Assembly (NCBI RefSeq): GCF_000025565.1
Contig: NC_014121.1
Span: 4,860,216 to 4,924,215 of the forward strand
Direction: 5' to 3'
Source: Enterobacter cloacae subsp. cloacae ATCC 13047
GTDB taxonomy: Bacteria > Pseudomonadota > Gammaproteobacteria > Enterobacterales > Enterobacteriaceae
Length of the DNA stretch: 64,000 nucleotides
Below, one piece after another: positions 1 to 64,000 of the stretch. The notes below the pieces were generated by a model. It saw nothing but the letters and a program-made list of their open reading frames with translations, was not told the origin of the DNA and searched no databases. A program made the position numbers and the translations under genes. Numbering within the stretch: the stretch's first letter is position 1; every line of letters begins with the position of its first letter.

Positions 1-164
1 CGCGCATTGCGGCTACGTGAAGGGCGACGATCGTCTGCATCCAGATCAACATCGTCAAAGTTGATCTGCGGCTCGTTATCACGTTCTGAAGATTGACGAG
101 AACGACCAGTACGACGATCGCTGGGATCGGGTTTCAGCTCGTCTTCTGGTTTGAATTCATCCAT
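1..164 (-). CDS. damX: DamX cell-division SPOR protein, N-terminal fragment
   Basis: Only the first 54 codons are inside the window; the gene runs off the left edge. The ATG is at 164-162 and the peptide begins [18 protein letters not shown], followed by a highly charged Asp/Arg/Ser-rich stretch. This matches the cytoplasmic N-terminal segment of DamX, an inner-membrane protein with a periplasmic SPOR domain that goes to the division septum. The membrane segment and SPOR domain are not visible here. It lies directly downstream of aroB in the same direction, as in E. coli (aroK-aroB-damX-dam). Confidence 0.88.
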
Positions 165-256
165 TTAACACCCCACTCAAAGGCTTATGCCAACGACTTT
201 GCATTTCGCCTGAAGCTAAACGACCACCGGTAACAGTGGCCTGACCTTTCTAGTTG

Positions 257-1345
257 TTACGCCTGCTGACAATCAGCGATAGCGCCAAGAACGACATCGT
301 GCGGCACTCCGCCGCGCACTTCACTCTTCCCTATTGCAAGCGGGAGTACAAGACGCATCTCACCTGCCAATACTTTTTTATCGCGCATCATGTGGGGTAA
401 ATACGCTTGCGCCGACATCTCCTGCGGCCCGGTTACCGGCAAGCCAGCACGTTCCAGCAGTGCGATGATACGTGCCGTCTCTTCCGGTTTGAACTGACCC
501 AGACGTTCGGAGGTACGGGCAGCCATCACCATGCCAGCAGCGACAGCTTCACCGTGGAGCCAGTTTCCGTAACCCATTTCGGCTTCAATCGCGTGGCCAA
601 ACGTATGCCCAAGATTCAGTAAAGCACGTAAGCCCGTTTCACGCTCGTCTGCTGCAACAACTTCTGCTTTCAGCTCACAACAACGGCGAATGCAGTATGC
701 CAGTTTAGCCTCATCCAGGCGCAGCAGCGCATCCATATTCTCTTCCAGCCAGTTAAAGAACTCGCCGTCGAGAATAATGCCGTATTTGATCACTTCAGCC
801 AGGCCAGAGGCCAGTTCGCGTGCTGGCAGGGTTTTCAGACAGTCGAGATCCACCACCACCGAAGCAGGCTGGTAGAACGCGCCAATCATGTTTTTGCCGA
901 GCGGATGGTTGACCGCGGTTTTGCCGCCAACGGAAGAGTCGACCTGAGACAGTAAGGTGGTCGGAATCTGAATAAAACGGACACCACGTTGATAGCTTGC
1001 TGCCGCAAAGCCCGTCAGATCGCCCACAACACCGCCGCCGAGAGCAAGCAGTGTCGTATCGCGACCATGGGGTTTTTGCAGCAATGCGGTAAAGACGGTA
1101 TCCAGTACCGTCAGGCTTTTATACTGCTCGCCATCGGGCAGAATTACACTGTCGACCTTCACGCCCGCCTGCTCAAGCAGGTGGCGAACGCGGTCAAGAT
1201 AAAGCGGAGCCAGCGTCTCATTGGTGACCAGCATCGCCTGATCACCCGCTTTCAGTGGTAAAAAGGAAGCTGGGTCGTTAAACAAACCAGCCGCGATGGT
1301 GATAGGGTAACTACGTTCCCCGAGAGTAACTGTAATCCTCTCCAT
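257..1345 (-). CDS. aroB: 3-dehydroquinate synthase
   Basis: AroB converts DAHP to 3-dehydroquinate, the second step of the shikimate pathway, in the cytoplasm, using NAD+ and a divalent metal (family knowledge). The 362-residue length equals that of the E. coli enzyme. Visible motifs are the NAD-binding [11 protein letters not shown] (about residues 103-113), [20 protein letters not shown] (about 136-155), the metal-site glutamate in [10 protein letters not shown] and the histidines of NLGHTFGHA. The ATG at 1345 has AGGTGG a few bases upstream. It follows aroK with a 57-bp gap and is probably cotranscribed with aroK and damX. Confidence 0.97.
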
Positions 1346-1402
1346 GACGCGACATCCACCTTTAATGCTTTTACCCGCAGGCGAGTGTATATAAAGCCAG
1401 AA

Positions 1403-1924
1403 TCAGTTGCTTTCCAGCATATGAATAATCTGGTTTGCAACCACTTTAGCGCTCTGATCATCAGTACGAATGGTCACATCAGCAATCTCTTCGTACAGAG
1501 GATTGCGTTCATCGGCCAACGCTTCCAGAACTTCGCGTGGTGGCGTTTCAACCTGCAGCAGCGGGCGCTTTTTATCGCGCTGCGTACGTGCCAGCTGTTT
1601 TTCAATGGTCGTCTCAAGATAGACCACTACGCCACGGGCGGAGAGACGGTTGCGGGTTTCGCGAGATTTTACAGAACCGCCGCCGGTCGCCAGCACGATG
1701 CCCTGTTTTTCCGTGAGTTCGTTGATCACTTTTTCTTCTCGGTCACGGAAACCTTCTTCGCCTTCTACATCGAAGACCCAGCCCACATCAGCTCCGGTTC
1801 GTTTCTCAATCTCTTGATCAGAATCGTAAAATTCCATATTGAGTTGTTGAGCTAACTGACGCCCAATAGTGCTTTTGCCGGCACCCATAGGCCCAACCAG
1901 AAAGATATTGCGTTTCTCTGCCAT
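1403..1924 (-). CDS. aroK: shikimate kinase I
   Basis: AroK phosphorylates shikimate with ATP to shikimate-3-phosphate in the cytoplasm. The 173-residue protein starts [10 protein letters not shown] and is nearly identical to E. coli AroK as remembered. The P-loop GPMGAGKST is at residues 11-19, the shikimate-binding [11 protein letters not shown] follows, and the GGGSV segment is present. The reading frame is open 54 bases further upstream (to 1978), but the extra residues do not resemble the family, so the internal ATG at 1924 is chosen. It is first in the aroKB-damX direction of transcription. Confidence 0.96.
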
Positions 1925-2210
1925 TTTTTCGGTACTACTAAGACTATTCGTTAATGGTAATCCCCGCTTCGCAGACACCCGGCGTAGCAGGACATGAACT
2001 GAAACCTCATATGCAATAGAGCGAGAGTCAGACTAAAAATTATCTCAATACTCCGGCTTGTTTGGCAACTGATTAAATCACCGCACCAGACGCATAAGAC
2101 AACAAGACGTCAGTCCAACTCAAATCGGTACTCCTTGTATGCTAATTCATGCCCCACGTCAAACATCTGCAACAAACTGAATGCAAAATCATTGCGGGGA
2201 TCGTTACCCG
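1925..2210. other. aroK upstream region
   Basis: This gap of 286 bp between the hofQ stop and the aroK start must carry the aroKB promoter and any hofQ terminator. It is AT-richer than its flanks. I see no convincing open reading frame, RNA gene or strong hairpin with a U-tract in it. Confidence 0.5.
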
Positions 2211-3445
2211 TCAGTGAATAGCCACCAGACGTGGTGTTATAAACACCACTAATTCACGCCGTTCGTTGTCTTTACCGTCATGACGAAAAAGCTGCCCAAG
2301 CCAGGGGATTTTACCGAGCCCGGGTACGCTATCACTTCCGGTTTTATTCTTTTGCGAGAAAATACCGCCCAGCGCCAGCGTTTCTCCACTTTTTACCTCC
2401 ACCTGAGTCTCTATTTCTTGTTTGTCGATAGCCAGCGTTTCGCCATCAGCCTGTTGCAACACCTGCCCCGGCATATTTTCACTGATATGTAATTTCAGAC
2501 GCACGCGCCCACCCGGCAGTACCACTGGGGTGACCTCCATGCCTAATACCGCCTCTTTGAACTCCACAGAGGTGGCCCCACTCTCCCCGCTGGAGACCTG
2601 GTATGGGATCTCACTGCCCTGTTTGATACTGGCTGGCTGCATGTGTGAGGCGAGCAGTCGCGGGCTGGCGATGATATCGACCTGCTGTTTTTGCTCCAGT
2701 GCTGACAGCTCCAGATCCAGCAGCCTGCCGTTAATACGCCCGATGTTAAACCCCACATGGCTGGTGGCGCTGGCCACGGACAAATCACTGCCAAGGGTTG
2801 TCATTTGCCCAACCTTGCCCACTTCAGTGGCCTCGGCAAGATTCCATTTCACCCCCAGCTCCCGCAGACTTTTTCGTTGATGGTGACGATATGCGCCGCC
2901 AGTTCGACCTGCTCGACGGGAATATCCATCTGTGTTGCCCAGCGCTGTAGCGTATCCAGTACGGCTTTATTATCCCTGACCAGCAGCCGGTTGGTGCGTT
3001 TATCAAGAGACAGACTGCCCTTCGGACTGAGCAGTTTCTCCGCTGCGTTTTGCAGCTCCCCGGCATCTGCGTATGAAAACGAAATGCTTTGCGAGAGCAG
3101 CGGAGCCTCAAGCTGCCTGCGGGCCCGGTCCTGTGCTTTACGCTCCTGCTGTTCGCGCTGCCAGGCCGCCGTATTGACATAGAAAATGCCGCCCTCCTCG
3201 CGCAGAACCAGCCCTGCGCTGGCGATCACCGTCTGTAAGGCCTGTCGCCACGGAACATGCGTCAGACTGAGCGATAAAGTGCCGCTTACGTCGGGTGACA
3301 CCACCAGATTACGATTCTCCTGCGCCACCAGCGCCTGCAGGACCTGAACCACAGGAACGTCATCCACCACCAGCGTGACCGGCTTCGGTGCGGCGGCCAG
3401 CGGAGTGACGATCGTCAGTAACAGCAGCGTTATCCTTAAATTCAT
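2211..3445 (-). pseudogene. hofQ: HofQ DNA-uptake secretin, frameshifted
   Basis: HofQ is the outer-membrane secretin of the Hof/Com system, needed in E. coli for use of DNA as a nutrient. The start at 3445 gives a signal peptide MNLRITLLLLTIVTPLAAA and an N-terminal domain as far as INEK; the frame then runs into a stop as VCGSWG. The other frame continues as SLRELGVKWNLAEA and ends with the secretin signature SGATSVEFKEAVLGMEV and a C-terminal RRELVVFITPR. The shift is a missing base in an A5 run (minus strand) at 2870-2874. With one base restored the gene would be 411 codons, the family length. It may be a true lesion or an assembly error. Confidence 0.9.
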
Positions 3446-3752
3446 ATTTTTTCGTTCCTTCTCGTTGCCACGTCCATTGCGCTGGCTCACAGGTTTCACC
3501 CACGTCTACGACGAGTTGCGTCTCATTCATTGCGCTGACCCGCCAGCCCGCCGGTAAACGTTCCTCTAAGTGCAGGCGATACCAGCGCTGTTTCCCGTCC
3601 TGCAACAGGCCAACCCCGCCGACCATGCCGCGATAGTGCCACTGCGTCAGCTCGCCAACGGCACAGGGATCGTCAGGCGGACGAAACGGATCGCGCATCC
3701 CGGTGAGTAACAGCACTGAGCAAACCAGCAGGTAGCGCAGGCTATTTCGCAT
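3360..3752 (-). CDS. hofP: HofP, Hof DNA-uptake operon protein
   Basis: A 130-residue protein with an N-terminal hydrophobic segment ending at a lipobox-like LLTGM, followed by RDPFRPPDDPC. The RDPF motif is typical of HofP/PilP-like periplasmic partners of the secretin. Its 3' end overlaps hofQ by 86 bp in another frame and its 5' end overlaps hofO by 11 bp, so the operon is translated as a tight chain. In E. coli this operon supports DNA uptake as a nutrient; the biochemical role of HofP is only inferred from PilP analogy. Confidence 0.85.
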   Translation of the reverse strand: MRNSLRYLLVCSVLLLTGMRDPFRPPDDPCAVGELTQWHYRGMVGGVGLLQDGKQRWYRLHLEERLPAGWRVSAMNETQLVVDVGETCEPAQWTWQREGTKKYEFKDNAAVTDDRHSAGRRTEAGHAGGG

Positions 3753-4203
3753 GGTCTAGCTCCAGTTGCACTCGCAGACGTAACGCCGCGCCCTGAGGCG
3801 CAAGCGTAAAGGCGGCAATCCGGACATCTTGCTGCGCCAGCCGGGCGAAAGCCGTCAGGATTGCTGGCCACTCGGCATCCAGCGCCAGCTCTCCACCGCC
3901 CGGAAGGGGGTTCCAGTGCACCAGCGTTGCGCCATCAGTCTGAAAATCCAGCGGGGAAAAGCGCACCACCGGGCGTGCGTCAGGCTCAGGTGTCCGGCGC
4001 GGCGCGTTGCTGGCGACAGGCCAGAGCGTCGCATGGCGCTGGACGGCGTCGGCCATTTGCTTCTGAAGCGCAGCAAGCTGTGAATTAAGCGGCCTCAGGA
4101 ACAGGCCCCATGCGGTTCCCCACAACAAGGCAACGCCCAGCCCACCGCACAGGAGCCGGTACCGGCGACGGCTCTCACACCAGCGTTCAAATATTCTGTT
4201 CAC
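3742..4203 (-). CDS. hofO: HofO, PilO-like inner-membrane protein
   Basis: A 153-residue protein: short basic cytoplasmic N-terminus (MNRIFERWCESRRRYR), one transmembrane segment at about residues 18-36, a short coiled-coil-like stretch (LNSQLAALQKQMADAVQRH), then a small periplasmic domain. This is the PilO-like layout and matches HofO by position between hofN and hofP. It starts 3 bp after the hofN stop and overlaps hofP by 11 bp. Sequence conservation is weak in this family, so the name rests mostly on order and topology. Confidence 0.82.
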   Translation of the reverse strand: MNRIFERWCESRRRYRLLCGGLGVALLWGTAWGLFLRPLNSQLAALQKQMADAVQRHATLWPVASNAPRRTPEPDARPVVRFSPLDFQTDGATLVHWNPLPGGGELALDAEWPAILTAFARLAQQDVRIAAFTLAPQGAALRLRVQLELDHAK

Positions 4204-4206
4204 ACG

Positions 4207-4695
4207 TTACCCCTGGCCTGTGAGCTGAAAAGTGAACATCCAGCGCCCGTGATTATCCTGCCGTATCTCCCCTGCTGACCCTGGGGTAAAACCCGCTATT
4301 TGTCGCAGAGCATCACCCATTGCCGACAGGGCGGGCAGTGCTGAGGCATAGCCGTTAATCATCAAAGAGGGCGGTTGGTAACGAAGCTCAGTGAACCAGG
4401 CCTGCGCCGGAATGGCATCGGAGAGTGACGCCAGCACCGGGTGCCACGCCATACGCTGTGGCTGGCGCGTGGGAGCGGGTGTGGCAAGAGGTAGACGAGA
4501 AGACAGCGCGCGCTGCACGGTCTGCATGCCCGCCAGTTCAGCCTGCAGGGCGTGCAGTTTCAGGTGGGCGTGCATGCTCAGACTGAAGACCGTTGCCAGC
4601 GTCAGAATACAGGTGGCCGCAGACAGCCCTCCCCAGAACCGCACGCGGCGCGCGCGTCGTTGCTGTCGCCACGGAAGAAGATTGGTCATGCTCAT
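4207..4695 (-). CDS. hofN: HofN, PilN-like inner-membrane protein
   Basis: A 162-residue protein that begins MSMTNLLPWRQQRRARR. The NLLPWR motif at the N-terminus is the hallmark of PilN-type proteins, where it contacts PilM. A transmembrane segment follows at about residues 22-42, then a periplasmic ferredoxin-like domain with the pattern WFTELRYQPPSLMINGYA. The start codon overlaps the hofM stop as ATGA (4692-4695), which indicates translational coupling. It is shorter than E. coli HofN (about 179 residues). Confidence 0.87.
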   Translation of the reverse strand: MSMTNLLPWRQQRRARRVRFWGGLSAATCILTLATVFSLSMHAHLKLHALQAELAGMQTVQRALSSRLPLATPAPTRQPQRMAWHPVLASLSDAIPAQAWFTELRYQPPSLMINGYASALPALSAMGDALRQIAGFTPGSAGEIRQDNHGRWMFTFQLTGQG

Positions 4696-5468
4696 TCAGG
4701 CACCTCGCTCATGGCCAGCGCCAGCGCGATGGTATAATCGGCACCGCACTCCGGCAGCGGGGGCTGACAGCGAGAGAGGAGCTCCCACGGGTCGCGCTGG
4801 CTATCAAACAGCGCGATATCGTCCGGCGCGAGAGCCAGCAGTGCCGCCAGTTCAGCCACGCTTTTGGCCTCGGTAGCGAAGCGGCGCCCCCACTGGTGGC
4901 GCATTGCCCACAACCACTGATGTTCGTCTCGCCACGCGACACACTGCGCCGGTGCCACCGCAGGAAGAAAATTTGCCAGCGCGCTGGCATCCGGAGTAAT
5001 CGTCACCAGCCGTAAATGCAGCGTTTTCGCGAGCGTCAGTAGTGTTTCAACCTCTTTGTTTTGCGCAGCGGTGACATGAAATGTGTTGCTGAACGTGTCC
5101 TGCGCGTAATCGAAGCACAGCGCATCAGGGGACATCTCCAGCTCACGCGAGAGCGCAGCCCCTAGCCAGGAGAGCTGTTCGCTGTCGCGCAGGGCGATAG
5201 CCGGGCGGGGCAACGATCTTTGCAGGGTACGCGCCGCCGGAAATGAGAGAAACACCCGGTGCTGATGCGGCAACGTACGTCGCCAGCCGCGTAATGCGTC
5301 AAACAATTGTTCTGGCTGACAAATTTTCCCGTCGAGGATGATGCCTTCCGTCAGCGGTATCGCCCACCAGCGGCGCAGACACCAGCTGAGACGCTCACGA
5401 ACCAGCGCGACAATCAGCACCCTATCTTGTTGAATATGAACGCCCGTTTGCCATGTTTTGAAAGCCAT
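4692..5468 (-). CDS. hofM: HofM, PilM-like protein
   Basis: The first gene of the hofMNOPQ operon, 258 residues against about 259 in E. coli. PilM-type proteins are actin-like cytoplasmic platform proteins that bind the N-terminus of PilN. The start MAFKTWQTGVHIQQDRVLIVALVRERL matches the family. The operon is read away from mrcA; the 120-bp gap between the two start codons must hold both promoters, the same divergent arrangement as in E. coli. Confidence 0.88.
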   Translation of the reverse strand: MAFKTWQTGVHIQQDRVLIVALVRERLSWCLRRWWAIPLTEGIILDGKICQPEQLFDALRGWRRTLPHQHRVFLSFPAARTLQRSLPRPAIALRDSEQLSWLGAALSRELEMSPDALCFDYAQDTFSNTFHVTAAQNKEVETLLTLAKTLHLRLVTITPDASALANFLPAVAPAQCVAWRDEHQWLWAMRHQWGRRFATEAKSVAELAALLALAPDDIALFDSQRDPWELLSRCQPPLPECGADYTIALALAMSEVPE

Positions 5469-5588
5469 GCTTCACGATCTCCTTATCGCCCGTCACCGTG
5501 ACGGCTATATCAATGAATCAGGCTTGCCTTTATACTACCGCGCGATTGTTTAGAAACTGCCCAAGTGAAACCAGATGGGAAATCTCCG

Positions 5589-8141
5589 GTGAAGTTCGTA
5601 AAGTATTTATTAATCCTTGCAGTGTGTTGCATTCTGCTGGGAGCAGGCTCGATTTATGGTTTGTACAAATATATTGAGCCGCAGCTACCTGATGTCGCTA
5701 CGCTTCGTGATGTGCGGCTCCAGATCCCAATGCAGGTTTACAGCGCCGACGGCGAGCTGATGGCGCAGTACGGCGAAAAACGCCGTATCCCGCTGACCTT
5801 AAACCAAATTCCCCCTGTGATGGTGAAGGCCTTCATCGCCACAGAGGACAGCCGTTTTTACGAGCACCACGGCGTTGACCCGGTGGGGATTTTCCGTGCC
5901 GCAAGCGTTGCGCTGTTCTCCGGGCATGCCTCTCAGGGGGCAAGTACCATTACGCAGCAGCTGGCGCGTAACTTTTTCCTCAGCCCTGAAAAGACGCTGA
6001 TCCGTAAGATAAAAGAGGTGTTCCTCGCGATCCGCATTGAGCAGTTGCTGAGTAAAGACGAAATCCTTGAGCTTTACCTCAACAAGATCTATCTCGGTTA
6101 TCGCGCCTATGGCGTGGGTGCTGCGGCACAGGTGTACTTCGGCAAGCCCGTGGAGCAACTGACCTTAAGCGAAATGGCGACCATTGCCGGCCTGCCTAAA
6201 GCCCCGTCCACGTTTAACCCGCTCTACTCGCTCGATCGCGCCACCGCACGTCGCAATGTCGTTCTGTCACGTATGCTGAGCGAAGGCTACATCAGCCAGA
6301 GTGAATATGAGCAGGCACGCAACGATGTCATCGACGCTAACTACCATGCGCCGGAAATCGCCTTCTCTGCCCCGTATCTGACCGAAATGGTTCGCCAGGA
6401 AATGGTCAGCCGTTATGGGGATAAGGCCTATGAAGATGGTTATCGCGTATACACCACGGTTACCCGTAAAGGGCAGCAGGCAGCACAGGATGCGGTGAGA
6501 AATAACGTGATGGACTACGATATGCGTCACGGCTATCGCGGCCCGTCCAACGTGCTGTGGAAGGTGGGCGAAAGCGCCTGGGACAGTAAAAAAATCACCA
6601 GTACGCTGAAAGCGCTGCCTACCTACGGCCCGCTGCTGCCTGCGGTGGTGACGCAGGCCACGCCTCAGGAAGCCGTTGCAACGCTTGCGGATGGCACCTC
6701 AGTCTCCTTGCGTATGGACGGGATCCGCTGGGCGCGTCCGTACCGCTCTGACACCTTACAGGGACCAACACCACGCAAAGTGACCGATGTCGTACAAACC
6801 GGACAACAAATCTGGGTGCGTCAGGTGGGCGATGCCTGGTGGCTGGCGCAGGTGCCAGACGTCAACTCCGCGCTGGTCTCCATTAACCCGCAAAACGGTG
6901 CCGTGCTGGCGCTGGTGGGTGGGTTTGATTTCAACCAGAGCAAATTCAACCGCGCGACGCAGGCGCTGCGTCAGGTCGGTTCGAATATCAAACCGTTCCT
7001 CTACACGGCGGCGATGGATAAAGGCTTAACGCTTGCCAGTATCCTCAATGACGTGCCGATCTCTCGCTGGGATGCCGGTGCCGGTTCCGACTGGCAGCCG
7101 AAGAACTCGCCTGCGGAATACGCAGGTCCTATTCGCCTTCGTCAGGGGCTTGGTCAGTCGAAAAACGTGGTGATGGTGCGTGCAATGCGTGCGATGGGCG
7201 TCGATTACGCGGCAGAGTATCTGCAACGTTTTGGCTTCCCGGCACAGAACATCGTGCGCACCGAATCGCTGGCGTTAGGCTCGGCATCGTTCACGCCGCT
7301 GCAAGTGGCGCGGGGGTATTCGGTCATGGCCAACGGCGGCTTCCTGATCGACCCGTACTTCATCAGTAAAATCGAAAACGACCAGGGCGGTGTGCTGTTC
7401 GAAGCGAAACCGAAAATTGCCTGTGCGGAGTGCGATATCCCGGTGATTTACGGCAATACGCCGAAGTCTGACGTGCTTGAAAACAAGGACATGGAAGATG
7501 TCGCCGTGTCGCAGGAGCAGCCGAACGGCGTGGTGCCGCAGCCACAGCTGGAACAGGCAAACCAGGCGCTGGTAGCGCAGAGCGGTGCGCAGGAGTATGC
7601 CCCGCATGTGATCAACACCCCGCTGTCATTCCTGATCAAGAGCGCGTTGAACACCAACATCTTCGGTGAACCGGGCTGGCAGGGTACCGGCTGGCGTGCC
7701 GGGCGTGATTTACAGCGCCACGATATCGGCGGTAAAACCGGGACCACCAACAGCTCGAAAGATGCCTGGTTCTCCGGCTACGGTCCGGGCGTGGTGACTT
7801 CGGTCTGGATCGGTTTTGACGATCACCGCCGCGATTTAGGCCGCACCACGGCGTCTGGCGCGATTAAAGATCAGATTTCCGGCTACGAAGGTGGGGCCAA
7901 AAGTGCGCAACCGGCCTGGGATGCCTATATGAAATCCGTTCTTGAGGGCGTGCCGGAGCAGCCACTGACGCCACCGCCGGGCGTGGTCACGGTCAATATC
8001 GACCGCAGCACCGGGCAGTTAGCCAACGGTGGCAATAGCCGTGAGGAGTATTTCATCGAAGGTACGCAGCCAACCACGCAGGCGGTACATGAGGTGGGTA
8101 CAGAGATTATTGATAACGGCGAGACGCACGAGCTGTTCTGA
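5589..8141 (+). CDS. mrcA: penicillin-binding protein 1A
   Basis: A bifunctional class A PBP that polymerises glycan strands and cross-links peptides at the outer face of the inner membrane. After a short cytoplasmic tail and a membrane anchor (about residues 5-27) comes the GT51 domain with the catalytic glutamate in ATEDSRFYEHHG (about residue 86), QGASTITQQLARN and the downstream LNKIYLGYRAYG. The transpeptidase has GSNIKPF (SxxK) and GGKTGTT (KTG). The GTG at 5589 gives 850 residues, equal to E. coli, with GGGA about 8 bp upstream; the ATG at 5565 would add eight residues unlike the family. Confidence 0.95.
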   Translation: MKFVKYLLILAVCCILLGAGSIYGLYKYIEPQLPDVATLRDVRLQIPMQVYSADGELMAQYGEKRRIPLTLNQIPPVMVKAFIATEDSRFYEHHGVDPVGIFRAASVALFSGHASQGASTITQQLARNFFLSPEKTLIRKIKEVFLAIRIEQLLSKDEILELYLNKIYLGYRAYGVGAAAQVYFGKPVEQLTLSEMATIAGLPKAPSTFNPLYSLDRATARRNVVLSRMLSEGYISQSEYEQARNDVIDANYHAPEIAFSAPYLTEMVRQEMVSRYGDKAYEDGYRVYTTVTRKGQQAAQDAVRNNVMDYDMRHGYRGPSNVLWKVGESAWDSKKITSTLKALPTYGPLLPAVVTQATPQEAVATLADGTSVSLRMDGIRWARPYRSDTLQGPTPRKVTDVVQTGQQIWVRQVGDAWWLAQVPDVNSALVSINPQNGAVLALVGGFDFNQSKFNRATQALRQVGSNIKPFLYTAAMDKGLTLASILNDVPISRWDAGAGSDWQPKNSPAEYAGPIRLRQGLGQSKNVVMVRAMRAMGVDYAAEYLQRFGFPAQNIVRTESLALGSASFTPLQVARGYSVMANGGFLIDPYFISKIENDQGGVLFEAKPKIACAECDIPVIYGNTPKSDVLENKDMEDVAVSQEQPNGVVPQPQLEQANQALVAQSGAQEYAPHVINTPLSFLIKSALNTNIFGEPGWQGTGWRAGRDLQRHDIGGKTGTTNSSKDAWFSGYGPGVVTSVWIGFDDHRRDLGRTTASGAIKDQISGYEGGAKSAQPAWDAYMKSVLEGVPEQPLTPPPGVVTVNIDRSTGQLANGGNSREEYFIEGTQPTTQAVHEVGTEIIDNGETHELF

Positions 8142-8150
8142 CACCAAAGC

Positions 8151-8178
8151 AAAACGGCAACCTCGGGTTGCCGTTTTT
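8151..8178 (+). terminator. mrcA intrinsic terminator
   Basis: Directly after the mrcA stop, AACGGCAAC and GTTGCCGTT form a stem with a CTCGG-type loop, followed by a run of five T. It faces nudE, which is convergent. Confidence 0.88.
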
Positions 8179-8187
8179 GTGTTTGCT

Positions 8188-8220
8188 CCCTCTCCCGTGG
8201 GAGAGGGTTGGGGCATCAGG
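8188..8220. repeat. CCCTCTCCC/GGGAGAGGG intergenic palindrome
   Basis: One copy of a recurrent intergenic element: a palindrome CCCTCTCCCGTGGGAGAGGG followed by a GGGGCATCAGG tail. Similar copies lie at about ten other intergenic places in the window, all outside genes. This one is between the convergent genes mrcA and nudE. Confidence 0.85.
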
Positions 8221-8223
8221 CCA

Positions 8224-8784
8224 CTACAGCCGCCCCTGCCCCTTCAGCCATTCCCGCACCAGGAACAGCGCGCTCACGTTACGCGCCTCATTGAAGTCAG
8301 GATCTTTCAGCAAATCCATCAGGTGCGCCAGTGGCCAGCGAACCTGGGGCAGCGGCTCCGGCTCGTCACCTTCCAGCGATTCAGGGTAGAGATCTTCAGC
8401 CACCACAATGTTCATTTTGCTGGAAAAATAGGAGGGAGCCATGCTCAGCTTTTTCAGGAACGATAGCTCTTTCGCGCCAAACCCAACCTCTTCTTTCAGC
8501 TCGCGGTTTGCTGCTTCAAAGACCGTTTCACCCGGATCAATAAGCCCTTTCGAGAAACCCAGTTCATAAGATTCCGTGCCCACTGCATACTCGCGGATCA
8601 AAATCAGATGGTCATCAACAATGGGGATGATCATCACCGCTTCACGCGATGAGGGGCGCATACGTTCATAAACGCGACGCACGCCGTTGCTGAACTCCAG
8701 GTCCACACTTTCGACATTAAACAGCCGGGATTTCGCGACAGTTTCAACACTCAGAATGGTGGGTTTTTGTAGTGGTTTGCTCAT
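8224..8784 (-). CDS. nudE: ADP compounds hydrolase NudE
   Basis: A Nudix hydrolase that cleaves ADP-ribose, NADH, Ap3A and related ADP compounds (E. coli enzyme). The protein has 186 residues, the same as E. coli NudE. The Nudix box G-x5-E-x7-REL-x-EEVGF is at residues 80-102 (GLIDPGETVFEA ... RELKEEVGF). It is convergent with mrcA and divergent from igaA, the usual enterobacterial arrangement. Confidence 0.96.
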   Translation of the reverse strand: MSKPLQKPTILSVETVAKSRLFNVESVDLEFSNGVRRVYERMRPSSREAVMIIPIVDDHLILIREYAVGTESYELGFSKGLIDPGETVFEAANRELKEEVGFGAKELSFLKKLSMAPSYFSSKMNIVVAEDLYPESLEGDEPEPLPQVRWPLAHLMDLLKDPDFNEARNVSALFLVREWLKGQGRL

Positions 8785-9109
8785 CTTGACGGGTCTTTGA
8801 AGTGTGAACTGGCTTTATTGTGCGATACGCCGCACGGTTTCGGCAATGTCAATTGTTCTTTATTTACATTTGTGCAACCTGACAGGAATCAATCCTCAAA
8901 TCAAAACAAATGTCAAGAGGTTGAAATGTTTCCAGGAATTTGCTGATATCGCGCCATGACAGGCTTTGCTATCATCATCGGTCACTGGGATGCGCTGCAG
9001 AATGCTCAAGTTCGACTCCATGCTTGCCGATAGCCAACCACAGACTCTCATTCATTGTTAAAGGTGCACTGACTACACCTGTAAGAAGATAAAGTAAGAT
9101 GGGGAAAGC
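8785..9109. other. nudE-igaA divergent intergenic region
   Basis: These 325 bp separate the start codons of nudE and igaA and must carry both promoters. A possible sigma-70 pair for igaA lies near 8957-8977 (ATGACA ... TATCAT), but it is weak evidence. A GATGGGGAAAGC stretch just before 9110 provides the igaA ribosome-binding site. No open frame or RNA gene is apparent. Confidence 0.45.
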
Positions 9110-11248
9110 ATGAGCACCATTTTGATCGTTCTCGCTGCTATGCTGGCCGGCGCTTTAGTTGCAGGGTGGGTATACAGGCGTCGCGTACAGCGTCGTTTCA
9201 GGCTGCCCTTTTTAACGGCCTTTGCCGGTGCCACAACGCGTAAACTCACGCAAGAAGAGCGCGATGCTGTTGAGAACTATCTCGAAACCCTCAACCGTTC
9301 CCAGTTAACGCCCGGGCCAACGGGGGCTACGGCTGCGCCTGTCACCCTCAATCTGAACGCACAAAGCGACACCGTGCTCTGCGTGACGCGCTCCATCACC
9401 CGTTATGGCATCACGACGGACGATCCCAATAAATGGCGCTACTACCTCGACTCTGTTGAAGTGCATCTGCCCCCCTCCTGGGAGCAGTACATTAATGACG
9501 AAAACAGCGTTGAGCTAATCCATACCGATTCGCTGCCGCTGGTCATCTCCCTGAACGGCCATACGCTGAATGAATACATTCATGAAGCACCGCGCTTTGC
9601 GCTGGAACGCGCGAGTTCAAAGCAGGCCTCCATTCGCGGTGAAGAGACCGAGCAAATTGAACTGCTGAACATTCGTCAGGAGACTCATGAAGAGCATGCC
9701 CTGAGTCGTCCGGATGGCATTCGCGAGGCGGTCCTGATTGTGGCCGCCTTCCTGCTCTTTTTCTTCTGTCTGCTGACGCCGGATGTGTTTGTCCCATGGC
9801 TCGCGGGCGGTGCGCTGCTGCTGTTGGCCGCCGGGCTGTGGGGGCTGTTTGCGCCTCCGGCCAAAACCTCTTTGCGTGAAATTCACTGCCTGCGCGGCAC
9901 CCCTAAGCGCTGGGGCCTGTTCGGTGAGAACGATCAGGAACATATCAACAATATCTCCCTCGGGATTATTGACCTTATCTATCCGCGCCACTGGCAGCCA
10001 TGGATTGCACAGGATTTGGGGCATAAAACCGATATTGATATCTACCTTGACCGCCATGTTGTGCGTCAGGGGCGCTTCCTCTCCCTGCACGATGAAGTGA
10101 AAAACTTCCCGCTTCAGCACTGGCTACGCAGTACGGTTATCGCCGGGGGCGCGGCGCTGGTCTTTGCTCTGTTGCTGCTGTTCGTGCCGCTAGATATGCC
10201 CATCAAATTCACCCTGTCGTGGATCAAAGGGGCACAAACCGTAGAAGCCACCAGCGTTAAGCAGCTGGATGACGCTGGCGTGCGGGTGGGTGATACGCTC
10301 CGTCTGAAGGGGACCGGGATGTGTAACATCCACACCCCAGGGGCCTGGAATACCCGTCAGAACTCGCCGTTCATGCCGTTCGACTGCTCGCAAATCGTCT
10401 GGAACGATGCGCCGCCGTTGCCGCTGCCGGAATCAGATGTCGTCAATAAAGCCACTGCGCTCACCCAGACGCTCAACCGCCAGCTGCACCCGAAAACCGA
10501 TGATGATTCACGCGTCAGCCCTGCCCTGCGTTCTGCCATTCAGAAATCCGGAATGGTACTGCTGGATGACTTTGGCGAAATCGTATTGAAAACACAGGAT
10601 TTATGTTCCGCACAGGATGAGTGCGTTCGCCTTAAAAATGCGCTCGTGAACCTGGGTAACAGCAAAGACTGGGACTCGCTGGTGAAGCGCGCCGAAGCGG
10701 GTCGTCTGGACGGCGTGAACGTGCTACTGCGCCCGGTGAGTGCCGAATCGCTGGATAACCTGGTGGCGACCTCTACCGCGCCGTTTGTGATGCGTGAAAC
10801 CACCCGTGCGGCCCAGGCGCTGAATAGCCCGGCGCCTGGCGGCTTTGTGATTGTCAGCGATGAAGGCAGCGACCTGGTCGATCAGCCTTATCCGCAGATT
10901 GCCCTGTACGACTACCCGGCTCAGGAACAATGGGGGCAGTTCCAGCGTCTGGCGCAGATGCTGATGCAAACGCCATTCAGTGCCGAAGGGATTGTGACCA
11001 GTATCTTTACCGATGCCAACGGTACGCGCCATATCGGCCTGCACCGGATGCCTGACAGCGCGGGTTTATGGCGTTATATCGGTACATCACTGCTGATGAT
11101 CGCCATGCTGGTGTCTATTTTCTGGAACGGCATTATGGCCCTGCGCCGTTACCAGCGTTCGCGCACCCGGCTTGCTGAGATCCAGCAATACTACGAAAAT
11201 TGCCTTAATCCTAAGCTGGTCCCCTCCTCTGAGAGCCTGATCGGATAA
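9110..11248 (+). CDS. igaA: IgaA, inner-membrane negative regulator of Rcs signalling
   Basis: IgaA (YrfF) restrains the Rcs phosphorelay by binding RcsD and is essential in Salmonella unless Rcs is inactive (established). The protein has 712 residues (E. coli 711). An N-terminal membrane segment (about 1-21), a pair near 207-248 (LLFFFCLLTPDVFVPWLAGG), another near 339-360 and a last one near 655-672 frame a cytoplasmic part and a large periplasmic part, as in the known topology. Conserved stretches include DDPNKWRYYLDSVEVHLPP and CLRGTPKRWGLFGENDQE. The upstream gene nudE is divergent; yrfG follows 62 bp downstream. Confidence 0.96.
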   Translation: MSTILIVLAAMLAGALVAGWVYRRRVQRRFRLPFLTAFAGATTRKLTQEERDAVENYLETLNRSQLTPGPTGATAAPVTLNLNAQSDTVLCVTRSITRYGITTDDPNKWRYYLDSVEVHLPPSWEQYINDENSVELIHTDSLPLVISLNGHTLNEYIHEAPRFALERASSKQASIRGEETEQIELLNIRQETHEEHALSRPDGIREAVLIVAAFLLFFFCLLTPDVFVPWLAGGALLLLAAGLWGLFAPPAKTSLREIHCLRGTPKRWGLFGENDQEHINNISLGIIDLIYPRHWQPWIAQDLGHKTDIDIYLDRHVVRQGRFLSLHDEVKNFPLQHWLRSTVIAGGAALVFALLLLFVPLDMPIKFTLSWIKGAQTVEATSVKQLDDAGVRVGDTLRLKGTGMCNIHTPGAWNTRQNSPFMPFDCSQIVWNDAPPLPLPESDVVNKATALTQTLNRQLHPKTDDDSRVSPALRSAIQKSGMVLLDDFGEIVLKTQDLCSAQDECVRLKNALVNLGNSKDWDSLVKRAEAGRLDGVNVLLRPVSAESLDNLVATSTAPFVMRETTRAAQALNSPAPGGFVIVSDEGSDLVDQPYPQIALYDYPAQEQWGQFQRLAQMLMQTPFSAEGIVTSIFTDANGTRHIGLHRMPDSAGLWRYIGTSLLMIAMLVSIFWNGIMALRRYQRSRTRLAEIQQYYENCLNPKLVPSSESLIG

Positions 11249-11310
11249 CATCGCTGCGCGACAAGTTGTGCTACCCTGTCGCGCACGTTTCTTCTGGCTG
11301 GAGTTCCCCT

Positions 11311-11994
11311 ATGCATCTTGATATCGCCTGGCAGGAGGTTGATACCGTCCTGCTGGATATGGACGGCACGCTGCTCGATCTCGCCTTCGATAATTACTTC
11401 TGGCAAAAGCTGGTCCCGGAGACCTATGGCGAACAGCAGGGTATCTCCCCGGCAGAAGCGCAGGAATTCATTCGTTCGCAATATAGCGCGGTGCAACATA
11501 CGCTAAACTGGTACTGTCTGGACTACTGGAGCGAACGACTCGGTTTGGATATTTGTGCCATGACCACCGCCCAGGGCCCGCGCGCCGTACTGCGTGAGGA
11601 CACCGTGCCCTTCCTGGATGCGCTGAAAGCAAGCGGCAAGCGCCGTATTTTGCTGACCAACGCCCATCCGCATAATCTGGCCGTGAAGCTGGAACATACG
11701 GGTCTTGCGTCACACCTTGATTTATTACTTTCCACCCACACATTTGGTTATCCGAAAGAGGATCAGCGGTTGTGGCATGCGGTGAAGGAAGAGACCGGTT
11801 TACAGCCGGAACGCACGCTGTTCATTGATGACAGCGAGCCCATTCTGGATTCCGCCGCGGCGTTTGGCATTCGCTACTGCCTGGGCGTGACCAATCCTGA
11901 CTCCGGCCTGGCGGACAAAAGCTATCTGCGGCATCCGGGGCTGGGCGACTATCGTCAGATGATCCCCTCACTGACCGTGAAGGAGACGCCATGA
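11311..11994 (+). CDS. yrfG: GMP/IMP nucleotidase, HAD superfamily
   Basis: A HAD hydrolase of 227 residues; the E. coli homologue dephosphorylates purine nucleotides such as GMP and IMP. HAD motif I is DMDGTLLDL, motif II is the LLTNAHP segment, and motif III/IV is the FGYPKEDQRLW plus LFIDDSEPILD pair. The frame is open upstream to 11266, but the ATG at 11311 with TGGAG before it gives MHLDIAWQEVDTVLLD, the family N-terminus. The stop overlaps the hslR start as ATGA (11991-11994), so yrfG and hslR are coupled. Confidence 0.93.
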   Translation: MHLDIAWQEVDTVLLDMDGTLLDLAFDNYFWQKLVPETYGEQQGISPAEAQEFIRSQYSAVQHTLNWYCLDYWSERLGLDICAMTTAQGPRAVLREDTVPFLDALKASGKRRILLTNAHPHNLAVKLEHTGLASHLDLLLSTHTFGYPKEDQRLWHAVKEETGLQPERTLFIDDSEPILDSAAAFGIRYCLGVTNPDSGLADKSYLRHPGLGDYRQMIPSLTVKETP

Positions 11995-12392
11995 AAGAAA
12001 AACCCTCAGATGGGGTAAGACTGGATAAATGGCTGTGGGCAGCCCGTTTTTATAAAACGCGCGCCCTTGCCCGCGAGATGATTGACGGCGGAAAGGTGCA
12101 TTACAACGGCCAGCGTAGCAAGCCGAGTAAGCTGGTTGAACTGAATGCCACCTTAACGCTACGTCAGGGCAACGATGAACGAACGGTGGTGATTAAAGCC
12201 ATTACCGAACAACGACGGCCCGCATCTGAAGCCGTACAGCTTTATGAAGAGACGGCTGAGAGCATTGAAAAGCGCGAGAAGACCGCGCTGGCGCGCAAAA
12301 TGAATGCGCTGACCATGCCCCACCCGGACCGGCGACCGGATAAAAAAGAGCGCCGCGATCTGATGAAATTTAAACACGGTGAGACCGAGTAA
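11991..12392 (+). CDS. hslR: heat shock protein 15, ribosome-associated
   Basis: Hsp15 binds 50S subunits carrying stalled nascent chains and helps rescue them. The 133-residue protein starts with an S4 RNA-binding domain: VRLDKWLWAARFYKTRALAREMIDGGKVHYNG (quoted in outline, residues about 8-40), followed by a lysine/arginine-rich helical C-terminus ending DRRPDKKERRDLMKFKHGE. It is coupled to yrfG by an ATGA overlap and sits 24 bp before hslO. In E. coli both hsl genes are heat-shock (sigma-32) induced; I did not find a clear sigma-32 promoter here. Confidence 0.95.
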   Translation: MKEKPSDGVRLDKWLWAARFYKTRALAREMIDGGKVHYNGQRSKPSKLVELNATLTLRQGNDERTVVIKAITEQRRPASEAVQLYEETAESIEKREKTALARKMNALTMPHPDRRPDKKERRDLMKFKHGETE

Positions 12393-12416
12393 CCCTCACC
12401 TGCACGAGAGACTATT

Positions 12417-13295
12417 ATGGCCCAACACGACCAATTACACCGCTATCTGTTTGAACAATTCGCCGTGCGTGGCGAGCTGGTCACCGTATCCGAAACCTGG
12501 AAACAGATTCTGGAAAACCACAACTACCCGCTGCCGGTGAAAACCCTGTTGGGCGAACTGCTGGTTGCCACCAGCCTGCTGACCGCCACGCTGAAGTTTG
12601 CCGGTGATATCACCGTGCAGCTGCAGGGTGATGGCCCGATGTCGCTGGCCGTGATCAACGGTAACAATCAGCAGCAGATGCGCGGCGTCGCGCGCGTTCA
12701 GGGCGACGTTCCTGAAAATGCCGACCTGAAAACGCTGGTGGGGAATGGCTACCTGGTGATCACCATCTCCCCGGAAGAAGGTGAACGCTATCAGGGCGTG
12801 GTCGGTCTGGAAGGCGATACCCTGGCCGCTTGCCTGGAAGATTACTTCATGCGTTCAGAACAGCTGCCAACTCGCCTGTTCATCCGTACCGGTGAAGTAG
12901 ACGGGCAACCCGCTGCGGGCGGTATGCTGCTGCAGGTTCTGCCCGCACAGGATGCGCAGACCAATGATTTTGAGCACCTGGCGACGCTGACCGAAACCAT
13001 CAAGGCGGAAGAGCTGTTCAACCTGTCGGCGACCGATGTGCTGTGGCGTCTGTATCATGAAGAAGAGGTGACGGTTTACGATCCACAAGCCGTGGAGTTT
13101 AAGTGCACCTGTTCACGTGAACGCTGCGCTGGCGCACTGAAAACCCTGCCGGATGAAGAGATCGACAGCATTATGGCTGAAGACGGTGAAATCGATATGC
13201 ACTGTGACTACTGCGGTACGCACTATGTGTTCAACTCGATGGATATCGCTGAGATCCGCAACAACGCCTCTCCGGCGGATCCGCAGGTTCACTGA
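12417..13295 (+). CDS. hslO: redox-regulated chaperone Hsp33
   Basis: Hsp33 is a cytoplasmic holdase chaperone that is switched on by oxidation and unfolding of its C-terminal zinc domain. The 292-residue length equals E. coli. The zinc ligands are visible near the C-terminus as [12 protein letters not shown] and HCDYCGTHY, which gives the CxC ... CxxC pattern. A fifth cysteine (ERC) lies between them. It is the last gene of the yrfG-hslR-hslO group and is followed by an intrinsic terminator. Confidence 0.97.
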
Positions 13296-13303
13296 TCATA
13301 AAG

Positions 13304-13329
13304 CAACGGCTCCACAAGGAGCCGTTTTG
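13304..13329 (+). terminator. hslO/yhgE terminator
   Basis: ACGGCTCC and GGAGCCGT form an eight-base stem with an ACAA loop followed by TTTTG. It lies between the convergent genes hslO and yhgE; the stem ends at the yhgE stop and may serve both directions. Confidence 0.85.
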
Positions 13330-15078
13330 TTAACGCACCAGCGCATTATCGTAGTTTATCTCTACGCGTTCACCGAAGATCTCAATATCTGCCCACGGCT
13401 TCACAACGGGTTTCACCTTCCCCTGCTGCACTGCGCGTTCCAGCTCTTCCCGTGATAAACCATCAGGCATTTTCCAGGTATCGCCTGCCAGCTTCCAGCC
13501 GGTACCGGTTTGCGTGTACACCACAATCGTGCGGTCGCTAAACTGATAAATCACCGCTTCAGGCTTGCCGTCGCCGTTCAGATCCAGTGACATCAGTAAA
13601 CAGGTTTTCCGCTCGCGGCTGCAGGAATCAAATCGGTACTGGTTATTCAGCATCGCCTGCCATAACCCCTTGTCGGGACGAGACGTACCCGGTGCGAGTG
13701 TGAACTGCTTCTCAAGCATCCCGGCTGTCATCTTCCCTGCTCCGTCCCGGTTTCCGCTGAGAAGGCCGTACAGCTCACGCTGGCGCTTTGGCTCAGCCAT
13801 AAACTGCCGATCGTATTGCAGCGTCTGCATGGCCTCGCGTCCCTTACGCCCGCTGTTGCTGAGCATATACAGGCTGACCTGATCCGCGTTGATGCGCCCG
13901 TCATGATAACGGGACATGTGGCTTTCAACGCTGATACGCCACGGATCAAGCACCGGCGTATGAATCAGGATCAGGAGAATAAGCGCAACTAACCCCGTTA
14001 GCGGGATAACGGACGCCTGCAGCTTTTGTGCCTGGCGGCGACAGAAGACAACGCTTATGCAAAATCCTACCGCCCAGACCAGCGCCACCAGCGTAATGAG
14101 CACGCCATACAGTCGCTCCGGCGACCAGCCATATTGCGAAATGCGCAGCCATAACGCCCACCCTGCTAACACCGGATAGGCGGGAACGATAGCGATGGCG
14201 AGACGAACCATCCCGTTGAAAAGCGCATAGTAAGGTAGCGTCTGACGCTGCGGATGCCAGACAATCGTCACCAGAAAAAGGAGCAGTAGCGCTAAGGCGG
14301 TCAGCAGGCCCGCCGCGGATATCCGTGCTGAAATGGCCTCAAAGCCCATCACGGGCAATGCGCCAATAAACAGCAGGGCTAAGGCCGCCATCAGAGGCAA
14401 CAGGCCGGTGGCGATCAGGGTAAGCAGGTTTTGTAATGCGCGCATCAAGCGCACCTGCATACGCGCCAGTACGGCGACACTGGCAGAAACCACGCCAATC
14501 GCCACTGAAATAAACCAGTCAGACTGGAAGAAAAGGCGATCAAAAAACTGAATGCCAATGAGTTTGAAGAGTTCAGCCCAGAGGAAAAGCACCAGCCAGA
14601 AGAGGCCGTTGGAGATAAAAATAGTGAGTATAGTCAGCGCGTTGTGCCAGTGCTTATCGTAAAAATCACTGTAGAACGAGGCCGTCGTCGCAGGCGACAG
14701 ACGCCTTTGCAGCCATGGCAACATCAATAGCATCATCAACAGAAGATGAAAGCCCCAGACGAGCACGGCCTCTTTAATTTCCCAGTGTTCAAGCCCGGAC
14801 ACGCTCCACTTAAGCCAGGCGCCCATACCGGCGACAACAGCGCCAACGATCGCGAGCGCCAGCCAGAGTAACGGTTTTCTGAATGACGTCACGGAAAGCG
14901 CGACAGTGGCGGTCATCGCCACCGTTGCAGGCATCACGCACAAAGACCACACCGTATCGGATGGCAATTTCGCATACGCGATGTACTCGCTGATCCCGTA
15001 GCAAATCAGCCCCTGTAAAGCGCCCACCAGCACGATGGCCAGGCGCGTTGAAGAGGATAACGTTTCACTGTTTTCCAT
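13330..15078 (-). CDS. yhgE: DUF4153-type inner-membrane protein YhgE
   Basis: A 582-residue protein with about ten hydrophobic segments in the first two thirds (e.g. LAIVLVGALQGLICYGI, LLWLALAIVGAVVAGMGAW, LLTALALLLLFLVTIVW, VALILLILIHTP) and a soluble C-terminal third from about residue 385, ending EIFGERVEINYDNALVR. Position between hslO and pck and general layout match E. coli YhgE, an uncharacterised predicted membrane protein. No catalytic motif is visible and its function is unknown. The gene converges on hslO and diverges from pck. Confidence 0.85.
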   Translation of the reverse strand: MENSETLSSSTRLAIVLVGALQGLICYGISEYIAYAKLPSDTVWSLCVMPATVAMTATVALSVTSFRKPLLWLALAIVGAVVAGMGAWLKWSVSGLEHWEIKEAVLVWGFHLLLMMLLMLPWLQRRLSPATTASFYSDFYDKHWHNALTILTIFISNGLFWLVLFLWAELFKLIGIQFFDRLFFQSDWFISVAIGVVSASVAVLARMQVRLMRALQNLLTLIATGLLPLMAALALLFIGALPVMGFEAISARISAAGLLTALALLLLFLVTIVWHPQRQTLPYYALFNGMVRLAIAIVPAYPVLAGWALWLRISQYGWSPERLYGVLITLVALVWAVGFCISVVFCRRQAQKLQASVIPLTGLVALILLILIHTPVLDPWRISVESHMSRYHDGRINADQVSLYMLSNSGRKGREAMQTLQYDRQFMAEPKRQRELYGLLSGNRDGAGKMTAGMLEKQFTLAPGTSRPDKGLWQAMLNNQYRFDSCSRERKTCLLMSLDLNGDGKPEAVIYQFSDRTIVVYTQTGTGWKLAGDTWKMPDGLSREELERAVQQGKVKPVVKPWADIEIFGERVEINYDNALVR

Positions 15079-15413
15079 CTCTCATCCCTTTTCCAGAAAA
15101 GCGTATTGTTTCATCAATCCGCGGACGACATGAATCGTTTTCATACTGTAACCCTTACGTAATTTTCTTACGTGTATGCGATTACATTCACATTCTTTCC
15201 GATAAAATCACCAGCCATTAACCTTTTCGGAACATTTTCCCCAACAAAAAAGCGATTCCTGCGATAATCCGCCTGCCCTGTGACTGGAGTCGCAGCGTTT
15301 TCCGTTAGTAAGGGTTTTGACCAGATACGTAAATCTATGAGCCCCGTCGCGGTTAACAACCTCAGAAAAACCCTACAATTTCAGGCAGTACATATTGGCT
15401 AAGGAGCAGTGAT
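15079..15413. other. yhgE-pck divergent intergenic region
   Basis: The 335 bp between the yhgE and pck starts are AT-rich and should carry the pck promoter, which in E. coli is cAMP-CRP dependent. A direct repeat CTTACGT occurs at 15154-15160 and 15167-15173, 13 bp apart. I could not identify a convincing CRP site. AAGGAG before 15414 is the pck ribosome-binding site. Confidence 0.45.
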
Positions 15414-17033
15414 ATGCGTGTTACTGGTTTAACCCCGCAAGATCTCAAGGCTTATGGTATTCACGACGTCCAGGAAGTCGTCTACAACCCCGATTACGAT
15501 ACGCTGTATCAGGAAGAGCTCAATCCAGCACTGGAAGGATACGAGCGAGGTGTGTTGACTAACCTTGGTGCTATCGCCGTCGATACCGGTATCTTTACCG
15601 GTCGTTCGCCGAAAGATAAGTATATCGTCCGAGACGAAACCACCCGCGATACGCTGTGGTGGGCTGACAAGGGCAAAGGGAAGAACGATAACAAACCGCT
15701 CTCCCCGGAAACCTGGCAGCATCTGAAAGGGCTCGTCACCCAGCAACTTTCCGGCAAGCGTCTGTTCATTGTCGACGCTTTCTGCGGCGCTAACGCCGAC
15801 ACCCGTCTTTCCGTGCGTTTTATCACCGAAGTGGCCTGGCAGGCGCATTTCGTGAAAAACATGTTTATTCGTCCAACCGACGAAGAGCTGCAGACGTTCA
15901 AACCCGATTTCATCGTGATGAACGGTGCCAAATGCACCAACCCACAGTGGCAAGAGCAGGGCCTGAACTCCGAGAACTTTATCGCCTTTAACCTGACCGA
16001 GCGTATCCAGCTGATTGGCGGTACCTGGTACGGCGGCGAGATGAAGAAAGGCATGTTCTCGGTCATGAACTACCTGCTGCCGCTTCGCGGTATCGCCTCT
16101 ATGCACTGCTCAGCGAACGTCGGTGAAAAAGGGGATGTGGCGGTGTTCTTCGGCCTGTCCGGCACCGGTAAAACCACCCTGTCTACCGATCCAAAACGTC
16201 GTCTGATTGGGGATGACGAGCACGGCTGGGATGACGACGGCGTGTTTAACTTCGAAGGCGGTTGCTACGCGAAGACCATTCGTCTGTCTGAAGAAGCTGA
16301 GCCGGATATCTTCCATGCCATCCGCCGCGATGCGCTGCTGGAAAACGTCACCGTACGTGCCGACGGCTCTATCGACTTCGACGACGCATCCAAAACCGAA
16401 AACACCCGCGTTTCCTACCCGATCTACCACATCGACAACATTGTGAAGCCGGTGTCGAAAGCGGGTCATGCGACGAAGGTGATTTTCCTGACGGCGGATG
16501 CGTTCGGCGTGCTGCCGCCGGTTTCCCGCCTGACCGCCAGCCAGACGCAGTATCATTTCCTCTCCGGTTTTACCGCCAAACTGGCGGGCACCGAGCGGGG
16601 CGTGACGGAGCCAACCCCAACGTTCTCCGCCTGCTTCGGCGCGGCCTTCCTGTCGCTGCACCCGACGCAGTACGCAGAAGTGCTGGTAAAACGCATGCAG
16701 GCCTCCGGGGCGCAGGCGTACCTGGTTAACACCGGCTGGAACGGTACCGGCAAGCGTATCTCCATCAAAGATACCCGCGCCATTATCGACGCCATTCTGG
16801 ATGGTTCTCTGGATAACGCTGAAACCTTCACCCTGCCGATGTTTGATCTGGCTATTCCAACGGCGCTGCCGGGCGTGGATACGCATATCCTTGACCCGCG
16901 TAACACCTATGGATCCCCGGAACAGTGGCGTGAGAAAGCGGAAACGCTGGCGAAGCTGTTTATTGAGAACTTCGAGAAGTATACCGATACCCCGGCGGGT
17001 GAAGCACTGGTGAGTGCGGGACCGAAGCTGTAG
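15414..17033 (+). CDS. pck: phosphoenolpyruvate carboxykinase (ATP)
   Basis: PckA decarboxylates and phosphorylates oxaloacetate to PEP with ATP, the committed step of gluconeogenesis from C4 acids. The protein has 539 residues (E. coli 540). Motifs: GRSPKDKY near residue 64, the kinase-1a P-loop [11 protein letters not shown] near 248-258, the metal-binding [10 protein letters not shown] directly after it, and the adenine-binding [11 protein letters not shown] region. The ATG at 15414 has AAGGAG about 8 bp upstream. It is followed by an intrinsic terminator and then the IS insertion. Confidence 0.97.
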
Positions 17034-17043
17034 GTAAAAGCAA

Positions 17044-17068
17044 AAAGGCAACGAAAGTTGCCTTTTTT
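17044..17068 (+). terminator. pck intrinsic terminator
   Basis: AAAGGCAAC and GTTGCCTTT form a stem with a GAAA loop, followed by a run of T. It lies 11 bp after the pck stop and before the IS element, so the insertion should not affect pck termination. Confidence 0.9.
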
Positions 17069-17078
17069 AATGGTTTCT

Positions 17079-17093
17079 CCCTCTCCCCGTGGG
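17079..17093. repeat. left half of an interrupted intergenic palindrome
   Basis: CCCTCTCCCCGTGGG is the left part of the recurrent CCCTCTCCC/GGGAGAGGG element. The remaining part (AGAGGGCCGGGGTGAGGGCATCAGG, in outline) is at 18383-18408, beyond the IS. The last nine bases, CCCCGTGGG at 17085-17093, are repeated at 18374-18382 as the target-site duplication. Confidence 0.9.
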
Positions 17094-17106
17094 CTGAGGG
17101 ATCCCC

Positions 17107-17140
17107 AGTAATATGGTCATGTCACCATGACCATATTACT
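17107..17140. terminator. 15-bp perfect inverted repeat at the IS left end
   Basis: AGTAATATGGTCATG at 17107-17121 and its exact complement at 17126-17140 are separated by TCAC. The repeat lies 13 bp inside the left end and overlaps the 3' end of the ancestral transposase frame. It could act as a transcription barrier for the transposase, or protect against reading in from pck; there is no strong U-tract, so the terminator role is only inferred. Confidence 0.5.
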
Positions 17141-18293
17141 GTACTCTTTTCCCAGCTTTTTCATCTCGTTAACTATATTCAGGCGTCTTACTTTCCCGGG
17201 CTCATGCCGGATGACTTCTTCTGCCAGACTCAGGTATGACAGAACCCGTCTGTGCCTGATGCTGCTTGCCTGATAGTGCCAGTGTAAACACTGCCTTTCT
17301 GCCCTGTAAACCTGCCAGCCACATCACCAGGCTTGCCATTGCCGCGACCATATTCAGCACTTCCAGTCGCCCTTTTCCCTGACTCCGGCTCAGCCTCAGA
17401 CCGAACCCGAAGCGGGGACTTTTGTCGTCCCGGAAGTTTTGTTCTATCTGCATTCGGCGGCTGTACAGGGCCATTATCTGGTGCGGCTCCAGTCCCTCTG
17501 CATTACTGAACAGCAGCCAGGGCTCCCGCGCGCTACTGCGGTGTTCCCGCTGTGTTTTCGGCATCCCCCCTTTTCCCTGACGCCCTGCGTCAGGGCGCTT
17601 ATGCAGATAGAACCGGCCGTAACAGGGCGTTCGTGGTTTACGGGACAGGACACCGTAACCCACGCAGACCGGTTGTCCGGTAGCCTCAAGCTCACTGATT
17701 TTCATCCATTTTTTATCTCCGTCCAGCCGGAAGCTGATGCAGCCCCTGACCCTGCCGGTGAAGCTCCAGCCCAGCTGGCTGACATGCCGGAACCAGTCTG
17801 TCCGGAAGCCTGCATCCGTAATGATGGTGACGGCTTTATCTTTCGGGATGGCATCATGCAGGCGGTCAAGGAAGCGGCACTGTACATCGCTGTTCTGCGC
17901 CAGCTCTGCGGGGACAACCTCACTCATAAGCGGCAGTGAGCGACCATTACAGACCAGGCTTGCCCGCAGAAGATACCAGTTCCTGTCATGCCAGCCTGTC
18001 CAGTCGACAGCAATCACACAGAAGGGCATCAGGGAGGTGATGGTATGTGTGAGCAGGTGCTGAATACGGGGAATATCCCGGTGAAGGGCGGTATTACCCA
18101 GGGCACGGTCAACACGTTTAATTTTATTTTTGACGTGCGCCCTGCCGGGAAGAGTGCGACCAAGGCTGGTCAGGGTCAGATCCGCACCGTGCGTGAGGGC
18201 AACGGCCATGGAAACAAGGACATTAATCCGGAAGCTGTGAACGTCCGGTAAAGACGCGGAGAAAAATTTCTGGCAGACTGTCTGTAAAGGCAC
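17117..18293 (-). pseudogene. IS4-family transposase with C-terminal frameshift
   Basis: The frame starting with GTG at 18293 gives 363 residues and stops at 17202. The DDE residues are in VDWTGWHD, TDAGFRTDW and the YREK signature YSRRMQIEQNFRDDK. After AGLQGRK the frame drifts into unrelated sequence. A second frame continues QCLHWHYQASSIRHRRVLS to a stop at 17117-17119; it aligns without gaps to the corresponding IS10 transposase segment as I remember it. An extra base in the GG of AAAGGCAG (17294-17295) explains this. The intact protein would have 391 residues. All catalytic residues lie before the lesion. Confidence 0.85.
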
Positions 18294-18347
18294 GATGAGG
18301 TCTCTTCTGATTTGTTAGCGCAACCAGTAGATCACACTTCATCGTGC
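18290..18347 (-). promoter_or_regulatory. inverted repeat covering the transposase start codon
   Basis: GCACGATGA at 18290-18298 and TCATCGTGC at 18339-18347 are complementary; with flanking G-U pairs the stem reaches about 15 bp around a 40-nt loop. One arm contains the transposase GTG start (18293-18291). A transcript entering from outside the IS would contain both arms and hide the start codon. In IS10 and IS50 such outer repeats are known to prevent transposase expression from neighbouring promoters. The role here is inferred. Confidence 0.6.
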
Positions 18348-18418
18348 TTTTCATTTTTCTGGGGAACCCTCAGCCCCGTGGGAGAGGGCCGGGGTGAGGG
18401 CATCAGGCCGCACCCCGA

Positions 18419-20481
<2,063 letters not shown>

Positions 20482-20713
20482 TGTGTGTACTCCCAAAGGT
20501 TCGGATAGTCTAATAACAGCGTATTCTAAAAAAGTGCACGGGTTCGACCAGCGAATTCTGGTATAAATTCTAGTCGAAATTGTTACAAAGCATATTTAAC
20601 AGCAGCTTATCTGCACAATTCATCACATAAATGATTATTAACGCTGTCTGATAGACTACGTGATACGTAATGTGCGCAATGTTTGCAATGAAGTCGAGTC
20701 TGAAGGTCACAGT

Positions 20714-21187
20714 ATGAAAACGCCCCTGATCACCCGCGAAGGGTACGAAAAACTCAAAAAAGAGATGGATTACCTGTGGCGCGAAGAGCGTCCGGAAGTG
20801 ACCAAAAAAGTTACCTGGGCGGCAAGCCTGGGCGACCGCAGCGAAAATGCTGACTACCAGTACAACAAGAAGCGGCTGCGTGAGATCGACCGTCGGGTAC
20901 GCTATCTGACCAAATGTCTCGAGAATCTTAAAATTGTCGATTATTCACCGCAGCAGGAGGGCAAAGTCTTCTTCGGCGCGTGGGTAGAGATCGAGAATGA
21001 TGATGGCAATACCCTGCGCTTTCGCATTGTCGGGTACGACGAAATTTTTGGCCGTAAGGATTATATCTCCATCGACTCGCCGATGGCCCGCGCGCTGCTG
21101 AAAAAGGAGGTGGGTGATTTAGCCGTTGTCCAGACGCCTGCCGGAGAAGCGAGCTGGTACGTCAATGAGATCACCTACGTAAAATAG
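20714..21187 (+). CDS. greB: transcription elongation factor GreB
   Basis: GreB inserts its coiled coil into the RNA polymerase secondary channel and stimulates cleavage of backtracked RNA. The 157-residue protein has the N-terminal coiled coil with the loop acidic residues in [19 protein letters not shown] (about residues 36-54), and a globular C-terminal domain with [21 protein letters not shown]. The frame is open to 20660, but [14 protein letters not shown] at 20714 is the family start. It is divergent from ompR, and 86 bp before tex. Confidence 0.96.
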
Positions 21188-21273
21188 TCCGAGAGCGCCC
21201 TCCACGGCTGGCATTTTACCGTGTCAGCCCGTATAACTATCCCCTGATTTTTGACCCACAAGATGATAAAGCC

Positions 21274-23604
21274 ATGATGAAAGATTCGCTCTGCCGCATT
21301 ATTGCGGGTGAACTTCAGGCCAGAGCCGAACAGGTAGAAGCTGCCGTTCGCCTGCTTGATGAAGGGAACACCGTGCCGTTTATTGCACGTTATCGTAAGG
21401 AAGTCACCGGCGGTCTGGATGACACGCAGCTGCGTAACCTGGAGACCCGTCTGGGCTACCTCCGTGAACTGGAAGACCGCCGTCAGGCAATCCTCAAATC
21501 CATCGGCGAACAGGGCAAACTGACCAGCGATCTGGAAAAGGCCATTAACGGCACCCTGAGCAAAACTGAACTCGAAGACCTTTATCTGCCCTATAAACCG
21601 AAGCGCCGTACGCGCGGGCAGATTGCAATTGAAGCAGGTCTGGAGCCGCTGGCCGAGCTGCTGTGGAACGAACCGTCACACGACCCGGAAACCGAAGCGG
21701 CCAAATTTATCGACGCTGACAAAGGCGTGGCAGACACCAAAGCGGCCCTTGATGGCGCACGCTACATTCTGATGGAGCGCTTCTCCGAGGATGCCGCCCT
21801 GCTCTCCCGTGTGCGTGATTATCTGTGGAAGAACGCCCACATCGTCTCTACCGTGGTGGCAGGCAAAGAAGAGGAAGGCGCGAAATTCCGCGACTACTTC
21901 GATCACCACGAACCGATTTCAACCGTGCCTTCTCACCGTGCGCTGGCCATGTTCCGCGGCCGTAATGAAGGCGTGCTGCAGCTCTCTCTCAACGCCGACC
22001 CGCAGTTTGATGAGCCGCCAAAAGAGAGCCACTGCGAGCAGATCATCACCGATCACCTCGGCCTGCGCCTGAATAACGCCCCGGCGGACAGCTGGCGTAA
22101 AGGCGTGGTGAGCTGGACGTGGCGCATTAAGGTGCTGATGCACCTCGAAACCGAACTGATGGGCACCGTGCGCGAGCGTGCGGAAGACGAAGCAATCAAC
22201 GTCTTTGCCCGTAACCTGCATGATCTGCTGATGGCCGCACCTGCTGGCCTGCGTGCGACCATGGGTCTCGATCCGGGTCTGCGTACCGGCGTAAAAGTGG
22301 CGGTGGTTGACGGCACCGGCAAGCTGGTGGCAACCGACACCATTTACCCGCATACCGGTCAGGCGGCGAAGGCTGCTGTAGTGGTGGCCGCACTGTGCGA
22401 GAAATATAACGTTGAGCTGGTGGCTATCGGCAACGGTACGGCCTCCCGCGAAACCGAACGTTTCTACCTCGACGTGCAGAAACAGTTCCCGAAAGTGACG
22501 GCGCAGAAAGTGATCGTCAGCGAGGCCGGGGCGTCCGTCTATTCTGCGTCAGAGCTGGCGGCCCAGGAGTTCCCGGACCTGGACGTCTCCCTGCGCGGTG
22601 CGGTCTCTATCGCCCGTCGTCTGCAGGATCCGCTGGCGGAACTGGTGAAGATCGACCCGAAATCCATCGGTGTGGGCCAGTATCAGCACGACGTGAGCCA
22701 GACGCAGCTGGCGCGTAAGCTGGATGCGGTGGTGGAAGATTGCGTAAACGCCGTGGGCGTGGACCTGAACACCGCCTCCGTTCCTCTGCTGACCCGCGTG
22801 GCAGGCTTAACCCGCATGATGGCGCAGAACATCGTTGCCTGGCGTGATGAGAACGGCCAGTTCCAGAACCGCCAGCAGTTGCTGAAGGTAAGCCGTCTGG
22901 GGCCGAAAGCGTTTGAGCAGTGTGCGGGCTTCCTGCGCATCAACCACGGCGATAACCCGCTGGATGCGTCAACCGTTCATCCGGAAGCCTACCCGGTGGT
23001 TGAGCGCATTCTGGCAGCGACTCAGCAGGCACTCAAAGACCTGATGGGCGACAGCAACGCGCTGCGCAACCTGAAAGCGGTCGATTTCACCGACGAGCAG
23101 TTCGGCGTGCCGACCGTAACCGACATCATCAAAGAGCTGGAAAAACCGGGCCGCGATCCGCGTCCTGAGTTCAAAACCGCGACCTTTGCCGACGGCATCG
23201 AGACCATGAACGACCTGCTGCCGGGCATGGTGCTGGAAGGCGCCGTCACCAACGTCACTAACTTTGGCGCTTTTGTCGATATCGGCGTGCATCAGGATGG
23301 CCTGGTGCATATCTCATCGCTCGCCGATAAGTTCGTTGAAGATCCGCATACGGTGGTCAAAGCGGGCGATATCGTGAAGGTGAAAGTGCTGGAAGTGGAC
23401 CTGCAGCGCAAGCGAATCGCGCTGACCATGCGTCTGGACGAGCAGCCAGGTGAAACCAACGCGCGCCGCGGCAGTAACGGCGGTAGCCGTGAGCAGCAGC
23501 GCCCTGCCGCTAAAGGCGCGAAGCCGCGCGGGCGTGATGCGCAGCCAGCGGGTAACAGCGCAATGATGGATGCGCTGGCGGCCGCGATGGGTAAGAAACG
23601 CTAA
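21274..23604 (+). CDS. yhgF: Tex-family S1 RNA-binding protein YhgF
   Basis: A Tex-like transcription accessory protein of 776 residues. In order: N-terminal helical HTH region, a YqgF/RuvX-like nuclease fold beginning near [16 protein letters not shown] (about 329-344), helix-hairpin-helix repeats ([36 protein letters not shown]), and a C-terminal S1 domain ([19 protein letters not shown] ... [17 protein letters not shown]). A disordered tail rich in Gly, Arg and Gln ends the protein. The molecular role in enterobacteria is not settled. The start could equally be 21277, as the protein begins MMK. A recurrent palindrome and the feo promoter follow. Confidence 0.96.
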
Positions 23605-23614
23605 GGTTGTAAAT

Positions 23615-23662
23615 ACCCCTCACCCTAACCCTCTCCCTTGGGGAGAGGGCCGGGGTGAGGGG
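23615..23662. repeat. CCCTCTCCC/GGGAGAGGG intergenic palindrome
   Basis: A long copy of the element: ACCCCTCACCCTAACCCTCTCCC, a TTGG loop, then GGGAGAGGGCCGGGGTGAGGGG (both arms given in outline). The outer arms CCCCTCACCC and GGGGTGAGGGG pair as well, so the whole 48 bp can form one interrupted stem. It is located between yhgF and feoA. Confidence 0.88.
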
Positions 23663-23844
23663 ACAAATTATATCGCAAGAGATGAAACCGATTGCATATC
23701 CATATTTAAACCACCATTTATCACTCCGTTAACAAATACATTTATTATTCCCTGCCCCGTAATTCAGCAAATATTGAGCAAGGTCAAACAGGCCGTAAAT
23801 TAATACGCTTAACAACATTCCGTCACAGTTTTCATATTGCTGAT

Positions 23845-23863
23845 AAAAACTATTCTCATTATC
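23845..23863. promoter_or_regulatory. Fur box upstream of feoABC
   Basis: AAAAACTATTCTCATTATC matches the 19-bp Fur consensus GATAATGATAATCATTATC at 13 of 19 positions by eye, with the right half CATTATC complete. It lies 43 bp before the feoA start, which fits the known Fur repression of feo in E. coli. The E. coli operon also needs FNR; I did not find a clear FNR site here. Confidence 0.72.
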
Positions 23864-23884
23864 ATCCCATAGTAGATAATTTAA

Positions 23885-24133
<249 letters not shown>

Positions 24134-24163
24134 CAAGCCAGCGGTTTCAGTGAGTCGAAAACA

Positions 24164-26482
24164 ATGAAAAAATTAACTATTGGCTTAATTGGCAATCCTA
24201 ATTCCGGCAAGACAACGTTATTTAACCAGCTCACCGGTGCACGCCAGCGTGTGGGTAACTGGGCGGGCGTAACGGTTGAACGTAAAGAAGGCCAGTTCAC
24301 CACGACAGACAATCAGGTCACCCTGGTGGATCTGCCCGGCACCTACTCCTTAACCACCATTTCGTCACAAACCTCGCTCGATGAGCAGATTGCCTGTCAC
24401 TATATTCTGAGTGGCGATGCGGACCTGTTAATCAACGTGGTCGATGCATCTAACCTGGAGCGTAACCTCTATCTGACGCTGCAATTGCTTGAGCTGGGGA
24501 TCCCCTGCATTGTGGCGCTCAACATGCTCGACATCGCAGAGAAACAAAAGCTGCGTATCGACGTCGACGCCCTCTCCGCGCGTCTGGGCTGCCCGGTAGT
24601 GCCGCTGGTTTCTACCCGTGCCCGCGGAATTGACGCACTGAAGCTGGCCATTGACCGCCACGCGGGCAACGCCGACGTTGAGCTGGTGCACTATGCGCAA
24701 CCGCTTCTGCGCGAAGCCGGTCTGCTGGCGCAGGAAATGGACAACAGCATGCCCGCCAGACAGCGCCTGTGGCTCGGCCTGCAGATGCTGGAAGGCGATA
24801 TCTACAGCCGCGCCTATGCGGGCCATGCCGCAGACAAACTGGACGTGGCGCTGGCGCGTCTGAGCGATGAGCTCGATGACCCGGCCCTGCACATCGCCGA
24901 CGCGCGCTATCAGGCCATCGCCGCCATTTGCGACGTGGTCAGTAATGCCCTGACTGCTGAGCCAAGCCGCTTTACGGCCGCCGTGGACAAGATTGTGCTT
25001 AACCGCTTCCTCGGTTTGCCGATCTTTTTACTGGTCATGTACCTGATGTTCCTGCTCGCTATTAACATCGGTGGCGCGCTACAGCCTATTTTCGATGCTG
25101 GTTCTGTGGCGATATTTGTCCACGGTATTCAGTGGCTGGGCTACACCCTGCACTTCCCGGAATGGCTGACCATTTTCCTCGCCCAGGGGATCGGTGGTGG
25201 TATCAACACCGTTCTGCCGCTGGTACCGCAAATCGGCATGATGTACCTGTTCCTCTCGTTCCTTGAGGACTCCGGTTACATGGCGCGTGCGGCTTTCGTG
25301 ATGGATCGTCTGATGCAGGCCCTGGGTCTGCCGGGTAAATCCTTCGTCCCGCTGATTGTCGGCTTCGGCTGTAACGTCCCGTCGGTAATGGGTGCGCGCA
25401 CGCTTGATGCACCCCGCGAACGTCTGATGACCATCATGATGGCGCCATTTATGTCCTGCGGGGCGCGACTGGCTATCTTTGCGGTCTTTGCCGCGGCCTT
25501 CTTTGGTCAGGAAGGGGCACTGGCGGTCTTCTCGCTGTATGTGCTGGGCATCGTGATGGCGATCCTGACCGGGCTCATGCTTAAACACACCATCATGCGC
25601 GGGGAAGCGTCGCCGTTTGTGATGGAACTGCCGGTGTATCACGTGCCGCATCTGAAAAGCCTGGCGATCCAGACCTGGCAGCGCCTGAAAGGTTTTGTGC
25701 TGCGCGCCGGTAAAGTGATTGTCATCGTCAGCATCTTCCTGAGCGCGCTGAACAGTTTCACCCTGAGCGGGCAGGCGGCGGATAACATCAACGACTCCGC
25801 CCTCGCCTCCGTGAGCCGCATCATTACCCCGGTGTTTAAACCGATTGGCGTGCATGAAGACAACTGGCAGGCGACCGTTGGCCTGTTCACCGGCGCGATG
25901 GCAAAAGAGGTGGTGGTCGGCACCCTGAACACGCTTTACACCGCTGAGAATATCCAGGAAGAAGAGTTTAACCCGGCTGCGTTCCACCTCGGTGATGAAC
26001 TGCTCGGCGCGGTGGAAGAGACCTGGCAGAGCCTGAAAGACACTTTCAGCCTGAGCGTACTGGCGAACCCGATTGAAGCCAGCAAAGGCGACGGCGAAAT
26101 GGCCACCGGTGCCATGGGCGTGATGAGCGAGAAATTTGGCAGCGCGTCAGCAGCCTACAGCTACCTCATCTTTGTCCTGCTCTATATTCCGTGCATCTCG
26201 GTGATGGGGGCGATAGCCCGTGAGTCCAGCCGCGGCTGGATGGGGTTCTCCATCCTGTGGGGCTTAAACATCGCCTACTCGCTGGCGACGCTCTTTTACC
26301 AGACCGTTAACTTCAGCCAGCATCCGCGCTACAGCCTGGTCTGCATCCTGGCGGTTGTGCTGTTTAACGTGCTCGTTCTCGGTCTGCTACGCCGGGCACG
26401 CAGCCGCGTCGATATCAACCTGCTGGCAAACCGTAAAACCGCCGCGACCTGCTGCAACAGCCCGGCGGGCGACTGTCACTAG
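24164..26482 (+). CDS. feoB: Fe(II) transporter FeoB
   Basis: The inner-membrane ferrous iron permease with an N-terminal G domain. The 772 residues (E. coli 773) show G1 GNPNSGKTT at 10-18, the G2-region TVERKEG, G3 DLPGTYSL, G4 NMLD and a helical GDI region, then two Gate motifs each with an essential cysteine: [14 protein letters not shown] and the later [11 protein letters not shown]. Around ten membrane segments follow residue 280. The C-terminal tail is short and has CC and a further cysteine ([11 protein letters not shown]). It is the second gene of feoABC; feoC follows after 8 bp. Confidence 0.98.
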
Positions 26483-26490
26483 GGGGAGCC

Positions 26491-26730
26491 ATGGCATCGT
26501 TGATTCAGGTTCGTGATTTACTGGCGTTGCAGGGGCGTATGGAGGCAAAACAGCTAAGCCTCAGCCTGCATACGCCGCAGCCGATGATCGATGCCATGCT
26601 GGAAAGACTGGAAGCGATGGGGAAAGCCATACGTATTCAGGAAGAGCCGGACGGTTGTCTGTCCGGCAGTTGTAAACATTGCCCGGAAGGGAAAGCCTGT
26701 CTCAGGGAGTGGTGGGCACTTCGTGACTGA
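26491..26730 (+). CDS. feoC: FeoC [Fe-S] winged-helix protein
   Basis: A 79-residue winged-helix protein of the feo operon. Four cysteines near the C-terminus, C56, C61, C64 and C70 ([16 protein letters not shown]), form the known FeoC iron-sulfur motif. FeoC is reported to protect FeoB from proteolysis and may sense oxygen. GGGGGAGCC lies just before the ATG. The last 29 bp overlap the 3' end of bioH on the opposite strand; in E. coli K-12 yhgA lies between these two genes, and here it is absent. Confidence 0.95.
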
Positions 26731-27484
26731 AGGCGATCAACGCTGAACAAAACTCGGCAGGATGCGAGATAAACGGCGCATGGGCCGCTTTGGCGATTGT
26801 CAGCGATTGACTCTCTGGCCACAGTTCATCCAGCAGTGGCACCACTTTGCGTGGAACCAGCCCATCCAGATAACCATAAATGCGCAGGTGCGGCACCGCC
26901 AGCGCGGTCAGTGGCTCACGCAGGTCGACCGTTTTCAGTAATTCGAGTCCCCCGTTCAGTACCTCCACATCCGGCATCGGCAGCGACAGCACGGTCTGCT
27001 TCAGCAGACGAGCATCCTTACGGGCGCTCTCTGTCCCCATCGTCTGCAGGGCCAGGAAGCGTTCTACCGTTCGCTGGTAATCTTCGCTCAACTGCCGCTG
27101 GAAGTTGCTCAGTACGTCCGGCTTAATACCCGGCCACTCCTCCTGCGCACTGAAGTTCGGCGACGAGGCCACCGTTACCAGCGCCTGCACGCGTTCAGGA
27201 TTCGTTAATGCAACCTCACTTGCCACCAGCCCGCCCAGACTCCAGCCGAGCCAGATAGCCTGTTGCGGTGCGGCGGCCAGAACCTGCTGCGCCATTTCGT
27301 CAAGCGACATCGCCCCATAGCCGCAGCTGCGGCCAAAACCGGGTAAATCCACCAGATGCAGCGTGAAATGCGAGGCAAGTTCCTCATTTACGCAATGCCA
27401 TACTTCCGCATTCAGTCCCCATCCGTGCAGCAGCACAAGATGGCGATTTCCCGTCCCTACGGTCTGCCACCACAGCGTCTTCAT
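26702..27484 (-). CDS. bioH: pimeloyl-[acp] methyl ester esterase
   Basis: BioH removes the methyl group from pimeloyl-ACP methyl ester and so ends the disguised fatty-acid route to the biotin precursor. The 260-residue alpha/beta hydrolase has the [10 protein letters not shown] oxyanion region, the nucleophile S82 in [11 protein letters not shown], an acid residue in [11 protein letters not shown] and the histidine in [11 protein letters not shown]. It is convergent with feoC with a 29-bp overlap, and divergent from gntX with only 35 bp between the start codons. It is not linked to other bio genes, as usual in enterobacteria. Confidence 0.96.
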
Positions 27485-27519
27485 CAGTTACTGTTCTCTT
27501 TTTTACATGGAGGTTGTCT

Positions 27520-28203
27520 ATGCTAACAGTGCCCGGCTTGTGCTGGCTATGTCGAATGCCACTTGCGCTGAGCGCGTGGGGAGTCTGTTCCGTCTGCACG
27601 CGTTCGCTGGCAAGCCGCATCACGACCTGCCCGCAGTGCGGTTTACCGGCGTACAGTCCACAGTTTCCCTGCGGTCGCTGCCTGAAAAAGCCACCACCGT
27701 GGAGCGCCCTGGTGGCGGTCGATGATTACGTCCCACCGTTAAGCAGGCTTATCCACGCGCTGAAGTTTTCCGGCCAGATTGCGCTGGCTCGCCCTCTCGC
27801 CCGCCTCTTATTGCTGGCGGTGTTGCAGGCACGGCGCACGCGCGCGCTGCCGAAAGTGGATATGGTGCTGAATGTGCCCTTATACCGGCGCCGTCACTGG
27901 CGACGCGGCTACAACCAGAGCGACCTGCTCTGTCGCCCGCTCGCCCGGTGGCTCGGCTGTCAGTACCCAGCCGCTGCGCTGACGCGCCGCCATGCCACTG
28001 CCATTCAGCATCAGCTGAGCGCCCGGCTTCGCAAAAGGAACCTCAAAAACGCCTTTCGCCTTGAATTCGCCGTCAAAGGGCTCCATATCGCGATTGTGGA
28101 TGATGTCGTCACCACAGGCAGTACCGTTGCTGAACTTTCCCGACTGCTTTTGCAAAGCGGCGCCGCGTCGGTTCAGGTATGGTGTCTGTGCCGTACCTTG
28201 TAG
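27520..28203 (+). CDS. gntX: ComF-family phosphoribosyltransferase-like protein GntX
   Basis: A 227-residue ComF-type protein (YhgH). The N-terminal zinc-ribbon-like part has CWLC, CSVC, CPQCG and CGRC cysteine pairs; the C-terminal half has the PRPP-binding loop IVDDVVTTGST. In E. coli it is required for use of DNA as carbon source and was earlier linked to gluconate. The ATG at 27520 is preceded by GGAGG with a 6-bp spacer; a TTG at 27514 is less likely. It is divergent from bioH and 61 bp before nfuA. Confidence 0.94.
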   Translation: MLTVPGLCWLCRMPLALSAWGVCSVCTRSLASRITTCPQCGLPAYSPQFPCGRCLKKPPPWSALVAVDDYVPPLSRLIHALKFSGQIALARPLARLLLLAVLQARRTRALPKVDMVLNVPLYRRRHWRRGYNQSDLLCRPLARWLGCQYPAAALTRRHATAIQHQLSARLRKRNLKNAFRLEFAVKGLHIAIVDDVVTTGSTVAELSRLLLQSGAASVQVWCLCRTL

Positions 28204-28264
28204 CCCTTCTCCAATGGGCGTATGATTATACCCAGGTAATTTAGTCAACTATTAGGCCAAAGCT

Positions 28265-28840
28265 ATGATCCGTATTTCCGATTCTGCACAAGCGCACTTT
28301 GCCAAACTGCTGGCAAATCAGGAAGAAGGGACGCAGATCCGCGTGTTTGTGATCAATCCAGGCACTCCGAATGCAGAATGTGGTGTCTCCTATTGTCCGC
28401 CAGACGCGGTGGAAGCAACTGACACTGCCCTTAAATTTGACCAGCTCACGGCATATGTTGATGAGCTGAGCGCGCCGTATCTTGAAGATGCGGAGATCGA
28501 CTTCGTCACCGACCAGCTGGGCTCGCAGCTGACGCTGAAAGCGCCAAACGCCAAAATGCGTAAAGTATCTGACGATGCCCCGTTGATGGAGCGCGTAGAG
28601 TATCTGCTGCAATCCCAGATCAACCCGCAGCTGGCCGGTCACGGTGGTCGCGTTTCCCTGATGGAAATCACCGACGAAGGCTACGCAATTCTGCAGTTTG
28701 GCGGCGGCTGTAACGGTTGTTCCATGGTCGATGTGACCCTGAAAGAAGGGATCGAGAAGCAGCTGCTGAACGAGTTCCCGGAACTGAAAGGCGTGCGTGA
28801 CCTGACCGAACACCAGCGCGGCGAGCACTCTTACTACTGA
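28265..28840 (+). CDS. nfuA: Fe-S biogenesis protein NfuA
   Basis: NfuA carries [4Fe-4S] clusters to targets such as lipoyl synthase, especially under oxidative stress or iron starvation. The 191-residue protein joins an N-terminal degenerate A-type domain (about 1-95, lacking the full cysteine set) to a C-terminal Nfu domain with C149 and C152 in [11 protein letters not shown]. The length is the same as in E. coli. It is followed by two intergenic repeats and a terminator. Confidence 0.97.
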
Positions 28841-28857
28841 TTCATTGCCCGTCTGTA

Positions 28858-28889
28858 TTGCCCGGTGGCGCTGCGCTTACCGGGCCTAC
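28858..28889. repeat. REP-like palindrome
   Basis: A single REP-like unit TTGCCCGGTGGCGCTGCGCTTACCGGGCC (in outline): arms GCCCGGT and ACCGGGC around an imperfect GGCGCTGCGCTT core. It belongs to the same family as the paired units after gntT, glpD and before gntU. Confidence 0.85.
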
Positions 28890-28903
28890 AAAAATAGTGC
28901 GGT

Positions 28904-28940
28904 CTGATGCCCTCACCCCGCCCTCTCCCACGGGAGAGGG
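28904..28940. repeat. CCCTCTCCC/GGGAGAGGG intergenic palindrome
   Basis: Copy with the left tail CTGATGCCCTCACCCCG, then CCCTCTCCCACGGGAGAGGG. It lies between the REP-like unit and the nfuA terminator. Confidence 0.85.
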
Positions 28941-28951
28941 TGAAAACATTA

Positions 28952-28979
28952 AAAACGGTAACCTTGCGGTTACCGTTTT
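28952..28979 (+). terminator. nfuA intrinsic terminator
   Basis: AAAACGGTAACC and GGTTACCGTTTT form a 12-bp stem around a TTGC loop and end in TTTT. The stem is symmetric, so it may work in both directions. Confidence 0.85.
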
Positions 28980-29052
28980 GCGTTTACCTCCATATGTTGA
29001 CCTGCGTCTCATAATTTAAATTTTGCCCTCCAGGGTGATTCTCAATCACATC

Positions 29053-29068
29053 ATGTTACCCGTATCAT
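29053..29068. promoter_or_regulatory. GntR operator 1 of gntT
   Basis: ATGTTACCCGTATCAT differs at one position from the GntR palindrome ATGTTACCCGTAACAT. It is 160 bp before the gntT start. A second, weaker site lies closer to the gene. E. coli gntT has two GntR operators as well. Confidence 0.78.
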
Positions 29069-29193
29069 TCTCATGGGCACTAAACACACTCATAACAGCC
29101 GACTAAACTAAATAGTTTCCAAGGTATCAGTATTAGTGCCGTTAACCACTCTGTTCCCAGTTGGGACAACCGGAACGTGTCGTTGAAACAATG

Positions 29194-29209
29194 ACGTTAC
29201 CCATAACAA
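29194..29209. promoter_or_regulatory. GntR operator 2 of gntT
   Basis: ACGTTACCCATAACAA matches the GntR consensus at 13 of 16 positions by eye. It ends 19 bp before the gntT ATG, so it lies within the leader; binding here would block elongation or translation initiation. Two spaced sites suggest a repression loop, as is known for E. coli gntT. Confidence 0.65.
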
Positions 29210-29228
29210 TTCAAAGGCCAGGTAAATC

Positions 29229-30545
29229 ATGCCATTAGTCATCGTTGCTATCGGTGTTGTGTTATTACTGCTCTTGATGATCCGTTTCAAAATGAACGGG
29301 TTTATCGCTCTGGTTCTGGTGGCACTTGCAGTCGGTCTGATGCAAGGGATGCCGCTGGTCAAAGTTATTAGCTCCATTAAAGCGGGTGTCGGCGGCACGC
29401 TCGGCAGCCTGGCGTTGATCATGGGCTTTGGCGCCATGCTCGGCAAAATGCTGGCGGACTGCGGTGGCGCACAGCGTATCGCCACCACGCTTATCGACAA
29501 ATTTGGTAAGAAGAACATCCAGTGGGCAGTTGTGTTAACCGGTTTTACCGTCGGTTTCGCACTGTTCTATGAAGTGGGCTTCGTGCTGATGCTGCCGCTG
29601 GTCTTCACCATTGCGGCGGCGGCGAGCATTCCGCTGCTGTATGTCGGTGTGCCAATGGCAGCAGCGCTGTCCGTGACGCACGGCTTCCTGCCACCGCACC
29701 CGGGCCCAACCGCTATCGCCACCATTTTCCACGCCGATATGGGTAAAACCCTGCTGTTCGGTACGATTCTGGCCATCCCAACCGTGATTCTGGCAGGCCC
29801 TGTTTATGCCCGCTTCCTGAAAGGCATTGATAAGCCGATTCCGGAAGGTCTGTACAGCGCGAAAACCTTCACCGAAGAAGAAATGCCTGGCTTTGGCGTC
29901 AGCGTCTGGACCTCTCTGGTCCCGGTGATCCTGATGGCGATGCGCGCCGTGGCAGAGATGGTTCTGCCGAAAGGTCACGCGTTCCTGTCCGTTGCTGAGT
30001 TCCTCGGCGACCCGGTGATGGCCACACTGATTGCTGTGTTGATCGCGATGTTCACCTTCGGCCTGAACCGCGGTCGTTCCATGGATCAGATCAACGACAC
30101 GCTGACCTCTTCCATCAAAATCATTGCCATGATGCTGTTGATCATCGGCGGTGGCGGTGCGTTCAAGCAGGTTCTGGTCGATAGCGGTGTGGATAAATAC
30201 ATCGCGGCCATGATGCATGAAACCAACGTGTCGCCGCTTCTGATGGCCTGGTCTATCGCCGCAGTTCTGCGTATCGCGCTGGGTTCTGCAACCGTTGCGG
30301 CAATCACCGCGGGCGGTATCGTTGCGCCACTGATTGCCACCACGGGCGTCAGCCCTGAGCTGATGGTTATTGCCGTCGGTTCCGGTAGTGTGATTTTCTC
30401 ACACGTGAACGACCCGGGCTTCTGGCTGTTCAAGGAGTACTTCAACCTGACTATCGGTGAAACCATCAAGTCCTGGTCCGCGCTGGAAACCATTATTTCG
30501 GTGTGCGGTCTGGTCGGGGTGCTGCTGTTGAATATGGTGGTCTGA
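29229..30545 (+). CDS. gntT: high-affinity gluconate:H+ symporter
   Basis: A GntP-family permease of the inner membrane that imports gluconate. It has 438 residues as in E. coli, with about 12-14 hydrophobic segments. Family motifs are GFGAMLGKMLADCGGAQRI, PPHPGPTAIA and FSHVNDPGFW. The 388-bp leader has two GntR operators and probably a CRP-dependent promoter (an imperfect GGTGA ... TCACA pair with a 7-bp spacer lies at 29034-29050). The gene stands alone, with its own repeat and terminator downstream. The low-affinity paralogue gntU is 24 kb away. Confidence 0.96.
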   Translation: MPLVIVAIGVVLLLLLMIRFKMNGFIALVLVALAVGLMQGMPLVKVISSIKAGVGGTLGSLALIMGFGAMLGKMLADCGGAQRIATTLIDKFGKKNIQWAVVLTGFTVGFALFYEVGFVLMLPLVFTIAAAASIPLLYVGVPMAAALSVTHGFLPPHPGPTAIATIFHADMGKTLLFGTILAIPTVILAGPVYARFLKGIDKPIPEGLYSAKTFTEEEMPGFGVSVWTSLVPVILMAMRAVAEMVLPKGHAFLSVAEFLGDPVMATLIAVLIAMFTFGLNRGRSMDQINDTLTSSIKIIAMMLLIIGGGGAFKQVLVDSGVDKYIAAMMHETNVSPLLMAWSIAAVLRIALGSATVAAITAGGIVAPLIATTGVSPELMVIAVGSGSVIFSHVNDPGFWLFKEYFNLTIGETIKSWSALETIISVCGLVGVLLLNMVV

Positions 30546-30552
30546 TGCCATA

Positions 30553-30625
30553 AGTCGGGTGGCGGCTTCGCCTTACCCGACCTACTCGCTCCATGTAGGC
30601 CCGGTAAGCGTAGCGCCACCGGGCA
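30553..30625. repeat. paired REP/BIME-like element after gntT
   Basis: Two REP-like units in opposite orientation: GTCGGGTGGCGGCTTCGCCTTACCCGAC (30553-30581, outline) and GTAGGCCCGGTAAGCGTAGCGCCACCGGGC (outline) to 30624. Such pairs (BIMEs) bind IHF or gyrase in E. coli and stabilise mRNA 3' ends. Confidence 0.85.
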
Positions 30626-30626
30626 A

Positions 30627-30656
30627 TAAAAAAACCGCCACTGGCGGGTTTTTTTA
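30627..30656. terminator. bidirectional gntT/malQ terminator
   Basis: AAAAAAACCGCCA, a CTG core and GGCGGGTTTTTTT form a symmetric stem with A and T tails. It lies between the convergent genes gntT and malQ and ends directly at the malQ stop codon, so it can serve both. Confidence 0.87.
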
Positions 30657-32735
30657 TCACTTCTTCGCGACTGCTTTTCGCCGCTTATCCAAATCCTTAA
30701 TCAGCCTGTTCACCCCGTCATCAGCAAACATCGTCTCAAGCGTGGTGGATAACTTGCGGCGCCAGTTCTTGTACTGATAGCTGGTGCCCGGGATGTTCAC
30801 CGGCTCCGCCATATCAATCCAGTCTTCCGGCTGCAGGCCCAGCAGGGCGCTGTTGCTGTCGGCAATGTAGCGCTGCAATCCGCGGTTGAGCGTCGGCGTC
30901 ATCGACATCAGCGACGCTTTATGCCCGGCGCGTTTCGGCAGACAGCCGTGCTTATGCAGTGCATCCAGCAGACCCTGCTTCGCCAGCTCGCGATCCTGAT
31001 ACAGGCCGCGAAGGACATCTTCATCCGGATAGAGACCCAGGGTTTTACCGAGCGTCAGATCGCCGCTTTCCCAATAGCCACGAAGCGTAGGAAGGTCATG
31101 CGTCGTCGCGACTGCCATTGACTGTTCAGGGTACGCTTGCGGCGCGCGGAAGGTTTTCTCATGGTCGTTTTCAAAATAGAGCACTTTATAGGAGTAAACG
31201 CCGCTGTCGCGAAGCTTACTGACGATTTCTACCGGCACGGTACCGAGATCTTCGCCGATCACCATGCACTGATGGCGCTTGCTTTCCAGCGCCAGGATCG
31301 ACAGCAGATCGTCAACCGGATACTGAACATACGCCCCGTGATCGGCCGTCTCACCGTAGGGGATCCACCACAGGCGCAGCACGGACATCACGTGGTCGAT
31401 ACGCAGCGCGCCGCAGTTCTGCATGTTGGCGCGCAGCAGGTCGATAAACGGCTCGTAGGCACGCGCCGCCATCACGTGCGGATCCATCGGCGGCAGGCCC
31501 CAGTTCTGGCCGAGCGGGCCCAGAATATCCGGTGGTGCGCCTACGGAGGCCTTCAGGCAGTACAGCTCACGGTCACACCAGGTTTCCGCCCCGCCTTCTG
31601 CCACGCCAACGGCCAGGTCGCGATACAGACCGATCGGCATCTTATAGCCCTGGCTCACCTGCCAGCAGTCGGCAAACTGGCTGTACGCCAGCCACTGCAG
31701 CCACAGGTAGAAGTCCACTTCATCGGCGTATTTTTTACAGAACGCTTTGACTTCAGGCGTGTCGACGGATTGATACGCCTCCGGCCAGACCGGCCAGCCC
31801 CAGCGCATTTCGTCCTCTTTCACCTGATACGCATGCAGCGCATCGAACGCCGCCTGCCAGTAGAGGCTCTCGCCCTCCTGCGCCACAAACTGACGGAAGG
31901 CGGCCATCTCCTCGTCATCACGCTGAGAAAAGCCTTTCCACGCCAGACGCAGGGCAGCCATCTTCAGCGCCGTCACGGTGGAATAGTCCACCCAGTCTGC
32001 TTCGCGCGCCTGCTTCAGCGCCTGCTGAGTGGTGCTAAGTGCCCACCACGCCTGCGCTTCCGGGCTGTTTTTGAAATCGTCTAACGCATTCACGTCGATG
32101 TAAATCACGTTCAGCCAGCGACGGGACGACGGGCTGTACGGGCTGGCACTCTCCGGGTTAGCCGGATAGAGGGCGTGGATCGGGTTGAGGCCGATAAACG
32201 CGCCGCCGCGCTCCCCCACCGATGCCAGCATCTTTTTCAGGTCACCAAAATCGCCGATGCCCCAGTTGCTGTCAGAGCGCAGGGTGTAGAGTTGCACGCA
32301 GGCCCCCCACAGCTTTTTGCCTTCGAGCAACGCCTGCGGCCCATAACAACGTTTTGGCGCCACGATCAACCGGCAGTGAAAGCGCAGCTCGTCCTGGGTG
32401 AGCGTTAGGGTGTGGTAACCCTCCGGCAGCTTCGCCGGAAGGGTGAGTGCTTTGCCGCCGGTGGCGTGGCCCTTGTGCTGATGTCCCTCTTCGGTGGTCA
32501 GCAGCCAGGTAAACTCGCCGCGTCCTTCCACCGCCAGCGACATCTTTTTGCCCGCGGTGAAGACTTTAACGTTCGGTACCGGCGTGGCCGACGCTTTCGC
32601 GTCGGTTTTGTGCATGGCATCCAGCAAACGTCTTTTGGTGTCGGCGCCAATAGACTGTGGTTTGCCGTGAGCATTAATGTAACTGAGGCTGATCCCCGCC
32701 GCCTGCGCGGCACTGTCCAGACGTTTACTCTCCAT
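30657..32735 (-). CDS. malQ: 4-alpha-glucanotransferase (amylomaltase)
   Basis: MalQ transfers dextrinyl groups between maltodextrins and releases glucose; with MalP it degrades imported maltodextrins in the cytoplasm. The 692 residues (E. coli 694) belong to GH77. Visible motifs include WGIGDFGDL, YSPSSRRWLNVIYIDVNAL, LRIDHVMSVLRLWWIP (with the nucleophile Asp), IGEDLGTVP (acid/base Glu) and ATTHDLPTLRGYW. It starts 9 bp after the malP stop and is the second gene of malPQ, expected to be activated by MalT. Confidence 0.97.
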   Translation of the reverse strand: MESKRLDSAAQAAGISLSYINAHGKPQSIGADTKRRLLDAMHKTDAKASATPVPNVKVFTAGKKMSLAVEGRGEFTWLLTTEEGHQHKGHATGGKALTLPAKLPEGYHTLTLTQDELRFHCRLIVAPKRCYGPQALLEGKKLWGACVQLYTLRSDSNWGIGDFGDLKKMLASVGERGGAFIGLNPIHALYPANPESASPYSPSSRRWLNVIYIDVNALDDFKNSPEAQAWWALSTTQQALKQAREADWVDYSTVTALKMAALRLAWKGFSQRDDEEMAAFRQFVAQEGESLYWQAAFDALHAYQVKEDEMRWGWPVWPEAYQSVDTPEVKAFCKKYADEVDFYLWLQWLAYSQFADCWQVSQGYKMPIGLYRDLAVGVAEGGAETWCDRELYCLKASVGAPPDILGPLGQNWGLPPMDPHVMAARAYEPFIDLLRANMQNCGALRIDHVMSVLRLWWIPYGETADHGAYVQYPVDDLLSILALESKRHQCMVIGEDLGTVPVEIVSKLRDSGVYSYKVLYFENDHEKTFRAPQAYPEQSMAVATTHDLPTLRGYWESGDLTLGKTLGLYPDEDVLRGLYQDRELAKQGLLDALHKHGCLPKRAGHKASLMSMTPTLNRGLQRYIADSNSALLGLQPEDWIDMAEPVNIPGTSYQYKNWRRKLSTTLETMFADDGVNRLIKDLDKRRKAVAKK

Positions 32736-32744
32736 CGCGCTTCC

Positions 32745-35138
32745 TTAGCGTTTTGCCTGCCAGATACGAGCCTGATAATCACGGATTGAACGGTCAGAGC
32801 TGAACATTCCGCAGCGGGCGGTGTTCAGAATGCACGCCCGGGTCCACGCTTCCTGGTCACGGTACAGCACGTCGACCTGTTTTTGCGCTTCCACGTAGGC
32901 CGTGAAGTCCGCCATCACCAGATACGGGTCGCCACCGTGTTTGTCCATGCTGTGCAGCATCTGGTCAAACGCGTGCTTATCGCCATCGCTGTATTTACCG
33001 CTTTCCAGCTCTTTCAGCACCGCATCCAGCACTTTGTCCTTCTTACGCCATTTCACCGGATCGTAGCCTTTGGCCTTGAGGGCTTTCACTTCTTCAACCG
33101 TATGACCAAAGATAAAGATGTTCTCTTCTCCGACCTTCTCGGCAATCTCTACGTTCGCACCGTCTAGCGTACCAACAGTCAGCGCGCCGTTCAGCGCCAG
33201 CTTCATGTTGCCGGTACCAGACGCTTCTTTACCCGCGGTCGAGATCTGCTCGGAGATATCCGCCGCCGGGATCAGCATCTCTGCGGCAGAGACGCAGTAG
33301 TCCGGCAGGAACACCACTTTCAGCTTGTCGCCCACTTTCGGATCGTTGTTGATAGCCGCCGCCACTTTATTGATGGCGAGGATAATGTTTTTCGCCAGGT
33401 AGTAGCCCGGTGCCGCCTTCGCGCCGAACAGGAACACGCGCGGCACGCGGTCAGCCTGCGGATTCTCGCGGATCTCTTTGTACAGCGCGAGGATATGCAG
33501 CAGGTTCAGATGCTGACGTTTATATTCGTGCAGACGCTTAATCTGGATGTCGAAAATGGCGTTCGGGTTAATCTCGATACCGGTACGCGCTTTCACAAAC
33601 GCCGCCAGACGCACTTTGTTATCCCGCTTGATGGCGCGGTATTGTTCGCGGAACTTCGCGTCGTCTGCGTATTTTTCCAGGTTGATCAGCTGGTCCAGAT
33701 CGTTGGCCCACTCTTTCTTCAGCGTTTTGTCCAGCAGACCGGCCAGCAGCGGGTTGCACTGTTTGATCCAGCGACGCGGCGTGATGCCGTTGGTCACGTT
33801 ATGGAATTTGGTCGGCCACAGCTGGTGATATTCCGGGAACAGGTCTTTCACCACCAGATCCGAGTGCAGCGCCGCCACACCGTTCACCGCAAAGCCGCTC
33901 ACCACGCACATATTTGCCATGCGCACCTGTTTGTCATGCACCACGGCCAGCTTCGCCCAGACCGCTTTGTTGCCCGGCCAGGTTTTATCCACCAGCGTTT
34001 TAAACTGGTCATTGATCTTGTTGATGATCTGCATATGGCGCGGCAGCAGCGTTTTCACCAGCTTCTCGTCCCAGCACTCCAGCGCTTCTGGCATCAGGGT
34101 GTGGTTGGTGTAAGCAAAGGTGCGGCTGGTGATCGCCCAGGCATCATCCCAGCTCAGCTGGTGCTCGTCGATCAGCACACGCAGCAGTTCAGGAATAGCG
34201 ATGGTCGGGTGCGTGTCGTTAAGCTGAATCACTTCAAAGTCAGGCAGCTGTGCCAGCTTGCGGCCCGCCAGGTGGTGACGACGCAGAATATCCGCCACGG
34301 AGCAGGCGCACTGGAAGTACTGCTGCATCAGACGCAGTTTCTTGCCCGCCAGATGGTTGTCGTTCGGGTAGAGCACTTTGGTCAGCTTCTCGGCGTCGAT
34401 GCCCTGCTGTTCGGCACGCAGGAAATCGCCGTCGTTAAATTTGGTCAGGTTAAACGGATGCGCATGCTTCGCCTGCCACAGACGCAGCGGTTGCGCCACG
34501 CCGTTACGGTAACCGAGCACCGGCAGGTCCCAGGCTTCGCCGATAAACGTAAATGCCGGTTCCCAGAGACCCTGTTTTGATACTTTACCGCCAATGTTCA
34601 CCTGCACATCCAGCTGCGCGTTGTGGCGGAACCACGGGTAGGTGTTACGGTGCCAGTCGTCCGGCGCTTCCATCTGATGCCCGTCTGCAAATGACTGACG
34701 GAACAGACCGTATTGATAGTTCAGGCCGTAACCAATGGCCGACTGCCCAACCGTTGCCATCGAATCGAGGAAACAGGCCGCCAGACGTCCCAGACCACCG
34801 TTGCCCAGCGCCGGGTCAATCTCTTCTTCCAGCAGGTCGGTCAGGTTAATGTCGTGTTCTTTCAGCACATCCCCAACCTCCTGATACCAGCCGAGGTTCA
34901 GCAGGTTGTTGCCGGTCAGACGACCGATCAGGAATTCCATCGAGATGTAGTTGACGTGGCGCTGACCTTTTACCGGTTTTGCCAGAGGTTGAGCATCCAG
35001 CTGCTCTGCGAGCGCACCGCTCACCGCCTGCCACCACTGGTGAGGCGTCATCTCGTTTGCAGCATGAAGGCCAAAACGCTGCCACTGACGCGTCAGGGCA
35101 GCCTGGAATTGAGCTTTGTTGAAGGTAGGCTGTGACAT
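32745..35138 (-). CDS. malP: maltodextrin phosphorylase
   Basis: MalP phosphorolyses linear maltodextrins to glucose-1-phosphate with pyridoxal phosphate. The ATG at 35138 gives [15 protein letters not shown] and 797 residues, the E. coli length; an upstream in-frame start at 35171 adds eleven unlikely residues. Motifs: [23 protein letters not shown] (outline), [16 protein letters not shown], and the PLP-lysine region [18 protein letters not shown]. It is a paralogue of glgP, 7 kb away. The divergent neighbour malT encodes its activator; MalT-type boxes lie upstream. Confidence 0.97.
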
Positions 35139-38427
<3,289 letters not shown>

Positions 38428-38438
38428 GTTTGTGCGGG

Positions 38439-38478
38439 CTGATGCCCTCACCCCGGCCCTCTCCCACAGGGAGAGGGA
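38439..38478. repeat. CCCTCTCCC/GGGAGAGGG intergenic palindrome
   Basis: Copy with left tail GCTGATGCCCTCACCCCGG, followed by CCCTCTCCCACAGGGAGAGGG. It fills the 61-bp gap between the convergent malT and glpR, where E. coli K-12 has rtcBA and rtcR. Confidence 0.85.
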
Positions 38479-38488
38479 GAAAGGCGTC

Positions 38489-39247
38489 TCAACATAACTC
38501 TAACTGCACATTATTATCTTTAATCACCTGCATCACGCCCGCCGGTGGCATCACATCGGTATAAACCGCATTTACCATGCTGATGCTGCCCATGTTGACC
38601 ATCGCGTTACGGCCAAATTTGGAGTGGTCCACCACCAGCATCACGTGACGTGAGTTTTCAATGATCGCGCGCTTGGTGCGCACCTCGTGATAATCAAACT
38701 CCAGCAGTGAGCCGTCGCTGTCGATGCCGCTGATCCCCAGAATGCCGAAGTCGAGACGGAACTGAGAGATAAAATCGAGCGTCGCTTCGCCAATGATGCC
38801 GCCGTCGCGGCTGCGCAGTTCGCCCCCGGCGAGGATGATGCGGAAATCATCTTTCTGCATCAGGGTATTGGCCACGTTCAGGTTGTTGGTCACGATGCGC
38901 AGGTTTTCGTGATCCAGCAGCGCATGGGCGACCGCTTCAGGCGTGGTGCCGATATCAATAAACAGCGTCGCCCCGTTGGGGATTTGGCTCGCCACTTTAC
39001 GGGCAATGCGCTCTTTCTCTGCCGTCTGCGTGGCTTTGCGGTCATGCCACGAGGTGTTAACCGAACTGGACGGCAGTGCCGCCCCGCCGTGATGGCGCAA
39101 AATACGGTTTTGATCGGCAAGATCGTTCAGGTCGCGGCGGATGGTTTGTGGGCTGACGGCAAACTGTTCCACCAGCTCTTCGGTGCTGACGTATCCCTGT
39201 TTTTTTACCAGTTCGATAATGGCGTCATGACGTTGTGTTTGTTTCAT
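38489..39247 (-). CDS. glpR: glycerol-3-phosphate regulon repressor
   Basis: A DeoR-family repressor released from DNA by glycerol-3-phosphate. The ATG at 39247 gives MKQTQRHDAIIELVKKQGYV and 252 residues, the E. coli length; the frame remains open upstream to 39382 but only as overlap with glpG. The N-terminal HTH has VSTEELVEQFAVSPQTIRRDL and the sensor domain has IDIGTTPEAVAHAL and GGELRSRDGGIIGEAT. K-12 strains often carry a defective glpR; this one appears intact. It is last in the glpEGR group. Confidence 0.97.
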   Translation of the reverse strand: MKQTQRHDAIIELVKKQGYVSTEELVEQFAVSPQTIRRDLNDLADQNRILRHHGGAALPSSSVNTSWHDRKATQTAEKERIARKVASQIPNGATLFIDIGTTPEAVAHALLDHENLRIVTNNLNVANTLMQKDDFRIILAGGELRSRDGGIIGEATLDFISQFRLDFGILGISGIDSDGSLLEFDYHEVRTKRAIIENSRHVMLVVDHSKFGRNAMVNMGSISMVNAVYTDVMPPAGVMQVIKDNNVQLELC

Positions 39248-39263
39248 GAAATATCCCTGGGAA

Positions 39264-40094
39264 TTATGTTCGTTTTCGCGCATGGAGCGTGTCGGCAAAC
39301 GCCATTGCCAGCCCGACGGCAAGCCCGGTGACGTGTGCACCATTGGCGATAGACATACCAAACAGATCAAACCATCCGGCAATTAGCCATATTAACGCAA
39401 AGGTTATCAATCCGCGCTGCAGATAGATGCCACTTTCGGGGTCGCGCTCGCCTCTGAGCCAGACATAGCCCATCAGGGCATACACCACGCCGGATAAACC
39501 ACCGAACCACGGGCCGCTGAATTTATGCTGCACATAGCCGCTCAGCAGGGCGCTGATAAGGGTGATAACAATCAGCTTGCCGCTGCCCAGACGCTTCTCC
39601 ACCGCGCCACCGAGATACCACCACCACAGCAGGTTAAAGAGAATATGCATCACCGAGAAGTGCATCAGCGCGTGGGTGAAATAGCGCCAGACGTCAAAAT
39701 CGAGAGACGGGTCGTACGGCCACGCAAGCGCGATCATCACGCTCTGGTCGCCCACCACGTTCATAATGATGAAGACGATAATGCAGGCCGCCATCAGTAG
39801 CAGCGTAAACGGACCTGCGCGCTCGCGAATGGTGGCAAGGAAGGGGAAGCGCCGATAGTGCAGTCCGCTCCCCGTCTGCCCCGACTGCCAGCTCGCGGCC
39901 AGATAGCGAGGGTCGCCGGGATTCTCAAGAAAGCGGGCCAGTTCCGCATTCACGCGATCGGCCTGGCTTTCATCCGCCAGCCAGACATCGGTTTTCGTGT
40001 GCTGCTGAACGGTCAGGATGATGCCCTGGGTTGCCATATAGTCGACAAACGCCTGGGCGACGCGCGGATTGGTAAAAGAGGTGATCATCAACAT
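39264..40094 (-). CDS. glpG: rhomboid intramembrane serine protease GlpG
   Basis: GlpG cleaves transmembrane substrates inside the inner membrane. The 276-residue protein has a cytoplasmic N-domain (about 1-87) and six membrane segments. The catalytic dyad is S201 in [16 protein letters not shown] and H254 in [13 protein letters not shown]; the WR motif in [13 protein letters not shown] and the HxxxN of HILFN are present. The ATG at 40094 gives [13 protein letters not shown], the family start; upstream in-frame starts are rejected. It is 47 bp after glpE and 16 bp before glpR. Confidence 0.97.
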
Positions 40095-40141
40095 GGGCGG
40101 CGGTCGCTTATTTCCACACAAAAGGGGACAGTATAGCGGGA

Positions 40142-40474
40142 TCAGCGCTCAAAAGCGTATTCCACTTCTGCCGGGAAATGACGATGCCAGGCATCGAAAC
40201 CGCCGTCGACGCTGTAGACCGCATCATAGCCCTGCTGAATAAGGTACTGCGCCGCACCTTTGCTGCTGTTGCCGTGATAGCACATCACCATCACCGGCGT
40301 ATCGAAGTCGTTATCGCGCATAAACGCGCCCAGCGTATCGTTGGTGAGGTGGAACGCTCCCGGGGTGTGGCCCATCGCAAAACTCTGCGGATCGCGGATA
40401 TCCACCAGCACCGCCGTTCCCTGGTGCATCTTCTGGTGGGCTTCTTCTACGTTAATACATTCAAACTGATCCAT
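40142..40474 (-). CDS. glpE: thiosulfate sulfurtransferase GlpE
   Basis: A single-domain rhodanese that transfers sulfur from thiosulfate to cyanide or dithiols. The ATG at 40474 gives [14 protein letters not shown] and 110 residues (E. coli 108). The active-site loop with C65 is [15 protein letters not shown], and [15 protein letters not shown] is the first CH2-like motif. The physiological role remains unclear. It is the first gene of glpE-glpG-glpR and is divergent from glpD, the arrangement known from E. coli. Confidence 0.95.
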
Positions 40475-40508
40475 GGTGTTCTCTTTCTGTTGTTCAGGTT
40501 GGGTGCGC

Positions 40509-40549
40509 TCTGATGCCCTCACCCCAGCCCTCTCCCACGGGGAGAGGGA
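40509..40549. repeat. CCCTCTCCC/GGGAGAGGG palindrome in the glpE-glpD gap
   Basis: Copy TGATGCCCTCACCCCAG followed by CCCTCTCCCACGGGGAGAGGG. Unlike most copies in the window it lies between divergent genes, about 35 bp upstream of the glpE start, so it probably sits in the glpEGR promoter or leader. Confidence 0.83.
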
Positions 40550-40673
40550 GAAAAGTTAGTCGCACTATTTTACCCCGTAGTGTACGTCCTGGCGGCGGGT
40601 AAACGCCATTATGTTATCCATATCACTCTAAATTGTTTTTTTGATGTTACCAAAAGCGCGTTCCTTTGCTATT

Positions 40674-40711
40674 ATGAGCGATATCGAACATTTCTGAGCT
40701 TTAACGAAAGT
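40674..40711. promoter_or_regulatory. tandem GlpR operators of glpD
   Basis: ATGAGCGATATCGAACAT at 40674-40691 matches the GlpR consensus ATGTTCGATAACGAACAT at 15 of 18 positions; CTGAGCTTTAACGAAAGT at 40694-40711 matches at 11 of 18. The sites are 20 bp apart, about two helical turns, as for the tandem operators of E. coli glpD. They lie just before the glpD start. Confidence 0.72.
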
Positions 40712-40724
40712 GCGTGAGGGTGTT

Positions 40725-42233
40725 ATGGAAACCAAAGATCTGATTGTGATAGGCGGTGGCATCAACGGTGCCGGTATTGCGGCAGACGCCGCAGGACGCG
40801 GATTATCCGTACTGATGCTGGAAGCTAACGACCTCGCCTGCGCGACGTCGTCCGCCAGCTCCAAACTGATTCACGGTGGCCTGCGCTACCTGGAACACTA
40901 TGAATTCCGTCTGGTCAGTGAAGCGCTGGCCGAACGTGAAGTGCTGCTGAAGATGGCACCGCACCTGGCCATCCCGATGCGCTTCCGCCTGCCCCATCGC
41001 CCGCATCTGCGTCCGGCGTGGATGATTCGAATCGGTCTGTTTATGTACGATCATCTGGGTAAACGCACCAGCCTGCCGGGTTCAAACGGTTTGCGTTTTG
41101 GCTCAGAATCGGTCCTTAAGCCTGAAATCGTGCGCGGTTTCGAATATTCCGACTGCTGGGTGGACGATGCGCGTCTGGTGCTGGCTAACGCACAGATGGT
41201 TGAGAAGAAAGGCGGCGAAGTGAAAACCCGCACCCGCGCCACCGCTGCGCGCCGTGAAAACGGCCTGTGGATCGTCGAAGCGGAAGACGTAGATACCGGC
41301 GAGAAGTTCAGCTGGAAAGCGCGCGGTCTGGTGAACGCCACCGGCCCATGGGTGAAACAGTTCTTCGACGAGGGGATGCATCTGCCATCTCCGTACGGTA
41401 TCCGCCTGATCAAAGGCAGCCACATTGTGGTACCACGCGTGCACACCCAGAAGCAGGCCTACATTCTGCAGAACGAAGACAAGCGCATTGTGTTTGTGAT
41501 CCCGTGGATGGACGAATTCTCCATCATCGGCACCACCGACGTGGAGTACAAAGGCGATCCGAAAAACGTCGAGATCGACGAGAGCGAAGTGAACTACCTG
41601 CTGAAGGTGTATAACGCGCACTTCAAGAAACAGCTGTCCCGCGATGACGTGGTCTGGACTTACTCCGGCGTGCGTCCGCTGTGCGATGACGAATCTGACT
41701 CACCGCAGGCGATTACCCGCGACTATACGCTCGATATTCACGACGTGGACGGTCAGGCACCGCTGCTCTCCGTGTTTGGCGGCAAGCTCACCACCTACCG
41801 TAAGCTGGCCGAGCACGCGCTGGAAAAACTGGCGCCGTACTACAAAGGCATTGGCCCGGCATGGACCAAAGGCGCGGTACTGCCTGGCGGTGATATCGGC
41901 GACAACCGCGATGATTACGCCGCGAAGCTGCGTCGTCGCTATCCATTCATCACGGAAGGCATGGCGCGCCACTATGCCCGTACCTACGGCAGCAACACGG
42001 AATTGATCCTGGGTGACGCGAAAGAGATTACCGACCTGGGCGAACATTTTGGCCACGAGCTGTATGAAGCCGAACTGCGCTATCTGGTGGAACATGAGTG
42101 GGTTCGCCGTCTGGATGATGCCATCTGGCGTCGTACCAAAGAGGGTATGTGGCTGAATGCCGAACAGCAGTCGCGTGTGGCGCAGTGGTTGCTGCAGCAT
42201 GCGGGGAAGCGTGAGCTGTCGTTGGCGTCGTGA
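40725..42233 (+). CDS. glpD: aerobic glycerol-3-phosphate dehydrogenase
   Basis: A peripheral inner-membrane flavoenzyme that oxidises sn-glycerol-3-phosphate to DHAP and passes electrons to ubiquinone. The ATG at 40725 gives METKDLIVIGGGINGAGIAA and 502 residues, the family length. The FAD-binding GGGINGAG is at 10-17; SSKLIHGGLRYLEHYEF and VFGGKLTTYRKLAEHA are typical. GAGGGTG upstream serves as ribosome-binding site. Two GlpR operators precede it. The divergent glpEGR cluster encodes its repressor. Confidence 0.97.
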   Translation: METKDLIVIGGGINGAGIAADAAGRGLSVLMLEANDLACATSSASSKLIHGGLRYLEHYEFRLVSEALAEREVLLKMAPHLAIPMRFRLPHRPHLRPAWMIRIGLFMYDHLGKRTSLPGSNGLRFGSESVLKPEIVRGFEYSDCWVDDARLVLANAQMVEKKGGEVKTRTRATAARRENGLWIVEAEDVDTGEKFSWKARGLVNATGPWVKQFFDEGMHLPSPYGIRLIKGSHIVVPRVHTQKQAYILQNEDKRIVFVIPWMDEFSIIGTTDVEYKGDPKNVEIDESEVNYLLKVYNAHFKKQLSRDDVVWTYSGVRPLCDDESDSPQAITRDYTLDIHDVDGQAPLLSVFGGKLTTYRKLAEHALEKLAPYYKGIGPAWTKGAVLPGGDIGDNRDDYAAKLRRRYPFITEGMARHYARTYGSNTELILGDAKEITDLGEHFGHELYEAELRYLVEHEWVRRLDDAIWRRTKEGMWLNAEQQSRVAQWLLQHAGKRELSLAS

Positions 42234-42241
42234 TGTAAAAA

Positions 42242-42313
42242 AGCCGGGTGGCGGCTCCGCTTTACCCGGCCTACTCGATCCCGTAGGCCCGGTAAGCGCA
42301 GCGCCACCGGGCT
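42242..42313. repeat. paired REP/BIME-like element after glpD
   Basis: Two opposite REP-like units, AGCCGGGTGGCGGCTCCGCTTTACCCGGCC and GTAGGCCCGGTAAGCGCAGCGCCACCGGGC (both in outline), flanked by AAAAAA on the left and GCTTTGTTTTT on the right. The right unit with its T-rich tail could end glpD transcription, and the left unit glgP transcription on the other strand. Confidence 0.85.
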
Positions 42314-42319
42314 TTGTTT

Positions 42320-44767
42320 TTACAACCGCACCGGATCAATATGCCAGATATTCTCGGCATACTCCTTAATGGTCCTGTCGGACGAGAAATACCCCATATT
42401 GGCGATGTTATGCATCGCGACGCAGGTCCACTTCTCCTGCTGACGATAAAGCTCGTCCACCCTGTCCTGACAATCCACGTAGCTGCGGTAATCCGCCAGC
42501 ACCTGATAGTGGTCGCCAAAGTTAATCAGCGAATCCACCAGGTCCCGATAGCGCCCTGGCTCGTCTGGGCTAAACACCCCGGTGGCGATTTGCGTCAGCA
42601 CCTGACGTAGCTCCTCATCCTCTTCGTAATACTCACGCGGCGAGTAGCCTTTCTTGCGCAGCGCCTCCACCTCTTCCGTGGTATTTCCGAAGATAAAGAT
42701 ATTTTCCGCCCCCACGTGCTCCAGCATTTCGACATTGGCCCCGTCCAGCGTGCCGATGGTCAGCGCGCCGTTAAGGGCAAACTTCATGTTACTGGTGCCG
42801 GACGCTTCCGTCCCGGCGGTGGAGATCTGCTCAGAGAGATCGGCCGCCGGAATGATCAGCTGCGCCAGGCTGACGCTGTAGTTAGGAACAAAGACCACCT
42901 TCAGCTTGTCGCCGATATCCGGATCGTTGTTGACCACCTTCGCCACATCGTTGATGAGGTGAATGATGTGCTTCGCCATGTAATAAGCGGACGCCGCCTT
43001 ACCGGCAAAGATCTTCACACGCGGCACCCACTCCGCCGTCGGATCGGCCTTGATGCGGTTATAGTGGGTGATCACATGCAGCACGTTCATCAGCTGGCGC
43101 TTGTACTCGTGAATACGCTTGATCTGCACGTCGAACAGCGCTTTCGGGTTCGCCACCACGTTCAGATGCAACGCCAGCCAGACTGACAGACGTTTCTTGT
43201 TCAGCAGCTTGGCTTCTCGTACGGCTTTGTTCACCGCCGGAAAATCAATGTGCTGTTCAAGCTCGCTCAGCTGGCTGAGATCGGTTCGCCAGGTGCGGCC
43301 AATGTGCTCATCCAGCACCTCAGAAAGCGGCTGGTTTGCCAGCGCCAGCCAGCGACGCGGCGTGACGCCATTGGTCACGTTGCAGAAACGCGTCGGGAAG
43401 ATCTTCGCAAAGTCCGCAAACAGCGACTGGACCATCAGGTTCGAGTGCAGCTCTGAAACCCCGTTCACCTTGTGGCTGATCACCACCGCCAGCCAGGCCA
43501 TGCGTACGCGACGACCATTCGATTCATCAATGATAGAAGCGCGGCTCAGCAGGCCGGTATCGTTCGGATACTGCTCCTGCAACGTCTTGAGAAAGTAGTC
43601 GTTAATTTCAAAGATGATCTGCAGATGGCGCGGCAAAATTTTGCCGAGCATATCCACCGGCCAGGTTTCCAGCGCTTCGCTCATCAACGTGTGGTTAGTG
43701 TAAGAGAAGACCTGACAGGTCACCTCAAACGCGTCGTCCCAGCTGAACTTATGCTCGTCGATAAGCAGACGCATCAGCTCCGGGATCGACAGCACCGGAT
43801 GGGTATCGTTGAGGTGAATGGCGGTTTTTTCCGCCAGATTGGCGTAGGTCTTGTGCAGCTGATAGTGACGGCTGAGGATATCCTGAATCGTCGCGGAGAC
43901 GAGGAAATACTCCTGACGCAGGCGCAGCTCGCGCCCGGAATAGGTCGAGTCGTCCGGGTAGAGCACGCGGGAGACGTTCTCGGAGTGGTTTTTATCTTCC
44001 ACCGCCGCGAAGTAGTCGCCCTGGTTAAATTTACCCAGGTTAATCTCGCTACTGGCCTGCGCGTTCCACAGACGCAGCGTATTGGTCGCATCGGTGTCGT
44101 AGCCCGGGACAATCTGGTCATAGGCGACGGCAAGGATCTCTTCGGTTTCCACCCAGCGGGACTTTTTCCCTTCCTGCTGAATACGTCCGCCAAACCGCAC
44201 CTTATAGCGCGTATTGTGTCGTTTAAACTCCCACGGGTTACCGTATTCCAGCCAGTAGTCCGGGGACTCTTTCTGACGTCCGTCCACGATGTTCTGCTTG
44301 AACATCCCGTAGTCGTAGCGAATGCCGTAGCCACGCCCCGGCAGGGCCAGCGTCGCCAGCGAGTCGAGGAAGCAGGCGGCAAGTCGCCCCAGGCCACCGT
44401 TACCGAGCCCCGGGTCGTTCTCTTCGTCAATCAGCTCTTCTAAGTCCAGCCCCATCTCTTCCAGCGCGGTTTTAACGTCATCGTAAATACCGAGCGATAA
44501 CAGCGCGTTAGAGAGGGTGCGGCCAATCAAAAATTCCATCGATAGGTAGTAAACCTGACGCGTTTCCTGCGACAGCTGGGCGCGGTTGGAGCGCAGCCAG
44601 CGTTCAACCATGCGGTCACGCACCGCAAACAGGGTGGCGTTGAGCCACTCGTGTTTGTTGGCGATGACCGGATCTTTCCCGATGGTAAACATCAGCTTAT
44701 AGGCGATAGAGTGCTTCAACGCCTCAACGCTGAGCGTGGGGGAAGAGTAGCTAAAAGGAGCGTTCAT
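42320..44767 (-). CDS. glgP: glycogen phosphorylase
   Basis: GlgP releases glucose-1-phosphate from glycogen with pyridoxal phosphate. The 815-residue length equals E. coli. Motifs include [20 protein letters not shown] (outline), [19 protein letters not shown] and the PLP-lysine region [20 protein letters not shown]. The last gene of the glgBXCAP operon in transcription order, 18 bp after glgA. MalP, its paralogue 7 kb away, handles shorter dextrins. The REP-like pair next to the stop codon probably marks the operon end. Confidence 0.97.
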
Positions 44768-44785
44768 ATCAGTAACTTCGCCTCG

Positions 44786-46219
44786 TTACATCAAGCGTTG
44801 ATAGAGATCGCGGTATGACTGCGCCGCAACGTGCCAGCTAAAGTCCATAGACATCGCCTGACGTTGAACGTAACGCCACAGCGACGGACGGGACCACAAG
44901 ACGAAAGCACGCCGAATCGCCCGAAGCAGCGACCAGGCATTACTGTCCTCAAAGACAAACCCGCTGGCGATACCGTCCGCCAGGTTTTCCAGTGAGCTGT
45001 CAGATACCGTATCCGCCAGCCCGCCCGTGCGTCGCACCAGCGGCAGGGTGCCGTACTTCAGGCCGTAGAGCTGCGTCAGGCCGCAAGGTTCGAAACGGCT
45101 CGGCACCAGAATGACGTCCGCGCCGCCCATGATCCGGTGCGAGAACGCTTCGTGATAGCCAATCTGCACGCCCACCTGCCCTGGGTGTTCCGCCGCTGCC
45201 GCCAGGAAGCCTTCCTGCAATACCGGGTCGCCCGCGCCGAGCAGCGCCAGCTGTCCGCCCTGCTCCAGCAGTCCCGGCAGGGCCTCCAGCACCAGGTCCA
45301 GCCCTTTCTGGCTGGTCAGACGGCTCACCACCGCAAACAGCGGCACTTTGTCGTTGACCTTCAGCCCCATCGCAATTTGTAACTGGCGTTTGTTTTCCGC
45401 TTTGTCTTCCACGGAATCACGGCCATAGCGGGCCGCGAGCAGCAGGTCGGTCTCCGGGTTCCAGATCTGTTCATCGACGCCGTTAAGGATCCCCGACAAA
45501 CGCCCTTCACGATGGCGCTGACGGAGCAACCCTTCCAGGCCGTAGCCGAACTCCGGCTGCGTAATTTCACGGGCGTAGGTCGGGCTCACGGCCGTGATGT
45601 GGTCGGCATAGTAAAGCCCGGCCTTCAGGAACGAGATCTGCCCGTTAAACTCCAGCCCGTGCATGTTATAGAACGACCATGGCAGATCGATGTCATTCAT
45701 GTGATGGGCGTAGTACATGCCCTGATACGCCAGGTTATGCACCGTAAAGACCGATTTCGCCGGATGGCCGCGCGCCGCCAGATATGCCGGAGCGAGCCCC
45801 GCGTGCCAGTCGTGTGCGTGCACAATGTCCGGGCGCCAGAACGGATCCAGCCCTACCGCCATTTCAGCCCCAACCCAGCCGAGCAGCGCAAAACGCAGCA
45901 CGTTGTCGGTATAGGCAAACAGGTTCGTATCGTGATACGGGCTACCTGGTCGGTCATATAAGTGCGGCGCGTCAATCAGGTAGATGCCCACGCCATTGTA
46001 ATGTCCATACAACAGGGTAATGCGTCCGGCGAAGGTGTCACGGCGCGTCACCACCTTTGCATCGGGAATGCCGCGCCGGATATCCGGGAAGGCAGGCAGC
46101 AGGACTCGGGTATCTACTCCGCCAGCGATTTGCGCCGCGGGTAATGCACCAAGAACATCCGCCAGGCCGCCCGTTTTTAACAACGGGAACATCTCAGAAC
46201 ATACGTGTAAAACCTGCAT
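44786..46219 (-). CDS. glgA: glycogen synthase (ADP-glucose)
   Basis: GlgA transfers glucose from ADP-glucose to the non-reducing end of glycogen (GT5, GT-B fold). The 477-residue protein shows the substrate-binding lysine K15 in [27 protein letters not shown] and the C-terminal catalytic [17 protein letters not shown] region. Two consecutive ATG codons exist; the second, at 46219, is chosen because AGGAG is then 5 bp upstream and the start matches [11 protein letters not shown]. It overlaps the glgC stop by one base, so the two are coupled. Confidence 0.96.
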
Positions 46220-47514
46220 CATCGCTCCTGTTTGATCTGCAGCTTCCGCAACATTTCCCGTGTGACTAACACGATCCCCTCTTCAGAACGGTAGAAGCGA
46301 CGTGCATCTTCTTCCGCGTTTTCACCAATCACCATTCCTTCAGGAATGACGCAGGCACGGTCGATCACGCAGCGACGCAGACGACACGAACGCCCGACCC
46401 AGACATCCGGCAGCAGCACCGCCGAATCGATATTACAGAATGAGTTTATACGCACGCGCGGGAACAGCACCGACTGCACCACCACCGAGCCGGAGATAAT
46501 GCACCCGCCGGAGACCAGCGAGTTCAGCGTCATGCCGTGGCTGCCGGAGCGGTCCTGAACGAATTTCGCTGGCGGCAGGGATTCCATATGGGTACGGATC
46601 GGCCAGTTCTGGTCGTACATATCCAGCTCAGGCGTGACGGAGGCCAGATCGAGGTTGGCTTTCCAGTACGCTTCCAGGGTTCCCACATCGCGCCAGTAAG
46701 GTTCCGCATTCGGATCTGACTGCACGCAGGACAGCGGGAAAGGATGTGCATAGGCCATGCCAGCTTTGGTAATTTTCGGAATGATGTCTTTACCGAAGTC
46801 GTGGCTGGAGTGTTCGTCTTTGTCGTCTTCTTCCAGCAGCTCATAAAGGTAATCTGCATCAAAGACATAGATCCCCATGCTGGCGAGCGATTTGGTGTCA
46901 TCTCCCGGCATGGTTGGTGGGTTGGCCGGTTTTTCAACGAAGTCGATAATTTTATCGTCCGCGTCCACGTGCATCACGCCAAACGCCGTCGCCTCGGCAA
47001 CGGGCACCGGCAGACACGCCACGGTGCAGCGCGCCCCTTTCTCGACGTGGTCGATGAGCATGTGGGAGTAGTCTTGCTTGTAGATGTGATCCCCGGCGAG
47101 GATCACGATGTACTCCGCGTTGTAGCGGCGAATGATATCGAGGTTCTGGGTCACCGCATCAGCGGTGCCGCGGTACCAGTTTTCACCGTGAACACGCTGC
47201 TGGGCAGGCAGGAGATCGACAAACTCATTCATCTCTTCGCTGAAGAATGACCAGCCGCGCTGAATATGCTGCACCAGGGTGTGCGACTGATACTGCGTAA
47301 TGACGCCAATGCGGCGAATACCTGAGTTCAGGCAGTTGGACAGTGCAAAATCGATAATTCGGAACTTACCACCAAAGTGAACAGCCGGCTTGGCGCGCTT
47401 GATGGTCAAATCTTTAAGACGGGTTCCGCGCCCGCCAGCGAGGATCAGGGCAACCGTTTTTAAGGGGAGCTGGCGTGCCAACATTAAGGGATCGTTCTTC
47501 TCTAATCTAACCAT
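46219..47514 (-). CDS. glgC: glucose-1-phosphate adenylyltransferase
   Basis: GlgC makes ADP-glucose, the rate-limiting step of bacterial glycogen synthesis; it is activated by fructose-1,6-bisphosphate and inhibited by AMP in E. coli. The ATG at 47514 gives [12 protein letters not shown] and 431 residues, the E. coli length, with AAGGAG before it. The nucleotidyltransferase motif [21 protein letters not shown] segment ([20 protein letters not shown] in part), [23 protein letters not shown] and [12 protein letters not shown] are visible; a left-handed beta-helix follows with [18 protein letters not shown]. It is the third gene of the operon. Confidence 0.97.
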
Positions 47515-47531
47515 GACTAACTCCTTTTTTA

Positions 47532-49505
47532 TCATCTTTGGAATACGCACACTCCGTGCGCAGGCCCGTGCCAGACAGCCATTACTACCGGATTATCCGC
47601 TCCGGCAAAGGGGGGAACGGCGCGCCATTCCCCGTCAGGTAAAACAATCTCAGCGACGTCATCCGTCGCGTTCAGCGTAACCAGCCAGCGATCCGAAAGC
47701 AGGATCTGCAGGCGCGGTACGCCGTGTTGCCACTCTTGCGCGCTTAACGGTTGCGCGTCTTTATTCAGCCAGCGAACGTTGCCGTCGCCCTCCTCCCACC
47801 AGCGGTTGGCGGTGAGCGCGGGGATCTGCTGACGAAGGTGGATCAGCGCCGCGGTAAAGTGGATCAGGCCGCTGTTCGCTTCTCCCCAGTCGAGCCAGGT
47901 TAAGGTGTTGTCCTGGCAATAGGCGTTGTTGTTACCGTGCTGGCTGTGGCCATGTTCATCCCCTGCCAGCAGCATCGGCGTGCCCTGCGACAACAAAAGC
48001 GTCGTCAGCAGCGCATGCACGCTGGCGCGTCGCCGCTCAATAACATCCAGACTTCCGCCTAACCCTTCTATACCATGATTAAAGCTATGGTTATTGTTAG
48101 TGCCATCGCGATTCTCCTCGCCATTTGCCTCATTGTGTTTCTGATTGAAACAAACGCAGTCCCGGAGCGTAAAACCATCATGCGCGGTCACCAGGTTGAC
48201 GGTAGCAGACGGTCGTTTGCCATCACGTTTAAACAGATCGCTGGAAGCGGCAAAGCGTCCGGCGAACTCCCCCAGCGACAGGCTTCTCTCCAGCCAGAAG
48301 CGGCGTACGGCATCGCGATAGTGGTCGTTCCATTCGGCAAACAGCGGCGGGAAGTTCCCCACCTGGTAGCCGCCTTCACCAATGTCCCACGGCTCGGCAA
48401 TCAGCTTCACCCGCGAGAGCACCGGGCAGTTTTTGATCGCCTCAAACAGCGGCGCCTGCTGGCTGAACCCCGGCGTGCGGCCCATCACCGGCGCCAGGTC
48501 AAAACGAAAACCGTCGACGTGGAACGTTTCCACCCAATATTTCAGGCATTCATACGCAAAATGCGTCACCGCCGGATGGCTGAGGTTGAGCGTGTTACCG
48601 CAACCGGTCCAGTTGTGGTAATCACCATCCTCTCTGATCCAATAATAGCTACGGTTATCAATTCCGCGCATGGAGAGCGTCGGACCGTCGAGATCGCTTT
48701 CCGCGCTGTGGTTCAGCACCACGTCCAGAATCACTTCGATACCGGCCGCATGAAGCGCTTTCACCGCATCACGAAACTCGTCCCGCGCCTTGTCCGGGTG
48801 GACGGCGTAGCGGGGGTCGAGCGCAAACATCGCCAGCGGGTTGTAGCCCCAGTAGTTGCTCAGCCCCAGTCGCTGCAGGCGAGGCTCGCTGGCGAAATGG
48901 GCGATGGGCAACAACTCCAGCGCGGTGATCCCCAGATGTTTCAGATAGGCGATCATGGTCGGATGGCCGAGCGCCTTATAGGTGCCGCGCATCTCTTTGG
49001 GAATAGACGGATGGAGATAGGTCAGCCCTTTTACATGGGCCTCGTAAATCACGGTGTTGCCCCACGGCGTGCCCGGCGGGGCATCGTCTTCCCAGTCGTA
49101 GCGATCGCCCACCACCACGCTTTTTGGGGCCACGTGGGCGCTGTCGCGGTGGTCGGGTTCCCCGTAGCCGACGTGGAAAATCGGGTCGTCTTTAAACTCG
49201 CCGTCCACGCGGTGGGCACACGGGTCAATCAGCAGCTTTGCCGGGTTAAACCAGTGCCCCTGAGCAGGCGCCCAGGGACCGTGAACGCGAAAACCGTAAT
49301 GCATCCCTGGCCGCCCACCGGCCAGGTAACCGTGCCAGGTATCCCCGGTGCGCGCCGGTAAATCGTAACGATGTTCGTTACCTTCCCCATCAAACACACA
49401 GAGTTCGACCCGCTCCGCGTGAGCAGAAAAGAGGGTGAAATTCACACCCTTTCCGTCAAAGCTCGCCCCGAGCGGTTCGGGTTTACCTGCCGTAAGCTGC
49501 GTCAT
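47532..49505 (-). CDS. glgX: glycogen debranching enzyme
   Basis: GlgX hydrolyses alpha-1,6 branches of limit dextrins left by GlgP. The 657-residue length equals E. coli. An N-terminal CBM48 domain (about 1-130) precedes the GH13 barrel, with the conserved regions [18 protein letters not shown] (nucleophile Asp), LIAEPWDIG (acid/base Glu) and VTAHDGFTL. Its start overlaps the glgB stop as ATGA (49502-49505), and glgC starts 17 bp after its stop. Confidence 0.97.
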
Positions 49506-51688
49506 TCGCCCTCCCGCACCAGCCAGATGGTACCGAGCGGCGGCAGCGTCAGGCTCAGGGAGTTGGGGCGCCCGTGGCTTTCGATGGCATCACTCTGGAC
49601 CAGTCCGCCGTTACCGGCGTTACTGCCGTGGTAATGAATGGAATCGGTGTTGAGGATTTCGCGCCATTTACCGGCCTGATTAATGCCGAAGCGGTAATGA
49701 TGACGTGGAACCGGCGTAAAATTACTGGCAACGATAATCTCGTTACCCGCTTTATCCCGGCGCACAAAGACAAATACCGAGCGCTCATGGTCGTCCACCA
49801 CCAGCCACTCAAAACCGTACGGATCGAAGTCCAGCTCGTGCAGTGCTTTATGGTGGCGGTAGGTCAGGTTCAGATCGCGGACCAGCCGCTGCACGCCGTG
49901 GTGCCAGTTGTCAGCGCCCTCCAGCAGATGCCAGTCGAGGCTGGTATCGTGGTTCCACTCGCGCCCCTGGGCGAACTCGTTGCCCATAAACAGCAGTTTT
50001 TTGCCCGGGAAGGCGAACATCCAGCCGTAGTAGGCGCGCAGGTTGGCAAACTTCTGCCACGCGTCGCCCGGCATGCGGTCGAGAATGGATTTTTTACCGT
50101 GCACCACTTCATCGTGCGACAGCGGCAGCATGAAGTTTTCGGTGTAGTTGTAGAGCAGCCCGAAGGTAAGCTTATCGTGATGATACTGACGATAAACCGG
50201 GTCGAGCTTCATGTAATCGAGCGTGTCGTGCATCCAGCCCAGGTTCCACTTGTACCAGAAGCCCAGGCCACCCATTGACGGCGGACGGGAAACGCCCGGG
50301 AAGTCGGTGGACTCTTCCGCCATCGTCACCGCGCCCTCGACCTGCTCGCCAATAATGCGGTTGGTGTTGCGCAGAAACTCAATCGCTTCCAGGTTCTCGC
50401 GACCGCCATACTCGTTCGGGATCCACTCGCCCTCTTTGCGGCTATAGTCGCGATAGATCATCGACGCCACCGCATCCACGCGCAGGGCATCAATGCCGAA
50501 ACGCTCGATCCAGTAAAGCGCGTTCCCGACCAGGTAGTTCGCGACTTCACGACGACCGTAGTTGTAGATCAGCGTATTCCAGTCCTGGTGATAGCCTTCG
50601 CGCGGGTCGCTGTGCTCGTACAGTTTTGTGCCGTCGAACTCGGCCAGCGCAAAATCATCCGACGGGAAGTGGCCCGGCACCCAGTCAAGAATGACGTTCA
50701 GCCCGGCGGCGTGTGCGGCATCAACGAAATAGCGGAAGTCGTCGCGCGTGCCAAAGCGGCGCGTCGGTGCGTATAACCCGGTGGGCTGATAGCCCCAGCT
50801 TCCGTCGAACGGATGTTCGTTAACCGGCAGCAGCTCCAGATGGGTAAAGCCCATCCATTTGGCGTACGGTACCAGCTGGTCAGCCAGCTCACGATAGCTC
50901 AGCCAGAAATTGTCATCGGTGTGGCGACGCCAGGAGCCGAGATGCACCTCATAAACGGAGATTGGCGCGTCGAAGCGGTTAGCCTGCTTGCGCTCTTCCG
51001 TCTGGACCACCTTCTCCGGCAGGCCGCAAATAAGCGAGGCAGTATTCGGGCGCAGCTCCGCTTCAAAGGCGTACGGGTCAGCTTTAATGCGCAGCTTGCC
51101 GTTGGCATCGATCATCTCAAATTTATAGAGCTGACCGTTATGCGCGCCGGGGATGAACAGCTCCCAGATGCCGGTTTCCCGACGCAGGCGCATGGGGTGA
51201 CGACGACCGTCCCAGTAGTTGAACTGCCCGACGACGGAGACGCGCTGGGCGTTTGGCGCCCACACGGCAAACCGCGTGCCGGTAATACCATCCATGGTAT
51301 CCGCATGGGCACCCAGCGTTTCATAAGGCCGCAGATGGGTGCCTTCGGACAGCAGCCAGGCATCCATCTCTTTTAAGAGCGGGCCAAAGCTATAGGGATC
51401 GTCAATCAGGTTTTGCTGACCGTGCCAGATGACGGCAAGCTGATAACGAAAGGGGTTTTTACGACGGGGCATGACGCCCGAGAAGAAGCCACGTGAGTCG
51501 AGGCATTCCAGATTACCCACCTTGCGGCCGGTTTTGGGTTCGATGACCCACACTTCTGTGGCATCCGGTAACAGCGCGCGAACTTCCAGCCCGGCCTCTG
51601 TACGGTGCATCCCTAGCACAGAAAAGGGGTCGGCAAAATGACCCGCAATAAGCGCATTAATCACGTCTCTCGAAATACGATCGGACAT
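49502..51688 (-). CDS. glgB: 1,4-alpha-glucan branching enzyme
   Basis: GlgB introduces alpha-1,6 branches into glycogen. The ATG at 51688 gives [20 protein letters not shown] and 728 residues, the E. coli length; the ATG nine bases upstream has the Shine-Dalgarno sequence too close. Two N-terminal CBM48-like domains (about 1-225) precede the GH13 barrel with [25 protein letters not shown] (nucleophile D405), [11 protein letters not shown] (E458) and [12 protein letters not shown]. It is the first gene of the glgBXCAP operon; asd lies upstream in the same direction with its own terminator. Confidence 0.97.
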
Positions 51689-51885
51689 GGTATTCATCCT
51701 GTTTTTTTATGTCGCCCTTTTTATTCGCTCCGGGACGACTTTTAATGTGACCTAAACGGTGCAGCTCATCCTCTCTGCTCCGTCCTACCCTCAGGTGAGA
51801 AATAAATCTTCCTTAAAGCATAGCCAACGACGAGGTTCCTCCTGATAAAAAATAAGACATCTGCGTTTTACTCCATGTAGTACGC

Positions 51886-51911
51886 AAAAAAAGGGGGTGA
51901 AAATCACCCCC
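51886..51911 (-). terminator. asd intrinsic terminator
   Basis: On the minus strand GGGGGTGA and TCACCCCC form a stem around a TTTT loop (the pattern on the plus strand is GGGGGTGAAAATCACCCCC), followed by a run of seven T. It separates asd from glgB. Confidence 0.9.
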
Positions 51912-51927
51912 GGTAGTTAACAAATTA

Positions 51928-53031
51928 TTACGCCAGCTGGCGCAGCATGCGGCGCAGCGGCTCTGCGGCACCCCACAGCAGCTGGTCACCCACGGTGAAC
52001 GCGGAGAGGTACTCTGGCCCCATGTTCAGCTTACGCAGACGGCCAACCGGCGTGGTCAGCGTGCCGGTAACGGCCGCAGGCGTCAGTTCGCGCATGGTGA
52101 TATCGCGATCGTTTGGCACCACTTTCGCCCACGGGTTGTGTGCGGCGAGCAGCTCTTCCACGGTCGGAATAGACACATCTTTTTTCAGTTTAATGGTGAA
52201 GGCCTGGCTGTGGCAGCGCAGCGCGCCGATACGCACGCACAGACCGTCAACCGGAATGGTGTTCGCGGTATTGAGGATTTTGTTGGTCTCCGCCTGACCC
52301 TTCCACTCTTCACGGGTCTGGCCGTTATCCAGCTGTTTGTCGATCCACGGGATCAGGCCACCGGCCAGCGGTACGCCAAAGTTATCGACCGGCAGTTCGC
52401 CGCTGCGGGTCAGCTCGGTGACCTTACGCTCGATATCGAGGATCGCGGACGCCGGATTTGCCAGCTCGGTCGCAACGCTCTGGTGCAGCTGGCCCATCTG
52501 GGTCAGCAGTTCACGCATGTGACGCGCACCGCCGCCGGATGCGGCCTGGTAGGTCGCCACGGAGACCCACTCCACCAGGTCCTGCGCGAACAGGCCACCG
52601 AGGGACATCAGCATCAGGCTGACGGTGCAGTTACCGCCGACAAAGGTTTTCACGCCGTTGTTCAGGCCGTCGGTGATCACGCCCTGGTTCACCGGGTCGA
52701 GGATGATGATGGCATCGTCTTTCATACGCAGCGAAGAGGCCGCGTCAATCCAGTAGCCCTGCCAGCCGCTTTCACGCAGCTTTGGATAGATTTCGTTGGT
52801 ATAATCGCCGCCCTGGCAGGTCACAATAATGTCGAGTGCCTTCAGCGCTTCCAGATCGTAAGCATCCTGCAACGTCCCTGTGGTACCACCAAAGGACGGT
52901 GCAGCCTGGCCGAGCTGGGAAGTGGAGAAGAAGACCGGGCGGATAGCGTCGAAATCGCGCTCTTCAACCATGCGTTGCATGAGTACAGAGCCGACCATAC
53001 CGCGCCAGCCGATAAAACCAACGTTTTTCAT
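51928..53031 (-). CDS. asd: aspartate-semialdehyde dehydrogenase
   Basis: Asd reduces beta-aspartyl phosphate to aspartate semialdehyde with NADPH, the branch point to lysine, diaminopimelate, methionine and threonine. The 367 residues equal E. coli. The NADP-binding [11 protein letters not shown] is at 6-16, the catalytic C135 is in [11 protein letters not shown], and the acid/base histidine is in [12 protein letters not shown] (H274 by E. coli numbering). It is monocistronic, with its own terminator downstream; yhgN is divergent, 177 bp away. Confidence 0.98.
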
Positions 53032-53208
53032 AGCATTTGTTTCCTGCAGAGGGTGTGTGCTGTTTGTGCAAGCCAGTATTGAACTGGGATATGCTTCACA
53101 TTACAAAATGCTGCCAAAGTCGCAAGCGAAATTAATCGATGATTGCCCGGCAATCAGAAAAAGAGCTAATCATCCTAATAACCATAGAGAAATTCAGGGC
53201 TAATTTAC

Positions 53209-53802
53209 ATGAGTGAAATCATTTCTGCGGCGGTTTTATTGATCCTGATAATGGATCCACTGGGAAACCTGCCGATTTTCATGTCGGTGCTGAAGCACAC
53301 CGAACCCAAGCGCCGCCGGGCGATCATGATCCGCGAGCTGCTCATCGCCCTGCTGGTGATGTTTATCTTCCTGTTTGCTGGCGAAAAAATTCTCGCTTTC
53401 CTGAATCTGCGTGCCGAAACGGTCTCCATTTCCGGCGGAATAATTCTGTTCCTGATTGCCATCAAGATGATTTTCCCGAGCGCGGAAGGCAGTAGCAGCG
53501 GACTGCCTGCGGGTGAAGAGCCGTTTATCGTACCGCTGGCGATCCCGCTGGTCGCCGGGCCGACCATTCTGGCCACATTGATGCTGCTGTCGCATCAGTA
53601 TCCCAACCAGATGAGCCATCTGGTGATTGCTTTGCTGATTGCCTGGGGCGGAACGTTCATCATTCTGCTGCAGTCGTCGCTATTCCTGCGCCTGCTGGGC
53701 GAAAAAGGGGTCAATGCGCTGGAACGTTTGATGGGGCTGATTCTGGTGATGATGGCGACGCAGATGTTCCTGGACGGGATACGGGCGTGGATGAAGGGCT
53801 AG
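53209..53802 (+). CDS. yhgN: MarC-family inner-membrane protein YhgN
   Basis: A 197-residue MarC/YhgN-type membrane protein with six hydrophobic segments. The start MSEIISAAVLLILIMDPLGNLP and the repeat-like AGPTILATLMLL segment are characteristic of the family, where a P-G-N type motif occurs in both halves. The function is unknown; claims linking MarC proteins to multidrug resistance have not held up. It is divergent from asd and followed by a terminator and then the accessory island. Confidence 0.93.
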   Translation: MSEIISAAVLLILIMDPLGNLPIFMSVLKHTEPKRRRAIMIRELLIALLVMFIFLFAGEKILAFLNLRAETVSISGGIILFLIAIKMIFPSAEGSSSGLPAGEEPFIVPLAIPLVAGPTILATLMLLSHQYPNQMSHLVIALLIAWGGTFIILLQSSLFLRLLGEKGVNALERLMGLILVMMATQMFLDGIRAWMKG

Positions 53803-53810
53803 GTCAAAGC

Positions 53811-53836
53811 AAAATGGCCACTGCGTGGCCATTTTT
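53811..53836 (+). terminator. yhgN intrinsic terminator
   Basis: AAAATGGCCAC and GTGGCCATTTTT form a stem with a TGC loop directly after the yhgN stop. It separates yhgN from the island that follows. Confidence 0.88.
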
Positions 53837-53846
53837 AGTGTTTGCT

Positions 53847-53882
53847 CCCTCTCCCGTGGGAGAGGGCCGGGGTGAGGGCAAC
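53847..53882. repeat. CCCTCTCCC/GGGAGAGGG intergenic palindrome
   Basis: Copy CCCTCTCCCGTGGGAGAGGG followed by CCGGGGTGAGGGCAACAGG. It lies on the left boundary of the island; another copy (54744-54785) lies on the right. Confidence 0.85.
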
Positions 53883-54022
53883 AGGCCGCACTCCTCAAAA
53901 ATAATATTTCGTTTTGCGAGCCGCCTTCCAGAGCCTCTCTTGCCACCCGATCTTCAAAGCAGTATCTTCTTGCCGCGCCTGCAAAATCAGGCGTCAGGGT
54001 TGGTCCTCTGTTATCCTCATCC

Positions 54023-54199
54023 GTGATAAAATTTCTTTATCGCGTAGTCAGTTACACCTTAATGGTGGGCTGGACGGTGGCGCCGCAAGGCGCGCCGGTA
54101 GCTGATGAGGCCGGTAGGACCAACTCCGTTCAGTCCGCCACCAGTGAGGTTGGTCCCTCCTGTGGCGGTCCATTTTACGCATCAGAGGCGGTCTTATGA
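54023..54199 (+). CDS. Ash-like small protein (P4-type satellite leader frame)
   Basis: A short frame starting with GTG at 54023 (or ATG at 54062) contains MVGWTVAPQGAPVADEAG and NSVQSATSEVG, the pattern of the small conserved region of phage Ash proteins (P4-type and other enterobacterial prophages, from memory). It has no Shine-Dalgarno sequence at either start. The frame stays open upstream to 53876. Its stop overlaps the next gene as ATGA (54196-54199). The conservation may come from the RNA in this segment (see the C4/CI-like entry) and not from a protein, so translation is uncertain. Confidence 0.42.
   Translation: MIKFLYRVVSYTLMVGWTVAPQGAPVADEAGRTNSVQSATSEVGPSCGGPFYASEAVL
54055..54185 (+). 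ncRNA. C4/CI-like antisense immunity RNA
   Basis: Three mutually related segments occur in the order expected of P4 CI or P1 C4 RNA loci: GGACGGTGGCG (54072-54082), its partial complement CCGCCACC (54135-54142), and GTGGCGG (54162-54168), which is again complementary to the middle one. The middle segment can thus pair with either flank. GGACCAAC (54117-54124) and GTTGGTCC (54149-54156) form a perfect 8-bp stem around the middle segment. It overlaps the ash-like frame and precedes a small gene, as in such systems. Ends are approximate, and no covariance search was run. Confidence 0.58.
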
Positions 54200-54642
54200 C
54201 TACTACCCTTAGCTTTTCTCACTCCTTATTCACCACACCGTTCGATCACACCACCGACTTCACCGAGCAGGCAGACAACTGCGCGCGGTTTGTCGACGTG
54301 CTGGTTGAATGTGACGATCCAACCCAGAAGATGGCGCTGTGTGGACGACTTTCCGCCTGCCTCACCCTGCTTCAGCCCACGCTGCTTGAACCTGTGCCAG
54401 AATATTTAAAAGCCAGCCTGACGGTGGATGACCTGCCGTTGGACGTGCCGGTATTCGAACCGGAAGTTGATCAGTTAGGGCGATATTGCCAGCTGTTAAC
54501 GCAAATGCTGTTAGCGCATTCGCTGTCAGAAAGCGATGAGAGAGTGGCGGGAGATCTGTTGCAGGAGTTGGTGCGATTTTTCAGCGATACGCTAAAAGCG
54601 CCGCGCTGGCTGCGCACAACGGAAGGCACAGTGCTGCTGTAA
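54196..54642 (+). CDS. hypothetical protein of a P4-type satellite remnant
   Basis: A 148-residue, acidic, mainly helical protein starting MTTTLSFSHSLFTTPFDHTT. It has no signal peptide or membrane segment. LCGRLSACLTLLQPTLLEP and a C-terminal TLKAPRWLRTTEGTVLL are the most distinctive parts. I recall similar proteins next to ash in P4-like satellites, but cannot name the family. AGAGG lies about 8 bp before the ATG, which overlaps the stop of the ash-like frame, so coupling is likely. No integrase, primase or att site is found nearby. It is absent from the K-12 yhgN-gntU gap. Confidence 0.75.
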   Translation: MTTTLSFSHSLFTTPFDHTTDFTEQADNCARFVDVLVECDDPTQKMALCGRLSACLTLLQPTLLEPVPEYLKASLTVDDLPLDVPVFEPEVDQLGRYCQLLTQMLLAHSLSESDERVAGDLLQELVRFFSDTLKAPRWLRTTEGTVLL

Positions 54643-54645
54643 AAA

Positions 54646-54724
54646 AGCCGGGTGGCGCTTGCGCTTACCCGGCCTACGGGAACTGAGTTTTTTGTAGGTC
54701 GGGTAAGGCGAAGCCGCCACCCGA
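54646..54724. repeat. paired REP/BIME-like element
   Basis: Two opposite REP-like units: GCCGGGTGGCGCTTGCGCTTACCCGGC and GTCGGGTAAGGCGAAGCCGCCACCCGAC (outline), with a T-rich linker GAGTTTTTTGTAGG. The left unit follows the stop of the 148-residue gene directly and, with AAAAAA before it, may stop transcription. Confidence 0.85.
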
Positions 54725-54743
54725 CAAAATAAGATCTCTGCGG

Positions 54744-54785
54744 CCTGATGCCCTCACCCCACCCCTCTCCCACAGGGAGAGGGAG
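54744..54785. repeat. CCCTCTCCC/GGGAGAGGG intergenic palindrome
   Basis: Copy GCCTGATGCCCTCACCCCAC followed by CCCTCTCCCACAGGGAGAGGG (the latter in outline), just before the gntU stop. Confidence 0.85.
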
Positions 54786-54793
54786 AAAACCAG

Positions 54794-56134
54794 TTAGCTC
54801 AGCAGCGTAAACGCAATCATCCCGACAATCGCACCCGTGGTGCCGAGGATAGTTTCCATCAGCGTCCAGGTTTTCAGGGTTTGCGCTTCGGTCGCACCGG
54901 TAAATTTACCGAACAGCCAGAAGCCCGCATCGTTCACGTGCGACACCACAATCGAACCACCCGCGATACAGATAGACAGCGCCGCCATCTGCGCACCGGA
55001 GTAGTTCAGCTGTTCAATCACCGGCATCACCAGGCCAACAGCCGTTAAACAGGCAACGGTCGCGGAGCCCTGAATGATACGCACCGCCGCCGCCAGCACA
55101 AAGCAGGTGACCGCGATGGGCAGTCCCATTCCGGTCAGCGCTTCACCCAGCGCCGGACCGACGCCTGAATCCACCAGCACCTGCTTGAACACGCCACCCG
55201 CACCGATCACCAGCAGGATAATGCCCGCTGGCTGCAGCGCAGCACCGCAGATTTCCATCACGCGGTCTTTCGGCATCCCCTGACGCATCGCCAGGCCATA
55301 AATCGCCACCAGACACGCCACCAGAATTGCCGTGAACGGGTGACCGATAAATTCGAACCATTCGTACGCGGTAGAGCCCACCGGTACAAAGCGCGCGGCA
55401 ATGGTTTTCAGACCCACCAGCACCAGCGGCAGCAGGATCAGAGACAGGCTGAAGCCGAAGGACGGCATTTTACCTTCGCCCAGGTGCGGCTCGGTAATAT
55501 CATCAGGAATATGCAGTTCAACGTAGCGGCTGATGAAATTGCCCCACAGCGGACCGGCGATAATCATTCCCGGGATTGCCGCGCACAGGCCAATCAGGAT
55601 CATCCAGCCAAAATCGGCGTGCATCTGGGAAGCCAGCAGCATCGGTGCCGGTCCCGGCAGCAGAAACGCCGCGGCTGCCGCCACGCCCGCAAACAGCGGA
55701 ATAACCAGCTTCACAAGGTTAGTACCGGTATGGCGCGCCATGGAGAACGCCACGCTAATTAGCAGCACCACGGCCACTTCAAAGAACAACGGCAGCGCGC
55801 AGATCAGACCGGCCAGGCCAATTGCATAGTGTGCACGACTGTGACCAAACGATTTCAGCATCTTGACGGCAATCTGGTCGACCGCGCCCGTCTCATGCAG
55901 GATCTTGCCAAACATCGCGCCCAGCGCGACCACAATTGCCAGGAAGCCCAGTGTGCCCCCCATCCCTTTTTCCATCGTCGCAGCGATCTTGTCGAGCGGC
56001 ATACCGGAAAAGAGACCTGCACCAATAGAAACCACCATCAAAGCAACAAAAGCATGCATACGCGCTTTCATCACTAAAAACAGCAGCAGCAATACCGAAC
56101 CCACTGCTGTCAAAACTAGCGTTAATGTACTCAA
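54794..56134 (-). CDS. gntU: low-affinity gluconate transporter
   Basis: A GntP-family permease of 446 residues, the length of E. coli GntU, with about 12-14 membrane segments. Family motifs: ALGAMFGKILHETGAVDQI, LLPGPAPMLLASQ, VVSHVNDAGFWLFGKF. It follows gntK with a 3-bp gap, the gntRKU order of E. coli. It is paralogous to gntT (29229-30545); the two probably differ in affinity and regulation. No promoter is visible between gntK and gntU, so it depends on the gntK (or gntR) promoter. Confidence 0.95.
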   Translation of the reverse strand: MSTLTLVLTAVGSVLLLLFLVMKARMHAFVALMVVSIGAGLFSGMPLDKIAATMEKGMGGTLGFLAIVVALGAMFGKILHETGAVDQIAVKMLKSFGHSRAHYAIGLAGLICALPLFFEVAVVLLISVAFSMARHTGTNLVKLVIPLFAGVAAAAAFLLPGPAPMLLASQMHADFGWMILIGLCAAIPGMIIAGPLWGNFISRYVELHIPDDITEPHLGEGKMPSFGFSLSLILLPLVLVGLKTIAARFVPVGSTAYEWFEFIGHPFTAILVACLVAIYGLAMRQGMPKDRVMEICGAALQPAGIILLVIGAGGVFKQVLVDSGVGPALGEALTGMGLPIAVTCFVLAAAVRIIQGSATVACLTAVGLVMPVIEQLNYSGAQMAALSICIAGGSIVVSHVNDAGFWLFGKFTGATEAQTLKTWTLMETILGTTGAIVGMIAFTLLS

Positions 56135-56137
56135 AAC

Positions 56138-56665
56138 TTACTGCCTTTTATTAATGACCTCGATGGTGCTGGCAACAACACCCTCCAGTGACTGATCGAT
56201 ATCAACCACTAAGACGTCTTTTTCATCTTCACCTGGCTCCTGCAGCGCTTCGAACTGTGTGACCAGCATCTGGGTTTTGAAGAAGTGGCCTTTGCGCGCC
56301 TTGAGACGGCTTTCGATGACGTCGAAATCGCCTTTCAGGTAGATGAAAGAGAGGTTCGGGTTGCCGTCACGCAGCAGATCGCGGTAGGTTTTTTTCAGCG
56401 CAGAGCAGACGATCAGGGAAACTTTATTGGTGCGCTGCATGGCAAACGCGGCATCGTTCAGCGCCTGTAACCACGGTTTACGGTCGTCGTCGTTCAGCGG
56501 CTCGCCGGAGGCCATCTTCATGATGTTGCTGCGCGGATGGAGGAAGTCGCCATCAAGAAACGCCGCATTAAGTTGATGCGCCACTTCGCTTGCCACGGCA
56601 GATTTACCGCTACCGGAAACGCCCATCAGGACGTAAACGTGGTGATCATGATTAGTCGTGCTCAA
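56138..56665 (-). CDS. gntK: gluconokinase GntK (thermoresistant)
   Basis: GntK phosphorylates gluconate to 6-phosphogluconate with ATP. The TTG at 56665 gives (M)STTNHDHHVYVLMG and 175 residues, equal to E. coli GntK, with GAGGGA 6-7 bp upstream; the TTG at 56683 would lie before that site. The Walker A GVSGSGKS is at 15-22, and DGDFLHP and SALKKTYRDLLR are typical. Two overlapping GntR operators lie 19-47 bp before the start. gntU follows directly. Confidence 0.95.
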   Translation of the reverse strand: MSTTNHDHHVYVLMGVSGSGKSAVASEVAHQLNAAFLDGDFLHPRSNIMKMASGEPLNDDDRKPWLQALNDAAFAMQRTNKVSLIVCSALKKTYRDLLRDGNPNLSFIYLKGDFDVIESRLKARKGHFFKTQMLVTQFEALQEPGEDEKDVLVVDIDQSLEGVVASTIEVINKRQ

Positions 56666-56683
56666 AGGGTGTCCCTCAGTCAA

Positions 56684-56712
56684 TTGTTACGGGTAACAGT
56701 TATCGGTAACAT
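56684..56712. promoter_or_regulatory. overlapping GntR operators of gntKU
   Basis: TTGTTACGGGTAACAG (56684-56699) and CAGTTATCGGTAACAT (56697-56712) match the GntR consensus ATGTTACC(C/G)GTAACAT at about 13 of 16 positions each and share three bases. They lie just before gntK, so gntKU can be controlled separately from gntR, as in E. coli. Confidence 0.78.
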
Positions 56713-56791
56713 TGTCCTGCCGGGGCAAAAGAGAAGCAATATCCAAACGTGCGCGATGTGAATAAGTGTGAGCTACTTCAAATTTGTCGGA

Positions 56792-57787
56792 TTAAATAGA
56801 TCCACCCGGTGACAAGGTGAAACCTAAATCTAACATTTTTGGCGTAACCGCTTCACCGCGAATGCGCGCCAGCAGGCGTTCTGCGCCAATGCGGCCCATG
56901 CGTTCACGCGGTGTCAGGACGCTCGCCAGACGCGGCTCCATCACCTGGCCGATGTCATGACCGTGGAAACCGGCTATCGCCATATCATCGGGGATCTTCA
57001 GCCCCAGACGCTGACATTCGAACGCTGCACCGACCGCAAGGTCATCGTTGGTACAGAAAATACCGTCCAGTTGTGGATACTCGCGCCGTGCCTGCCGCAT
57101 CAGCTCAATACCCGACGTATAGGAAGAGGACTGCTCCACCATCACGCTGTACGGGGTTAAATTTGCGTCAAGCATCGCCTGCTCGTATCCCTTCTGTTTG
57201 ATGATAGTACGTTCATCAAGACGCGCACCCAGGTAGGCGATATGACGATGACCGCGCGCGATGATCGCCGCCGTCATCTGCCGCGCCGCTTCGAAGTTGT
57301 CAAAACCCACGGCAATATCAAGGCACGGCGACTGGCTGTCCATCAGTTCCACCACCGGTATCCCGGCCACTTCGATCATCTTCAGCGTACGGGGGGTGTG
57401 AGTACGTTCAGTTAAAATCAGGCCATCGATGTTCCAGGAAAGCATCGATTCAAGACGTTCTTCTTCCAGTTCCGGTTTGTAGCCGTAGTGAGCCAGCATG
57501 GTCTGGTAACCAAACGCATCCGTGACGCTTTCAATACCGCGCAACACTTCGGCAAAGACCTGGTTAGTTAAAGAAGGCAGGAGGACGCCCACCGCACGAC
57601 TGGTCGCATTGGAGAGAATATCGGGTGCGCGGTTGGGGATATAACCCAGTTCATCGAGAGCAGCGGCAATCTTGCCACGCAACGCTACGGAAACCTGTTC
57701 CGGGTTACGTAAAAAACGGCTGACCGTCATTTTGGTCACACCAACACGATCGGCGACATCCTGAAGTACGGGGCGTTTCTTTTTCAT
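56792..57787 (-). CDS. gntR: gluconate operon repressor GntR
   Basis: A LacI-family repressor that leaves DNA when gluconate binds. The ATG at 57787 gives MKKKRPVLQDVADRVGVTKM and 331 residues, the E. coli length. The HTH (about 7-27) is VLQDVADRVGVTKMTVSRFL and the hinge helix is in ILSNATSRAVGVLLPS; the periplasmic-binding-like sensor domain follows. Its targets here are visible as GntR-type palindromes before gntT and gntK. The upstream yhhW has its own terminator, so gntR starts its own transcript. Confidence 0.97.
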   Translation of the reverse strand: MKKKRPVLQDVADRVGVTKMTVSRFLRNPEQVSVALRGKIAAALDELGYIPNRAPDILSNATSRAVGVLLPSLTNQVFAEVLRGIESVTDAFGYQTMLAHYGYKPELEEERLESMLSWNIDGLILTERTHTPRTLKMIEVAGIPVVELMDSQSPCLDIAVGFDNFEAARQMTAAIIARGHRHIAYLGARLDERTIIKQKGYEQAMLDANLTPYSVMVEQSSSYTSGIELMRQARREYPQLDGIFCTNDDLAVGAAFECQRLGLKIPDDMAIAGFHGHDIGQVMEPRLASVLTPRERMGRIGAERLLARIRGEAVTPKMLDLGFTLSPGGSI

Positions 57788-57838
57788 CGTCCTGAGAAAT
57801 CTTGAAGAGAGAGATTTGCTCAGTTTATCACGGACAAA

Positions 57839-57872
57839 GCCCATCCTTCCCCTGTCAAAGGGAAGGATGGGC
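57839..57872 (-). terminator. yhhW terminator before gntR
   Basis: GCCCATCCTTCCC (57839-57851) and its exact complement (57860-57872) form a 13-bp stem with an 8-nt loop. On the minus strand it is followed by TTTGT. It lies between the yhhW stop and the gntR start. The weak U-tract lowers confidence. Confidence 0.65.
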
Positions 57873-57888
57873 ATTTATTTATGATTTA

Positions 57889-58584
57889 TTACACCGGTGG
57901 CAGATCAAACAGCAGAATTTCACTTTCGCTGTCGGCATGCACGGAGAGCGCTTGCTCATCCCAGATGGCCAGACCATCCGCCGTTGTCGCTTTGGTGCCG
58001 TTGATGGACACTTCACCTTTCACCACCTGGATCCAGACGCGGCGGTTCGCGGCGATCTGGTGTACAGACTGTTCGTCTTTTGCCAGCGCCCAGCGGTACA
58101 GTTCCATATCCTGATGCACTTTCAGCGAACCTTCACGCGCATCCGGGGAGAGCACCAGCTGTTTGCCCTGTTTGGCGTCGAAGCGGCGCTGCTCGTAGCG
58201 CGGCGTGATGCCGGTTTCTTCTGGAATGATCCAGATTTGATACAGGTGCAGTTTTTCCGTTTTGCTCGGGTTGTACTCCGAGTGACGAACACCGGTACCC
58301 GCGCTCATGATCTGGAACTCGCCCGCCGGAACCTGCTCTTTGTTACCCATGCTGTCCTGGTGCTCAACCGCCCCTTCCAGCACATAGGTCAGGATTTCCA
58401 TGTCTTTATGCGGGTGGGTACCGAAGCCCTGGCCTGCATCAATCACGTCATCGTTAATCACGCGCAGTGCAGAGAAGCCCATGAAGTTCGGGTCGTAGTA
58501 ATCGGCAAACGAGAATGAATGCCATGAGTCCAGCCAGCCATGATTCGCGTGACCACGTTCGTTTGCTTTGCGTAAGTAGATCAT
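57889..58584 (-). CDS. yhhW: pirin-family quercetin 2,3-dioxygenase YhhW
   Basis: A bicupin pirin-like protein; the E. coli homologue oxidises quercetin in vitro. The ATG at 58584 gives MIYLRKANERGHANHGWLDS and 231 residues, the E. coli length; the open frame upstream to 58701 is not supported. Metal ligands lie in GTHPHKDMEILTYVLEG and GTGVRHSEYN. The natural role is unclear. It follows yhhX in the same direction with a 123-bp gap. Confidence 0.94.
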   Translation of the reverse strand: MIYLRKANERGHANHGWLDSWHSFSFADYYDPNFMGFSALRVINDDVIDAGQGFGTHPHKDMEILTYVLEGAVEHQDSMGNKEQVPAGEFQIMSAGTGVRHSEYNPSKTEKLHLYQIWIIPEETGITPRYEQRRFDAKQGKQLVLSPDAREGSLKVHQDMELYRWALAKDEQSVHQIAANRRVWIQVVKGEVSINGTKATTADGLAIWDEQALSVHADSESEILLFDLPPV

Positions 58585-58707
58585 TGTTTTCACCCTCAGT
58601 TCGTTTCGATGAAGTAAGTGTGGACGCAAACAGCCTGGGATCATAGAGGGTGAAAATTGACTCCTCTGTTCAAAAATTATGAACAAGTGTAGAGGAGCCA
58701 TTTTTGC

Positions 58708-59745
58708 TTATTTCGCAAGGGTTACCGTGGCAGGAGAAGCCTGTTCGAAGGCCCGTTCGAGGATTTCGAGGTTGGTCAGAACGTCAGATTCCTTGACGTA
58801 ATTCGCCACGCCGCGGGTCAGGGTTGCATGCAGCGCGTCGTAGACGCGACCATAGTCGCCGGTTTCAGGCGTCAGCTCTTCTCTGACCGTCACACCTTCT
58901 GCGTTCACATACTCCAGTACGCCAACCGAATCATCCGCCGCAAAGCCCGCTTCACCCGGCATGATATTGGCCTTCAGGCTGGTCTCCTGCTGATCGATAC
59001 CGTACTTGATAAACGAACCTTTCGTGCCGTGAACGATAAATTTCGGGTAGTCGATTTTCACCAGATGGCTGGTTTTAACGATGGCTTTCAGGTCGCCGTA
59101 GAACAGCTGCGCTTCAAAAGTATCGTCCGGGTTGGCTTTATTACGCAGGCTGCGAATGTCATACGCCACGTGGTCCGGGCGGCCAAACAGGGAGATGATT
59201 TGGTCCATGGTATGGACGCCAAGACCGTAGAAGGAACCGTCCTGCGGCAGGCCGGGTTTGGTCTCCGCCACTGGGCGGTAATAGTCAAAATGGCTTTCCA
59301 TTTCGACGATGTCGCCAAGCTTGCCGCTCTCAATCGCCTTTTTCGCCGTCAGGAAGCAGCTGTCGAAGCGACGGTTCTGATACGGCGTGACGGTCAGCCC
59401 TTTGCTTTTCGCCAGTGCGAAGAGGGTTTTCGCTTCAGCGATGGTCGGGGTGAAGGGTTTTTCTACCAGCACGTTTTTACCCGCCTCGAGCGCGCGTTTC
59501 GCATAGTCGAAATGGCTGTCGGCATGGGTACAGACGATGACCAGTGTAACCTGCGGGTCGCCCAGTACTTCATTGAGATCGCTGGTGAAATGAATATGGG
59601 AATACTGCGGAGACTGCTCTTCCGGCTTCGCGCTGCGGCGGTAGATATGCGCCACATGCCAGCTGTCTTTACGGTTGAGAACATACGGAAGGTGATAGCG
59701 GGTCGTACTTTTACCAAATCCAATAAATGCGCAATGTAAGGTCAT
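58708..59745 (-). CDS. yhhX: Gfo/Idh/MocA-family oxidoreductase YhhX
   Basis: A 345-residue NAD(P)-dependent oxidoreductase with the Rossmann start MTLHCAFIGFGKSTTRYHLP, the conserved VEKPFTPTIAEA (EKP motif) and a C-terminal domain with GLGVHTMDQIISLFGRP (catalytic-type His). Substrate unknown. The sRNA gene ryhB lies about 95 bp upstream on the same strand, an order shared with E. coli (yhhX-ryhB-yhhY). Confidence 0.94.
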   Translation of the reverse strand: MTLHCAFIGFGKSTTRYHLPYVLNRKDSWHVAHIYRRSAKPEEQSPQYSHIHFTSDLNEVLGDPQVTLVIVCTHADSHFDYAKRALEAGKNVLVEKPFTPTIAEAKTLFALAKSKGLTVTPYQNRRFDSCFLTAKKAIESGKLGDIVEMESHFDYYRPVAETKPGLPQDGSFYGLGVHTMDQIISLFGRPDHVAYDIRSLRNKANPDDTFEAQLFYGDLKAIVKTSHLVKIDYPKFIVHGTKGSFIKYGIDQQETSLKANIMPGEAGFAADDSVGVLEYVNAEGVTVREELTPETGDYGRVYDALHATLTRGVANYVKESDVLTNLEILERAFEQASPATVTLAK

Positions 59746-59794
59746 AGCTCAGTCCTTTTGGAAGGTTACTGGGTTTTACCATAGCGCATGTTTT

Positions 59795-59828
59795 GCCCTC
59801 ACCCCAGCACTCTCCCACGGGGAGAGGG
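59795..59828. repeat. CCCTCTCCC/GGGAGAGGG intergenic palindrome
   Basis: A copy with one mismatch in the left arm: GCCCTCACCCCAGCACTCTCCCACGGGGAGAGGG (outline). It lies between yhhX and ryhB. Confidence 0.8.
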
Positions 59829-59840
59829 CGAAAATGGACA

Positions 59841-59933
59841 AAAAAAAGCCAGCTAAAAGCTGGCTAAAGTAATACTGGAAGCAATGTGAGCAATGTCGTG
59901 CTTTCAGGTTCCCGTAGTGGTCTTCCTGAATGC
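59841..59933 (-). ncRNA. ryhB: RyhB small regulatory RNA
   Basis: RyhB is an Hfq-dependent sRNA made under iron starvation that represses mRNAs of iron-using proteins. On the minus strand the sequence starts GCATTCAGGAAGACC, and contains the conserved core AACCTGAAAGCACGACATTG and CTCACATTGCTTCCAGTATT, followed by TTAGCCAGC, a TTTTA loop, GCTGGC and a run of T: the Rho-independent terminator. The core equals E. coli RyhB as I remember it, and the yhhX-yhhY position is the same. The 5' end is assigned by analogy. The length is about 93 nt. A Fur box overlaps the promoter. Confidence 0.95.
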
Positions 59934-59935
59934 AG

Positions 59936-59954
59936 AGCAATAATAATCATTCTC
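59936..59954. promoter_or_regulatory. Fur box of ryhB
   Basis: AGCAATAATAATCATTCTC matches the 19-bp Fur consensus at 14 of 19 positions by eye, with the central AATAATCATT well conserved. It ends 3 bp from the predicted RyhB 5' end, covering the -10 region, as in E. coli. This predicts ryhB repression when iron is sufficient. Confidence 0.82.
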
Positions 59955-60054
59955 ATTCGCACTTGTCCAATACTTTTTGCAAAAAATAGCGGTTGACTCA
60001 AATTTCAAAGTCACTGATGTTGGAAAGGATGTTTAACTGACTGAGGAATAAGGA

Positions 60055-60543
60055 ATGAGTGAGATAGTGATACGCCATGCGGAACCGAAAGATTATGACG
60101 CCATTCGTCAGATCCACGCCCAGCCGGAGGTGTACCACAACACGCTACAGGTTCCTCATCCCTCCGAGCAGATGTGGCAAGAGCGGCTATCCGACCAGCC
60201 GGGCATTAAACAGCTGGTCGCATGTATCGACGGCACCGTTGCCGGACACCTGTGCATCGCCGTTGCGCAACGCCCGCGCCGCAGCCATGTGGCTGATTTT
60301 GGGATCTGTGTAGGCGCGCAGTGGCAAAACCGGGGCGTTGCCAGCGCACTGATGCGCACCATGATTGATATGTGCGATAACTGGCTGCGCGTTGACCGCA
60401 TTGAGCTGACGGTGTTTGTCGATAACGAGCCGGCGATTGCGGTGTACAAAAAACACGGATTTGAGATTGAAGGCACAGGCAAGCGTTATGCCCTGCGCAA
60501 CGGCGAGTATGTGGATGCGTATTATATGGCGCGAATGAAGTAG
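60055..60543 (+). CDS. yhhY: GNAT-family L-amino acid N-acetyltransferase
   Basis: A 162-residue GNAT protein (AaaT/YhhY); the E. coli enzyme acetylates L-phenylalanine and L-methionine. The acetyl-CoA loop is GVCVGAQWQNRGVASALM-like (FGICVGAQWQNRGVASAL), and ELTVFVDNEPAIAVYKKHGF and the C-terminal YVDAYYMARMK are typical. AGGAATAAGGA lies before the ATG. It is divergent from ryhB and convergent with ggt. Confidence 0.94.
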   Translation: MSEIVIRHAEPKDYDAIRQIHAQPEVYHNTLQVPHPSEQMWQERLSDQPGIKQLVACIDGTVAGHLCIAVAQRPRRSHVADFGICVGAQWQNRGVASALMRTMIDMCDNWLRVDRIELTVFVDNEPAIAVYKKHGFEIEGTGKRYALRNGEYVDAYYMARMK

Positions 60544-60549
60544 TTTGTT

Positions 60550-60583
60550 GCCCTCACCCTAACCCTCTCCCACCGGGAGAGGG
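60550..60583. repeat. CCCTCTCCC/GGGAGAGGG intergenic palindrome
   Basis: Copy GCCCTCACCCTAACCCTCTCCCACCGGGAGAGGG (outline), filling the 54-bp gap between the convergent yhhY and ggt. Confidence 0.85.
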
Positions 60584-60597
60584 AATTACACAACAGA

Positions 60598-62343
60598 TTA
60601 ATACCCCGCCGTTAAATCATCCACCGACCGCGGGTCTGACGCGCCAAACAGCGCCCCGTCCGGCCCCACCATAATGCTCTGGGTGCTGCCCATCGCCTCT
60701 TTCACCGCTACCTTCTGTCCGCGCTGCTCCAGTAGTTTGAGGGTGTCCGGGCTAAAGCCCTTCTCGACGCGCAGTTCATCCGGCAGCCACTGGTGATGGA
60801 AGCGTGGGGCGTTGGTCGCCTCCGCCACGTTCATACCAAAGTCGATACTGTTCACCACCATCTGCAGCACGGTGGTGATAATCCGGCTGCCACCGGGGCT
60901 GCCGGTTACCAGCCAGGTTTTGCCGTCTTTCACCACAATGGTTGGTGACATCGACGACAGCGGACGTTTCTTCGGCCCCACCGCGTTGGCATCCCCACCG
61001 ACCAGCCCGTAGACGTTCGGTACGCCCGGTTTGGCAGAGAAGTCATCCATCTCGTTGTTCAGCAGAATGCCGCTGTTGCCCGCCACAATACCGGTTCCAA
61101 AGGTGGTATTGAGCGTATAGGTAACCGCCACCGCGTTACCGTCTTTATCCACCACCGAGAAGTGGGTGGTCTGGTTACTTTCATACGGTGCCAGCTTGCC
61201 GGGGCGGATCTCGCTCGACGGCTTAGCCTTATTGATGTCGATCTGATCGGCAATGGATTTGGCATACGCTTTGTTGGTCAGCGCCTGCCACGGCACCTTC
61301 ACAAAGTCCGGGTCGCCAAGGTATTCCGAGCGGTCGGCATAGGCGCGTTTTTCCGCCTCGGCCATCACCTGCATGGCATCGGCACTGCCGAAGCCAAACT
61401 TGTGCATATCGAAGTTTTCCAGAATATTGAGGATCTGCACGATGTGGATCCCGCCAGAGGACGGCGGCGGCATGGAGAAGACCTCATAGCCACGGTAGGT
61501 GCCGCTAATTGGCTCGCGCTCCACCGCCTTATACTCCGCCAGATCCGCTTTGGTGATGAGCCCGCCGTTCTTTTGCATCTCTTCGGCAATCTGGTCGGCA
61601 ATCGCCCCTTTGTAGAAGGCGTCCGGGCCATGCTCCGCAATCAGCTCCAGGCTTTTGGCAAGGTTCTTCTGCACCAGCTTATCGCCCTTCTTCAGCGGCT
61701 CTCCGTCTTTCCAGAAGATCGCCTTGCTGTTTTCATGGTTCGGAATGACTTCGCTGCCGTAGGTTTTAAGGTCATCGGCCAGGGCGTCGTTCACCACAAA
61801 GCCGTCGCGCGCCAGCTTAATGGCAGGCTGGACCACTTTGTTCAGCGGCATCGTGCCGTATTTTTCCAGCGCCAGCGAGAAGCCTGCGACGGTGCCCGGC
61901 GTACCGGACGCAAGGTGCGAGGTCAGCGATTTTTTACTGTCCGGGTTGCCCTGATCGTCAAGGAACATATCGCGGGAGGCCTGAGCAGGCGCCATTTCGC
62001 GGAAGTCGATAGCCGTCGTCTTCCCGTCTTTGGTGCGCAGCATCATAAAGCCGCCGCCGCCCAGATTCCCCGCCTGCGGGTGTGTTACCGCCAGCGCATA
62101 GCCGACTGCCACCGCGGCATCCACCGCATTACCGCCCTGTTTGAGAATATCGACGCCCACTTTCGTTGCCAGCGCATCCACCGAGGCCACCATCCCGTGC
62201 GTGGCCCGCACGGGATGAAACACATCTTCCTCCACGCCATAAGAGACCGGAGGAGCCGCAGGCGGGTTAGCCGCCACGCTAAATGTACCGCCTGCCATCA
62301 GCGCAGCGATGGCGACCCAGCGCAAAAGGGTTGGTTTCATCAT
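60598..62343 (-). CDS. ggt: periplasmic gamma-glutamyltranspeptidase
   Basis: Ggt cleaves glutathione and other gamma-glutamyl compounds in the periplasm, as an autoprocessed heterodimer. The ATG at 62343 (GGAG 7 bp upstream) gives a signal peptide MMKPTLLRWVAIAALMAGGTFSVAA and 581 residues (E. coli 580). The processing site and nucleophile is the first Thr of NQTTHFSVVD (about residue 392). GNLGGGGFMMLR, DFREMAP, PPPSSGGIHIVQILN and GSPGGSRIITTVLQ are conserved. It is divergent from yhhA. Confidence 0.97.
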   Translation of the reverse strand: MMKPTLLRWVAIAALMAGGTFSVAANPPAAPPVSYGVEEDVFHPVRATHGMVASVDALATKVGVDILKQGGNAVDAAVAVGYALAVTHPQAGNLGGGGFMMLRTKDGKTTAIDFREMAPAQASRDMFLDDQGNPDSKKSLTSHLASGTPGTVAGFSLALEKYGTMPLNKVVQPAIKLARDGFVVNDALADDLKTYGSEVIPNHENSKAIFWKDGEPLKKGDKLVQKNLAKSLELIAEHGPDAFYKGAIADQIAEEMQKNGGLITKADLAEYKAVEREPISGTYRGYEVFSMPPPSSGGIHIVQILNILENFDMHKFGFGSADAMQVMAEAEKRAYADRSEYLGDPDFVKVPWQALTNKAYAKSIADQIDINKAKPSSEIRPGKLAPYESNQTTHFSVVDKDGNAVAVTYTLNTTFGTGIVAGNSGILLNNEMDDFSAKPGVPNVYGLVGGDANAVGPKKRPLSSMSPTIVVKDGKTWLVTGSPGGSRIITTVLQMVVNSIDFGMNVAEATNAPRFHHQWLPDELRVEKGFSPDTLKLLEQRGQKVAVKEAMGSTQSIMVGPDGALFGASDPRSVDDLTAGY

Positions 62344-62465
62344 TATTGTTCTCCAGGTGAAGGGAGCCATATTCCCCGCTTAAGCCTGGTTCACAACTCC
62401 TAAAAAATCATCGTCATGGTGAATTCGGGGTAAACTTAAGAGAAACCTCAAAGAAGGAGAAGATC

Positions 62466-62843
62466 ATGAAACGCTTCCTGATCCTTACGGCGTTGCTCCC
62501 GTTTGCCGCACTTGCACAGCCACTCAATACGATGAATAACCCTAACCAGCCGGGCTATGTCATTCCGAGCCAGCAGCGTATGCAGACGGAGATGATGAGT
62601 CAGCAGCAACAGCAAAAAGGGATGCTGAACCAGCAGTTGAACACGCAGACCCGAATGCAGCAGCAGAGCCTGCAAAATCAGATGAACACAAACACCCAGC
62701 GCGTGCAGCAGGGGCAGATGCGCGAGCAACCGCTGCCGAATAAAAACGGCGGGATGCTGGGAGGGATGAGTTCGTCAGGCAGCGGACAGCAGCATATGCT
62801 GCCGTCGCAGTCGAATGGCAGTATGCTTAATCCGCAGAACTAA
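62466..62843 (+). CDS. yhhA: Gln/Asn/Met-rich periplasmic protein YhhA
   Basis: A 125-residue DUF2756-type protein: a signal peptide [17 protein letters not shown] followed by a low-complexity region dominated by Gln, Asn, Met and Ser. [20 protein letters not shown] and [15 protein letters not shown] resemble E. coli YhhA, which is about 20 residues longer. The function is unknown. AAGGAG lies before the ATG. Its last 17 bp overlap the 3' end of ugpQ on the other strand. Confidence 0.9.
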
Positions 62844-63573
62844 AGTCCGGACCGATCAGGTCAATCGCATCGGTACAGATGCTGTCCACACCCCAGCGCA
62901 GCAGCTCAGCCGCACGCTGGGGTTTGTTGACGGTATATACCAGAATATGCAGCCCTGCCGCTTTCAGCATCTTAACCCTCGCCTCATCCAGCAGCTTATG
63001 ATTGAGATGGATCGACACGCACGCTAAGCGGGTGGTCAGCTCACGCCAGTCCTCGCGCCACTCGTCCAGCAGCAGCCCGCGCGGCAGCTCCGGCACCGCA
63101 GCCTGTGCCGCTTCAAGGGCATCAATTTCAAATGACGACAGCAGCGGTGGCGTCATGCCTTCCCACAGCTCGCGTGCGGCCAGCGCAATCACGTTGCCCG
63201 TGAGCGGCCCGGTACCGGTCGTCGGTTTGATTTCGATGTTAGCCATCATCCCGTGTTGACGACAACGGTCGGCCACTTCCGCCAGCAGCGGCAGCGGTTC
63301 GCCTTTGTACTCGCCGCTGAACCAGCTTCCGGCATCCACCTTCAGCAGATCGCGCCACGGCAGTTCCCCCGCCACGCCCCAGCCGTTGCTGGTGCGTTCG
63401 AGATTGTCATCATGCAGCAGGAAAATTTCGCCGTCTTTCGACAGCTTGGCGTCGAACTCAATCATCGTGTGGCCGTAGCGTGCGCCAACATCAATTGCCG
63501 CCAGGGTATTTTCCGGCGCCAGTTTACCGCCGCCACGGTGGGCGACGATGTGGGGATAAGGCCAGTTGCTCAT
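62827..63573 (-). CDS. ugpQ: glycerophosphodiester phosphodiesterase UgpQ
   Basis: A cytoplasmic enzyme that hydrolyses glycerophosphodiesters imported by the Ugp ABC transporter to G3P and an alcohol. The 248-residue GDPD domain begins [26 protein letters not shown]; the HRG, E-N-T and ELDV-like region ([20 protein letters not shown]) and NIEIKPTTG are the metal and substrate residues. It overlaps ugpC by ATGA (63570-63573), so it is the last gene of the ugpBAECQ operon, normally under PhoB control. Confidence 0.96.
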
Positions 63574-64000
63574 ACTCGTTGTCCTGTTTCACCGTCAAAT
63601 AAGTGCAGGTGATTTTCCGGCAGGTGCAGCCACAGCGTGCTGCCTGCTTTCGGGCGTTCCTGATGCGGCAGACGCACCACCATTTTTTGCTCGCCCCAGC
63701 GTCCATGCGCCAGGTTATCTGCACCCAACATCTCCAGCGTGTCCATCACCAGCGGCACACCGCCGTCCGCCTGAGAGGTTAAACCAATATGCTCCGGGCG
63801 AATACCGAGCGTCATCTTACGCCCGGCGTAGCCACGATAGTACCAGTTGATGGGCAATGCCATCCCGCTTTCCAGCTCAAAGTGGGTGCCCGCGCTGCTG
63901 ATCCGCCCTTCCAGCAGGTTCATTGCCGGGCTGCCGATAAAGCTCGCCACAAAACGGCTGGCCGGTTTTTCGTACACCTCCACCGGCGTGCCAATCTGTT
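63570..64000 (-). CDS. ugpC: sn-glycerol-3-phosphate ABC transporter ATPase, C-terminal part
   Basis: The last 142 residues are visible; the gene runs off the right edge (family length about 356). The visible part begins [20 protein letters not shown] and includes [12 protein letters not shown], the end of the MalK-type ATPase domain, and the C-terminal OB-fold regulatory domain with [10 protein letters not shown] and [12 protein letters not shown]. The Walker motifs lie outside the window. It energises import of G3P and glycerophosphodiesters and is cotranscribed with ugpQ. Confidence 0.95.

What the first reader, a model, noticed from the sequence alone, without database searches (positions are those of the whole stretch)
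53883..54642. Orphan P4-type satellite immunity module between yhgN and gntU
Between two core genes lie an ash-like frame (MVGWTVAPQGAPVA ... SATSEVG) and a coupled 148-residue gene of a kind I associate with P4-like satellites. No integrase, primase, AlpA or att site is near. The segment is bordered on both sides by the recurrent CCCTCTCCC palindrome (53847 and 54744). Either it is the decayed remnant of a satellite, or an immunity/defence cassette kept after loss of the rest; the intact coupled frames favour retention.
Basis: partly seen in the sequence, partly recalled or inferred. Interest (0 to 1): 0.78.

Follow-up and report, generated by a model that had tools for sequence, protein, structure and literature searches.

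The report
Antisense-RNA-silenced orphan gene of phage ancestry
Between two ordinary metabolic genes sits a small self-silencing unit of a kind known from phages and their satellites: a short antisense RNA with matching target sites on both sides of it, in front of one conserved gene of unknown function; similar units are scattered through related bacteria, so this looks like a maintained, RNA-guarded gene rather than a dead phage fragment.

Summary
The 'ash-like frame' overlaps a C4 antisense RNA (Rfam RF01695, 71 bits, cut-off 45), the RNA class of P1/P7 immunity, behind an isrK/seqA-like leader and a TTGCCA-17-TATCTT promoter. Leader and C4 share a 7-nt complementary contact, and a second copy of the target lies between C4 and the 148-residue gene. 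Over 60 cassettes the pairing is kept through ten different heptamers, with the second copy exact in 59. The ash frame is not conserved (meets the gene start in 2 of 60). The protein has no named family, is under purifying selection (dN/dS 0.09-0.18) and models as a four-helix bundle. In 36 genomes of the genus 71 of 114 listed C4 RNAs precede a family member. Relatives occur in E. coli islands and, without a detected C4, in prophages. The yhgN-gntU site is one old, often lost location (at least 16 of 60 species). Best reading: a self-silencing C4 unit driving a new effector or regulator where satellites carry Kil/Icd and phages antirepressors. The RNA circuit rests on covariation; the protein's job is inferred.

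The parts
53912..53931 (+). 20-nt element upstream of the promoter, shared by many cassettes, function unknown
   Evidence: at most 5 mismatches in 42 of 76 places, 0 of 76 shuffled; motif chosen post hoc and many places are orthologues
53940..53968 (+). sigma-70-like promoter TTGCCA-17-TATCTT
   Evidence: TTGnnn-17-TA(T/G)nnT in 47 of 60 cassettes, shuffled expectation 2.4 (spacings 15-19 allowed)
53962..54014 (+). leader matching c4-a1b1 (27 bits, below cut-off) and, at 53975-54038, isrK (38 bits, below cut-off); seqA-like
54000..54006 (+). target a1, TTGGTCC
   Evidence: perfect complement of the C4 heptamer a'
54015..54021 (+). target b1, CCTCATC
   Evidence: perfect complement of the C4 heptamer b'
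54022..54044 (+). leader hairpin (terminator-like with T-runs in relatives; no T-run here)
54058..54145 (+). C4 antisense RNA (RF01695); b' at 54104-54110, a' at 54117-54123
   Evidence: 71.3 bits, cut-off 45, whole model
54135..54168 (+). hairpin holding target a2 (TTGGTCC, 54150-54156); seqC-like
   Evidence: exact second target in 59 of 60 cassettes
54180..54191 (+). partial target b2 (CATC) joined to the Shine-Dalgarno-like stretch AGAGGCGG
   Evidence: sequence reading
54023..54199 (+). 58-codon 'ash-like' frame, judged incidental to the C4 RNA
54196..54642 (+). 148-residue protein gene, no named family; predicted four-helix bundle with C-terminal beta hairpin
53847..53866 (.). CCCTCTCCC palindrome, dispersed repeat, not counted as part of the cassette
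54763..54783 (.). CCCTCTCCC palindrome, dispersed repeat, inverted relative to the first

Best explanation
This is a self-silencing C4-type antisense RNA unit that controls one conserved chromosomal gene. Transcription from 53940-53968 makes a leader with targets a1/b1, then the C4 RNA, then a second target a2 with part of b2 at the ribosome-binding site, then the 148-residue gene. By analogy with P1/P7 C4 and P4 CI, C4 is cut out of the transcript, pairs with a1/b1 to favour early termination and with a2/b2 to block translation, so the gene is normally off and is released when C4 is titrated or falls (inferred). That the pairing matters is shown by covariation. The gene sits in the slot that holds Kil/Icd-like frames in satellites and antirepressor-like frames in phages. 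Its product is a small helical protein without a recognised catalytic fold and probably acts by binding a partner: most likely an effector or regulator that acts against, or in answer to, an incoming or induced phage or satellite (inferred, about 45%). The unit is of mobile-element ancestry but has been kept at yhgN-gntU in four genera. The confidence given is for the RNA unit, not for the protein's role.
For: C4 over its Rfam cut-off with complete model coverage; leader hits to isrK and c4-a1b1, both below cut-off. Contact a: 54 of 60 cassettes perfect at fixed columns against a shuffled mean of 13.4 (largest 23 in 2000); the other six are misaligned there and show a perfect 7-nt pairing; ten heptamers in all. 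Contact b: 49 of 60 perfect with G-U allowed, shuffled mean 9.8 (largest 19). Second target: exact 7-mer in 59 of 60, 6 nt in one; never 7 for heptamers of other classes. Folding z-score -5.5. C4 found upstream in 62 of 76 places examined, usually ending about 54 nt before the start codon. dN/dS against the window gene 0.09-0.16 in nine congeneric comparisons (dS 0.43-1.0) and 0.10-0.18 in seven more distant ones where dS is saturated. 71 of 114 C4 RNAs listed in 36 genomes of the genus precede a family match. Between yhgN and gntU in three further genera. Same layout as Gifsy-1 isrK-orf45-anrP and P4 seqA-CI-seqC (PMC4825925, passages); C4 cut by RNase P, b' loop covering the RBS and a' giving specificity in P1/P7 (PMC5320573, passages).
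Against: No expression data. In the window b2 is degenerate and the leader hairpin has no T-run; isrK and a1b1 scores are below cut-off. Three orthologues at this site (L019, L021, L023) lack C4 but keep target and gene, and no C4 of that address was found among the family-linked C4s of those genomes or the three other listed ones, so silencing is not indispensable. Of 41 resolved relatives 22 lack the gene at the site and 5 have fragments; of 15 aligned genes two have no ATG at the usual start. Cassettes within one genome are no more different in address than expected (same a in 15 of 99 pairs, shuffled 14.9). No defence-family match and no informative fold match, so the role of the protein rests on context.
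Confidence: 0.8

Rival explanations
1. Antirepressor-like regulator: the protein, like AnrP or Ant, acts on a repressor or regulator of other prophages or islands and helps to induce them; C4 keeps it off.
For: In viral contigs the frames behind C4 look to me like antirepressors or ash/Icd-like frames by their N-termini, and in this genome one C4 stands in front of a frame that I read as antirepressor-like. In four of six E. coli islands looked at the gene overlaps an annotated HTH gene near integrases; three HTH proteins tested match HTH_35. Small helical protein.
Against: No similarity to antirepressor families. The window unit has no HTH neighbour and no prophage beside it. None of the 79 frames compared behind viral C4 units matches the family.
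Confidence: 0.25
2. Growth inhibitor held by an antisense RNA, working like a type I toxin-antitoxin pair or an abortive-infection device: the gene stands where P4 Kil and P1 Icd stand (their names and roles recalled).
For: Position and similar first codons to the frames behind C4 in two co-resident P4-like elements. In E. coli the unit neighbours type I restriction, a UG5-nitrilase reverse transcriptase, AbiE, NACHT and HEPN genes in the islands looked at.
Against: C4-less copies at the same site remain open and under constraint, which would be costly for a strong toxin. No defence family match. Not a short hydrophobic peptide.
Confidence: 0.25
3. Immunity in trans only: the host keeps C4 because it silences incoming satellites or phages with matching targets; the gene is secondary.
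For: P4 CI and P1/P7 C4 act in immunity (PMC4825925, PMC5320573, passages). Three cassette heptamers also occur in the sampled viral C4 units (TTGGAAC, TTGGTCT, TTAGCCT).
Against: The window's class gave 0 hits in the viral collection with the exact leader pattern used; the main viral class TTGGCGT (45 of 82 sampled) is absent from the 60 cassettes. The protein is conserved even where C4 is lost.
Confidence: 0.12
4. Decaying remnant of an ancient satellite or island without present function.
For: Repeated absence and truncation at the site; two of 15 aligned genes without the usual ATG; the paralogue at L047 departs from the family after about 70 codons and runs into what I read as the dispersed repeat.
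Against: dN/dS about 0.15 and covariation of the RNA contacts need continuing selection over the lineages compared.
Confidence: 0.1

Closest known systems
C4 antisense RNA of phages P1/P7 (Rfam RF01695) with ant/icd
   Same: C4 model match over cut-off; a'/b' contacts; targets before C4 and again near the RBS of the controlled gene
   Different: controlled gene is a 148-residue protein without a match to antirepressor families; chromosomal, in several copies, outside a prophage
P4 satellite immunity region (seqA-CI-seqC, kil)
   Same: leader, processed RNA and second target in the same order; co-resident P4-like elements share the arrangement and similar first codons
   Different: no integrase, primase or AlpA frame seen here; the Kil slot holds another protein
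Gifsy-1 isrK-orf45(STnc1160)-anrP
   Same: isrK-like leader, RNA cut from the transcript, downstream controlled gene; in the window also the AUGA overlap
   Different: the ash/orf45-like frame is not conserved over cassettes; the protein is not AnrP
Acinetobacter baumannii Group 1 sRNAs (PMC5320573)
   Same: many chromosomal C4-type RNAs in one genome
   Different: described there as sRNAs whose targets are unsettled; here C4 has cis targets and a conserved protein gene behind it

Membership tests
C4 antisense RNA (RF01695) | sequence and structure match above the curated cut-off | tested here: met
   71.3 bits, cut-off 45, positions 1-87 of 87
C4 antisense RNA (RF01695) | complementarity of a'/b' to upstream a1/b1, kept by covariation | tested here: met
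C4 antisense RNA (RF01695) | second target near the RBS of the downstream gene | tested here: met
   a2 exact in 59 of 60; b2 only partial in the window (sequence reading)
C4 antisense RNA (RF01695) | processing to a ~77-80 nt RNA by RNase P | not testable with these tools
   a GGW start as reported for the cut site (PMC5320573) is present at 54064 by sequence reading only
P4-like satellite | integrase, alpha primase, AlpA/Vis, att site | tested here: not met
   no such frame by reading of 51.5-57 kb, no direct repeat of 12 nt or more in 53790-54830; compare L044/L045
Phage_ASH (PF10554) | score above the curated cut-off and a conserved reading frame | tested here: not met
   22.8 bits, cut-off 26
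Phage antirepressor behind C4 (Ant, AnrP) | antirepressor protein family match | tested here: not met
   no such family for the 148-residue protein; function not tested
Type I toxin-antitoxin system | toxicity of the protein relieved by the RNA | not testable with these tools
   needs an experiment
Known anti-phage defence systems (PADLOC) | profile match | tested here: not met
   0 families for the four members of the family given
Four-helix-bundle proteins of known function | fold match standing clear of unrelated bundles | tested here: inconclusive

The most novel reading that the evidence does not exclude
Enterobacteriaceae carry a dispersed repertoire of RNA-addressed tripwires: each C4 unit keeps a four-helix effector off with its own two-part address, and an invading or induced element whose seqA/IsrK-type RNA matches the address titrates the C4 and releases the effector. 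Phage immunity RNA would thus have been turned into a host sensor with at least ten address classes.
Probability: 0.13. Interest if true: 0.88.

Novelty: new variant of a known kind. Interest (0 to 1): 0.6.

Why it matters
C4/CI RNAs are known as immunity switches of P1, P7, P4 and Gifsy-like phages. Here the same switch is cis-coupled to an unnamed, conserved protein in chromosomes of a bacterial family (42 of 154 genera sampled), one to several per genome, and in E. coli in islands next to known defence genes. That gives a concrete, testable target for what orphan C4 RNAs do, a question left open for the C4-type sRNAs of Acinetobacter (PMC5320573, passages), and suggests why annotation reports 'ash' frames where the conserved object is an RNA.

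Tried and rejected

Counting limits: the 60 cassettes are 62 with a C4 hit minus L035 (degenerate) and L089 (same as L083); many are orthologues (19 loci cluster at one site), so they are not independent. The 76 places are 87 tblastn places less ten duplicates or partial repeats of the own genome and L094, and include short fragments (L043, L050, L051). For dN/dS I used 16 relatives; L022 and the truncated L024 and L033 were left out, and 5 of 6 extra loci failed my frame picker: four because the cassette is inverted there, L161 because its frame is longer than the limit set. At the yhgN-gntU site 19 of 60 genomes were unresolved because gntU lay outside the stretch fetched. One search scored only 82 candidates per genome, so its C4 list may be incomplete.

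Papers: passages of PMC4825925, PMC12197685, PMC11773190, PMC2864571 and PMC5320573 were read; others only as search listings. I do not claim that this family behind C4 is absent from print; searches were in one open-access library. The names thrW, Kil, Icd, Ner, P2-like and P4-like are recalled or my reading unless a call is named.

Full report
What is in the window. The gap between yhgN (53209-53802, +) and gntU (54794-56134, -) holds a 148-codon gene (54196-54642, +) preceded by a 58-codon frame (54023-54199). The 58-codon frame resembles Phage_ASH only below the cut-off and some PHROGs annotated as transcriptional regulators. A search with Rfam models shows why: 54058-54145 is a complete C4 antisense RNA (71.3 bits, cut-off 45), and the leader before it resembles isrK and the a1b1 target of C4 (both below cut-off). 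The 148-residue protein matches no Pfam, PHROG, NCBIfam or PADLOC family (one Pfam hit with E 0.22).

The RNA circuit. Over 60 cassettes from this genus, other genera, E. coli, Salmonella and plasmids, the leader carries a heptamer complementary to C4: 54 of 60 perfect at fixed alignment columns, against 13.4 on average and 23 at most when C4s are dealt out anew; the six exceptions are alignment register shifts with perfect pairings listed. Ten heptamers occur (TTAGCCT, TTGGAAC, TTGGTCC, TTGACCT, TTGGTCT, TTGGCAT, TTAGCAT, GTAGGAA, TTAGCAG, TTGACAG), each with the matching C4. A second contact is perfect in 49 of 60 (G-U allowed), shuffled mean 9.8. A second copy of the first target lies between C4 and the start codon in 59 of 60 exactly and in one over 6 nt; heptamers of other classes never occur there in full. 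In the window: a1 54000-54006 and a2 54150-54156 (TTGGTCC), b1 54015-54021, b' 54104-54110, a' 54117-54123. b2 is only partial, abutting the Shine-Dalgarno-like stretch. The region 53965-54200 folds 25.7 kcal/mol better than shuffles on average (z -5.5). A TTGnnn-17-TA(T/G)nnT promoter stands in front in 47 of 60 (expected 2.4). This is the order seqA-CI-seqC of P4 and isrK-orf45-anrP of Gifsy-1, where isrK in trans raises anrP translation and an ~80-nt RNA is cut from orf45 (PMC4825925, passages), and the a'/b' roles agree with those summarised for P1/P7 C4 (PMC5320573, passages). Cleavage, termination and translational block are inferred for the window.

The ash frame is incidental. Read from the ATG at the C4 5' end, the frame overlaps or abuts the gene start in 2 of 60 cassettes, ends before position -12 in 40, runs past the start in 8, is fused in frame in 2, and has no such ATG in 8. 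Orthologues at the same site (L018, L024, L033) stop after 8 codons.

Relatives. In this genome there are 7 C4 RNAs over cut-off: three in surroundings I read as phage or P4-like (L044, L045, L046) and four in front of the protein family (window, L047-L049). L047 is broken. All 36 genomes of the genus examined, own included, have at least one family match (some only fragments), and 0 of 24 genomes of other families of the order; 77 of 295 genomes of the family sample have one (own and two congeners included). In 36 genomes of the genus 71 of 114 listed C4 RNAs precede a family match, and 65 of 84 family matches of 110 residues or more have a listed C4 in front. In E. coli, 1090 of 5426 genomes hold at least 80% of one 701-bp E. 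coli cassette stretch. Of eight hits looked at, two hold only fragments; two lie at tRNA-Thr/proA, beside type I restriction or a UG5-nitrilase reverse transcriptase with AbiE; four lie at tRNA-Asn islands with T6SS, Rhs, NACHT or HEPN genes, there followed by an overlapping HTH gene. In viral contigs 34 loci were found: one with C4 beside an invertase-like frame and tail genes (L095) and 33 of a third subfamily without a C4 by my profile; in the two of these whose neighbourhood was listed (L098, L105; my reading) and in a Pantoea plasmid (annotated) it lies beside an ogr-like gene, and five such loci searched with Rfam gave no C4. The phage collection had one match in 50,697 records, a 1.5-kb contig with C4; the plasmid collection seven records.

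The site. Among 60 genomes of the genus, all with yhgN, 41 gaps were resolved: 14 with a full or nearly full gene, 5 with fragments, 16 with a gap of 57-328 bp and no gene, 6 longer without the gene; of 19 unresolved one shows a full gene, and G005 has one by coordinates. So at least 16 of 60 keep it. The 15 aligned genes contain no stop; two (L140, L151) have no ATG at the usual start; four (L140, L178, L185, L187) are inverted relative to yhgN, which the inverted repeat copies on both sides might allow. Five loci of three other genera have the gene between yhgN and gntU too (L052-L055, L064). Some empty gaps retain a repeat like the one that follows the gene, a weak sign of loss. dN/dS against the window gene is 0.09-0.18 in 16 comparisons, seven of them at saturated dS; median of 109 pairs 0.15, range 0.04-0.35. 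At this one site the address is TTGGTCC in some species and TTAGCCT in others, with leader, C4 and second target changed together; three species lack C4 but keep target and gene.

What the protein may do. AlphaFold2 gives a confident model (mean pLDDT 87.7): helices 22-38, 42-64, 91-107, 112-133 and two C-terminal strands. Matches are generic bundles. In the two co-resident P4-like elements the same target-RBS stretch is followed by a 64-67 residue frame beginning MATI.., as 15 of the longer family frames do, so the family occupies the Kil/Icd slot. In a sample of 82 viral leader units, 79 of 81 with C4 carry the cognate pairing and none of the 79 frames compared behind them matches the family; their N-termini look to me like antirepressors or ash/Icd-like frames. 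I therefore read the protein as an effector or regulator kept off by C4. Which of the two, and what releases it, is open.

Against the bolder readings: addresses within a genome are not more different than chance; the window's leader pattern has no exact match in the viral collection; C4 loss is tolerated.

Verdict. The finding is real and more specific than reported: a maintained, C4-controlled orphan gene of mobile-element ancestry, a new variant of a known regulatory kind. The genus is taken as Enterobacter from the closest named records, not from a label.

Noticed in passing
window 53912-53931: A 20-nt element (TTTTGCGAGGCGGCTTCCAG, 2 mismatches) lies upstream of the promoter in many cassettes, in either orientation, and was not found near C4 of the two co-resident P4-like elements; operator or border unknown.
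   Followed up: partly
L140, L178, L185, L187: At the yhgN-gntU site the gene is inverted relative to yhgN in 4 of 15 aligned copies; in the window the unit is bracketed by inverted copies of the dispersed repeat.
   Followed up: partly
L019, L021, L023, L038: Alleles without C4 that keep the target and the gene start; L038 looks like a deletion between the two target copies.
   Followed up: partly
L047 5239-6039: Paralogue in the same genome departing from the family after about 70 codons, where I read the dispersed repeat.
   Followed up: no
L083, L089: E. coli members lie next to a 1069-residue UG5-nitrilase reverse transcriptase (DRT) both in a 35-kb plasmid with tail-fibre and invertase genes and at tRNA-Thr/proA.
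   Followed up: partly
L096-L128: A third, C4-less subfamily (176-182 residues in those listed) in 33 viral contigs; beside an ogr-like gene in the two looked at.
   Followed up: partly
window, 19 places: CCCTCTCCC half-palindromes, 19 against 0.32 expected: a dispersed repeat family of this genome.
   Followed up: no
L256-L335: Sampled viral C4 units are dominated by one address (TTGGCGT, 45 of 82), which is absent from the 60 cassettes.
   Followed up: no
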